Origin: Bacteroidales bacterium
GTDB lineage: Bacteria; Bacteroidota; Bacteroidia; Bacteroidales; UBA10428
Length of the DNA stretch: 43,801 nt
NCBI GenBank assembly: GCA_016936215.1
Contig: JAFGPL010000279.1
Location: 1 to 43,801, forward strand
Direction of reading: 5' to 3'
The translations under genes and the position numbers were made by a program. A model generated the notes under the pieces. The model had not been told where the DNA came from, ran no database searches, and saw only the letters and a list, made by a program, of their open reading frames with translations. Of this stretch, positions 1-43,801 are shown one piece after another. Position 1 is the first letter of the stretch; every line of letters starts with the position of its first letter.

Positions 1-42
1 AAAAATCTTCTCAAATTCCATTTGGTCTCTCGGATACTCCAT
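1..42 (-). CDS. Partial transposase N-terminus, probable IS1595 family
   Basis: Reading leftwards from an ATG at 40-42, the last 14 codons before the window edge give MEYPRDQMEFEKIF with no stop. This resembles the N-terminus of IS1595-type transposases, which often begin with a short 'M-x-Y/F-P ... EF' segment before a zinc-ribbon domain. Only 14 residues are visible, so the call rests on recall of that pattern and not on a catalytic motif. If correct, the element runs off the left edge and its right end lies shortly upstream of this start, perhaps near position 83. It could equally be an unrelated gene start. Confidence 0.35.
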   Translation of the reverse strand, partial: MEYPRDQMEFEKIF

Positions 43-464
43 GAACACAAAGATACAACTTAGTGGCGAGAAGTAAATACCCTAGAAAGAAAATTACAAA
101 TGGCAGGTAATAAAAATATTGCATGATAGTCTTTAATTAGCATCGGATCATACAAATTTAATTTTTTTTTTATAATTTGTTAATTTTTGTTAAAAAATTA
201 AAAGATTATTTTTAAAAAGTTTGTTTTCAATAATTTTCCTATAAGAATTTAAAGTTTTAAGCAGTTAAGTGGATTCAACTGATAGAAATGCGAAGGAAAA
301 ACTTACTCCTGGCCGACTAGGCCAGGAGTAAGGGCTGTAATGTTCTACTTATTTTTTAGCACCTTAAAGAAAAAAAATGTAAATCCTTTTGTAACAAAAA
401 GTCAATATCTACTTGATAGGATGGATACAATTGATGCGGAAGATAAGGACATTTTCCAAAAAAA
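43..464. other. AT-rich gene-free stretch
   Basis: About 420 bases with no convincing coding sequence. Bases 43-83 may be the end of an insertion sequence whose transposase start lies at 40-42. Bases 100-300 are extremely AT-rich, with long T and A runs and no recognisable promoter consensus. A perfect hairpin lies at 303-331 and is listed separately. The reading frame that starts at 340 on the plus strand runs through the terminator and the end of the neighbouring gene and is not believed. Confidence 0.6.
303..331 (-). terminator. Perfect 12-bp hairpin, likely leftward terminator
   Basis: TTACTCCTGGCC (303-314) and GGCCAGGAGTAA (320-331) are perfect inverted repeats around a 5-base loop, GACTA. 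Read on the minus strand the stem is followed by GTTTTTCC, which fits an intrinsic terminator for leftward transcripts that pass the first terminator at 465-492. On the plus strand there is no T-run. It could instead be a protein-binding palindrome or a remnant of a mobile element. Confidence 0.5.
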
Positions 465-497
465 ACGGCCTCACCCATTTGGGCGAAGCCGTCTTTT
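458..497 (-). terminator. Intrinsic terminator of the polysaccharide utilisation locus
   Basis: On the minus strand, GACGGCTTCGCCC, a short AAAT loop and GGGTGAGGCCGT form a strong stem, followed by a run of seven or more T residues. It starts about 25 bases downstream of the stop codon of the 1018-residue secreted protein, so it closes the transcription unit. An A-run on the other side gives it some potential to act on plus-strand transcripts as well. Confidence 0.85.
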
Positions 498-521
498 AAA
501 TAATCCTGAAAGCTTACTGTT

Positions 522-3500
522 TTATTTTCTGTTTATAAATGTTTTTTCGGTGTTTACTGTACCATCCACATATATGATTTGTTTGATAAGGATACCATGG
601 TAGAACTCATCAGGTTCGGCTACCGGGCGGCCGGTAAGGTCGAAATATTTAATATCCTTTATTTCCTTACCTGCGAAGTTGTCTTTTAAGCCGGTATATA
701 CACCATATTGTAATTCGCCTGTGAATATTTCATCATCCTGGCTATAAACCCAAATATAATCTTTACCCGGAACTGCTTCACCGTTGCTTATGATAGCTTC
801 GCCGTTAACAGTAACTGTTTTGAAGCGAATGTCTGAATTTGATGATGTAAACAATTGAACTGTAGAACCTATAGTAGAAGGTGCATTGGCAACAGTTATT
901 TCCAGTATAGCGCTATCTGCTTTTAAATCGCCCGCAGCTACAATTTTCTCATAAGCATCTGTAAAGTTGGTTATATCCAGTTTTACAATAGCTGTTTTGC
1001 TGATATTCAAATTTGCCCCGGCTTTCAAACCATCTTCAAGAATACCATTAATATTGATATCATACATTCCGATAAAATTATCATTTGCTTTCAATGTACT
1101 TGCTGAATCAACTGTTAAGGTCATAGCATTTAAAGCTGGAGCAACAATTGAGTCGTTCAATATCAGTGAAGATTTATTCTTAACATCAATTACATGGGGA
1201 ACAGTATCGGTAGATAAAACTACTTTATTGCCCAATACCAAAGTTCCTCCATCCACTGTAATAGAATTAAACCTTGCTTTATCTGCAACTTGCGGAAAAT
1301 CAATTATCCCGTTAATAGTCCAGCTACCTGAACCGGTTTTGGTAAGACGAATACCACTTGTAGAAGGAGCAATAACTTCAGTTGTGGTATCTGTAGCGGG
1401 AGTGTATTTATGATAAGCACGTATACCACCATCAAATACAGCATCTGTCCCAAGAGACCCGATAATATAACCGGAAGCACGACCATCAACCCAACCGCCT
1501 TCAAGATAAGATGTAGCAGAGCCGGTAAGTTCACCTATATAGATTCTGTCGTTATTGTTGTTGTTTTCATTATAGTCACGCAATACACGAATGTAATCTC
1601 CAAGATGAACTTTTACGCTGTCGAGTGTTTTGCCTTGTACACTGAAACCCGTGGGAAGAGAAAATTCAGTCTTGCTGGTAGTTACATTTACCTGCGAACG
1701 ATAAGGTATTGTACCGCCCAGAGTAGTTGTCCAACGTGTACCCTTTAAACGGCCTTCCTGATTAAACTTCACGTTTAAGTCAGAGATATTTGTTAGATTT
1801 AAGCTGTGTGGGGCAACAGAATCAATAACCAGGTTAAATGCTCCTCCGCTACCGGTTAAGGGAAGGCCAACAAAAGTAGCTTCACCCGATTTTACACCCA
1901 TCTTTAATGTTGCACCGTCAACAGTTGCAGTGTATCCTTTTGCAGCAGCGGCATTTTTAATATTTATTGTATCGGTTGTATTTATAACTATTCCGCCATC
2001 CAATTGGTTATTTAAATTTAATGTAGTAGCTGCAGAAATTGAGAAATTACCTGTACCAGTTAATTTGCCAATACCAGCAAATGTGTATCCGGCAGCAGAA
2101 ACTGAAACATCGCTTGCACCCAGATCAATTGTGCCGTTTACTTCAATGTCCTTATTTGGTGCACCTGCATTAGAGAATGCTGCAGCATTGCCAGACTGGT
2201 AACTTTGCGCAGCGCCGCTATTTACACTGAAATTATCGGCAAGCTCATTCCATAAGCTGTTGGCAGCGCCTGTCCAGACATAAGTGCCTTCTGTTTTTGC
2301 AGATTTCTTGAACTTAACGGTTAAACTGTTATCAGCGAAATCAACTGTTAAATTTTCACCATCGCCTTTGGCCTCATTTGCCTTATGTGTTGAATCGGCA
2401 TCATATGCATAATAAAAATTATCATCAACCACCTTTTCTTTGTCGGCAGAAACGAGGTTGAAAATACTCCCAACCTGCTGGTCAGCCGCAACTCTTGCTG
2501 CTTTTACTATTGCGTTGTCCTGGTCTAAATAGTTAACTGTTACATCAGCTATACCAATAGATTCTTTCCAAACATAAATTTCAAGATTGTCTATTCCACT
2601 GCCTGCCAGGTTGGTGCTATTTCCATTATAACCATTACTACCACGTGTATTAATCATTGACATTACAGACAAATCTGTCACAATTCTGTCTTCTGGAGCA
2701 ACAGTTGCAGCTGTTCCGGCATAAGTAGGAGCCAGGAATTCCATATCTTCAATAGTATCAGTATTTGCTGCATTTGCAATATCTGTAATGATAAGTTTTA
2801 CTACTTTTTGTCCTGCGCGTTTAAAATCCAACATTGCAGTAATATGATAAGTACCACCTGCTCTAATGATTACATCTGTTGCAGAGGGTGCATTTAAACT
2901 ATCCGCAGTTCCAAAAGGCTCCACATTATTTGTAAGACCACTTACAGAGGTTGCACGCCTCCAGGATTGCGAATTTCCAGCAGGAAAAGCTACACCATTT
3001 GTTTCTCCGGGAAGTAAGTTACCTTCAGCATCACGTTTTTGTAAACCATCTCGGTCTTTATTCATATAGTGCATATAACCACTATCTTTCCAGGCATAAA
3101 GCCCGAAAACTCCAGGCAGGTACCAACCATCAGCATTGTTTGTCGGCACTCCATTACTACCTGCAAAAACAATTGCTTCAGCATTTTTTTCTGATAAAGC
3201 AGAAACAGTTGTTAAAATTGTCCAGTCGAACTCAATATTCCAGATTGAGTCGGCCGGATAGCCATTGGCATTAGTTGATGTTGAAGGGAAAATAAGTTCA
3301 GCGCCCCTGCTTCCACCTCCGCCGCCGCTAAAAGCCAGCCATTTTCCACCCCCGGTAAAATCTGCTAATGCAATACCTCCATTGCGGCCAAGGTTAGAAA
3401 AATTACTAGAGGTTGTACTTGTTTTTACTGCCCAATCTGCTGGTAATGCATCAATCTCATCAAAAGTCTGATTCATGTAATGCACTTTGTAATAAGTACC

Positions 3501-3578
3501 AGGCTGTGCAAAAACTGTCCCGGTATAAGCCAATACCATGATTATGGTACCAAGCAAAATAGTAAATGTTTTTTTCAT
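522..3578 (-). CDS. Large secreted beta-rich protein with autotransporter-type repeats and T9SS-like tail
   Basis: 1018 residues. Residues 1-24 are a signal peptide ending in VFAQ. Residues 30-340 are rich in Gly, Ser and aromatics and read like a jelly-roll (LamG/concanavalin-like) module. After a linker near 345-430, a segment with TYVWTGAANSLWNELADNFS begins a long beta-solenoid-like region. It has motifs such as LTGTGNFSI and LTKTGSGSWTINGIIDF, typical of autotransporter-associated (PATR-type) beta strands. The last 45 residues (YFDLTGRPVAEPDEFYHGILI onwards) resemble the T9SS sorting tails of Bacteroidales, so the protein is probably exported across the outer membrane. It is the last gene of the locus, 90 bases after the PL11 lyase, and is followed by a strong terminator. 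No catalytic residues can be recognised. A glycan-binding or adhesive surface role is an inference; a polysaccharide lyase of beta-helix fold is a possible alternative. Confidence 0.85.
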   Translation of the reverse strand: MKKTFTILLGTIIMVLAYTGTVFAQPGTYYKVHYMNQTFDEIDALPADWAVKTSTTSSNFSNLGRNGGIALADFTGGGKWLAFSGGGGGSRGAELIFPSTSTNANGYPADSIWNIEFDWTILTTVSALSEKNAEAIVFAGSNGVPTNNADGWYLPGVFGLYAWKDSGYMHYMNKDRDGLQKRDAEGNLLPGETNGVAFPAGNSQSWRRATSVSGLTNNVEPFGTADSLNAPSATDVIIRAGGTYHITAMLDFKRAGQKVVKLIITDIANAANTDTIEDMEFLAPTYAGTAATVAPEDRIVTDLSVMSMINTRGSNGYNGNSTNLAGSGIDNLEIYVWKESIGIADVTVNYLDQDNAIVKAARVAADQQVGSIFNLVSADKEKVVDDNFYYAYDADSTHKANEAKGDGENLTVDFADNSLTVKFKKSAKTEGTYVWTGAANSLWNELADNFSVNSGAAQSYQSGNAAAFSNAGAPNKDIEVNGTIDLGASDVSVSAAGYTFAGIGKLTGTGNFSISAATTLNLNNQLDGGIVINTTDTINIKNAAAAKGYTATVDGATLKMGVKSGEATFVGLPLTGSGGAFNLVIDSVAPHSLNLTNISDLNVKFNQEGRLKGTRWTTTLGGTIPYRSQVNVTTSKTEFSLPTGFSVQGKTLDSVKVHLGDYIRVLRDYNENNNNNDRIYIGELTGSATSYLEGGWVDGRASGYIIGSLGTDAVFDGGIRAYHKYTPATDTTTEVIAPSTSGIRLTKTGSGSWTINGIIDFPQVADKARFNSITVDGGTLVLGNKVVLSTDTVPHVIDVKNKSSLILNDSIVAPALNAMTLTVDSASTLKANDNFIGMYDININGILEDGLKAGANLNISKTAIVKLDITNFTDAYEKIVAAGDLKADSAILEITVANAPSTIGSTVQLFTSSNSDIRFKTVTVNGEAIISNGEAVPGKDYIWVYSQDDEIFTGELQYGVYTGLKDNFAGKEIKDIKYFDLTGRPVAEPDEFYHGILIKQIIYVDGTVNTEKTFINRK

Positions 3579-3668
3579 TTTCAGTTAATTTTAATTTATA
3601 CTATAAGGAATTTACATAATTTAATTCTATAATGATATTACTTATGGAAAAAATATTTTTCAAAATGT

Positions 3669-6164
3669 TTATTCCTTTAAGAATTTAGTTTTAAAACTAT
3701 TTCCCCCTTTTTCTATTCTGAGAATGCACATGCCAGATGGAAAAGATGATGCATCCAAAGTTTGAATTGAACTTCCACCCACTAACAATGTGTTTTTCAT
3801 TATCATAATACCCGAAAGATTGTAAACAAAACAATCGTAAATACCTGGTTCATTTATTCCAACAGATAATTCTGCTTTTACAGGATTTGTAAGCAAATAC
3901 GCGGGCTCCTTTTCTGATAATGATAACAAGGGATTACCAGATTGTGGCGGGTCAACAAATTGTATTTTTACCGAATCGGCAAAGATAAAACCATGGTAAT
4001 TCATTGTCAGTTTAATCATGTGTTCAAGCCCATCATTGAAATTTTCACGGCGAAGTTTCAGTATTTTGGTTGTATCACCGGTAGACCAGGTGTAAGAGAC
4101 ACCATTGAATACCGGATTGAGTTCATATTCATCGGCATCTGTTGTTATTTTTGTGTTTACAAAAATATTTTCAAGATCGCTGCCCATGTAAAAACCTGTA
4201 TGTGTAGGTTGGTTGTATGCAACATTTTGGTATACAACACTCATACGGTACACAGGATCTTGCAAAAACGTGTGAAAACGGTAATTGGTTGGTTTTTCGG
4301 TCAAATAAATTCTGATGGCTTTATTATTTATGGTGCGTAACATAACTTCTTCGCGCCAGTCGCCTAAAAAATCGGCCACAATACAAGGGTTTGCCTTGGA
4401 GCTGTTGTTTGAAGCCATACCAAAGGGATTTAGTAATTCGGAAGCAATGCCATTATTATATTTAGTAACAAATACACCGTCCTGTAATTCACGAAGTAAA
4501 TCGCCATCCCACCAACAGGCCATGTTCATAGATACGCCCCCGGAACTTACAAATGAACCTGTAGAAGCATTGATAACACCGCCTGAACGGGATGACCAAA
4601 ATTCCATACCCCGGTAAACAGATGAAACATCGGTACCCATTCCACGACCTACATCGTCGCCTGATGGAATCTGACGAATAATTTCACCGGTAGCAGCATC
4701 ACGCAAAGTAGTTCCATCCCTTTTATTTTCATGTACAGCCAATACCTCCAATCCTTGACGTTCGGGTATAAAATCAGTCAGATGCAAAGCATCGCCGTGA
4801 CCGAGTTTCGTATTGTAAAGCCCCTGTCCATTATCATCTATAGTTACAGAACCATAAACTATTTCATCATTACCATCGCCGTCTACATCTGCAACCCTTA
4901 GGTTATGGTTTCCGTTGCCTGCATAGGCAGCCTGAATTGCAGGGGCATTGTATGTATCAAATTTCCATCTTTTAGTCAGATTGGTGCCGTCAAAATCATA
5001 AGCAACAAGCACTGTACGCGAATAATACCCACGACACATAACAACACTTGGGTGAATACCGTCAAGGAAAGCCACACATGCCAAAAAACGGTCAACACGG
5101 TTGCCATAGTCATCTCCCCATCGAGCATCAATGTTGCTGGCTGTCGGGTTCATTACGGGTATTTCGTTTCCCTCATTGTAATTTGTGCTGTAACGTGGAG
5201 GATCATATTCGGTAGTTACTATTTCAGTTCCTGTTTCGCCATTGAAAACTGTAAGAAACTCAGGCCCCTGTAAAATGTATCCCCAGGGATTTCGGTAATC
5301 GGCATCGGCATTATATGTGCGTGTACCGAACGAAAATTTTTGAACATAAGTTGGAAAATAAGCTTCCCCAACATTTGTTCCGGCAGCATCTTTAGTTCCT
5401 TCTGCAGTTTTACAAACAACCTCGGCTTTACCATTACCATCGAGGTCGTAAACCATAAATTGAGTATAATGCGCCCCTTCACGTATATTGATACCCAGGT
5501 TTATTTCCCACATAAAAGTGCCATCCAGCTTATAAGCCTGCAGAACCGGTGAATCAGTATAACCATCCTGGGCATTATCATGCGCGTTTGCACCAACACG
5601 GTGAATTACAATTTCCATTTCACCATCACCATCAAGGTCTGCAAAGGAAGCGTCATTTGGCGAATAAACAAAATTGCTGTCGGTTTTTTCTGCTGACCAA
5701 ACCCAAACGCTTTTTACCGTATCTAAAGCTACATGCACTGCCTGCATCGGAATTTCGATATATGGATAACCGCCACCGTTTGCAATACTTTTTAATGTAT
5801 AAACAGCGATATCTGAATCTCGCTCAAGCCCGTTATACACTTCACGAAGGTAGAATCGCATAGCTTCAGGAGAAGTATTGGTATAGCTGTAAAAAGTGGA
5901 TTTTGATACAGGTGATGATGTTATTTTTACACGGGCGCTTTCACTTGTATCTGTAATTATTGTTTTATAAATATTAAAAGCAATGTTAAGAGAGTCAGTT
6001 TCAAAGTACCGCCAGGTAATAAATATCGGACCCGATGATGTTTTGCGATAAGCAACAAGTCCACGGCCTATTTTCTCTTTTTGCATAAACGGAGAATAAT
6101 CTGGTCCTTGTGCAAAAGAAAACAGACTGCTAAACAGAAAAGTAAAAAATATAATATGTTTCAT
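3669..6164 (-). CDS. Rhamnogalacturonan lyase, PL11 family, T9SS-secreted
   Basis: 831 residues with a signal peptide (1-19). The N-terminal beta domain has the PL11 pattern GRGLVAYR...ITWRYF...NIAFNIYK (33-67). The eight-bladed propeller follows, with calcium-type loops DLDGDGEMEIV (177-186), DLDGNGKAEVV (240-250) and DVDGDGNDEIV (426-436), plus the family blocks WGDDYGNRVDRFLACVAFLDG near 349 and LGHGDALHLTDF near 454. PL11 enzymes cleave the rhamnose-galacturonate bond of rhamnogalacturonan-I by beta-elimination. Residues about 675-755 look like an Ig-like insert (TWSTGDTT). The last ~70 residues form a T9SS type-A sorting domain ending in FKTKFLKE, so the enzyme should be anchored at or released from the cell surface. 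This is the only clear carbohydrate-active enzyme in the locus. Endo- versus exo-action cannot be judged. Confidence 0.9.
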   Translation of the reverse strand: MKHIIFFTFLFSSLFSFAQGPDYSPFMQKEKIGRGLVAYRKTSSGPIFITWRYFETDSLNIAFNIYKTIITDTSESARVKITSSPVSKSTFYSYTNTSPEAMRFYLREVYNGLERDSDIAVYTLKSIANGGGYPYIEIPMQAVHVALDTVKSVWVWSAEKTDSNFVYSPNDASFADLDGDGEMEIVIHRVGANAHDNAQDGYTDSPVLQAYKLDGTFMWEINLGINIREGAHYTQFMVYDLDGNGKAEVVCKTAEGTKDAAGTNVGEAYFPTYVQKFSFGTRTYNADADYRNPWGYILQGPEFLTVFNGETGTEIVTTEYDPPRYSTNYNEGNEIPVMNPTASNIDARWGDDYGNRVDRFLACVAFLDGIHPSVVMCRGYYSRTVLVAYDFDGTNLTKRWKFDTYNAPAIQAAYAGNGNHNLRVADVDGDGNDEIVYGSVTIDDNGQGLYNTKLGHGDALHLTDFIPERQGLEVLAVHENKRDGTTLRDAATGEIIRQIPSGDDVGRGMGTDVSSVYRGMEFWSSRSGGVINASTGSFVSSGGVSMNMACWWDGDLLRELQDGVFVTKYNNGIASELLNPFGMASNNSSKANPCIVADFLGDWREEVMLRTINNKAIRIYLTEKPTNYRFHTFLQDPVYRMSVVYQNVAYNQPTHTGFYMGSDLENIFVNTKITTDADEYELNPVFNGVSYTWSTGDTTKILKLRRENFNDGLEHMIKLTMNYHGFIFADSVKIQFVDPPQSGNPLLSLSEKEPAYLLTNPVKAELSVGINEPGIYDCFVYNLSGIMIMKNTLLVGGSSIQTLDASSFPSGMCILRIEKGGNSFKTKFLKE

Positions 6165-6233
6165 CAGTTTTTTTCTTTCTTTTTGCTTATCAAAGAGACT
6201 TTAAAAAAAAAAATTAAAATAAAATCATAAATG

Positions 6234-6289
6234 TTTCAGAGACTCTAAGACTCTATGTACACAAAGGGTAGAAAAAATTTTCTTTGTGT
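6234..6289. repeat. Imperfect inverted repeat between susD and the lyase gene
   Basis: In the 217-base gap between SusD and PL11, ACACAA (6259-6264) and AGAAAA (6270-6275) pair with TTTTCT (6278-6283) and TTGTGT (6284-6289) around a two-base loop, leaving a 5-base bulge. An outer TTCAGA/TCTGAA pair could extend the arm. A short tandem GACTCTAA/GACTCTAT lies at 6241-6256. The structure is AT-rich and weak. It could tune read-through or RNA stability between the transport genes and the enzyme genes, but this is inferred from position only. Confidence 0.35.
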
Positions 6290-6381
6290 CTGAATTCATT
6301 TTTTATTGCTTCTTATATGGTCAATTACTAAATGATTTTATAATGATTAGTTAATTGGTTCAACGTTACTTACGTTATATT

Positions 6382-8196
6382 TTATTTAAATAATGGCAAA
6401 AACCAGTTTTCAGGGGAACTCATATCCACACCGCCACCAGTAATTTCATATTTTTTTGCTAAGTTTTCATCCCAGAAAAAATGGGTGCCAGCACCCGGGG
6501 TTTCCTTGTTCAAACGTCGTGCTATACGAATCAGGTCTTCCCAGCGATGCCCCTCAAAACCAAGTTCCAAAGCTGCCTCACGGGCAATAACCTTCTCCAT
6601 AAAGAGTATGGAGTCATGTTTTGTAAGCGCGTCAGCTGGAAAAATAACATTGGGCAAATTAGCACGGCCGCGTATACCACCGTTGTTTCTCCAGGGTTGA
6701 CGCAGATATGGGATGTCACTTTGACGACCATCAAATGAGTATGGATATGTATAAAGGCTGAATGGGCTGTCACCAGATATGCGTATAGAATCATTGGGAT
6801 AATTACTGCCATTGGGCTTCTTAAAGACAAATGCTGTTCCTGGAATTCCGTCGTTTACAAGCGCCCAGGCAAGCATAGGATACCCAGCACGATTTGCAGC
6901 TTCAGCATAACGCAAGTGCAGCATTCCTGCACGATAGAGGAACCAATTTCCAGCAACATCATTTGATGGAAAATCCTGAAAATATGAATATTTGCGAACA
7001 TAATAATTACCGCCAATTTCAACAAATGCTCCTGTTAAACCTCGTGCATCGAAGGGATAACCATTTTTCTGAAGTTGTCCGCCCCATACCGAATCAACTG
7101 CATAGACAGATGGTTTTAATTGATAATCTCCCGATTCACTGATGGGATCGAAGAGTTTAGGTAACGGATATTTAGGTTCAAATTTTTTATCGTAGGAGAT
7201 AAACCAGATCAGTTCATTTAGGGCTGCACTTGAGGTGGTTGTGCCGGCAAACATTTCTCGCCAACTGTTATACAACGAATTAAAATCCTCATAGCGGCCG
7301 TCACGGTATAAAATCTGGTACCAGTTGGGAGTTGCAGTTGTGTTCCACACCCATGTGTATAAACGGTATTTCGTATTTGAACCAACGTCTTCCCCTGTAG
7401 CCAAGACATCGCGATAAAGTTTTGCTGCCTTATCATAATAGCCGTTGCTGTTATCTGCATCAAATAGGTATAGGTCGGCAAGCAAACATTTTTTATTTAT
7501 AAAAAACGGGCTCAGTGAATACCCGTCAATGTTATTTAATGTCAATTTTGAGGATTGGTATTCTTCTAATGAAGGAAGGCTTTCCATACAAAGAATCAAT
7601 TCAGGTAATAACTGATCCAGGGTAAGTTCATCTGCGTTAGTATCTTCTAAATCTGTAAGTGAAACAACAGGTTCTGTAATATAATTAACTTTGCCAAAAT
7701 GAATACCAAGTTGAAGATAAACCCAGGTTCGTAATGCAGCTACATCTGAATAACGTTCATCGTACTCGGCTTGAATCATTTTCTTTTCTTGGAGCATTTT
7801 ATCGAAATTGAATAAAATATCATTACATGTTTGGATAACCCCATAAAATTTGGTGACATTAGCCCATGGATTATTTTCTGAAGGACGGTTCAGATTAATT
7901 TCTTCCAGATCAGTTGTGGCATTTCCTGTTACATCCATGAGGTCTGCGCGAAGTTCATTTAAAACTACAACCTGAGCAGCCAATTCTGAAAACTGTCCAT
8001 AAAGACCGAGAATTGCGGCATCGGCATCGTCTACATTAGTATATACATTTTTATAATCCAGTACTTCTTCCGGAAAAGTATCCGTACAGGAATAAAAAGG
8101 AATAAAAAAAGCAAGCAACATGATAATTTGCCAGTGAGATAATTTGCTCCTGAAATACTGATTCATCTTGCTGATATTTTTAATAATTATATTCAT
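6382..8196 (-). CDS. SusD/RagB-family surface glycan-binding lipoprotein (pair 1)
   Basis: 604 residues. A lipoprotein signal peptide ends at FIPFYSC (Cys37), followed by TDTFPEE, acidic residues that suit surface export. The helical TPR-like SusD fold is supported by RTWVYLQLGIHFGKVNYI near 146, the C-terminal IAREAALELGFEGHRWEDLIRIAR block, and the family-typical ending with NWFLPLF. SusD caps the SusC channel and binds oligosaccharide. The gene follows its SusC partner with a 29-base gap. An internal ATG at 8164-8166 (MNQYFR) would give a more usual signal peptide. The annotated ATG is kept because a purine-rich stretch (AAAAGAAG) precedes it. Confidence 0.93.
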   Translation of the reverse strand: MNIIIKNISKMNQYFRSKLSHWQIIMLLAFFIPFYSCTDTFPEEVLDYKNVYTNVDDADAAILGLYGQFSELAAQVVVLNELRADLMDVTGNATTDLEEINLNRPSENNPWANVTKFYGVIQTCNDILFNFDKMLQEKKMIQAEYDERYSDVAALRTWVYLQLGIHFGKVNYITEPVVSLTDLEDTNADELTLDQLLPELILCMESLPSLEEYQSSKLTLNNIDGYSLSPFFINKKCLLADLYLFDADNSNGYYDKAAKLYRDVLATGEDVGSNTKYRLYTWVWNTTATPNWYQILYRDGRYEDFNSLYNSWREMFAGTTTSSAALNELIWFISYDKKFEPKYPLPKLFDPISESGDYQLKPSVYAVDSVWGGQLQKNGYPFDARGLTGAFVEIGGNYYVRKYSYFQDFPSNDVAGNWFLYRAGMLHLRYAEAANRAGYPMLAWALVNDGIPGTAFVFKKPNGSNYPNDSIRISGDSPFSLYTYPYSFDGRQSDIPYLRQPWRNNGGIRGRANLPNVIFPADALTKHDSILFMEKVIAREAALELGFEGHRWEDLIRIARRLNKETPGAGTHFFWDENLAKKYEITGGGVDMSSPENWFLPLFK

Positions 8197-8225
8197 CTTC
8201 TTTTAAGTAAAAAGTTAATCATAAA

Positions 8226-11200
8226 TTACAATGAAAGTTTCACTCCTACAGAAACTGTTCTCGGTTGCTTAACAACACAAGCGTCGATACCGTAATATAA
8301 AGGATTATTACCCAACGCAAATTCGGGGTCAGTACCTTTATAATTGGTAAACGTTACCAGGTTTTCACCGGAGGCAAACAAGGTACAACTTTGAATAAAC
8401 TTGGCTTTAAAATTCAAATTATAGGATAGCACCAGCGATTTTAGGCGAATAAAAGATCCGTCCTCGATCCAGCGGTCGCTGAAACGTGCATTACCCATGG
8501 GATCACCATATGCTACCCTTGGAACATCAGTAATATCGCCTTCCTGTCTCCAGCGATTTAGTAAAACAGTTGATTGGTTATTATAAGTTGATCCGCTTTC
8601 TAACAAAGAGCGTGTATAATTATAGACATCATTGCCCATAGAATAATTAAACAGTGCATTTAAAGTTAATTGTTTAAATTTGAAGGTACTAGTAATCGAA
8701 CCAAATAAATCGGGATTTGGGTCACCAATAATTACACGATCGTCAATGTCAATTAGTTTATCTTCATTTTGATTCATAAAACGAATATCACCAGCTTCAA
8801 AATACACCGGTGTTAAACCCTGCAAAATATATAATCCATCTGTTTCTGCTGTTGCTTTGGTATCGTATACGCCATTGGTTTTATAACCATAAAATAATCC
8901 AAGCGGCTGACCAACTTTAGTCTGAATTGTTGCGCCGAGAATTTCTGTTTCCTTTTCTTCTCCTGCCAAATCAAGCACATTATTTTTATATTTAGAAACA
9001 ATTAATCCTACGTCCCACTTGAATGGGCCGTTTATTATCCGGGCATTAAGCTTTATATCAATACCTTTATTGCTCATTGAGCCGGCATTGGTGATGTAAG
9101 AATTAAAACCAGATAAACGTGAAGGAGTAATAAGTAATATCATATCCTTAACTTCGTTTGAATATAAGTCAATACCAAGATTTATTCTTTCATTGACTAA
9201 TGATAAATCTGCCCCTGCATTAAGGCGTTTTACTGTTTCGGGCTTCAGGGAAGTATTTACCAGGTTTCCGCGGACAATACCATAAGCCCCTAAGAGGTTT
9301 TGCGGACGATAATAACGAATATTGTTATAATTGCCAATATCATCATTGCCAGACAAACCGTAGCTTACACGGAATTTTAACAAATTAATCCAACCAGCGT
9401 TTTTCAAAAATTCTTCATTACTTGCCAGCCATGCTAATGCTGCCGATGGATAAAAGAACATCGGGGAAGCATCCATTCCTGAACGGGAGGTAGCATCTCC
9501 GGATGCTAAAATATTCAGGTAATATTTGTTCATTAAACCATAATTCAGAGAAGTATAAGCCGAAAGCCAATTCCAGGCTCCAATACTACCACCTATATTA
9601 CGCAGCATTGGTTCTCCATACTGAATGGACCTGAAATCGTCGGAATTGGTATTAAAACCTTCTCCATAATCATTTTCTGTCTTGTTGTTCTGGTAACGAA
9701 ACCCTGCACGCACAGATATGCTGTGTAACATTGAAAACTGTTTTTTATAATCGGCATAAACATCGTTATAAAGTGAAAATAAGCGATCAACACGGTGTTG
9801 CGCCTCATTCAGAATTATAATATCATTAACCGGTGCGAAAGCTACACCTTTGCCAGGGTAAAAACTCTTTTCACGTTCCTTATTGAAATTCAAACCCAAC
9901 AAGGCCACAATATTTAAGTTTTTATTAATGTTATAACTAAGCTCAAAAGAACCCAAAAACCTGTAATTTACATTTACCAAAGAAAGATTGTTTGATAATA
10001 CATAAGGATTGCTATTTCCAAAAATATCTACAGGCTCCACATTAGGTGATATATCTCCTTCTGCATCATATAAATGTGAAGTGGTGAAAGGAGATTTAAT
10101 TAATGATGCTAAAATCGGATTTTTATAGGAATCGGCACCTTCATTGGCCAGATTTTTAGTACCATATACAAAACTCATATTAGCATGAAACAAGAGTGAT
10201 TTCGATAATTTAACTTCAGAATTAAAGCGGGTATTAAACCTTTGAAAATCGGTATTTTTTAATGTTCCTTTCTGATCAAGAAAACCAAGTGAAAGCATAT
10301 ATATAGCAATCTCATCACCACCTGCCACATTTAAGTAATAATTTTGATTGTAGCTTGCATTATTATATATTTCGTTTTGCCAGTTGGTGTTATGGTTGTA
10401 ACGGTAATAATCAATATTGCCTTCGTAACCCCAGGGCTGTTTTACCGGCAGGTTATTGTCGAAATATGGCAATTGTTGAATTTCCAGAGGACTAATCTGT
10501 GGATTACTTTGTAATATGTCTGATAAAAGGTTTTTATGTTGAATAGCATCTAATACAGGGTATTGCAAAGGTTCAAAATTTACTCCAGTATGCAGATGGG
10601 CGTTGATTCTTGTTTCGGGTACTTTAGGTTTGATTGTTTTAATAAGAACAACACCATTAGCTCCTTTTACTCCATAGAGAGAATTTCCGTCTTTTAATAT
10701 AGTAATACTTTCGATATCTTTAATATCAATTGAAGCCAAAGGATTAGCCTGATAATTACTGATAAGCGATGAGGCGTACTGGGTATTTTCAAAAGGCATA
10801 CCATCAACAACAAACAAGGGGGTGTTACCGGCATTCAAAGTGTTAAACCCGTGCAGGTACATATTAGCGCCACTACCGGGCATTCCTGAACGGAAAATAG
10901 TGTTTACACCGCTCGCATAACCTTGCATTAAAATATCTGGAGTAACAGCTACACTTATATCGGTATTTTCCTGAACCACTTCCCAGGAATTAGATAGTTG
11001 AGTAGAGGAAACATAGCCCAATGGAGTATAAACATCTTTTTGCGAACCTTTATAAGATTTTTCATATAGTACGATGTCTATGGTATCGCGCCCACGCACA
11101 GGTATATCATTACGAGCATAATCTGCACCATTTACTTGCAGTATTACATTTTTAGAAGGAACATCTATTAAAAATGTGCCATCGTCTTCTGTAATTGCCG

Positions 11201-11363
11201 AAGCTATTCCTGGCACATCAATATTTATACCTGCCAGAGGTGTACCGTCTGATGCATCGCGCACTGTTCCGGTTATGCCGTATTTCGTTTGAGCGTATGT
11301 AAAAACCCCGATAACCAGGAAAGTAATAGTCAGCTTTAATCTTAAATTTTTATAATTTTTCAT
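8226..11363 (-). CDS. SusC/RagA TonB-dependent outer-membrane transporter (pair 1)
   Basis: 1045 residues. A signal peptide ends at TYAQ. A carboxypeptidase-regulatory-like beta-sandwich (about 28-95, GITGTVRDASDGTPLAGINI) is followed by a plug domain. The plug carries MPGSGANMYLHGFNTLNAGNTPLFVVDGMPF near 161-192 and the SLYGVKGANGVVLIKT motif near 227, and the 22-stranded barrel runs to the C-terminus (VSVGVKLSL). SusC proteins import oligosaccharides with energy from TonB-ExbBD. The gene lies 55 bases after the second of two FAS1 lipoprotein genes and directly precedes its SusD. A TBDT for a small ligand other than glycan cannot be excluded by sequence, but the neighbours favour glycan. Confidence 0.94.
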   Translation of the reverse strand: MKNYKNLRLKLTITFLVIGVFTYAQTKYGITGTVRDASDGTPLAGINIDVPGIASAITEDDGTFLIDVPSKNVILQVNGADYARNDIPVRGRDTIDIVLYEKSYKGSQKDVYTPLGYVSSTQLSNSWEVVQENTDISVAVTPDILMQGYASGVNTIFRSGMPGSGANMYLHGFNTLNAGNTPLFVVDGMPFENTQYASSLISNYQANPLASIDIKDIESITILKDGNSLYGVKGANGVVLIKTIKPKVPETRINAHLHTGVNFEPLQYPVLDAIQHKNLLSDILQSNPQISPLEIQQLPYFDNNLPVKQPWGYEGNIDYYRYNHNTNWQNEIYNNASYNQNYYLNVAGGDEIAIYMLSLGFLDQKGTLKNTDFQRFNTRFNSEVKLSKSLLFHANMSFVYGTKNLANEGADSYKNPILASLIKSPFTTSHLYDAEGDISPNVEPVDIFGNSNPYVLSNNLSLVNVNYRFLGSFELSYNINKNLNIVALLGLNFNKEREKSFYPGKGVAFAPVNDIIILNEAQHRVDRLFSLYNDVYADYKKQFSMLHSISVRAGFRYQNNKTENDYGEGFNTNSDDFRSIQYGEPMLRNIGGSIGAWNWLSAYTSLNYGLMNKYYLNILASGDATSRSGMDASPMFFYPSAALAWLASNEEFLKNAGWINLLKFRVSYGLSGNDDIGNYNNIRYYRPQNLLGAYGIVRGNLVNTSLKPETVKRLNAGADLSLVNERINLGIDLYSNEVKDMILLITPSRLSGFNSYITNAGSMSNKGIDIKLNARIINGPFKWDVGLIVSKYKNNVLDLAGEEKETEILGATIQTKVGQPLGLFYGYKTNGVYDTKATAETDGLYILQGLTPVYFEAGDIRFMNQNEDKLIDIDDRVIIGDPNPDLFGSITSTFKFKQLTLNALFNYSMGNDVYNYTRSLLESGSTYNNQSTVLLNRWRQEGDITDVPRVAYGDPMGNARFSDRWIEDGSFIRLKSLVLSYNLNFKAKFIQSCTLFASGENLVTFTNYKGTDPEFALGNNPLYYGIDACVVKQPRTVSVGVKLSL

Positions 11364-11418
11364 ATTGTATTAATACTTAAAGTCCCTCCCGATTTTATTC
11401 AGGAAAATATAGGATTAA

Positions 11419-13155
11419 TTAATCATTTGGGTCAACTAATGGTGTAAGGCGGATATAATCCAAAAATATCAAACCAGGATTACGGGAACTGACATTACTG
11501 GATGTACCCTTTTCTCTAACAGTGTTCGATACCCAGAAAGTTGCTTTTCCATAAGCCGGACAAATAAGCGTGCCTTCCTTACCATAATCATCTTCAATAG
11601 TATAAGGTGTATTTAACAAATATAGATTTGAAGTTGAAGGTGAGCTGGTATCTAATTTCCGGTAGCGGACCAATTGTGTTTCTTCGTGAACTCCGGCTTT
11701 TGCAGAAGAAGCCATTATTGTAATAGTGCTGAAATTATTTTTTACCTGACCATCAGTCAGTCGGTTTAAGACCGGTTCTCCTGGAAAGCTGATAAATAAT
11801 TTTTGTTCCAATGTCATCACTCCAGTCTCAGTAGTTGAGTCAAGAGCAATCTGGGCATGTGCCGCAACATCATCATAAGTTACCCAGCGTATTTCATAAG
11901 GTGTTGAATACATTACCGGTTCAAATTGCAGATATGGATTATAAGTACGGCTCCAAACCGGATCGTTTGACCGATAGGAAATACTTATACCGTTTCTATC
12001 AATTATTTTATGTCTCATTTCCTCAAGAGTGGTATTATAGTAGTCATATTCGAAAGTATTGGTTGTATAACCCTTAAGTATAACATCTTTTCCACCGCTT
12101 GCCCATGAACGATAGCGGACTTCCCAGGCATCTCTGTCATCCCACCTAAGAACATAATCTTCGGCTTCGATAATTTGTTCCTTTATTTTATTGTTAAAAA
12201 CCTTTACATCTGCAGCATTAACCTTATAAACTATACCGTTGGATGCCTGGTATGTTTCAGTAATATTTGAAGGGTCAATATCCACTAATACATCATCAAC
12301 CGATGGAAAGCGACCGGCAGTGGTTATAACCGTATCCTTTAAAACCATGTCAAGTGTTATCTGGTGTGTTATTTCCCTATTTTGGAGTTCAAGGCTGTCC
12401 TGCGCAAAATATTTTGAATATTTATTTATTAGTGAATTGAAGCTGCTTTGATCAATTAATACAACTGTATAGTTTTTACGTTCATTGTTTAATTGATAAG
12501 TTTCCAAAAAAGTATTCCGGTATGCCCAAACTGTATCGAAAATGGGTTTTCCATTAATGTTTATACCTATTTGGATACTTTTGGTCATATCCATTACTTT
12601 ATCTTCCTGCGAAAGTATATATTGGGTTTGTAAATAACCTGTTTCTCCCTGCATATATTCCCAGATATTTTTTCTGAAGATAATCTCACTATCAATTATA
12701 TGCAGTACCCCATTGGCACAATATATATTATTCTTAATAATATTGGAACCAGAAACAGTTCCCAGACCAAGAGGAACATTTTTACCATTGATCAATTCTA
12801 TGTTTTCCGAAGCAAACTGACCTGATTTATCGGTATAATAAGTCAACTTTGCAATATGGTTTTTGACCCATTCAGTTAAAGCTTCAGTATTTTCGAGGTT
12901 AATATCTTGTAGCGCTTCGTTACTTGGAGCAAATACTGTAAGCGATTGCTCAGTCAGCAATAATTTTTCATAACCCGTTAATTTAAGTATTTGGGCGAAA
13001 GTTGAAATATCGGCATCAGATGCAATAACTTCGTTTAAAGTTTTATCAACATTGCTGTTATTTAGCTGATTATAGTCTTTCCATGGGTCGCATGAGTTAA
13101 ACTGTATAACAAAGGGTAAAAACAGCAAGATTTTAAATATCGTTCTATAATTCAT
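11419..13155 (-). CDS. FAS1 (fasciclin) domain lipoprotein
   Basis: 578 residues with a lipoprotein signal peptide ending at NSC (Cys22) and DPWKD after it. A FAS1 module at about 33-155 carries the motif LTVFAPSNEALQDI (near 72) and the closing NGVLHIIDSEI. A second, more diverged FAS1-like module covers about 160-325 and ends with NGIVYKVNAADV. The C-terminal half (345-578) is rich in Trp and Tyr, reads as beta-sandwich, and resembles a carbohydrate-binding region; it ends with PGLIFLDYIRLTPL. FAS1 domains are usually adhesive. Here, placed between a SusD and the next SusC, the protein probably acts as a surface glycan-binding protein comparable to SusE/SusF. That role is inferred from context. 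Confidence 0.85.
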   Translation of the reverse strand: MNYRTIFKILLFLPFVIQFNSCDPWKDYNQLNNSNVDKTLNEVIASDADISTFAQILKLTGYEKLLLTEQSLTVFAPSNEALQDINLENTEALTEWVKNHIAKLTYYTDKSGQFASENIELINGKNVPLGLGTVSGSNIIKNNIYCANGVLHIIDSEIIFRKNIWEYMQGETGYLQTQYILSQEDKVMDMTKSIQIGININGKPIFDTVWAYRNTFLETYQLNNERKNYTVVLIDQSSFNSLINKYSKYFAQDSLELQNREITHQITLDMVLKDTVITTAGRFPSVDDVLVDIDPSNITETYQASNGIVYKVNAADVKVFNNKIKEQIIEAEDYVLRWDDRDAWEVRYRSWASGGKDVILKGYTTNTFEYDYYNTTLEEMRHKIIDRNGISISYRSNDPVWSRTYNPYLQFEPVMYSTPYEIRWVTYDDVAAHAQIALDSTTETGVMTLEQKLFISFPGEPVLNRLTDGQVKNNFSTITIMASSAKAGVHEETQLVRYRKLDTSSPSTSNLYLLNTPYTIEDDYGKEGTLICPAYGKATFWVSNTVREKGTSSNVSSRNPGLIFLDYIRLTPLVDPND

Positions 13156-13199
13156 ATTTTATTAAATTATCATGTTTTTTCAAATAAACCATCCGGTTA

Positions 13200-14975
13200 T
13201 TATTCAGTTGGCACCGTATCACAAGGAGTGGGTGGCCATATCTGGCAATTAGGTACGTCTTTTTCTATCCAATTACCTTTAATATCCATGCGCGGCCACA
13301 GCTGGTCATCGTCAACAGGTATAAACTGTATAACATCCCAGTTACCAGGGTTATTGTGACGGGTACCAGTAGTTTCAATTCTAAGCGTATGCCTTCCTGT
13401 ACTTTGAACATCTATAATTCCCAGTATGTGCGAACACACTACACTATTATATTTTTTAGCATTATATTGCTTCCAACCTTCAATTTCAATTAGTTCATGA
13501 GATGATCCTTCGGCTTCGGGATTAGACATATATGCAGCCATGTCAAAAACATATGGTAAGACCTGGTCATCTTTACCCTCCTGTTTGAAAGTAGATTTTA
13601 CAGTTGCATCAAGTTCACGACGGTAACATAACCATACTTTGTATTTGCCTTCTATCAAGACAGGCGTTTTAAATTCAACCCAGGATGTTACATTAGGATG
13701 GAGCACGAAACGCAGGTAATCACCATAAACATACTGAAACTTTTCATCCAACACATTAGAATAGCCTCCGCAATAATATTCTATTTGAGCCGGAGCTTTT
13801 CCACCCCATGTTATTTCAGATAAGTCGCCAGGGTTGAATTTTAAGCTCGTCCCTGCTTTTCGGAAACCTTTATTGGCAATTATTTCAGGTTGTTCGGTAA
13901 GGTCCCAGTAAATACGGTAGGCCGTACGGTTTTTAATCACAATATTACCATCTATTTTTTGAATAACTCCGTTAGAGCAACTAAGGTCGGAATAATCACT
14001 TTCACGGATAAGAGGAATACCAGGCTCATTGAATTTACCCTGAACCAGTTCATTTAATAAAATAACATCTAAATTGCGTTTGAATGTAATGATTTGCTTC
14101 GGCACTAACGTATTCATGCTTGATATAACCATTAAATCAGCAATATATAATAAATTGTTAATTCCATGATAACCAATATAATTCCGGATCAATTCTTCGT
14201 CATCTGTAACTTCAGGAGTATTAACACGTAACTGTTCCAACAAATCTTCTTCATCGTATATTCCTGCGTTATTAAATGCTTCATTATCCTGAATAAAAAA
14301 TGTGAACCACTGGTCTTCTATTTCTTTATCAAGAGAATCGGCCCAACCTGAACGTTCGAATAAAGTTTTCATTAGAGAATAGTCTTCAGGTAATGCACGA
14401 ATTGCATCAGTTATGCTATTTTCAGGAGGTGTAAGCACCTGATCAATAATATGTACAAATCCGTTATTGCCCCTAAAGTTCTCCTGAATTACTTTTGCCT
14501 GACGGTTAATACGTTGAAATATCGCTGTTCCTTCTGATTCTGCTTTTGTAGTAAGGTATTTTTTCAAAAAATTTGGAGACGCTAATCGTCCATCAACAAA
14601 ATCAGCAGTTGAAAGAGTATCCCGAATCAGATGGTATTTAACAATAGCTTCTGCTTCTTCTTTATTCAAATCTTCGACACTATTTTTACCATTTTTTTGC
14701 AAATAAGCAATAATAGCGTCATTGGTTGGCGCAAAAATAGTGTATGCGCCGTATGCATGAATAGTACCGGTTAATTCAGCTTTTTCAACCACAGCTAAAA
14801 ATTGGCTTAGATTTTGATCTTGCAATATTTCATCTATCATTTTATCATCATAAACCTGATATATTTTACCTTCAATTGATTTCTCACATGAAGTAAAACT
14901 TGACATGATTCCTAACGACATTACGATTATTAACGTAAGGTACTGAAAAATAGGTTGAGAATGAAAAGTTTTCAT
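13200..14975 (-). CDS. FAS1 (fasciclin) domain lipoprotein
   Basis: 591 residues with a lipoprotein signal peptide ending at SFTSC (Cys30), followed by EKSIEGK. FAS1 module 1 covers about 40-170 (YTIFAPTNDAIIAYL; NGFVHIIDQVLTP). Module 2 covers about 175-345 (LFERSGWADSL; NGVIQKIDGNIVI). The C-terminal 240 residues form a predicted beta-sandwich with YKVWLCYRREL and GRHTLRIETTG, similar in layout to the C-terminus of the neighbouring FAS1 protein. The ending NWDVIQFIPVDDDQLWPRMDI resembles a CBM-like 'position in the sandwich' strand. It sits 11 bases after the SusD of pair 2 and 44 bases before the next FAS1 gene, so the three are almost certainly co-transcribed. It is a likely surface glycan-binding protein. 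Confidence 0.85.
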   Translation of the reverse strand: MKTFHSQPIFQYLTLIIVMSLGIMSSFTSCEKSIEGKIYQVYDDKMIDEILQDQNLSQFLAVVEKAELTGTIHAYGAYTIFAPTNDAIIAYLQKNGKNSVEDLNKEEAEAIVKYHLIRDTLSTADFVDGRLASPNFLKKYLTTKAESEGTAIFQRINRQAKVIQENFRGNNGFVHIIDQVLTPPENSITDAIRALPEDYSLMKTLFERSGWADSLDKEIEDQWFTFFIQDNEAFNNAGIYDEEDLLEQLRVNTPEVTDDEELIRNYIGYHGINNLLYIADLMVISSMNTLVPKQIITFKRNLDVILLNELVQGKFNEPGIPLIRESDYSDLSCSNGVIQKIDGNIVIKNRTAYRIYWDLTEQPEIIANKGFRKAGTSLKFNPGDLSEITWGGKAPAQIEYYCGGYSNVLDEKFQYVYGDYLRFVLHPNVTSWVEFKTPVLIEGKYKVWLCYRRELDATVKSTFKQEGKDDQVLPYVFDMAAYMSNPEAEGSSHELIEIEGWKQYNAKKYNSVVCSHILGIIDVQSTGRHTLRIETTGTRHNNPGNWDVIQFIPVDDDQLWPRMDIKGNWIEKDVPNCQIWPPTPCDTVPTE

Positions 14976-14986
14976 GACAGTTATTA

Positions 14987-16570
14987 TTAATTATAAAACT
15001 CGTTTTGTATAAGATTTTTATTGACTTTTATCTCATCAATATGAATAGGCAGATAATGACTACCGAAATTGTTCTTCCATTTATTTTGCAAAATTGTTAC
15101 CTTTTGCGGGCTAGCGCTTAAAATGGCTAATCTTATAAGATAATCAAGGTTTTGTTCATTATAATTGTCCCTTCTTGCATGACGCAGCACATCAAACCAA
15201 CGCTTGCCTTCAAAAGCAAATTCGCGGGCACGTTCAGCAAGGATAAATTCTTCCATTGTTTTGGTATTGATATCTCCTGATAAACCATATAATAAATCTG
15301 TAGATTCGGGGGCATTGGCCCTTAAACGTATTTGCCGTATTAAAGAGTCGGCTTTCTGCAAAAATTCCTGGTTATTGCCAGATTTGGCAAGCTGTGTATA
15401 AGCTTCAGCTTTCATCAGAATAATATCCGCCAACCTGTAAAAGATCCAGTTACTATTTGAAGCGGTGGTAGGGCGATAATCTGAATTATCACGTGAAAGG
15501 CCAATCCATTTCCAAATATAGCCTTGTTTGAAAGCAACACCTTCGCCACGAATATCATACCAACCTCTGTCCAGGGCTGAAGAAACGAAAAATTCGGTAT
15601 ACATGTTGGACATTTTTGCTTGTAAATCGGCTGAACCTGGCATAAACCATGATACAAAAGGATTGTTTTTATCTGCTTCGAATTGCAATTCCAAAATGCT
15701 TTCAACGCTGTTCCCTTTTACATACATGTCATCAAAAAAATTAGAAATATCGCCTTCAACTGGATAATACACCGTTGCTTTGCCATCAGGGGTATTTGCA
15801 TCAATGGTAAATTCCTGTCGGGCAACAGGTATCAGTGTGAACTGACCGGAACTTATTATTTGTGTAGTCAGGTTTATGCAATTCTGATAATCCCCTTTCC
15901 ATAAGTATATGTCAGCAAGCAATGCTTTCAATCCCCATGCTGTAAACCGGCCTTTACTTTCAACAGTTGTGTTATAAGTAAATGGCAGATCATTTTCTAC
16001 TCGTAGTAAGCCAATAATAAGAGAATCCACTATATCTTCCTGCAAGGTTTTTGGTTGTGAAAAGTTTTGATCATCATAAATGCTTGCTTTTGTAATATAT
16101 GGTACATCGCGGAAAGTACGGAGCAGGTAAAAATAGGCTAAACTACGGATACATACAGCTTCTGCCTGATATTGTTTAAGTAATGTTTCGGAGAACGACA
16201 TATCCTTTTCCTTTGCCAATGGGGCCAGTTCGATTAATGTATTGCACTGGTTTATAGTACGGTAAAAATATTCCCATTTTGTATACCGGTTTGAACTGGT
16301 TATTTCACCATCCCTAATTGCTATAATATCATCGTTAGATAAAGATGTTGGTTCAACCATATCAGCCCGTAATTCTCCCCATATAAAATAATTTAACATT
16401 ACATTATCTTCCATCATTGAAGCATAACAACCGTTGAGAGCTGCCTTGGTTTCTTCTTTTGTTTTCCAATATATTTCACGAAATACACCGTCTTCAGGTT
16501 GCAGGTTTAACCATTCACTACAGGAAGACACTGTGAGAACTGTTAAAACTGAATATATAAATTTTTTCAT
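14987..16570 (-). CDS. SusD/RagB-family surface glycan-binding lipoprotein (pair 2)
   Basis: 527 residues from the ATG at 16568-16570, chosen because it gives a compact lipoprotein signal peptide (MKKFIYSVLTVLTVSSC, Cys17). A frame extending upstream to 16609 would overlap the end of the SusC gene by 14 bases and give an unusual N-terminus. SusD signatures include TKEETKAALNGCYASM, EAVCIRSLAYFYLLRTFRDVPYI, and EFILAERAREFAFEGKRWFDVLRHAR, followed by HYLPIHIDEIKVNKNLIQN. The fold wraps TPR-like helices around a glycan site at the cell surface and closes the SusC barrel. It starts 25 bases after its SusC partner. It shares only family-level similarity with the SusD of pair 1, which suggests the two transporters take different ligands. 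Confidence 0.92.
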   Translation of the reverse strand: MKKFIYSVLTVLTVSSCSEWLNLQPEDGVFREIYWKTKEETKAALNGCYASMMEDNVMLNYFIWGELRADMVEPTSLSNDDIIAIRDGEITSSNRYTKWEYFYRTINQCNTLIELAPLAKEKDMSFSETLLKQYQAEAVCIRSLAYFYLLRTFRDVPYITKASIYDDQNFSQPKTLQEDIVDSLIIGLLRVENDLPFTYNTTVESKGRFTAWGLKALLADIYLWKGDYQNCINLTTQIISSGQFTLIPVARQEFTIDANTPDGKATVYYPVEGDISNFFDDMYVKGNSVESILELQFEADKNNPFVSWFMPGSADLQAKMSNMYTEFFVSSALDRGWYDIRGEGVAFKQGYIWKWIGLSRDNSDYRPTTASNSNWIFYRLADIILMKAEAYTQLAKSGNNQEFLQKADSLIRQIRLRANAPESTDLLYGLSGDINTKTMEEFILAERAREFAFEGKRWFDVLRHARRDNYNEQNLDYLIRLAILSASPQKVTILQNKWKNNFGSHYLPIHIDEIKVNKNLIQNEFYN

Positions 16571-16595
16571 ATTCATAATTAATTTCATGTGTTCT

Positions 16596-19500
16596 TTAAA
16601 ATGAAACATTAACCCCTAAAGTAAAAGTTTTTGGAATGGGGGCACTTGAATAGTCTTTACCTGGGTTACTCCCTCCAATGGATACTTCGGGATCCTGCCC
16701 GGTATAATTTGTCCATACATTCAGGTTGTTAATTGTTGTATATATATATAATTCTTTCAAATTAAACTTTGTTAATAATTCACGTGTGAAGTTATATCGG
16801 AATGTTAAAGATTTCCAACGCATAAAAGAACCATCTTCAATAAACCTGTCTGAAGCCATCCAGTTATATCCGCTATTGTATAAAGCGCGAGGCAATAAAT
16901 CTGACGGTGCTTCCTCAGGATTATCATAAGGATTGCGCCAGCGGCGTAATACCGTTTTACTCTGCTGTTCGTAACCGTACATTTTTTCCAGGTTCATGCG
17001 TGTCATATTAATAACATCATTACCATAACGGAAGAAAAATACCATGTTCAAAGACAACTGTTTCCATTTTATGTTAGGGGTAATCCCACCTGTAAATAAT
17101 GGATTGTAATCACCTAACCAAACGATATCCTGATAGTTGATATTTCCATCATGGTTAACATCCACATATCGGGCATCTCCTTGTTGAAACTGATATTGGA
17201 TTGATGGATATCCAAATTGCATATAAACGGGAACGGTTTCCCCTAAATCATTAACTGAATAAATATATTGTCCGTTTTTATCGCGGGCAATTGTTTGTTC
17301 TTCATTCAAATAAACACCATCATATAAATAGCCATAAAATGAACCGATAGGCTGATTAAGTTCCACCCGGCTAAGATATGTGCCTCGTGCATCCCAGTTT
17401 CCTGAGTATAAGGTGGTATATTCTGATATTTCGGTAATAATATTTTCATTACGCGCCACATTAAAAGCCAGATTTATGTACCAATTATTGTTTCGAAGTA
17501 CTTCATAGTTTACGCTAAGTTCAACACCTCTGTTTTCAACAGTTCCTTCGTTTTTTGGCATAGATTTAAAACCGGAAGACGAAGGAATAGTGACACTCTT
17601 CATGTACTGGTCTTTGGTTGCCCTGAAATAATAATCGGCTTCTATGTTAAGTTTACGGTTGAAAGCAACAAAATTTATACCATAATTTTGCTGGTAACTA
17701 TTTTCCCAGCGAAGTTCACTAAGTTCCAGTGAAGAAGGGTAAGTGGCGCTTTCACCCATATAACCCCATCCATAAGTATTGTAAAGGTTATAGAACAAAT
17801 AATCTCTATCCGGGGCACTACCTGATTTGCCGTAAGAGGCCCTGATTGAAAAGTCATCAAGCCATTTATTAAAACGTTTCATAAAAGATTCTTCAGAAAT
17901 ACGGTAACGTACCGAAATAGCGGGGAATAGTCCAAACCGGTGATTGGCGCCGAAACGTGAATCGCCATTAAGGTTAATGTTTCCGTAAATAATATAACGG
18001 TCCAGGAAAGTATAGTTCAGGTTAATATAAGATGCCATTGTACGTTGCTGCCCGGAACCTGATCTCGGGTCACCCGAAGGATAAACACGTGAATCAATCG
18101 AAGGATCTTGCAGCAAAGGATTGGCAAGGTTAGTCGTTTTTGCATAATAGGAATAACTTTGTCTGTCGTATGTATTTAAACCAATAAGCCCGATTAAACG
18201 GTGTTTATATTCATCTTTAAATTTCGGTGTAAAATACAATCTGTTAAAAGTTTGAATCGTAAATGTTTCATTATCGCTATCAGAAGCTTCATTTGTCCGC
18301 GAATCAGACCAATTTAAACCCGTTGCGGATACCGGTAAGAATTTTTTCCTTTTTTCATTCAAAGTCTGCATGGAAACATCAAAGGTATAACGCCAGGTTG
18401 AGTTAGGTTGATAACTTAATGTCAACTGCGGTAAAATTGTTTCACTTAAAATATCAAACCTGCCATCGCGGGCCATTGCAACCGGGTTGAAAATATTCGG
18501 ATAGCTACCCTGGGGATTATTTATCGGTGTGAAATAAACAGGTGTTTCTTCACCGTATTCATTATAATAATAAATACTTTGGTTAGGCATTTTTATATAA
18601 GCATGTGATCTTACATCATATTTCTCTCTGCTATCATTAGGCACATAATTTTTTTGTGCATTTGAATGTGTATAAGCTATATTAGCGCTAAAACGAAGCT
18701 TATCAGATACCATATAATCAAGGTTCAGGCGGGTATTTATACGATTAAACCCGGTTTCTATGGTATTTCCAATATCATCGTAATAACCTGCGGAGAATGA
18801 ATATAGCACTTTTTGGCTACCTCCACGCACCGAAAGATTGTAATCCTGTATAAAACCATTTTGAGTAACAGCTTTTACCCAATCGGTATTCTGTGAATAA
18901 TTATAATAATAAACCGGATTACTTGGGTCGTAAGCAAATTGAGGATATCGTAAAGGGTCAAGAACGGTTCCGGCATTCAGATGCTCTTCTAAGATAAGAG
19001 TGCTATACTCATCACCCGAAAGTGTAGGCAACGATTTTGGTTCTGGTTTATAAGTCATTGTTGTTCGAAACGTTATCTTGGGAGGTGAAACAGTACCACG
19101 TTTCGTAGTAATTTGTAAAACACCATTGGCGGCTTTCGATCCCCAAACAGCCGTGGCGGCTGCATCTTTTAAAACCGAAATATCTTTGATATCAGTAGGT
19201 GCAATATTCAATAACTGTGAGAAATCTTCTTCTGTGGCTGTACTTAAATCAAAATCAGAACCTATTTCAGTTTCCAGGGGAATACCATCCACAATAATCA
19301 TAGGCTGATTGTTTCCATTTATTGATGTAATTCCGCGAATACGGATGGCTGTTCCACTACCCGGGTCGCCGGTATTTGCAACAATATCTACGCCTGCCAT
19401 TTTACCCTGCAACGCATCATCTACAGAAGCAACCTGTAAATCTGCTATTTCTATTGCACTAAGTTTTGATATAGACATTGAAATATCGCGTTCGTCAATG

Positions 19501-19883
19501 CTCAAGCTTCCTATATTTTGCCTGCTTTTTGCAGTAATTGTAACTTCTTCAATTTTAGTCACATCTTCTTCCAGAATAATTTTTACATTGGTATTGTTAC
19601 CAATAGTAACTTCACTTTTCTTATGACCAATAAAACTAATTACCAGCTTGTTATTTACACTTACTACATAAATGCTAAAATTCCCGTCTATATTGGTAAT
19701 TGTACTATTTATTATACGGTTGTCTTTATTCATTTCTATAACGGCAGCACCGGGAAGCGGAAGATTATCAGAAGCAGAAAAAACTGTTCCGCGGACGAGT
19801 GTTTTTTGCTGGGCATTAGCATTTGCACCTGCCAAAAGCATTAATAGCGAAAAGTATATTATTTTAATTGATAAATATTTCAT
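16596..19883 (-). CDS. SusC/RagA TonB-dependent outer-membrane transporter (pair 2)
   Basis: 1095 residues with a signal peptide ending at NANAQ. A carboxypeptidase-regulatory-like domain (about 27-115; VRGTVFSASDNLPLPGAAVIEM) is followed by a plug with DDALQGKMAGVDIVANTGDP, the IRIRGITSINGNNQPMIIVDG motif, and AVWGSKAANGVLQITTKRG. The barrel occupies the rest, with a typical terminal strand (TFTLGVNVSF). It is the canonical SusC, importing oligosaccharides released at the surface. The gene lies 12 bases after the large FAS1 lipoprotein and precedes its SusD. Compared with the SusC of pair 1 it is 50 residues longer and has the more classical plug motifs. Confidence 0.95.
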   Translation of the reverse strand: MKYLSIKIIYFSLLMLLAGANANAQQKTLVRGTVFSASDNLPLPGAAVIEMNKDNRIINSTITNIDGNFSIYVVSVNNKLVISFIGHKKSEVTIGNNTNVKIILEEDVTKIEEVTITAKSRQNIGSLSIDERDISMSISKLSAIEIADLQVASVDDALQGKMAGVDIVANTGDPGSGTAIRIRGITSINGNNQPMIIVDGIPLETEIGSDFDLSTATEEDFSQLLNIAPTDIKDISVLKDAAATAVWGSKAANGVLQITTKRGTVSPPKITFRTTMTYKPEPKSLPTLSGDEYSTLILEEHLNAGTVLDPLRYPQFAYDPSNPVYYYNYSQNTDWVKAVTQNGFIQDYNLSVRGGSQKVLYSFSAGYYDDIGNTIETGFNRINTRLNLDYMVSDKLRFSANIAYTHSNAQKNYVPNDSREKYDVRSHAYIKMPNQSIYYYNEYGEETPVYFTPINNPQGSYPNIFNPVAMARDGRFDILSETILPQLTLSYQPNSTWRYTFDVSMQTLNEKRKKFLPVSATGLNWSDSRTNEASDSDNETFTIQTFNRLYFTPKFKDEYKHRLIGLIGLNTYDRQSYSYYAKTTNLANPLLQDPSIDSRVYPSGDPRSGSGQQRTMASYINLNYTFLDRYIIYGNINLNGDSRFGANHRFGLFPAISVRYRISEESFMKRFNKWLDDFSIRASYGKSGSAPDRDYLFYNLYNTYGWGYMGESATYPSSLELSELRWENSYQQNYGINFVAFNRKLNIEADYYFRATKDQYMKSVTIPSSSGFKSMPKNEGTVENRGVELSVNYEVLRNNNWYINLAFNVARNENIITEISEYTTLYSGNWDARGTYLSRVELNQPIGSFYGYLYDGVYLNEEQTIARDKNGQYIYSVNDLGETVPVYMQFGYPSIQYQFQQGDARYVDVNHDGNINYQDIVWLGDYNPLFTGGITPNIKWKQLSLNMVFFFRYGNDVINMTRMNLEKMYGYEQQSKTVLRRWRNPYDNPEEAPSDLLPRALYNSGYNWMASDRFIEDGSFMRWKSLTFRYNFTRELLTKFNLKELYIYTTINNLNVWTNYTGQDPEVSIGGSNPGKDYSSAPIPKTFTLGVNVSF

Positions 19884-19895
19884 ATTGCTCAGATA

Positions 19896-22415
19896 TTATG
19901 GGTTAGACAAGGTAAACGTAATATAATTATTTACTTCGTGTAACACGGCTTTACATGCTATACGGTTACTCCTGAAATTGTTGGGAACTGTTGATCCTAA
20001 TACTCCCCCCCTTGTAACACGAACCAGACCTGAAGTAGTGCCGGTAACTAAAATTTTAGACCCTAATGTAATATTTTGAGGTACAAAATTTAACAAACCT
20101 GAAGCAGTTTTACTTACTTCGATAAAAGTTCTTTCGTTGGTTAAATCCAGAGCTTCATCGTTTATTTTAAGAAGGGTACTTATTAATGCCCTGTTTGGAG
20201 ATAGAGGATTCACCGGATAAAGATAAGGGAGGCCATCGTCCGGGTATACAGTTCCTTGCAAAAAATGCGAGTTAACAAAACGGGTGGCCTCAGCTAAATA
20301 TTCTTTATGGTTAGTATTTACCGAATCCAATACCTGGATAAGGCCATTTGAAATTGCGGTATTCATGGCAGAATTGGTAGGCATAAGAACAGTATAGAAA
20401 TTTTCTGCCTTTATTCCATCCAGGTCGTTAGCATCAGGGTTTGTTTTCAGACAACGTTCAACATAATTTACAAATATACTTACATTAGGATTTTGAGTTC
20501 TTGCCCTGGAAAGGTATTGCCAGAGGGTTAAATCCTTAAATCGTCCATCTCCTGAAGATGTCTCACGTGGTGAATATTGAAGCAATTTATCTACATTATA
20601 TACTTGTCCATTATTGAATGTATCATTAACCTGGGTAAGTGTAACAAAAGTTTCATCTTCAATATTTCCTGCAGCCTGCATTTGGTTGTTTTTATAACGC
20701 ACTACATCCCCGTAAAGATTATTTATAAATTTCCAACCTTCATATTGCGTAATTTCTGGCAAATCATCAAAACTTACTATCTCCGAGTTTATTTCACTAT
20801 TTTTCAAACCAGGGAATATATGCGAACGAATCAAACGCTGCAGGCGACTATTGCATATAGTTTGATCGGAAATATCTTTGTGTTCGAACTGACTGCTGAC
20901 AGAATTATAGCTGAATCCGTCATCCGTTAATATTTTATCACTAAAGTTAAGCATTGTATAACGCTCAGAAGTATAACCGTTGAGAACACATTTCATCAAA
21001 TCTTCGCGCAAGCCATTAATATAAAAATTAACATAGGCCCTGTTAAGCAATGAATGAGATGGATTGAGATATATTTCGGAATAAACTGTTTCAAAAAAAC
21101 GACTTTTAAGTACATGGTCAATTAAATAAATAAAACCATTGCTGGCCATTTTTTTGTCGAGTATACCTGCACCATCAAAAGGGCTGCCCATATTTCCTTC
21201 GCCATTCAGGTATTCACCTGTTGAGTTTAAGCTACCCTGAAAAAAACTTGGCCATATCAGATTTTCAGACATATGGGTATTAATAAGGGTGCCAATGATA
21301 TCAGTTGGCATATCTTCGAGTCTGGTATAATATCTCAGCAACCTTTTATTTATATATTCGTCAAGAACGGTATTGGTAGGAACAAATAAAGTGTAGCCAT
21401 TTGATTCTGAATCGTATGTGCCTGTGCTTTCAGAATATATGTTGTCGGCTATAGGAGAGAAAGCGATACCGGTTGCGCCATAAGATTTAATGTATAATTG
21501 TGTTATGTTTGAATCCGGCATCATTTTTTTAAATACTTCATCCAATAATTCTTGCGGAGCTTCTACATAAACTTTATATACATATTCGTCGTTTTGTTTA
21601 AAATCAAGAAGTGATTTGAATTTGGAATATTGTTCGTTTTGCTGCAGGACTATATCCATGTTATTCATTGGTTCGTTAACAGTTGATACCTCATGGATAA
21701 TTCCGTTTTCAGCAGGAATGTTTTCGGTTAATATTACCCCGTCCTGTACATTTTTACCATTATATGCAGAGTTAGGAAAGAAGGTATTATAATCAGATGC
21801 TGTGAGAGGTATGGGAAAAGAATTAAAATATTCGGCGGAAAAAACAGGCAGGTATTTATAGTTCTGCATAGTTATAAGCACCTGATAATTTGACATGATA
21901 TAACTAACACTTCCATTTCCGGTTTCGTCGAAAACCCAGTTGTTATTAAACCCCGGGTCTCTGTATGGCAGGGTATAATATGCAGTTTTTCGTTTAAAGG
22001 CCCCTGTAACATATAAATTATCAACAAACTTATCGGCAAGGTGTTCTGAAGTCCATTTACTATATACTATTGAATAGGCTACAATTTTTTTTACCTCGTC
22101 ATCTGGTATATCTGTTACCGAAGTATAAGATTTTTTTTGAAGGAAAGTATTAAAAGCTTCGTCGTTTGGGGCAAAAACCGTATATAAGCCTGCTCCTTTC
22201 AAAACTTTGGCGTATTCTGTGCGGTCAACACATTGTAAATAAGAACTAAAACGGCCAAGGCTTTCCAGAACCTGGTAAGCAGGATTTTCTAACCATGAAG
22301 GACGTTCATATATTTCATCTTTTTCTTTGCATCCCAAAAAAAGAAAAAAGATTATTGTGTATATAAAAATATGAAAAGGGTGCATTTTCAATCTGTAAAG
22401 ACTTAATTTATGCAT
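19896..22415 (-). CDS. Large multi-FAS1 (fasciclin) lipoprotein
   Basis: 839 residues from this ATG. An internal ATG at 22383-22385 (MHPFHIFIY) would give a tighter signal peptide with the lipobox FLFLGC (Cys29 in full numbering), followed by KEKDEIYE. Four FAS1-like modules can be read: about 45-245 (YTVFAPNDEAFNTFL; NGIIHEVSTV), 250-440 (FVPTNTVLDEYI; NGFIYLIDHVL), a diverged one at about 450-630, and 640-839 (YTVLMPTNSAMNTAI; KAVLHEVNNYI). It is the first gene of the SusCD operon, so it would be made at the highest level. Length is well above single-domain FAS1 proteins. Function is inferred as surface glycan or matrix binding; no catalytic residues are recognisable. Confidence 0.82.
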   Translation of the reverse strand: MHKLSLYRLKMHPFHIFIYTIIFFLFLGCKEKDEIYERPSWLENPAYQVLESLGRFSSYLQCVDRTEYAKVLKGAGLYTVFAPNDEAFNTFLQKKSYTSVTDIPDDEVKKIVAYSIVYSKWTSEHLADKFVDNLYVTGAFKRKTAYYTLPYRDPGFNNNWVFDETGNGSVSYIMSNYQVLITMQNYKYLPVFSAEYFNSFPIPLTASDYNTFFPNSAYNGKNVQDGVILTENIPAENGIIHEVSTVNEPMNNMDIVLQQNEQYSKFKSLLDFKQNDEYVYKVYVEAPQELLDEVFKKMMPDSNITQLYIKSYGATGIAFSPIADNIYSESTGTYDSESNGYTLFVPTNTVLDEYINKRLLRYYTRLEDMPTDIIGTLINTHMSENLIWPSFFQGSLNSTGEYLNGEGNMGSPFDGAGILDKKMASNGFIYLIDHVLKSRFFETVYSEIYLNPSHSLLNRAYVNFYINGLREDLMKCVLNGYTSERYTMLNFSDKILTDDGFSYNSVSSQFEHKDISDQTICNSRLQRLIRSHIFPGLKNSEINSEIVSFDDLPEITQYEGWKFINNLYGDVVRYKNNQMQAAGNIEDETFVTLTQVNDTFNNGQVYNVDKLLQYSPRETSSGDGRFKDLTLWQYLSRARTQNPNVSIFVNYVERCLKTNPDANDLDGIKAENFYTVLMPTNSAMNTAISNGLIQVLDSVNTNHKEYLAEATRFVNSHFLQGTVYPDDGLPYLYPVNPLSPNRALISTLLKINDEALDLTNERTFIEVSKTASGLLNFVPQNITLGSKILVTGTTSGLVRVTRGGVLGSTVPNNFRSNRIACKAVLHEVNNYITFTLSNP

Positions 22416-22773
22416 AGTTTTTTGTGTAATTTAAGTTAATAATGTCTGATTATCTACTCCATGGCATCATTTGATACAATTCTTGGATTTTAAAAAAATA
22501 TATTAAGAAAATGAGACGGGTTGACCTTATTATAGTTGTTGTATAAATTTAGTGAAAAAAAATCAATTATAAAGCAGTTGGATGAAGTGATATTATAATA
22601 AAAAAATGATGCAAAAACAGCAGGATGTAATAATTGGTAAAGTTTCATTATCAGGTGTATGAATTTTTTGTAATTCGGCGTTGAAAGATATGGCATGGAA
22701 GACATATTTTGCTATCATTTTTTAAAAATTCCTTATCATTTTTTGCTGGTATCGGGTAGATGTATTTGATACT
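22416..22773 (-). promoter_or_regulatory. Leader of the SusCD/FAS1 operon, downstream of the HTCS gene
   Basis: This is the longest gene-free stretch inside the locus, 358 bases between the HTCS stop and the first operon gene. No exact TAnnTTTG element is found on the minus strand, so the promoter may depend on the regulator. It contains the direct repeats listed at 22713-22744, a third, inverted copy of their core at 22601-22610, and a small palindrome ATCATTTGAT at 22466-22475. A 71-codon frame on the minus strand (22490-22705) has low-complexity composition and is not believed. The position suggests the control region of the operon. Confidence 0.5.
22713..22744 (-). repeat. Two exact 11-base direct repeats 21 bases apart, candidate HTCS operator
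   Basis: TATCATTTTTT occurs at 22713-22723 and again at 22734-22744, start to start 21 bases, which is two helical turns. AraC-type DNA-binding domains, as on the HTCS encoded next door, usually bind such direct repeats. The core AAAAAATGAT also occurs once in the opposite orientation at 22601-22610. AT-rich sequence makes chance copies possible, and the site lies about 300 bases upstream of the first operon gene. Confidence 0.4.
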
Positions 22774-25700
22774 TTACAAAGTTTTTTTGTCGAGAAGAGA
22801 TGAGATATAGTCGGTAGGAGATTTCCCGAATTGCTTTGAAAAACTTCTGGTAAAATTTGCCGGCACATTGTATCCCAGCCTGAATGCAATTTCTGAAACA
22901 GAGTACTCGGTTGTGAGAAGTAATTCTGCTGCTTTGTTCAGGCGTATTGTTTGAACAAATTCGTGAACAGTCTGGCCGGTTAACATCTTTATTTTCCTGG
23001 TGAGCTGGCGCCGGTTTATTTTCAGGTGGTCGGCAATCAGGTTGATATTAAAATCTGGTTCTGAGATATTATCTTCAATGATCTTGAGTGTTTTTTTCAG
23101 AAAATGTTCATCAGAGGTATTGCCTGCAATTTTTTTGATATCTATAAAAGGCATTTTACCAAAGAAACCGGAGAGCCTTTTGCGCGATTCGATAAGGTTT
23201 TTAATGCGTGCGATAAGCACGGCCGTGCTGAAGGGTTTGGTAATATAAGCGTCGGCCCCTGTTTCATATCCATCAATAATATATGTTTCTGAATGCCTTG
23301 CTGTAAGTATAATTACCGGGATATGGCTGGTACGCATATCGGTTTTTACCCTGCGGCATAATTCAAGGCCATCAATCCCAGGCATCATGATATCGCAGAT
23401 TATTATATCAGGCACCATTTCAACAGCAGAAAACCATCCTTTTTCTCCGTCAGGGGCCTCTATAACGGTAAACATTTCTTCAAGTTCACCCTTCAGGTAT
23501 GTCCTAACGTCAGGATTGTCTTCAACGATCAGTAAAATCAGTTTTTCTGAATTAACCAGTGCATCCTTGTGACCAGCAAAAGATTGGTTTATAATCTCAT
23601 TTTCCGGAGGGGTTGAATTGCTGCTGTCTATATAAGCAGGTTCAACCGGTTTAATTTCTTTTTCAGCAATTAGTTCAATCGGCAGGGTAATGGTAAATGC
23701 AGTTCCCTGATCGGGATTACTTGAAACAGTAATTTTTCCATGAAGCTGTTCCACCAGTTCTTTGGTTAATGCAAGGCCTATTCCGGTTCCATAATTGGTG
23801 AATCCTTCCGGAGGAGCTGCCTGGTAAAAAAGGTCGAAAATTTTGTGAAGTGCATTGACTGGTATCCCGATTCCGTTATCGGCTACTTCTATTACTGTTT
23901 CTATCATTCCCGGGCAATTGTGTTCGGAATAGCCCGGTACCTTTAACGAAAGTGTAATAATACCTCCATCAAGGGTATATTTGAAGGCATTGGATAACAA
24001 ATTAAAGAGTATTTTTTCTAACTTATCGGAATCAAAAACTGCCGGTAAGACCGAAGGATTTGCCCTGTAAGTGAAATTAATATTCCTGTGCATGGCATTA
24101 ATCCTGAAAGCATCTGCAACATTTCCAATAAACGCTGCGAGATCGGCCCTTGATGTTTCAAGCGGGGTTTTTTTCGAACCTGCTTTTCTGAAATCCAGCA
24201 GTTGGTTCACGAGGTTCATTAATCTTTGCGCATTACGGTGCATAATTGCATAGTAGTAATCAAGCTTTGACGGATCTACTTTTCCTGAACTTATTTTTTT
24301 TAAAGGATCAATGATTAGAGATAGCGGTGTTCTTAGTTCATGCGATACGTTTGTGAAAAACTGAAGTTTCATCTGGTCGAGTTCCTCTATCTTTTTTGCT
24401 TTCATCTGCTCGTACCTGATGCGGGTTTTAAGCCTTTCGCGTGAAACGATGTAGAGATATACCCAGTAACACACCGCACAAAAGAATAAAACATATAAAA
24501 CAACTGCCCAGGTTGTCCTCCAAAGAGGGGGCGTAATTGTAATATTTAGTGATAATGGTTCAGGGTTCCATATACCATCGTCATTTGATACCATTACCGA
24601 TAATACGTATTTACCAGGCGACAGATTGGAATACGTTGCAAACCTCATAGAGGCATCCCTTTCAATCCATGCTTCGTCAAAACCTTCAAGCATATATTTA
24701 TATTTATTTGCAGAAGGATTGGTGAAGTCGAGCGATGCAAATTGCACTGTGAAGCTTTTATGTGTATGGTTCAGTTTAATTTCTTTTGTGAAGAGTAAAG
24801 GTTTTGTAAGAACTGCTTTACCATTGATCTCTTTCCCCGGTTTAACAACCTGGTTCAAAACCTGTAATTCGGTAAATACCGGCCTGGGTTTATAAAAGTT
24901 GTCTTTGATACTATCGGGGTAAAATGAATTTAATCCTGATGAACTGCCAAAAAACATCTGGCCTGACACAGGGTCAGCGAAAAATGCATTTTCGGAAAAA
25001 TCGTTACTGCGCAGACCGTCCTGTTCTGTAAAATTGCGTGTTTTAAGGTTTTTTTTGTTTAACCGCGACAAACCTTTCTTGTGGCTTATCCAGATATTCC
25101 CGCTTTTATCTTCCATAATGCCCATGATAAGTTCATCGGGAATACCACCATTTGTCGGTACAATACGAATAAAACTGCCTGTTTTTGGGTCAAGGCGGTT
25201 CAGCCCGAAATCGGTGCCAATCCAGATATATCCTTCTTCATCCTCAAGCAGTGAAAATGTGCGGTTGCTGCTGATAGAATTTTCGTTATCCGGGTCATTG
25301 AGATAATGCACAGGACGGAATATGTCTGGTGTATCTGTGCGCTGAAGGCAGGTAACCCCACCCCCCTGGGTTGCTACCCAAATATTGTGCCCCTTATCTT
25401 CTATAATATAAGAAACCCTGCTGTTTTTTAAAGTTTTTACAGCGTCTATCCATACGAATTGTTCTTTATCGCGGTCGTATCTTGCAATACCATAAAATGT
25501 CGAAATCCATAATTCACCCCGGTGGTCCTCAATAATCGAATGTACCCATGGATGCGGAATCCTTACAGGGGTATATCTTGTGAAGTTTTCAAATGTATTT
25601 GTTACGGGGTAATATTTACTTAGTCCCCCTTTAGTGCCTATCCAGAAAATTCCATACCTGTCTTTAAAAATCTTCCTTACCTGGTTATTAATCAGGCTGT

Positions 25701-26523
25701 TTTCGCGATTATCCGCGTTCATCTTTAATGTAGAAACACGATTATTTCTGAGGTTTAATTTTATAATTCCGTGAAAATGTGTCCCGATCCACAGCACACT
25801 GTCTGTATCAAGGTATATAGAACGCACTATTTCGTTGATTACATCTGGTTTTGAACGATTGCCAAAATTGTAAGTATAAAATGGTTTTGTGTAAGTGTTG
25901 GTTTTATAAATGCCCTGGTTTTCAGTTCCAATCCATAAAGTACCTGAATCATCAAGGTACATGGTTTTGATAATATCAGCCGACAGGGTTTGGTTTTGAG
26001 GCAAAACAATAAAATACCTGCAAATATCACCGGAATTTATGTCTGTTTTAATTAAACAATTGTCAATAAATTGCCATTCTACTTCAGGATTATTGTATGC
26101 AATGGTTGCCGGGTACCTGTTGCGGTTCATCTGCTGTATAAACTGACGATCGAGTTCGTTACTTTGAAAACGTGAGAAATCATCTGTTTCGTAATTGTAC
26201 CTGCAATAAACACTTGTGTCGAAAAAGCTTATCCACAGGTTTTCGGCAGAATCAGGAAGCAGATTATAAATACTACGGCTGAAGAGGGATTTCTGATCGT
26301 TCGGATCGGACAGGTAAGATGTGAACTTATACCCATCATACTTAGAAAGCCCTGCAAATGAACTAAACCACATAAACCCGTATTTATCCTGCCATATGGA
26401 TTGTACGGAATTATGCGGCAACCCGTCGCGTGTGGTCAACTGGTCAAGTCTTAAGACATTTACTTGTGAAAATGCATTCAGGCAAATAAATTCGAAGAGA
26501 AATATTAATTTCAGCATTTTCAT
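22774..26523 (-). CDS. Hybrid two-component system (HTCS) sensor kinase/response regulator with AraC-type HTH
   Basis: 1249 residues, the usual HTCS size. A signal peptide (1-20) is followed by two periplasmic propellers built of repeats such as LWIGTENQGIYK and WIGTDFGLNRLD (about 25-545). A Y_Y_Y beta-sandwich (about 585-665) precedes a transmembrane helix (672-693). The HisKA domain has phospho-acceptor His728 in SHELRTP. The ATPase domain shows Asn845 (N-box), Asp882 (DNGIGIP) and GTGIGLAL at 912. The receiver domain carries Asp1044 (CDIMMPG), Thr1074 and Lys1096, and an AraC-type HTH fills about 1145-1249. All key residues are present, so the protein should be active. HTCSs sense a specific oligosaccharide in the periplasm and switch on their own locus. 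It is encoded just upstream of the FAS1/SusCD genes on the same strand, and its substrate is probably a rhamnogalacturonan fragment. Confidence 0.95.
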   Translation of the reverse strand: MKMLKLIFLFEFICLNAFSQVNVLRLDQLTTRDGLPHNSVQSIWQDKYGFMWFSSFAGLSKYDGYKFTSYLSDPNDQKSLFSRSIYNLLPDSAENLWISFFDTSVYCRYNYETDDFSRFQSNELDRQFIQQMNRNRYPATIAYNNPEVEWQFIDNCLIKTDINSGDICRYFIVLPQNQTLSADIIKTMYLDDSGTLWIGTENQGIYKTNTYTKPFYTYNFGNRSKPDVINEIVRSIYLDTDSVLWIGTHFHGIIKLNLRNNRVSTLKMNADNRENSLINNQVRKIFKDRYGIFWIGTKGGLSKYYPVTNTFENFTRYTPVRIPHPWVHSIIEDHRGELWISTFYGIARYDRDKEQFVWIDAVKTLKNSRVSYIIEDKGHNIWVATQGGGVTCLQRTDTPDIFRPVHYLNDPDNENSISSNRTFSLLEDEEGYIWIGTDFGLNRLDPKTGSFIRIVPTNGGIPDELIMGIMEDKSGNIWISHKKGLSRLNKKNLKTRNFTEQDGLRSNDFSENAFFADPVSGQMFFGSSSGLNSFYPDSIKDNFYKPRPVFTELQVLNQVVKPGKEINGKAVLTKPLLFTKEIKLNHTHKSFTVQFASLDFTNPSANKYKYMLEGFDEAWIERDASMRFATYSNLSPGKYVLSVMVSNDDGIWNPEPLSLNITITPPLWRTTWAVVLYVLFFCAVCYWVYLYIVSRERLKTRIRYEQMKAKKIEELDQMKLQFFTNVSHELRTPLSLIIDPLKKISSGKVDPSKLDYYYAIMHRNAQRLMNLVNQLLDFRKAGSKKTPLETSRADLAAFIGNVADAFRINAMHRNINFTYRANPSVLPAVFDSDKLEKILFNLLSNAFKYTLDGGIITLSLKVPGYSEHNCPGMIETVIEVADNGIGIPVNALHKIFDLFYQAAPPEGFTNYGTGIGLALTKELVEQLHGKITVSSNPDQGTAFTITLPIELIAEKEIKPVEPAYIDSSNSTPPENEIINQSFAGHKDALVNSEKLILLIVEDNPDVRTYLKGELEEMFTVIEAPDGEKGWFSAVEMVPDIIICDIMMPGIDGLELCRRVKTDMRTSHIPVIILTARHSETYIIDGYETGADAYITKPFSTAVLIARIKNLIESRKRLSGFFGKMPFIDIKKIAGNTSDEHFLKKTLKIIEDNISEPDFNINLIADHLKINRRQLTRKIKMLTGQTVHEFVQTIRLNKAAELLLTTEYSVSEIAFRLGYNVPANFTRSFSKQFGKSPTDYISSLLDKKTL

Positions 26524-26543
26524 TTTCGCAGAATTGAAGTATA

Positions 26544-26551
26544 CAAATCTA
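26544..26551 (-). promoter_or_regulatory. Candidate promoter -7 element for the HTCS gene
   Basis: TAGATTTG on the minus strand matches the Bacteroidota -7 consensus TAnnTTTG and lies about 20 bases before the HTCS start codon. No clear TTTG is found at the expected -33 distance, so the match is only partial. Confidence 0.4.
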
Positions 26552-26628
26552 ATAATTTCACCTTAAATGAAAAGTTTTTTAACAGTGGGCTTAAGTTATT
26601 ATATTTTCAAAACTATTCAGAAATAACC

Positions 26629-26636
26629 TATTTTTG
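26629..26636 (+). promoter_or_regulatory. nadB: Candidate promoter -7 element for nadB
   Basis: TATTTTTG matches TAnnTTTG and lies 24 bases before the nadB ATG. It is divergent from the HTCS promoter in the same 136-base gap. A TTTTC near 26604 is only an approximate -33 element. Confidence 0.45.
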
Positions 26637-26659
26637 AATTATGTTTTTTTAAAAATGTC

Positions 26660-28246
26660 ATGGAATATAAATATGATTTTCTTGTCATAGGTTCAGGGCT
26701 TGCCGGATTAAGCTATGCCCTTAAAGTTGCAGAACACGGTAAAGTGGCCATACTTACAAAGACCAAAGTTTCTGAAACCAATACCAGTTATGCGCAGGGA
26801 GGTATTGCTGCAGTTACTTATAAACCTGATGATTATGAAAAACATATTAAAGATACCTTAATTGCGGGTGATGGACTCTGTAACCGAAAGGTTGTTGAAA
26901 TGGTTGTTAAAGAAGCCCCCGGGCAGATTGAAAAGCTGATCGGGTGGGGAACAAACTTCGATCGTGAAAGCTCCGGAAAGTTCGACCTGGCAAAAGAGGG
27001 AGGTCATTCCGAAAATCGTATCCTGCACCACAAAGATAATACGGGTTTTGAGATACAACGTGCCTTAAGCCAGGCTGTTATGAATCATCCGAATATCACC
27101 GTATATGAATACTATTTTGCCATTGACGTTATTACCCAGCACCATTTAGGGAAGCTTGTGCGGCGCTATTTCCCGAATATTGAATGTTATGGTGCATATG
27201 CCCTGGACCTGAAATCGGGTCTGGTACATACTTTTTTGTCGAAAGTCACCATGATTGCCACCGGGGGTATCGGAAACCTGTACCATACCACCACCAACCC
27301 TTCTATTGCCACCGGCGATGGAATTGCTATGGTATACAGGGCAAAGGGCATAGTAGAAAACATGGAATTCGTGCAGTTTCACCCCACCTCTTTGTACAAT
27401 CCGGGTGAACGTCCTTCTTTTCTTATCACCGAAGCCATGCGCGGTCACGGGGCTATCTTGCGCAACCACAAAGAGGAAGATTTCATGACCAAATATGATG
27501 AAAGAGGTTCGCTTGCGCCCCGCGATATAGTGGCCAGGGCCATTGACACCGAAATGAAAATGAGCGGTGAAGAACATGTTTACCTCGATTGCAGGAAAAT
27601 AGGAAAAGATGAACTGCTAAAACACTTTCCGAATATTTTTGAAAAATGTAAATCTATTGGCTTTGATATCTCGCAAGAGATGATACCCGTGGTGCCGGCA
27701 GCGCATTTCTCGTGCGGCGGGATTAAAGCAGATATAAACGGCTGTACCAGCATTAACAGGCTTTATGCATCGGGCGAAACGGCGTCAACAGGTTTGCATG
27801 GGGCAAACCGCCTGGCAAGCAATTCTTTGCTTGAAGCCATTGTTTTTTCAGACAAGGCAGCAAATCATTCAATTAATTGCATCAAACATTACGATTATCA
27901 ATCGGGTATACCGGTATGGAACGATGAAGGTACAACCCATCCCGAGGAGATGGTGCTGATCACCCAGAACTACAAAGAGGTACAACAGATATTCGGTTAT
28001 TATGTGGCCATTGTGCGCTCAAATATAAGGCTTCAGCGTGCGCTGGACAGGCTCGAAATTATTTTTGAAGAAACCGAAAGATTGTATGTTGAATCGAAAC
28101 TTTCGCAAATATTATGTGAACTGCGAAATATGATCAATGTCGGTTATCTTATAATAAAAGGTGCGCAGCAAAGGAAAGAAAGCAGGGGTTTGCATTATAC
28201 CATTGATTACCCGAAAAAGAATGCTGCCAATGATATGCATGAATAG
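26660..28246 (+). CDS. nadB: L-aspartate oxidase
   Basis: 528 residues, the usual length. It oxidises L-aspartate to iminoaspartate with FAD, the first step of de novo NAD synthesis, and passes the product to quinolinate synthase NadA. Evidence: FAD dinucleotide motif VIGSGLAGLSYA (9-20), the substrate-loop block NTSYAQGGIAAV (41-52), EGGHSENRILHHKD, the active-site region RPSFLITEAMRGHGAILRN, and LYASGETASTGLHGANRLAS near 370. The 'TGLHGANRLASNSLLE' block separates NadB from succinate dehydrogenase flavoproteins, in agreement with the lack of a membrane-anchor neighbour. It is a single-gene unit; nadA and nadC are not in the window. The helical C-terminal domain is complete. Confidence 0.95.
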   Translation: MEYKYDFLVIGSGLAGLSYALKVAEHGKVAILTKTKVSETNTSYAQGGIAAVTYKPDDYEKHIKDTLIAGDGLCNRKVVEMVVKEAPGQIEKLIGWGTNFDRESSGKFDLAKEGGHSENRILHHKDNTGFEIQRALSQAVMNHPNITVYEYYFAIDVITQHHLGKLVRRYFPNIECYGAYALDLKSGLVHTFLSKVTMIATGGIGNLYHTTTNPSIATGDGIAMVYRAKGIVENMEFVQFHPTSLYNPGERPSFLITEAMRGHGAILRNHKEEDFMTKYDERGSLAPRDIVARAIDTEMKMSGEEHVYLDCRKIGKDELLKHFPNIFEKCKSIGFDISQEMIPVVPAAHFSCGGIKADINGCTSINRLYASGETASTGLHGANRLASNSLLEAIVFSDKAANHSINCIKHYDYQSGIPVWNDEGTTHPEEMVLITQNYKEVQQIFGYYVAIVRSNIRLQRALDRLEIIFEETERLYVESKLSQILCELRNMINVGYLIIKGAQQRKESRGLHYTIDYPKKNAANDMHE

Positions 28247-28265
28247 AATAATAATTTGTTATTCT
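28245..28265. terminator. Weak hairpin between the convergent nadB and dusB genes
   Basis: AGAATAA and TTATTCT pair perfectly over seven bases around a 7-base loop and overlap the nadB stop codon. On the plus strand GTCTTTT follows. The stem has only one G-C pair, so termination strength is doubtful. Its placement between two convergent genes is the main support. Confidence 0.3.
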
Positions 28266-28276
28266 GTCTTTTCGTT

Positions 28277-29257
28277 CTAAAAATCATACCTGTTATTAAT
28301 CTCATCAAGCAACGAAAAAATTTGTTCAGGTTCATTAATTGTGACAAGTTTCATCCTTAGTTCTTTAAAGTCGGGCAAACCTTTAAAATAATGGCAGTAG
28401 TGTCGCCGCATCTCGTAAATACCACGGGGTTCGCCTTTTATTTCGAGAGATTTTTTCAGGTGCAGGCGGGCAAGTTCTGTTTTTTCTTTTACGGTAAGGG
28501 GTTCCATTTCCTCGCCGTTGTCGAGATAATGCCTGATTTCTTTAAAAATCCATGGCCGGCCTATTGCGCCGCGGCCGATCATAATACCGTCAACACCGTA
28601 TTTATCAAAAGCCTCCCTGGCCGCTGCGGGTGATACAATATCGCCATTGCCAATCACGGGAATTTTCATCCGGGGGTTGTTTTTCACCGCGCCAATCAGC
28701 GTCCAGTCTGCAGTTCCTTTATAGAGCTGGGCCCTGGTGCGCCCATGTATGGTAATGGCTTTAATGCCAGTGTCCTGAAGCCTTTCCGCGATATCAACAA
28801 TATTTTTGCTGTTTTCGTCCCACCCCAGACGGGTTTTTACCGTAACAGGAAGATTTACGGCATTTACGATGGCAGATGTCATTTCCACCATCATGGGGAT
28901 ATTGCACAACATGCCTGCTCCTGCGCCCCGGGTGGCAATTTTTCTTACCGGGCAGCCGTAATTGATATCTATCACATCTGGTTTTGCCCCGGCAGCTATT
29001 TTTGCCGCCTCGACCATTGCTTCGGGAATATGACCGTATAGCTGGATGCCAATCGGTCTTTCATCGTCTGAAATATCTAATTTTACAAGGCTTTTTTTCC
29101 CATCCCTTATCAGGCCGTCGGACGAAATAAACTCGGTAAACATCATATCGGCGCCGAAAAGTTTGCAGATATACCTGAACGAAGGATCTGTTACATCCTC
29201 CATCGGGGCAAGTAACAAAGGCCTGTCACGTAATTCAAGTCCGCTGATCTTCAACAC
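28277..29257 (-). CDS. dusB: tRNA-dihydrouridine synthase
   Basis: 326 residues. A TIM-barrel flavoenzyme that uses NADPH to reduce selected uridines in the tRNA D-loop. Motifs are in the expected order: LLAPMEDVTDPSFR (15-28), the catalytic Cys102 in INYGCPVRK, TVKTRLGW near 140, TIHGRTRAQLYKG with the flavin-contacting residues, IPVIGNGDI, and GIMIGRGAIGRPWIF. The C-terminal helical domain includes EMRRHYCHYFKGLP, which contacts tRNA in the family. It is divergent from the CPBP protease gene. DusB is the best subfamily guess, being the common single Dus of Bacteroidota, but the exact uridine cannot be read from sequence. Confidence 0.92.
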   Translation of the reverse strand: MLKISGLELRDRPLLLAPMEDVTDPSFRYICKLFGADMMFTEFISSDGLIRDGKKSLVKLDISDDERPIGIQLYGHIPEAMVEAAKIAAGAKPDVIDINYGCPVRKIATRGAGAGMLCNIPMMVEMTSAIVNAVNLPVTVKTRLGWDENSKNIVDIAERLQDTGIKAITIHGRTRAQLYKGTADWTLIGAVKNNPRMKIPVIGNGDIVSPAAAREAFDKYGVDGIMIGRGAIGRPWIFKEIRHYLDNGEEMEPLTVKEKTELARLHLKKSLEIKGEPRGIYEMRRHYCHYFKGLPDFKELRMKLVTINEPEQIFSLLDEINNRYDF

Positions 29258-29282
29258 TGCCGAATATTTTGTAATTTCGTGG

Positions 29283-29290
29283 CAAAAGTA
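29283..29290 (-). promoter_or_regulatory. Candidate promoter -7 element for dusB
   Basis: TACTTTTG on the minus strand matches TAnnTTTG and lies 26 bases before the dusB start. It falls inside the possible GTG-start extension of the divergent protease gene, which favours the later ATG for that gene. Confidence 0.4.
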
Positions 29291-29302
29291 TTAAAAATCG
29301 GT

Positions 29303-30223
29303 ATGAAATTTACATTCTTTCATAACACTTCTCCCTGGTACAGGTTTATTTTTGCCGTGTTCATCGTCTTCTCGTTAACGATAATAACATATTTTGTTGG
29401 CATCATCATTGGCATTCCTGTTTTTCGGCTTTCTTTCGGTGAGATTTCGGGTTTGTTGTCACAGGGCGTTCAATCAGACAATATTCCTTTTTTGAAATAT
29501 ATCCAGGCGGTTCAGTCAATCGGTACTTTTTTGCTACCCGCCTTGTTGCTCGCTTGGCTGTTTACCGGAAATATTACAGGCTACCTGCAGCTTAACCACA
29601 GGGTGTCTTTATACAGTATGTTATTGGTGGCATTCTCGCTGGTCACGGCTATACCTCTTATCAATTTCAGCGGCTATCTGAACTCAAAAGTGCCATTGCC
29701 GGGTTATTTCGAAGAATTCTTCATACAGATGGAGGAGTCGTATTCACGGTTGCTTACTTCTTTTCTTGACTCATCTTCAATTAAGGGATATCTCGTTAAC
29801 ATGTTTGTAATCGCTGTTTTGCCGGCTGTATGTGAGGAGTTTTTATTCAGGGGGGTATTTCAGCGGATATTTACAGATATGACACGCAATAAACATTTTG
29901 GAATTTTTCTGGCTGCAGCGTTATTCAGCCTGATGCATTTTCAATTTAGTGGTCTTCTACCCCGTTTACTTCTTGGTGTTTATTTCGGTTATCTTCTATA
30001 CTGGGGCAGGACACTATGGTTACCCATTGCTGCCCATTTTGTCAACAATGCTTTTGCCGTTACATTTTATCATTTTTCAAAAGCTGCACCGGGAGAGTCT
30101 ATGGTTGATGATATTGGAAGCGGGTTCAGCAATTTTTTGCCTGTTGGGATAAGCATTATTTTTTTCTCACTACTGGCGTTTTCAGTATACCAGACTGAAC
30201 GGATCAGGCAGATTAAGGCATGA
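29303..30223 (+). CDS. CPBP-family (CAAX-like) intramembrane metalloprotease
   Basis: 306 residues from the ATG at 29303. A GTG at 29279 would add eight residues but overlaps a candidate dusB promoter. About eight hydrophobic segments place it in the inner membrane. The three conserved motifs are present: EExxxR as CEEFLFR (Glu178, Glu179, Arg183), FxxxH as FSLMH (His212), and HxxxN/D as HFVNNAF (His245, Asn249). These residues coordinate zinc and catalyse cleavage in Rce1-type proteases. Bacterial members include prenyl-protein-like proteases and bacteriocin-immunity proteins; no bacteriocin gene is nearby, so substrate is unknown. Its stop codon is immediately followed by the stop of the convergent gene. 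Confidence 0.9.
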   Translation: MKFTFFHNTSPWYRFIFAVFIVFSLTIITYFVGIIIGIPVFRLSFGEISGLLSQGVQSDNIPFLKYIQAVQSIGTFLLPALLLAWLFTGNITGYLQLNHRVSLYSMLLVAFSLVTAIPLINFSGYLNSKVPLPGYFEEFFIQMEESYSRLLTSFLDSSSIKGYLVNMFVIAVLPAVCEEFLFRGVFQRIFTDMTRNKHFGIFLAAALFSLMHFQFSGLLPRLLLGVYFGYLLYWGRTLWLPIAAHFVNNAFAVTFYHFSKAAPGESMVDDIGSGFSNFLPVGISIIFFSLLAFSVYQTERIRQIKA

Positions 30224-30934
30224 TCAGCCGGTTTCTGCAGTCTTGGAAAGTTCGCTTTTTCTAAAGACATAAATTATTCCGTATTGGGATGCTTTTTCCC
30301 TGCGTTTTAAATCTGTTTCGCTTTTATAAGCGGCTTCTACCTCATCCCAGATATCAACAATAATAGTGTTAGCCTGTTGGCGTAATTCTTCAAGGCGTTC
30401 CTGCGTGCGCTGAAAATTTTTCTGTAGCATCTTCTGAAATTTATAAGCCTCGAGAAATTTTTCGTACCTCACTTTTACCACCGCGATGGTTGGATTGGTA
30501 ATAGGCGCCCTCGCCTCCATCGAACGGATGGTATCCCCGTGAATTAATTTTTCACCCCATTTAATGAGGTCGGCCTCTGTATTGAACAAAGGCAGCTTGC
30601 TGCCATAATCCTGCAACCCGTAATACTTACGTTCACTTGCAGGCAGGTCGCCCCTTGTAATGGCCATATTGGTTACCTGGATAAAGTGCGAAATATACAA
30701 CCTCGCTTTTTTAACAATGGCAGTGTATTCTTTACTTTTTTCCACCTGCTTTGAATAAGCTTGCCGAGACTCCTGCATTGCCTTTTCGAAGGCAGGCAAA
30801 AAGCTCTGGATTTTTTGCAGTGTAGACTGGCTGAAATCAAGTTTAAACGGCGGCAGTTCTTTTCCTTTTTCGAACGCAATTTTGAGCGCCCTGAGACGGG
30901 CAGCATCTGTATTCGGAAGTCTTCGGTAGGGCAT
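30224..30934 (-). CDS. Conserved Bacteroidota protein of unknown function
   Basis: 236 residues. No domain I can name. It begins MPYRRLPNTDAARLRAL, a start that I recall from uncharacterised Bacteroidota proteins. The sequence is mostly helical, basic and soluble, with no signal peptide or membrane segment. Heptad-like stretches occur at about 45-75 and 165-205 (FQKMLQKNFQRTQERLEELRQ), which suggests helical bundles or a coiled coil. The central part contains LYISHFIQVTNMAITRGDLPA. The C-terminus has many charged residues (YKSETDLKRREKASQYGIIYVF). The gene is a single unit; its stop codon directly abuts that of the convergent protease gene. A nucleic-acid or chaperone-type role is possible but not supported. 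Confidence 0.75.
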   Translation of the reverse strand: MPYRRLPNTDAARLRALKIAFEKGKELPPFKLDFSQSTLQKIQSFLPAFEKAMQESRQAYSKQVEKSKEYTAIVKKARLYISHFIQVTNMAITRGDLPASERKYYGLQDYGSKLPLFNTEADLIKWGEKLIHGDTIRSMEARAPITNPTIAVVKVRYEKFLEAYKFQKMLQKNFQRTQERLEELRQQANTIIVDIWDEVEAAYKSETDLKRREKASQYGIIYVFRKSELSKTAETG

Positions 30935-31264
30935 GTCAGATTATGGTTATGAAGGTAAGATATGTACGAAGGTAAGAAATTGTTTTAAAAACTCAATACA
31001 TTCGTAAATAAAATTTAATGAAATAGAGCAGATTAGGAAATTTTACACATTTCTTCATTATAGGTTAATTTGTTAATAAGTAACATTTTTTATGGTTATA
31101 AACCATTGAAAAGAAAAATTCCATTAACTTAGAAGTTGATTTATCTAATGTAACTGTAAAAATGCCTTGTATTAAAGCAACATTTAATGACAGAGGCATT
31201 ATTTTACTGCGTTCGCAGATAATCTTTTAACGTGAATATCTGTTTAAAACTCAAAACTTTCACC
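30935..31264. other. Intergenic region between two divergent genes
   Basis: About 330 bases without a gene. A 10-base direct repeat GAAGGTAAGA occurs at 30951-30960 and 30968-30977, just upstream of the unknown minus-strand gene. A small palindrome CTGCGTTCGCAG lies at 31208-31219, ahead of the aminopeptidase start. No strict TAnnTTTG promoter was found on either strand. An ATG at 31162 opens a 22-codon frame ending at 31230, which could be a leader peptide but has no support beyond its position. Confidence 0.5.
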
Positions 31265-32656
31265 ATGTTTCCCAAAGAAGTTTACATAAAACGAAGGAAT
31301 GAGCTAAAACGAAGGCTCGGAAAAGGAATGGTTTTTTTGCCCGGCAACCATGAGAGCCCCATGAATTATGCTGCCAACCAGTATCCCTTCAGGCAGGACA
31401 GTACATTTCTGTATTATTTCGGGATTGATGAACCCGACAGGGCCGGTATAATAGATATTGATAATAACAATGATATTATCTATGGTAATGAAGCTGATCT
31501 TGAGGATATTATATGGATGGGTAACCTGAAGTCGCTTGAAGAAATATCAAAGCAGGCCGGGATCGGGGAAGTTAAGCCGCATCATGCACTTGAAACCGAT
31601 ATAAATAAAGCCGTTGCTGAAGGCCGTGAAATTCATTTTTTGCCTGCTTACCGTGCCGATATTAAAGATGAATTGTCCTGGCTTTTTGGAAAGAATACAA
31701 AGGAAATAAACAGTTTTGCCTCTGTTGGTCTTATCAGGGCAGTTGTGGCTCAGCGGTCAGTAAAAGATGCATACGAAATTGCCGAAATGGAAAATACCAT
31801 GACTACCGTTACTGCCCCCTTTTATCACGAAACCATGAGGCAATGTGTTGCAGGAAAATTCGAGTATGAAATGGCTGGGCTGATGGAAGGCATGGCCCTA
31901 AAAAACAACTGCAGTATGGCTTACCCTGTTATTTGCAGTGTTAACGGGCAGATACTGCATAATCACTATCATGGCAATAAGATGAATGATGGTGACCTCT
32001 TACTGATTGATGCAGGGGCCGAATCACCTTTGCATTACGCTACAGATATTACACGTACAATACCCGTTTCAGGAAAGTTTACAAACAGGCAAAAAAATAT
32101 TTATCAACTGGTATTGAAGGCTTTAAACGAATCAATAAATATGATTAAGCCGGGTGTTAAATACCGGCAGGTACATCTTAATGCAGCAAGAATAATTACT
32201 GAAGGATTGAAAGACCTGGGACTGATGAAAGGAAATACAGACGATGCTCTGGCAAACGGGGCTCATGCTATGTTTTTTCCCCATGGGCTGGGGCACATGA
32301 TTGGCCTTGATGTGCATGATATGGAAAACCTCGGGGAAAATTATGTAGGTTACGATGATTCCACCATACGGTCAGATCAATTTGGCATACAATATCTTCG
32401 GCTTGCAAAAGAACTAAAGGAAGGATATACGCTTACTGTTGAGCCGGGCATATATTTTATACCTGCCTTAATTGAAAAATGGAAATCTGACCATCACCTT
32501 TCAGAATTTTACAACTTTGAAAAAATCTACGAATATATTGATTTCGGTGGTGTAAGAATTGAAGATAATGTACTTGTTACCGCGGAAGGCCGCAAAGTTT
32601 TGGGGACACCTGTTGCAAAAACTACAGATGATATTGAAAACATAATGAAGCGATGA
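31265..32656 (+). CDS. Xaa-Pro aminopeptidase, M24B family (longer paralogue)
   Basis: 463 residues from ATG 31265. A GTG at 31232 would add 11 residues and is less likely. It removes N-terminal residues that precede proline. The N-terminal creatinase-like domain spans about 1-165, with NYAANQYPFRQDSTFLYYFG near 35. The pita-bread metalloprotease domain spans 170-463. The dinuclear metal ligands are in place: Asp in LIDAGAE, Asp in ATDITRT, His in FFPHGLGHMIGLDVHD, Glu in TVEPGIYF and Glu in GGVRIEDNV. The insert between these blocks (VGYDDSTIRSDQFGIQYL) makes it longer than the second paralogue at 38971. The SiaABC-like genes follow on the same strand, the first 62 bases downstream, so they may be co-transcribed. 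Confidence 0.92.
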   Translation: MFPKEVYIKRRNELKRRLGKGMVFLPGNHESPMNYAANQYPFRQDSTFLYYFGIDEPDRAGIIDIDNNNDIIYGNEADLEDIIWMGNLKSLEEISKQAGIGEVKPHHALETDINKAVAEGREIHFLPAYRADIKDELSWLFGKNTKEINSFASVGLIRAVVAQRSVKDAYEIAEMENTMTTVTAPFYHETMRQCVAGKFEYEMAGLMEGMALKNNCSMAYPVICSVNGQILHNHYHGNKMNDGDLLLIDAGAESPLHYATDITRTIPVSGKFTNRQKNIYQLVLKALNESINMIKPGVKYRQVHLNAARIITEGLKDLGLMKGNTDDALANGAHAMFFPHGLGHMIGLDVHDMENLGENYVGYDDSTIRSDQFGIQYLRLAKELKEGYTLTVEPGIYFIPALIEKWKSDHHLSEFYNFEKIYEYIDFGGVRIEDNVLVTAEGRKVLGTPVAKTTDDIENIMKR

Positions 32657-32718
32657 CAATTTAGAAGAAATTACTATCTTTAGTTACGATGAATCATTTC
32701 ACTTTGTGTAGAAGAAAA

Positions 32719-34479
32719 ATGAACCAAAAATACCTGATATTCTTTGTTTTGTTCCACCTGTTAGCAGGTTCGGTAATTGCACAGCTAAGCCCGGCTTTAC
32801 AAAAAGAAATCAGCACGAATGATGAACAGGCGGAAAAACATATCAGTGAAGGCAACCTTGCCGAGGCTGCCAAACTATACAACCATTCGGCATATATTCT
32901 CAGAAACCATCATCAGCACGAAACTGCAGCCGGCTATTATCTTAAAATTCTCGATCTGAACAAACAACTGAATAACCAACGCGGACTTCTCATAACTTAT
33001 AACAATCTGGGAATGACCTATCTCGATGCTGAGCAGTATGGCAAAGCACTGCCACAGCTTGAAAAAGGCCTTGAATTAAGCCGAAAAATTGACACCAAAG
33101 AAGCAGTGATATCTGCCATTACCAATATAGCTGTTGCTTTGCAGGGCCTTGAACGTTACCAGGAGTCGAACCAGCGCCTTGAACCTGCAATTCAGATGGC
33201 AAAAGACATCAACGACCTGAAATTACTCAGGAGATGCTATGGAATTGTTTATGAGAACTATGAGAAATTAGGTCAGTCAGAAAAATCTTACCAGTTTTTC
33301 GAATTATACTCTTCCCTTGATAAAGAGATAAAAAAGCTGGAGATGAAGCAGGTGAAGCAGGAAGCTGAAACTGAAGTGAACAAGGCACAGGCTGATAAAC
33401 AACTTACCGAAGCCGAACTGAAAATAAAAAAAGAGGAGCTTGAAATCACTACAGACTCCCTTGTTAAGGTCGAAAAACTTACACGCGAACAGCGTCTTGA
33501 GCTGGAGGTAAAAAATGCCGAATTAAGGGAGAAAGATGCGCTGCTCAAACTTAAAAACCTAAGGATAAGGTTTATTACCATCGGATTAATCGTACTGCTT
33601 TCGTTTTCACTTGCACTTACATTTCTGTTGATAAAACTGAGAATTGCCAATAAACAGATACGGTCGCAGCGTGACCTGCTTGAAAGGCAAAATAAAAACA
33701 TTACCGCCAGCATACGTTATGCAATGACTATTCAGCAGGCTATGCTGCCCGATCAGGAAATGCTCGGTAAACTGTTCGATTCGTTTATAATTTACAGGCC
33801 CAAAGACATTGTATCAGGTGATTTTTACTGGATTTCAGGCTTTGACGAGAAACGTGCAGATAAAAACAAATATTATGTTGCGGTGGTTGATTGTACCGGG
33901 CACGGGGTTCCCGGGGCATTTATGTCCATGATTGGTAACAGGTTGCTCAACGAAATAGTGAATGAAAGACAGGTTGAAGAACCCGAAGAAATACTCGAAA
34001 TACTAAATAATGAAGTAAGAATAGCATTAAGGCAGGAGCAAACAGACAATAATGATGGCATGGACCTGACTTTGTGCCGTTTTGAAAAACAGGGAAACAG
34101 CGGTCTGAAGCTTATTTTTGCAGGCGCCAAAAGAACCATGTATATTTTTAAACATGCTGAAAACGAACTTATAGCTTTAAAGGGTGATCGTAAATCCATC
34201 GGGGGTGTCGGGGAGAAAAAAGAGACCCTGAAGTTTACCAGACATGAAATGTTAATTTCAGCCGGGGATATACTCTATATGCTCACCGATGGCATCATAG
34301 ACCAGAACGGCCAGGACAAAAAACGTTTTGGCAGCAGCAGGGTAGAAGAGCTTATCCGGGCCATTCACAAAGAAGATATCAAAAAACAAAAAGATTTGCT
34401 TGAAAAAGAATTATCAGAATATATGGGAAACGTAGAACAGCGTGATGATATCACACTGATCGGATTATTGGTTAAGTAA
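32719..34479 (+). CDS. SpoIIE/PP2C-type phosphatase with TPR and coiled-coil sensor region (SiaA-like)
   Basis: 586 residues from ATG 32719, chosen because it gives a clean signal peptide ending at VIAQ. An ATG at 32689 would add ten residues. TPR repeats cover about 30-200 (GLLITYNNLGMTYLDAEQY). A long coiled coil spans 205-285, with a transmembrane helix at 285-305. The cytoplasmic SpoIIE domain runs from 330 to the end and has the motifs SGDFYW (366-371), DCTGHGVPGAFMS (391-403), YMLTDGIIDQNG and RDDITLIG. These supply the acidic metal ligands of PP2C serine phosphatases. In the Pseudomonas SiaABCD system SiaA dephosphorylates SiaC. The next two genes encode SiaB- and SiaC-like proteins, so the same role is likely. 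The TPR part would be periplasmic, unlike the HAMP-type sensor of Pseudomonas. Confidence 0.88.
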   Translation: MNQKYLIFFVLFHLLAGSVIAQLSPALQKEISTNDEQAEKHISEGNLAEAAKLYNHSAYILRNHHQHETAAGYYLKILDLNKQLNNQRGLLITYNNLGMTYLDAEQYGKALPQLEKGLELSRKIDTKEAVISAITNIAVALQGLERYQESNQRLEPAIQMAKDINDLKLLRRCYGIVYENYEKLGQSEKSYQFFELYSSLDKEIKKLEMKQVKQEAETEVNKAQADKQLTEAELKIKKEELEITTDSLVKVEKLTREQRLELEVKNAELREKDALLKLKNLRIRFITIGLIVLLSFSLALTFLLIKLRIANKQIRSQRDLLERQNKNITASIRYAMTIQQAMLPDQEMLGKLFDSFIIYRPKDIVSGDFYWISGFDEKRADKNKYYVAVVDCTGHGVPGAFMSMIGNRLLNEIVNERQVEEPEEILEILNNEVRIALRQEQTDNNDGMDLTLCRFEKQGNSGLKLIFAGAKRTMYIFKHAENELIALKGDRKSIGGVGEKKETLKFTRHEMLISAGDILYMLTDGIIDQNGQDKKRFGSSRVEELIRAIHKEDIKKQKDLLEKELSEYMGNVEQRDDITLIGLLVK

Positions 34480-34496
34480 TTTAAAAATTTTATAAG

Positions 34497-35015
34497 ATGG
34501 TGTTTAAAGAGGGATATGATCCGGAGAATGTAGTTGCCTATAAGGGGCCTTTAACGGTGGGGCTTTTATCATATTTGGGCAATTATCTTAAAAGTGTAAT
34601 AAAAGCTGAACACTCACTTGAGAAAAAAATTTTTCGTATTTTTATTGAACTAACACAAAATGTGTCTTATTATTCTGCCGAGACTGCTACTATTGATAAT
34701 GGAGTAAGTTCGGGGGTCGGGTGGTTTACCGTTAAGAAAAGTAATAATCATTTTGTTATTACTACCGGAAATCTTATCATCAAAAGCGATGGGTTAAAGC
34801 TTATAAATAATTGTGATGAAATAAATTCTATGAATGAAGCGGCACTCAGGGATTTAAAAAGAAAAACCAGGAGCCAGGCCATGGAACGTGATGTTGGTGC
34901 GCACATCGGGCTTATTCAGACAAGCCTGTTAAGTAAGAGTAAATTAAATTATAAAGTTACCGGGCTTGATGATAAATATTCCTATTTTACCATATCGGTG
35001 GATATCAAAGATTAA
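34497..35015 (+). CDS. SiaB-family protein kinase (DUF6272)
   Basis: 172 residues, typical of SiaB. A GHKL-type ATPase fold is visible. The helix RIFIELTQNVSYYS (about 47-60) fits an N-box with Glu and Asn for Mg-ATP, and GAHIGLIQ near 138 fits the G-box. SiaB kinases phosphorylate a conserved Thr of SiaC, opposing the SiaA phosphatase. The gene is 17 bases after the phosphatase and 26 bases before the SiaC-like gene, so it is a tight operon. No membrane segment or signal peptide. It could also act as an anti-sigma-type kinase, but the partner gene makes the SiaB assignment more specific. Confidence 0.85.
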   Translation: MVFKEGYDPENVVAYKGPLTVGLLSYLGNYLKSVIKAEHSLEKKIFRIFIELTQNVSYYSAETATIDNGVSSGVGWFTVKKSNNHFVITTGNLIIKSDGLKLINNCDEINSMNEAALRDLKRKTRSQAMERDVGAHIGLIQTSLLSKSKLNYKVTGLDDKYSYFTISVDIKD

Positions 35016-35041
35016 ATTTAAAAAATTTGAAAATTTTTAAT

Positions 35042-35434
35042 ATGGAAAACATTATTATTAAAGAAGTTCAGGATGCCCCTTACTATCCGGTGGTAAATTT
35101 TAATGCAGAGAAAGGTGTCTGTGAGATTTCAGGCGAATCTTATATGGAAGAGACATTTAAATTCTATTCCCCGTTGCTCGAATGGGTAAAAAAATTTTTA
35201 AAAGAAAAAGATTCCCCGCTAACCCTAAATTTCAAGCTTACATATTTTAATACCAATTCATCAAGGCTTATTCTCGATATGCTCGATATTGTTAAAAAGA
35301 ATATTGAAGAAGGGAAAAAGGTAGTGGTAAACTGGTTTTACGATCCGGCCGATCCTGACATGATTGACGAAGTTGAAGATTTTGAAATGGAAACGGGGCT
35401 TGATATCAACCTGGTTGAAATGCAAAAAAACTAA
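35042..35434 (+). CDS. SiaC-family regulatory phosphoprotein (DUF1987)
   Basis: 130 residues from ATG 35042. A TTG 15 bases upstream is less likely. The STAS-like fold has the family motif KLTYFNTNSSRLILDML (65-81). Thr71 is the position expected to match the phosphorylated Thr68 of Pseudomonas SiaC. Phosphorylation by SiaB and dephosphorylation by SiaA decide whether SiaC is free to bind its target. In Pseudomonas the target is diguanylate cyclase SiaD. No GGDEF protein is encoded nearby here, so the output is open. The gene ends the plus-strand unit and meets the succinate dehydrogenase operon head-on, with 13 bases between. Confidence 0.88.
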   Translation: MENIIIKEVQDAPYYPVVNFNAEKGVCEISGESYMEETFKFYSPLLEWVKKFLKEKDSPLTLNFKLTYFNTNSSRLILDMLDIVKKNIEEGKKVVVNWFYDPADPDMIDEVEDFEMETGLDINLVEMQKN

Positions 35435-35447
35435 TACAAAATGGTTT

Positions 35448-36191
35448 TTAGGCATTAAATGTCGCAGAAAAATATTCACGGTTCATCCTGGCAATATGCG
35501 ATAATGATATTTCCTTCGGGCATTCGGCTTCACAGGCCCCTGTATTGGTGCAGTTACCAAATCCAAGTTCATCCATTTTCTGAACCATTTTAAGCACTCT
35601 TTCTTTAGCTTCAACTTGTCCCTGGGGAAGCATGGCGAACTGGGAGACTTTGGCAGCTACAAAAAGCATGGCCGATGCATTTTTGCAGGCTGCCACGCAA
35701 GCCCCGCAACCTATGCAGGCAGCAGCATCCATGGCAATATCTGCATTTTTCCTGGGTACAGGTATGGTATTCGCATCGGGCACACCACCTGTGTTGACCG
35801 ATATAAAGCCGCCCGCCTGTATTATTTTGTCAAAAGCGCTGCGGTCTACCACCAGGTCTTTTATTACAGGAAAAGGTTTAGCCCTCCAGGGTTCCACTAC
35901 AATGGTATCTCCGTCTTTGAATTTCCTCATGTGAAGTTGACAGGTAGTTATGCCTTTGTCCGGGCCATGCGGCCGGCCGTTGATATACAACCCGCAGGCA
36001 CCGCAGATTCCTTCTCGGCAATCGTGGTCGAAACACACGGGCTTTTCAAATTTGTCAATCAACTGCTGGTTGAGGATATCCAGCATCTCAAGAAAAGAGC
36101 AGTCGGGCGAAATATCCTGAAGCTGGTAAGTTTCAAAGCGTCCTTTTGCCCGGGCATTTTCCTGCCGCCATATTTTAAGCGTGAAATTCAT
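35448..36191 (-). CDS. sdhB: Succinate dehydrogenase/fumarate reductase iron-sulfur subunit
   Basis: 247 residues from the ATG at 36189-36191. The frame extends upstream, but the true protein starts with [10 protein letters not shown]. The [2Fe-2S] ligands are Cys58, Cys63, Cys66 and Cys84 ([10 protein letters not shown]...C). The second cluster region has Cys159, Cys162, Cys165 and Cys169 ([11 protein letters not shown]), and Cys214, Cys220 and Cys224 complete the [3Fe-4S]/[4Fe-4S] set. It passes electrons between the flavoprotein and the membrane quinone. Four bases separate it from the flavoprotein gene. Anaerobic Bacteroidota use this enzyme mainly as fumarate reductase, so frdB is an equal name. 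Confidence 0.95.
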
Positions 36192-36195
36192 TTCT

Positions 36196-38136
36196 TTAAA
36201 TTTTATAATTTCTGACCTGTACCTTAATAAACTCATAATCAATGTTTTCTTTATGCAGTATAGGTTCTTTATCTTTGCCCTGGTATTCCCATGCCGATAC
36301 ATACATAAATTTACCATCGTGCCGCATGGCTTCTCCTTCGGGTGTCTGGTGCTCTTCCCTGAAGTGTCCGCCGCAGGATTCCTCCCTGTTTAGAGCATCC
36401 AATGCCATGAGCTCACCAAGTTCGATAAAATCTGCCACACGTCCGGCTTTCTCAAGTTCGGGGTTCATACCGGCAGCATCACCCGGAATGCGGATATTTC
36501 CCCAAAACTCATCTTTCATATCTTTAAAACTGGTCAAAGCCTGTTGAAGGCCATCTTTGTTGCGCCCCATACCGACCAAATCCCATAGTTTCATTCCGAA
36601 TTCCCTGTGTATTTGATCAACGGTACGTTTGCCCTTAATACTCATCAGCCTGCTGATGCGCTCTGAAATAGCGTTTTCAGCATCCTGAAATTCCTGCAGA
36701 CTGGTCGAAATCCTGGGTGTCATGATCTCTCCGGCGAGGTAATTCTGGATGGTATAGGGCAAAACGAAATAACCATCTGCCAGTCCCTGCATTAGCGCCG
36801 ATGCACCCAGCCTGTTTGCGCCATGGTCGGAGAAGTTTGCTTCACCAATTGCAAACAGTCCCGGAATGGTGGTCATCAATTCATAATCAACCCAAATACC
36901 GCCCATGGTATAATGAATTGCCGGGTATATCATCATTGGTGTTTTGTAGGGATTTTCATCGGTAATTTTCTCGTACATCTGGAAAAGATTGCCGTATCTT
37001 TCTTCAATTACATTTTTTCCCAACCTGTTAATGGCATCTGTAAAATCAAGGTAGACTGCAAGACCGGTTCCTACGCCATAACCGGCATCACATCGTTCTT
37101 TTGCGGCCCTTGATGCTACATCGCGCGGCACCAGGTTGCCAAATGCGGGATACCTTCTTTCGAGGTAATAATCACGATCTTCTTCAGGGATATCAACGGA
37201 TGATAGTTTACCGGCACGAATGGCTTCAGCATCTTCTTTTTTCTTTGGCACCCATATCCGGCCGTCATTTCTCAGGCTTTCGCTCATCAGGGTAAGTTTC
37301 GACTGGTAATCGCCATGTACTGGGATACAAGTAGGGTGAATCTGCACAAAAGCAGGATTGGCAAAAAAGGCACCTTTTTTATAAGCCTGCCAAATAGCGC
37401 TGCCGTTCGATCCCATGGCATTGGTCGAAAGAAAAAAAGCATTTCCGTAACCACCTGTTGCCAAAACAACGGCATGTGCGGCATGGCGTGTAATCTCACC
37501 GGTAACAAGGTTTCTTGTGATAATGCCCCGTGCTTTGCCATCCACAATTACCAGGTCGAGCATTTCGGAGCGTGTAAACATTTTAACCGTACCTTTCGCG
37601 ATTTGCCTGCTCAGTGCGCCATAGGCACCAAGCAATAACTGTTGCCCCGTTTGTCCCCTGGCATAGAAGGTTCGTGAAACCTGTGCGCCCCCAAATGACC
37701 TGTTGTCAAGCAATCCCCCGTATTCACGGGCGAAAGGCACTCCCTGCGCCACACACTGGTCTATAATGGCATTGCTTACTTCTGCCAGCCGGTAAACATT
37801 AGCTTCCCTCGACCTGTAATCTCCCCCTTTTATGGTGTCGTAAAACAACCTGTAAACACTGTCACCGTCATTACGATAATTTTTGGCAGCATTGATACCT
37901 CCCTGTGCTGCAATGCTATGTGCCCTTCGGGGACTGTCCTGGTAACAGAATGCCGAAACATTAAAACCAAGCTCACCCAGCGAAGCTGCAGCCGAAGCAC
38001 CTGCAAGTCCAGTTCCTACTATAATGATATCGAGTTTTCTTTTATTGGCAGGGTTTACAAGTTTTTGTGTCGCCTTATACCGGGTCCATTTATCAGCCAG
38101 CGGCCCTTCGGGTATCTTTGCATTTAGTCTGATCAT
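36196..38136 (-). CDS. sdhA: Succinate dehydrogenase/fumarate reductase flavoprotein subunit
   Basis: 646 residues. FAD binding is shown by [17 protein letters not shown] (37-53) and by His73 in [16 protein letters not shown], the covalent FAD attachment site. The active-site block is [13 protein letters not shown], and [42 protein letters not shown] binds the C-terminal FAD lobe. It catalyses succinate-fumarate interconversion at the cytoplasmic membrane face. The length and block pattern fit the class B enzyme with a single cytochrome b subunit, encoded just upstream. The three genes form one operon, with gaps of 20 and 4 bases. Confidence 0.96.
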
Positions 38137-38156
38137 AATATGGTGATTACAGTTTT

Positions 38157-38831
38157 CTATTTAAAAAAATAAATGTATACCGGGATAGAGATGTAGCCGG
38201 TTGTTACCACTACAGAATATAATACTCCAAGGGTTTTGATAACCGGGGTATAAGATTTATGGTTAATCCCGAGTGTTTGAAATGCCGACTGAAACCCGTG
38301 ATGCAGGTGAAATCCTAATCCAAGCAGCAACACAACATAAACAACCACTACCCATCCTATTTTGAATCGCTCCAGCACAAGCGCCCCAAGATTATGGTAT
38401 GTTTCACCATCGGCATAGGTAATTTCATGTACCGAACCAAGGAATTTGTTTTTCACCCAGAAATCAAAAAGGTGCAGCACAAGGAAGATAGTTATTATCA
38501 ATGCGGTATGCAGCATATATTTAGAAAAAAATGATGTTTGCGAATAGTTGGCCTTTTTATAACCTTTTGGCCTTGCCATAAGATTCCCTACCTGTAATAC
38601 CGCCCCGTAAACCATGTGCAGCAGGAACCCACCGAATAAAATCACTTCCATAACTTTTATTACCGGGTTGGTACCCATAAATGTGGCAGCCCTGTTAAAG
38701 GTTTCGGTATCTTTATACAATATCAGCGTGATGTTTATTGCCAGGTGAAGTAAGAGAAAGGCCAGAAGAAACAGCCCGGCAAGTGACATCATAAGCTTTT
38801 TGCCTATAGATGAGGTAAAGATATTGCTCAT
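38157..38831 (-). CDS. sdhC: Succinate dehydrogenase/fumarate reductase cytochrome b subunit
   Basis: 224 residues with five predicted membrane helices. This is the class B type with one anchor protein and usually two haems. Histidines in helices are candidates for haem ligands: [34 protein letters not shown] and [10 protein letters not shown]. It transfers electrons between quinone and the iron-sulfur subunit. It is the first gene of the operon sdhC-sdhA-sdhB. The N-terminus [20 protein letters not shown] is characteristic of this subunit in Bacteroidota. Confidence 0.94.
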
Positions 38832-38896
38832 AGAATGGTTTTTATTGGTGTTGTTTTATTTTATGGCTAACTTCACGTTTGCCCCTGTCATTTTTA

Positions 38897-38904
38897 CAAA
38901 TTTA
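38897..38904 (-). promoter_or_regulatory. Candidate promoter -7 element of the sdhCAB operon
   Basis: TAAATTTG on the minus strand matches TAnnTTTG and lies 66 bases before the sdhC start codon. A second match (TATATTTG, 38959-38966) lies further upstream and is less likely because it nearly touches the divergent aminopeptidase gene. No good -33 element is seen. Confidence 0.4.
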
Positions 38905-38970
38905 TTTGGATAAATGACTTTTTACAATGTGAAACAGGAATTTTAAGGTTATTTAGAACAAATATAAACT

Positions 38971-40260
38971 ATGAGGTATCAATCTATTGATCCATTGGTA
39001 TTTAAGAAAAACAGGAAAAAATTGTTAGGCAGACTGGAGAATAATGCTGTTGCCATTGTACATTCCAACGATGAGATGAACCGTACAGGCGATCAGAATT
39101 TCAGATACAGACAAAGTTCGAATATGTTTTACCTGACAGGTATCGAACAGGAAAAAACGGTACTTGTTCTTTTGCCCGGTCATCCCGATGAAAAGATGCG
39201 CGAAATACTTTTTATCAGGAAGGGTAACAAAAGCCTTGAAACGTGGGAGGGGCAAAAACTTACGCTTGCCGGGGCGGCGGAGCTTTCAGGCATTAAAAAT
39301 GTAAAATGGCTTGACGGGCTTAATACTCTTATACAGGAACAATTGATAAAAAGGGACCTGGTATATGTTGATGTCCCGGAATATCATAAATACAGGGCAG
39401 ATAACCGGTTCAGGGGGGAACGTTTTTTGAGGGAACTCAGGGATGAGTATCCGCTTCACCTTTTCGGCCGGTTATTTCCGGTTATTTCAGATTTAAGGAA
39501 GATAAAAGAGCCTGAGGAGGTTGAGTTGATTAAAAAAGCCTGTGAAATCACCGGTGCCGGATTTTACAAGGCGCTCAGGACAATTAAGCCGGCGATGATG
39601 GAATACCAGGTTGAAGCATTGCTTACGTATGAGTTTATCTTTAACGGCGCTTCGGGGCATGCATACCATCCTATTGTGGCATCGGGTGAAAATGCCTGTG
39701 TATTGCACTATATTACAAATAACAAACCATGTAAAGACGGGGACCTGGTGCTGATGGATTTTGGCGCCGAATATGCAAATTATGCAAGCGACCTTACACG
39801 CACAATTCCGGTTAACGGAAGATTTAACAAAAGACAGAGGGCACTTTACGATGCTACACTCCGTGTTTACAGGTTTGCATTGCAATTAATCAAACCGGGG
39901 ACAACCATCAATAAAATCCATCAGGAGGTATGCAGGAAATGGGAGGATGAACATATCAGCCTGGGGCTTTATTCAATTGAGGATTTGAAAAAAAATAATG
40001 GTGATGACGCTTTATGTCAGAGGTATTATATGCACGGTACATCGCATTTCATGGGTTTGGATGTGCACGATGCAGGGGGTAAAGATGATATTCTTAAACC
40101 GGGAATGGTACTCACCTGTGAACCCGGGATCTATATCCCGGAAGAGAATACCGGTATTAGAATTGAGACCGATGTGCTTATTACCGAAACCGGGATTATT
40201 GATCTTATGGAAAAGGTTCCTGTTGAACCTGAAGAAATTGAAAATATCATGAATAAATAA
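38971..40260 (+). CDS. Xaa-Pro aminopeptidase, M24B family (shorter paralogue)
   Basis: 429 residues, the classical PepP size. The N-terminal domain covers about 1-180 and contains QNFRYRQSSNMFYLTGIEQEK near 34. The catalytic domain shows all metal ligands: LMDFGAEYANYASDLTRT (two Asp), HGTSHFMGLDVHDAGG (His), LTCEPGIYIP (Glu) and GIRIETDVLIT (Glu). It shares the fold and motifs of the enzyme at 31265 but differs in length, which suggests an old duplication with different peptide preferences. It is followed by an alpha/beta hydrolase after six bases, a tight operon. Confidence 0.93.
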   Translation: MRYQSIDPLVFKKNRKKLLGRLENNAVAIVHSNDEMNRTGDQNFRYRQSSNMFYLTGIEQEKTVLVLLPGHPDEKMREILFIRKGNKSLETWEGQKLTLAGAAELSGIKNVKWLDGLNTLIQEQLIKRDLVYVDVPEYHKYRADNRFRGERFLRELRDEYPLHLFGRLFPVISDLRKIKEPEEVELIKKACEITGAGFYKALRTIKPAMMEYQVEALLTYEFIFNGASGHAYHPIVASGENACVLHYITNNKPCKDGDLVLMDFGAEYANYASDLTRTIPVNGRFNKRQRALYDATLRVYRFALQLIKPGTTINKIHQEVCRKWEDEHISLGLYSIEDLKKNNGDDALCQRYYMHGTSHFMGLDVHDAGGKDDILKPGMVLTCEPGIYIPEENTGIRIETDVLITETGIIDLMEKVPVEPEEIENIMNK

Positions 40261-40266
40261 AACAAT

Positions 40267-41067
40267 ATGGAGAAAATACTTGATTACAAAGGTTGCCCGG
40301 TAAGAATTACCGATGAGGGCACAGGAGTGCCGGTGGTGTTATTGCACGGATACCTTGAATCTTTAAACATCTGGGATGCTTTTGCCGACAGGTTGAAAGA
40401 ACACTGCAGGGTAATATGTATTGATATTCCCGGCCATGGAAAATCGGGAGTTATTGATGAAGTACATTCTATGGAACTCATGGCGCAGACGGTTCAATTT
40501 GTACTTGATGCCCAGCTTATTGAAAAATGCATCCTCACGGGTCATTCAATGGGAGGCTATGCAGCGCTGGCTTTTGCTGAAAATTATCCCGAGAGGTTAT
40601 TGGGTTTGTGCCTGTTTCATGCTACCCCTTTTGCCGATACCGAAGAAAAAATACAGAACAGGGACCGTGAAATTGAAATGATAAAGGCAGGTAAAAAAGA
40701 TTTGATCTGCAAAACAAACATCCCTAAAGGATTTGCCGACGATAACCTTGCAATACTTAAAAATGAAGTGGACAGGGCTATAAGGATTGCCATGCAAAGC
40801 AGTAATAACGGGATCATCGCGTTGCTCAGGGGCATGAAATCAAGGCCTGACAGGTCGCATGTGATTAAAACGGCCGGATACCCGTTATTATGGATACTCG
40901 GAAAAAAAGACAACTATATTCAATTTGAGAACATCCGTCCGCGAATTGAACTTAATGATCTGGGAGCACTCCTTGTTCTTGAGAACTCTGGGCACATGGG
41001 TTTTATTGAGGAGCCGGATATATCTGTTGAAAGGTTTGTATCATTCACAGGTAAATGTTCAGGATAG
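40267..41067 (+). CDS. Alpha/beta-hydrolase fold enzyme
   Basis: 266 residues. The catalytic triad pattern is complete: the oxyanion loop LLHGYLES (25-32), nucleophile Ser in GHSMGGYAA near residue 93, an acid in LGKKDNYIQ near 214 and His in SGHMGFIEEP near 244. No signal peptide, so it is cytoplasmic. It resembles small carboxylester hydrolases or 3-oxoadipate enol-lactonase-like enzymes; substrate specificity cannot be read from sequence. It lies six bases after the aminopeptidase gene, so the pair is probably one unit. Confidence 0.85.
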   Translation: MEKILDYKGCPVRITDEGTGVPVVLLHGYLESLNIWDAFADRLKEHCRVICIDIPGHGKSGVIDEVHSMELMAQTVQFVLDAQLIEKCILTGHSMGGYAALAFAENYPERLLGLCLFHATPFADTEEKIQNRDREIEMIKAGKKDLICKTNIPKGFADDNLAILKNEVDRAIRIAMQSSNNGIIALLRGMKSRPDRSHVIKTAGYPLLWILGKKDNYIQFENIRPRIELNDLGALLVLENSGHMGFIEEPDISVERFVSFTGKCSG

Positions 41068-41235
41068 ATTATGTCCTCAGATTTAAACCTTAAACGGTTT
41101 TAAAAAGCTGGTTAATTTTCCACCGGGGTTATCAACAGTATAAAAATATTTATAATTTAGTCTTTTGTTTGCCCATTCAGGCGTATTGAATTATAATGCC
41201 AGGGGGCTTGGAAAAATATAAACGATAGAATATTT

Positions 41236-41904
41236 ATGGAACAATTACTCGGAAAAATTGCACATTGTGTTGAGTTTGGTAAAATTAACCTTGCAGCTCC
41301 CTATCCTCCTGATATGAAGGGACAGGAAGGTGCTGATGAACTGACAAAAAAGGCGCTTGAACAGGGCGTTTCGGCTGAAGATGTTCTAAAAAAAGCCCTT
41401 GTATTAGGAATGGAAAGGGTAGGCATCAAATTCAGGGAAAACAAGGTATATGTGCCACAGGTGCTCATGTCGGCCAAAGCCATGCACACGGCCATGGAAC
41501 ACCTGAAACCTTATTTTCAGTCGGGTTCGGTTAAGAGGAAAGGAATATTTGTGATAGGTACTGTTGCCGGAGACCTGCACGACATTGGCAAAAACCTTGT
41601 CTCGATGATGGTTGAGGGGAATGGCTGGCAAGTGGTTGACCTGGGAACCGATGTCAAAACAGAAAAATTCCTCGAGGCAGCAAAAGCGCATCCCGGTTGT
41701 ACACTCGGCCTTTCTGCATTGCTGACCACCACCATGGGCAACATGGAAAAAACCGTGAAAGACCTTAAAGAACAGTTGCCCGATTTGAAAATTTTAATCG
41801 GTGGCGCGCCGGTCAACGACAGCTTCAGGCAGAAAATAGGTGCCGATTTTTATTCTCCTGACCCACAAGGGGCAGTGGAATTTTTAAACAAGCTTTCGGC
41901 CTGA
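41236..41904 (+). CDS. Corrinoid (B12-binding) methyl-carrier protein
   Basis: 222 residues. Residues 1-92 form the helical cap (B12-binding-2 type) and 95-222 the Rossmann-like cobalamin domain. The cobalt ligand is His115 in the DxHxxG motif DLHDIGKN (113-120), with the further conserved SALLTTTM and GGAPV stretches. It carries a methyl group on cobalamin between methyltransferases. The next two genes supply a homocysteine acceptor enzyme and a reactivation domain, so the three may act as a methionine synthase assembled from separate chains. The methyl donor protein, such as a methyl-THF or methylamine enzyme, is not in the window. The 168 bases upstream contain no B12 riboswitch box that I can see. 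Confidence 0.9.
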   Translation: MEQLLGKIAHCVEFGKINLAAPYPPDMKGQEGADELTKKALEQGVSAEDVLKKALVLGMERVGIKFRENKVYVPQVLMSAKAMHTAMEHLKPYFQSGSVKRKGIFVIGTVAGDLHDIGKNLVSMMVEGNGWQVVDLGTDVKTEKFLEAAKAHPGCTLGLSALLTTTMGNMEKTVKDLKEQLPDLKILIGGAPVNDSFRQKIGADFYSPDPQGAVEFLNKLSA

Positions 41905-41924
41905 CATAAAAATTTTTATTATCA

Positions 41925-42815
41925 ATGAATAAAATAGCTTATGAAATAAAATCCGGGAAAAAACTTGTTTCCGACGGCGCATGGGGAACCTTCCTGCAAA
42001 AGATGGGAATGGGTCCTGGTGAATGCCCCGAATTATGGAATATAGAAAAGCCCGGCCAGGTTTATAAAATAGCCAAAAGTTATATTGATGCCGGCGCCGA
42101 CATGATCGAAACAAATAGTTTTGGCGGCAGTTTTTACAAGCTGGCCAATTACGGGTTGCAGCACCGGGTGGTTGAAATCAACAGGGCCGCTGCTGAAATA
42201 TCGCGCCGCGCAGCCGGAAAAGAGAAGCATGTTCTGGGATCTGTGGGACCTACCGGTAAAATGCTGATTATGGGCGATGTTACCGAAGAAGATTTATACA
42301 ATGCATTCAAAGAACAGGCAATTGCATTGTATCAGGGCGGTGCCGATGCCATTGTAATTGAAACAATGAGCGATCTCGATGAGGCAAGGATTGCAGTGAA
42401 AGCCGCCAGAGAAAACACTGCCGCCGAGATTATCTGCACCATGACTTTTGAAAAAACAGTGAACGGCGAATACCGCTCTATGATGGGGGTTTCACCCACC
42501 GATATGGTAAACATCATAATTGATGCAGGGGCTGATATCATTGGTGCAAACTGCGGGAATGGCATTGAAGGAATGATTGATATTGTTAAAGAGATCAGAA
42601 AAAACAATGCCGATATACCAGTTTTAATTCATGCCAATGCAGGCTTACCGGTTTACCAGGACGGTCAGACCATTTTCCCGGAAACACCTGTACAGATGGC
42701 TTCGTTCGTCGGTAAACTTTTAGATGCCGGGGCCAACGTGATAGGCGGTTGTTGTGGAACAACACCTTTGCATATAACAAAAATTGCAGAAACGATAAAA
42801 AATCATACCCGTTAA
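41925..42815 (+). CDS. Homocysteine S-methyltransferase domain protein
   Basis: 296 residues, corresponding to the first barrel of MetH. Zinc-binding cysteines are Cys210 in GANCGNGIEG and Cys276 and Cys277 in GGCCGTTP. The barrel carries VSDGAWGTFLQ (15-25), DMIETNSFGG (59-68) and LGSVGPTGKM near 104. It would pass a methyl group from methylcobalamin to homocysteine. It ends right after the zinc site and has no folate domain. It is 20 bases after the corrinoid gene. It could also use S-methylmethionine as donor like MmuM, but the corrinoid neighbour favours a cobalamin partner. Confidence 0.88.
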   Translation: MNKIAYEIKSGKKLVSDGAWGTFLQKMGMGPGECPELWNIEKPGQVYKIAKSYIDAGADMIETNSFGGSFYKLANYGLQHRVVEINRAAAEISRRAAGKEKHVLGSVGPTGKMLIMGDVTEEDLYNAFKEQAIALYQGGADAIVIETMSDLDEARIAVKAARENTAAEIICTMTFEKTVNGEYRSMMGVSPTDMVNIIIDAGADIIGANCGNGIEGMIDIVKEIRKNNADIPVLIHANAGLPVYQDGQTIFPETPVQMASFVGKLLDAGANVIGGCCGTTPLHITKIAETIKNHTR

Positions 42816-42841
42816 TATCCAGGGTTTTCTTTCATTTCCCG

Positions 42842-43528
42842 ATGGAGATTTATCATTACCATCCTGAATATTCAGGCTTGCAGATACAATTGCATGAAAT
42901 TGCCAGACTTATTGGCTATAAAGATACCCATGTACCCGAACCTGTTGATGAAATTATTTTACAGGCTATTGATATGGCAGGCGGATATTGCAGTATTGAA
43001 GGGGGAATAATCATACCCGATGAAGCACAACTGGTTGATGGTAAAAAATATATAAAAATAGGTGATGCCGAATTAAAGATAAAGGGAAGACTATTTAATG
43101 AAATAAAGGGTTCTGAGAAGGTTGCCCTTTTTCTATGTACTGCCGGCCCCGGGATAAGTAATATTTCAAAGGAACTGATGAAAAAAGGCGATCTGCTCCA
43201 CGGCTATATTTTTGATGTAATTGGTTCTGTGATTGCGGAAAAAGCGATGGAGCAAATTCAGCAACAGTTTGGTGAAATGATGCTTGCAAAAGGATACAAA
43301 ATAACGAATCGTTACAGTCCTGGATATTGCGGATGGCAAACCGAAGAACAGTTCAAACTTTTTAAAATCTTCCCCGATAATTTCTGTAAAGTCAGTCTCA
43401 CAGATTCGGCGCTGATGTACCCGATAAAATCTGTCAGCGGAATGATCGGTATCGGAAGAGATGTTCATTATAACGAGTACAACTGCAATTTGTGCGATGC
43501 AGTGAATTGTATTTACAGAAAATCCTGA
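42842..43528 (+). CDS. MetH-type reactivation domain protein with C-terminal cysteine cluster
   Basis: 228 residues from ATG 42842. A longer frame starting at 42749 overlaps the previous gene and is rejected. The middle and C-terminal parts match the AdoMet-binding activation domain of methionine synthase: RYSPGYCGWQTEEQFKLFKIF (158-176) and SLTDSALMYPIKSVSGMIGIG (185-205). The last 15 residues carry Cys215, Cys218 and Cys223 (CNLC...C), which is not a feature of classical MetH. Such a protein would re-methylate oxidised cob(II)alamin with AdoMet and an electron donor. It is 26 bases after the homocysteine methyltransferase and completes the three-gene corrinoid unit. The cysteines may bind an Fe-S cluster, as in RACE-type reductases, or metal; this is an inference. 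Confidence 0.82.
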   Translation: MEIYHYHPEYSGLQIQLHEIARLIGYKDTHVPEPVDEIILQAIDMAGGYCSIEGGIIIPDEAQLVDGKKYIKIGDAELKIKGRLFNEIKGSEKVALFLCTAGPGISNISKELMKKGDLLHGYIFDVIGSVIAEKAMEQIQQQFGEMMLAKGYKITNRYSPGYCGWQTEEQFKLFKIFPDNFCKVSLTDSALMYPIKSVSGMIGIGRDVHYNEYNCNLCDAVNCIYRKS

Positions 43529-43660
43529 TTATTTCGCGGAGTTTCATGCCAAATTAGAGCTGGATATCAAATTCTGAAAAATAATTAATAATGCGAATTA
43601 AGCGTTAAAAAGAATATATTTTGCATAATTACAAAAGACAAGCTTCGAAAGAATCGCTAT

Positions 43661-43686
43661 CCCCCGCTGGCGGGGGTTGGGGGTGG
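43661..43686. repeat. GC-rich hairpin with G-tract tail, dispersed-repeat type
   Basis: CCCCCGCTGGCGGGGGTTGGGGGTGG stands out in an AT-rich stretch. CCCCCGC and GCGGGGG form a 7-bp stem with a two-base centre, followed by a G-rich tail that could form a G-quadruplex. Near-identical text recurs in intergenic regions of many Bacteroidota, as I recall, so it may be a copy of a small dispersed element. No second copy is seen in the window. Confidence 0.5.
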
Positions 43687-43766
43687 AAAAATCAATTTTA
43701 TGAAAGCAAATAACTCAAATTCAGAACTCCTGATCTGGAATTGAAAAAATAGGAGTTTTAGGGGAT

Positions 43767-43793
43767 TTTACCGCAAAATAAAAAAGCGGTAAA
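43767..43793. repeat. Inverted repeat near the right window edge
   Basis: TTTACCGC (43767-43774) and GCGGTAAA (43786-43793) pair perfectly over eight bases around an A-rich 11-base loop. It may be a terminator, or the edge of the next element, but no gene is visible to which it could be assigned. Confidence 0.35.
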
Positions 43794-43801
43794 TTTGGGG
43801 A

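Follow-up and report, generated by a model that had tools for sequence, protein, structure and literature searches.

What does a SiaA-SiaB-SiaC partner switch control in a bacterium in which no diguanylate cyclase is found? The question is raised by three genes lying in a row on the plus strand (positions 32719-35434) of the window, by which we mean the whole 43,801-nucleotide stretch of DNA analysed, contig JAFGPL010000279.1 of the Bacteroidales assembly GCA_016936215.1. The sole SiaC partner met in the literature examined, as far as the available text of PMC7647112 and PMC8457831 goes, is a diguanylate cyclase.

The gene trio and its products

The SiaA-like, SiaB-like and SiaC-like genes are separated by gaps of only 17 bp and 26 bp, respectively, and each product has its Pseudomonas namesake as best solved relative (6k4e for SiaA; 6kko for SiaB, E = 9.5e-13; 6kko/6k4f for SiaC), which, together with the Pfam and NCBIfam matches, bears out the tight phosphatase-kinase-phosphoprotein operon of a preliminary description made from the sequence. 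All three proteins fall short of the equivalog cut-offs of the NCBIfam models NF038263-NF038265 (188.6 against 700 bits for SiaA, 68 against 225 for SiaB and 98.8 against 150 for SiaC). The open reading frame of the SiaA-like protein spans 32689-34479 on the plus strand, with the start likely at the ATG at 32719, next to a signal-peptide-like stretch. Pfam recognizes SpoIIE (6.6e-22) and TPR regions, and the alignment to 6k4e reveals the PP2C metal-binding motifs of a SiaA-type phosphatase; placed by motif, those with D457, D474, D600 and D653 of Pseudomonas SiaA (numbered as in the available text of PMC7647112) are identical. A single transmembrane segment (approximately residues 285-307 of 586) is flanked on either side by long helices, and an AlphaFold prediction made without an alignment was good for the TPR part, with most of the phosphatase part below a pLDDT of 50. 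The TPR repeats and the long coiled coil described beforehand are thus supported, and the order of signal peptide and transmembrane helix would place the TPR domain in the periplasm.

The SiaB-like protein belongs to the SiaB family according to both PF19788 (107.4 bits, cut-off 26.6) and the NCBIfam model SiaB_fam_kinase (NF038262; 117.2 bits, cut-off 85). Its IELTQN motif aligns with IEMTQN of Pseudomonas SiaB in 6kko, and its glutamate is taken as the counterpart of Glu61, the predicted catalytic glutamate in the available text of PMC7647112. The SiaC-like gene probably begins at 35042 rather than at the TTG listed at 35027, and its product is a member of the SiaC family (130 bits against PF09345, gathering score 24.5) in which Thr71, the phosphorylation site proposed in the preliminary description, aligns with Thr68 of Pseudomonas SiaC. 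This position is Thr or Ser in 152 of 158 aligned SiaC sequences, including 15 of the 16 copies in the own genome, and Thr in 36/36 window-type SiaC, the alignment holding rows from 33 of the 35 named orthologous (window-type) loci (L195 and L200 are absent).

The trio is flanked by an Xaa-Pro aminopeptidase gene (pepP) and by convergent genes that we take, from their translations, to be sdhB, sdhA and sdhC. In the locus maps, 8 of the 35 named loci likewise have pepP upstream, and sdh genes adjoin the operon in 11; within this sdh-flanked group of 11, pepP is the upstream gene in 8 and the other three loci are cut off there. Both were rejected as partners, being housekeeping genes confined to one group of loci, and the sdh products are not thought to be SiaC targets.

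Table 1. Positions of the trio, its domains and its neighbours in the window.
Feature	Position	Strand	Evidence and remarks
SiaA-like PP2C (SpoIIE-type) phosphatase	32719..34479	+	586 aa; Pfam SpoIIE/TPR; 6k4e E=4.6e-34; order: signal peptide, TPRs, coil, TM helix, coil, phosphatase domain
Predicted TPR solenoid, putatively periplasmic	32791..33273	+	Pfam TPR_12; single-sequence AlphaFold, pLDDT ~80-96
TM helix between TPR/coil part and second coil plus phosphatase	33565..33645	+	hydropathy maximum, residues 283-309
PP2C/SpoIIE catalytic domain	33862..34467	+	PF07228 match
SiaB-family protein kinase (DUF6272)	34497..35015	+	172 aa; PF19788 5.5e-31; NF038262 above cut-off; IELTQN motif
SiaC phosphoprotein (PF09345)	35042..35434	+	130 aa; PF09345 4.7e-38; 6kko chain C 1.2e-15
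Thr71 codon, equivalent of phosphorylated Thr68 of Pseudomonas SiaC	35252..35254	+	alignment and sequence
Xaa-Pro aminopeptidase gene (pepP), upstream neighbour	31232..32656	+	Pfam M24/AMP_N; 62 bp before SiaA start
Convergent neighbours, presumably sdhB, sdhA, sdhC	35448..38831	-	translations, locus maps

SiaC genes in genomes without GGDEF matches

The preliminary description had noted that SiaD is missing, and this extends beyond the window: no GGDEF or SiaD gene adjoins the trio, and a GGDEF profile search of the own assembly, as had been suggested, returned no match. It is very improbable that the target is nonetheless a diguanylate cyclase that escaped the search through the gaps of an assembly in 332 contigs or as an odd GGDEF variant, given an estimated completeness of 100% (estimated contamination 3.42%) and a search that gave matches in 8 of 14 control genomes. 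The wider order argues in the same direction. In a sample of 149 genomes, SiaC occurs in 63, with up to 21 copies per genome, and SiaB in 64, including all 63 with SiaC; GGDEF is found in five, and 62 of the 63 SiaC genomes gave no GGDEF match. In the single genome with both, the contig that carries the GGDEF gene is 4.7 kb long and showed no Sia gene. GGDEF being nearly absent from the SiaC genomes of the sample, the switch therefore persists without a diguanylate cyclase, and the output of the trio is probably something other than c-di-GMP synthesis, as had been suspected at the outset.

The own assembly holds 16 SiaC, 4 SiaB and 12 SpoIIE matches, the window SiaC being one of the 16. Across eight genomes (the own genome and seven hand-picked from those rich in SiaC copies, and so not a random sample) there are 130 SiaC and 71 SiaB matches; open reading frame calling recovered 125 SiaC proteins, and three loci (L042, L054 and L075) gave none and are absent from the maps. 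Such an excess of SiaC over SiaB, with the phosphorylatable residue kept in nearly all own copies, would fit paralogues that draw on a small set of common kinases and mostly compete with one another as substrates, the window cassette tuning a common phosphorylation pool. We regard this as unlikely, however, as the window pairs its SiaB with a SiaC and the SiaB-SiaB-SiaC fusions among the loci of the eight genomes point to dedicated pairs.

Candidate outputs in conserved neighbourhoods

One recurrent neighbour belongs to a paralogous cassette. In all eight genomes examined, an operon runs SiaA-SiaB-SiaC-exporter-lipoprotein-secreted protein, preceded in five by CheR, CheB and GAF genes, and the exporter (approximately 1040 aa) combines TerB, a possible FHA-like stretch, an ABC ATPase and an ABC2 permease. 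The signs of FHA are weak, consisting of one match at E 0.15 to a MEK1 chain, presumably its FHA domain, and E 0.052 in one of 22 members. These genomes have 32 exporter copies, of which twelve are no more than 700 bp from a SiaC (P ~7e-13 against an expectation of 2% per copy), eight of the twelve being one orthologous operon; this test used 25 of the 130 SiaC places, the others being on other contigs or too distant to matter. In the order sample, where at most five exporter candidates were scored per genome, a listed SiaC lies within 400 bp of at least 38 of the 43 best exporter copies, a lower bound resting on 67 SiaC places, and a 39th was seen separately. Exporter and SiaC also co-occur across the 149 genomes (57 with both, 6 and 5 with one alone, 81 with neither; Fisher 4e-28 on raw counts not weighted by phylogeny). 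The TerB-ABC exporter is thus the likely output of the paralogous SiaABC cassette, as judged from gene order and co-occurrence.

A different neighbour marks the window-type loci. In 18 of the 35, a REC-PAS-class III adenylate cyclase (domains assigned by Pfam on one member, L102) is divergent from the operon, at a distance of 119-298 bp in the 17 measured. The window trio has no adjacent cyclase, nor do the maps place one beside the operon in any of the 11 named loci of its sdh-flanked group, and a relative of the linked enzyme is encoded on contig C93 of the own genome. This protein aligns over the whole REC-PAS-coil-cyclase length, is 46% identical to the two adjacent cyclases compared, and is placed in the tree beside the operon-adjacent clade with moderate support (81/84). 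Additional adjacencies occur outside the window-type loci: in genome G313, SiaB and a cyclase are 75 bp apart on one strand, and in G391 a SiaC adjoins a second cyclase type. Overall, 3 of the 18 cyclases in the eight genomes adjoin a run of Sia genes (P 6e-4; P 0.01 for the two non-window-type adjacencies alone), under rough chance models that, for cyclase and exporter alike, treat orthologous loci as independent and take no account of phylogeny. The loci with an adjacent cyclase also keep genes that by eye resemble housekeeping genes (branched-chain aminotransferase-, cytidine-deaminase- and M3-peptidase-like); because these are equally conserved, collinearity alone could keep the cyclase in place, and the case for it is weakened. 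A SpoIIE protein on contig C76 of the own genome, considered as a displaced REC phosphatase, was rejected, no REC being apparent in its sequence by eye.

The SiaC sequences themselves offer a further clue. At positions in contact with the stalk of Pseudomonas SiaD, according to the available text of PMC8457831, window-type SiaC keeps E29 and Y31 (both 36/36) and D/E79 and E114 (both 35/36), and among the 122 other SiaC the same positions are R/K29 in 71, L/I31 in 66, K/L/R79 in 62 and I/L114 in 61. Two contact positions in window-type SiaC are unlike Pseudomonas, R103 being replaced by D and L107 by E, and the residues that are kept might serve SiaA or SiaB instead. In the SiaC tree, for which 137 of 159 rows were used, ten other paralogues are placed among the window-type sequences.

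The exporter could be the common SiaC output throughout the order, the window SiaC acting on an unlinked copy (the own genome has five) or through shared kinases; the conserved operon, the adjacency and the co-occurrence all speak for a general link, but maps reaching up to six genes per side show no exporter around the 35 named loci, and window-type SiaC stands apart from exporter-linked SiaC in both tree and contact residues, making this improbable. A serious possibility, if short of probable, is that the window SiaC has another, unlinked target, such as a histidine kinase, the SiaA coiled coil or a regulator. Its locus group keeps only housekeeping-like neighbours in the maps. Elsewhere, 220 operon-type SiaC neighbours were found, of which 178 were left without the exporter-operon clusters and proteins of at least 900 aa; among 91 of these, the nearest and hand-picked, no usual output domain recurred within the 25 commonest of 169 families, which were mainly housekeeping (RlmL, S41 protease, GMP synthase), with a MacB/FtsX-type permease twice. 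An unlinked target of this kind would nonetheless leave the SiaD-stalk-type contact residues unexplained when a stalked cyclase is at hand. We tentatively propose the REC-PAS class III adenylate cyclase, on the strength of neighbourhood and residue patterns, as a candidate partner of the window SiaC. The target, considered open in the preliminary description, is no longer wholly so, as the surveys provide an exporter for the paralogous cassette and a cyclase candidate for this one.

A proposed switch and its relation to known systems

On balance, we lean towards a SiaABC partner switch that uses the threonine phosphorylation chemistry of Pseudomonas with an output other than a diguanylate cyclase, for which the adenylate cyclase is the leading candidate. 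In such a switch, SiaB would phosphorylate SiaC at Thr71, and the membrane phosphatase SiaA would sense a signal through its TPR domain, relay it through the transmembrane helix and coiled coil, and take the phosphate off SiaC, which in its dephosphorylated form would bind and activate a partner. The best single candidate for that partner, the REC-PAS-coiled-coil cyclase on contig C93, would resemble SiaD in joining a nucleotide cyclase to a helical stalk, with cAMP as its product. The cell may run several SiaC switches in parallel, the window cassette being one of them. A broader and more speculative extension is that SiaC is a general output adaptor and that SiaABC multiplied within one order, this cassette acting on an adenylate cyclase and its sister on the TerB-ABC exporter. 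SiaB and SiaC are kept and multiplied in many genomes of the order without a GGDEF match, an indication that the switch is independent of c-di-GMP. Related genomes point to a rewiring of the trio to other outputs, for example a transporter or a cAMP-making enzyme, which the conserved neighbours make testable. If the cyclase is indeed the partner, one phospho-switch would drive two second messengers that differ chemically; should the exporter be an output, partner switching would directly gate transport.

Comparable logic is found in STAS-type partner switches, among them RsbU-RsbW-RsbV. Others are HsbA-HsbD and BgrSTUWV (available text of PMC8457831). In these, as would be the case here, the output is bound by a small STAS-like protein whose state is set by a PP2C phosphatase and a switch kinase; in contrast, the kinase and phosphoprotein of the window belong to the DUF6272 and SiaC families, and neither a sigma-factor nor a GGDEF output is seen. 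The open-access literature yielded no paper on DUF6272 and none joining TerB, an ABC transporter and a partner switch, and the sole match for SiaABCD with Bacteroid- (PMC9239204) concerns, in its available text, Campylobacterota. For the paralogous exporter cassette only, a parallel exists in mycobacterial Rv1747-PknF: according to the accessible text, this exporter-like transporter of the ABC type has FHA domains and shares its operon with a Ser/Thr kinase that modulates it. The kinase type differs, and the FHA likeness of the TerB-ABC exporter is weak. The closest relative of the window trio is SiaABCD of Pseudomonas aeruginosa (PMC7647112 and PMC8457831, available text). Unlike that system, the trio has no SiaD, 27 of the 35 named orthologous loci carry two phosphatase genes, and the sensor is a TPR domain with one transmembrane helix rather than the two transmembrane segments and HAMP of Pseudomonas SiaA. 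The two systems share the grouping of phosphatase, kinase and phosphoprotein genes, the SpoIIE/PP2C active-site motifs, the SiaB motif, the SiaC family with its Thr68 equivalent, and several of the residues through which Pseudomonas SiaC contacts SiaD.

The Sia trio of the window and GGDEF proteins in its genome

Reading-frame mapping placed the phosphatase, kinase and phosphoprotein genes (SiaA, SiaB and SiaC) where the preliminary description had put them, and the TPR repeats it had seen in the phosphatase were recovered as a solenoid between a signal-peptide-like stretch and a single TM segment near residues 285-307, with a SpoIIE/PP2C domain forming the C-terminal part. Pfam and NCBIfam assign the three proteins to SpoIIE, the DUF6272/SiaB family and SiaC, respectively; their best relatives of solved structure are the Pseudomonas proteins, and SiaA keeps its PP2C motifs, SiaB its TQN motif and SiaC the threonine that is phosphorylated in Pseudomonas (Thr68 there, Thr71 here). 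Since the NCBIfam equivalog cut-offs are not reached, we term the trio family members rather than Pseudomonas equivalogs.

The diguanylate cyclase SiaD, reported missing beside the operon, has no GGDEF-bearing counterpart among the matches in the whole assembly (332 contigs totalling 5.3 Mb, rated 100% complete with 3.42% contamination), which gave zero GGDEF matches in a search that was positive in 8 of 14 control genomes. The same assembly yielded 16 SiaC, 4 SiaB and 12 SpoIIE matches, the phosphorylation-site residue being Thr or Ser in 15 of the SiaC proteins and Cys in one. SiaC is rare across the phylum (18 of 296 genomes in an even sample, with 1 to 4 copies per positive genome, the window's own aside) and common in the window's order, where 63 of the 149 genomes sampled have it, with as many as 21 copies. 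SiaB occurs in 64 of these 149 genomes, including all 63 with SiaC, and GGDEF in five, one of which (G360) also has SiaC; SiaB and SiaC thus co-occur, but GGDEF does not accompany them. No Sia gene was found on the 4.7 kb contig bearing the GGDEF gene of G360. With GGDEF absent from the matches in its own genome and not travelling with SiaB-SiaC, the earlier suggestion that the switch controls something other than c-di-GMP is well supported, and we consider a SiaABC system of this kind highly probable.

Coordinates of features in the window and in fetched loci (L-numbers)
Feature	Position	Strand	Remarks
SiaA-like phosphatase, 586 aa	most likely start ATG 32719		signal-peptide-like N-terminus, TPR solenoid, TM segment, SpoIIE/PP2C
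SiaB, 172 aa			17 bp after SiaA
SiaC, 130 aa	ATG 35042		26 bp after SiaB
236-aa protein	window 30224-30934	-	no Pfam or NCBIfam match; relatives adjoin pepP in several of the named loci
Polysaccharide-utilisation-like block	window 3669-26523	-	domain scan: rhamnogalacturonan lyase family 11, two TonB-dependent receptor plug-domain proteins, SusD, three fasciclin-domain proteins, one hybrid two-component regulator
1018-aa protein	window 525-3578	-	no Pfam match at 1e-10
604-aa protein	window 6385-8196	-	no Pfam match at 1e-10
TerB-ABC-ABC2 exporter family	L014:8410-11556, relatives L137-L166		3 to 5 copies per genome (8 genomes)
SiaB-SiaB-SiaC fusions	L058:5981-7537, L059:4866-6410		two loci
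SiaA-SiaC fusion	L047:7581-9650		one locus; Ile replaces phosphorylated threonine
SiaC beside a MacB/FtsX-type permease	L016:7215-8873 (G000), L101 (G391)		two more neighbours common to both
Second class III cyclase type	L221:7853-9250, L226, L230, L232, L233, L235		HD-like C-terminal region (by eye)

An exporter in the paralogous cassette

The neighbour survey proposed in the preliminary description, carried out by mapping genes around SiaC in the window's genome and seven others chosen for many SiaC copies, revealed a recurrent operon in all eight: SiaA, SiaB, SiaC, a protein of ~1040 aa and two smaller proteins, preceded in five by CheR, CheB and GAF genes. In the window's own genome, a domain scan of this operon identified SiaA as GAF/PAS-SpoIIE and the large protein as TerB, ABC ATPase and ABC2 permease; the last two genes have no Pfam match, and the N-termini of their products suggest a lipoprotein and a secreted protein. 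SiaC lies within 700 bp of 12 of the 32 exporter copies in these genomes (P ~7e-13 under a rough chance model), eight of them in the recurrent operon and the rest otherwise arranged, mostly convergent. In the order sample, 57 of the 62 genomes with the exporter (of 149) also have SiaC (Fisher 4e-28, kinship ignored), and a listed SiaC lies no more than 400 bp away from at least 38 of the best 43 exporter copies; closer inspection adds a 39th, and one copy has SiaB with no SiaC in between. We regard the exporter as a strong candidate output of this cassette.

Among 91 other operon neighbours of SiaC, a domain scan found no recurrent usual output domain. The permease found beside SiaC in two genomes is perhaps another SiaC-transporter link. 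Fusions unite kinase or phosphatase with substrate in one chain, and tandem SiaB-SiaB proteins occur at 12 further loci.

Window-type loci and an adjacent cyclase

A scan of named genomes that used the window SiaC together with two close relatives as queries yielded 35 orthologous loci, all from MAG records named Bacteroidales, Bacteroidetes or Bacteroidota. Two phosphatase genes precede SiaB, and then SiaC wherever it was called, in 27, the first encoding REC-SpoIIE in the sole member scanned (L043); five have one phosphatase, as in the window (L187, L188, L195, L198 and L167, the nearest relative), and three are cut. The flanks comprise sdh genes in 11 loci (the flank type of the window cassette, with pepP upstream in all 8 that show that side), a divergent gene of 505-534 aa in 18, and neither in six. 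This divergent gene encodes REC, PAS and class III nucleotide cyclase domains (PF00211, 1.6e-47; L102 scanned), and in the 17 named loci measured 119-298 bp separate it from the adjoining phosphatase gene. Because it carries the Lys and Asp of the substrate-specifying positions, a pair we take to specify ATP, we regard it as an adenylate cyclase.

The window's genome encodes two class III cyclases, and the one on contig C93 aligns full-length with Sia-adjacent cyclases (46% identical to both compared) and branches beside their clade with moderate support. Across the eight genomes, 3 of 18 cyclases adjoin a Sia gene run (rough chance estimate 6e-4; 0.01 for the two not window-type), the SiaB-cyclase distance being 75 bp in G313. 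Such a cyclase is the best single candidate partner of the window SiaC, a tentative assignment; collinearity may partly explain the linkage, since housekeeping-like genes are also conserved around the same loci. The second cyclase type, which adjoins SiaC at L235 (G391), perhaps combines cyclase and phosphodiesterase in one chain.

Comparison with known switches and transporters

The SiaC residues touching the SiaD stalk in the Pseudomonas complex, as given in PMC8457831, include D29, Y31, N67-S69, D79, R103, L107, E110 and D114. In 36 window-type SiaC proteins E29, Y31 and T68 are invariant (36/36 each) and D/E79 and E114 occur in 35 each, whereas 122 other SiaC proteins often carry R/K29 (71), L/I31 (66), K/L/R79 (62) or I/L114 (61). 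At positions 103 and 107 the window-type proteins depart from the Pseudomonas residues, but with acidic or Tyr residues kept at 29, 31, 79 and 114 their surface resembles the SiaD-binding one more closely than those of most paralogues do. A surface of this kind would fit a stalked partner, though the kept residues may instead be used to bind SiaA or SiaB. The window-type rows of the SiaC tree share a single cluster of 24 (support 91) with 10 other SiaC, apart from exporter-linked SiaC.

The stretch between the exporter's TerB and ATPase faintly suggests a degenerate FHA domain. A precedent exists in mycobacteria, where an ABC transporter carrying FHA domains shares an operon with a Ser/Thr kinase gene. 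In the discussion section of PMC8457831, the eLife authors already put forward the idea that DUF1987 proteins generally modulate adjacent proteins, for which the present neighbour data supply concrete candidates.
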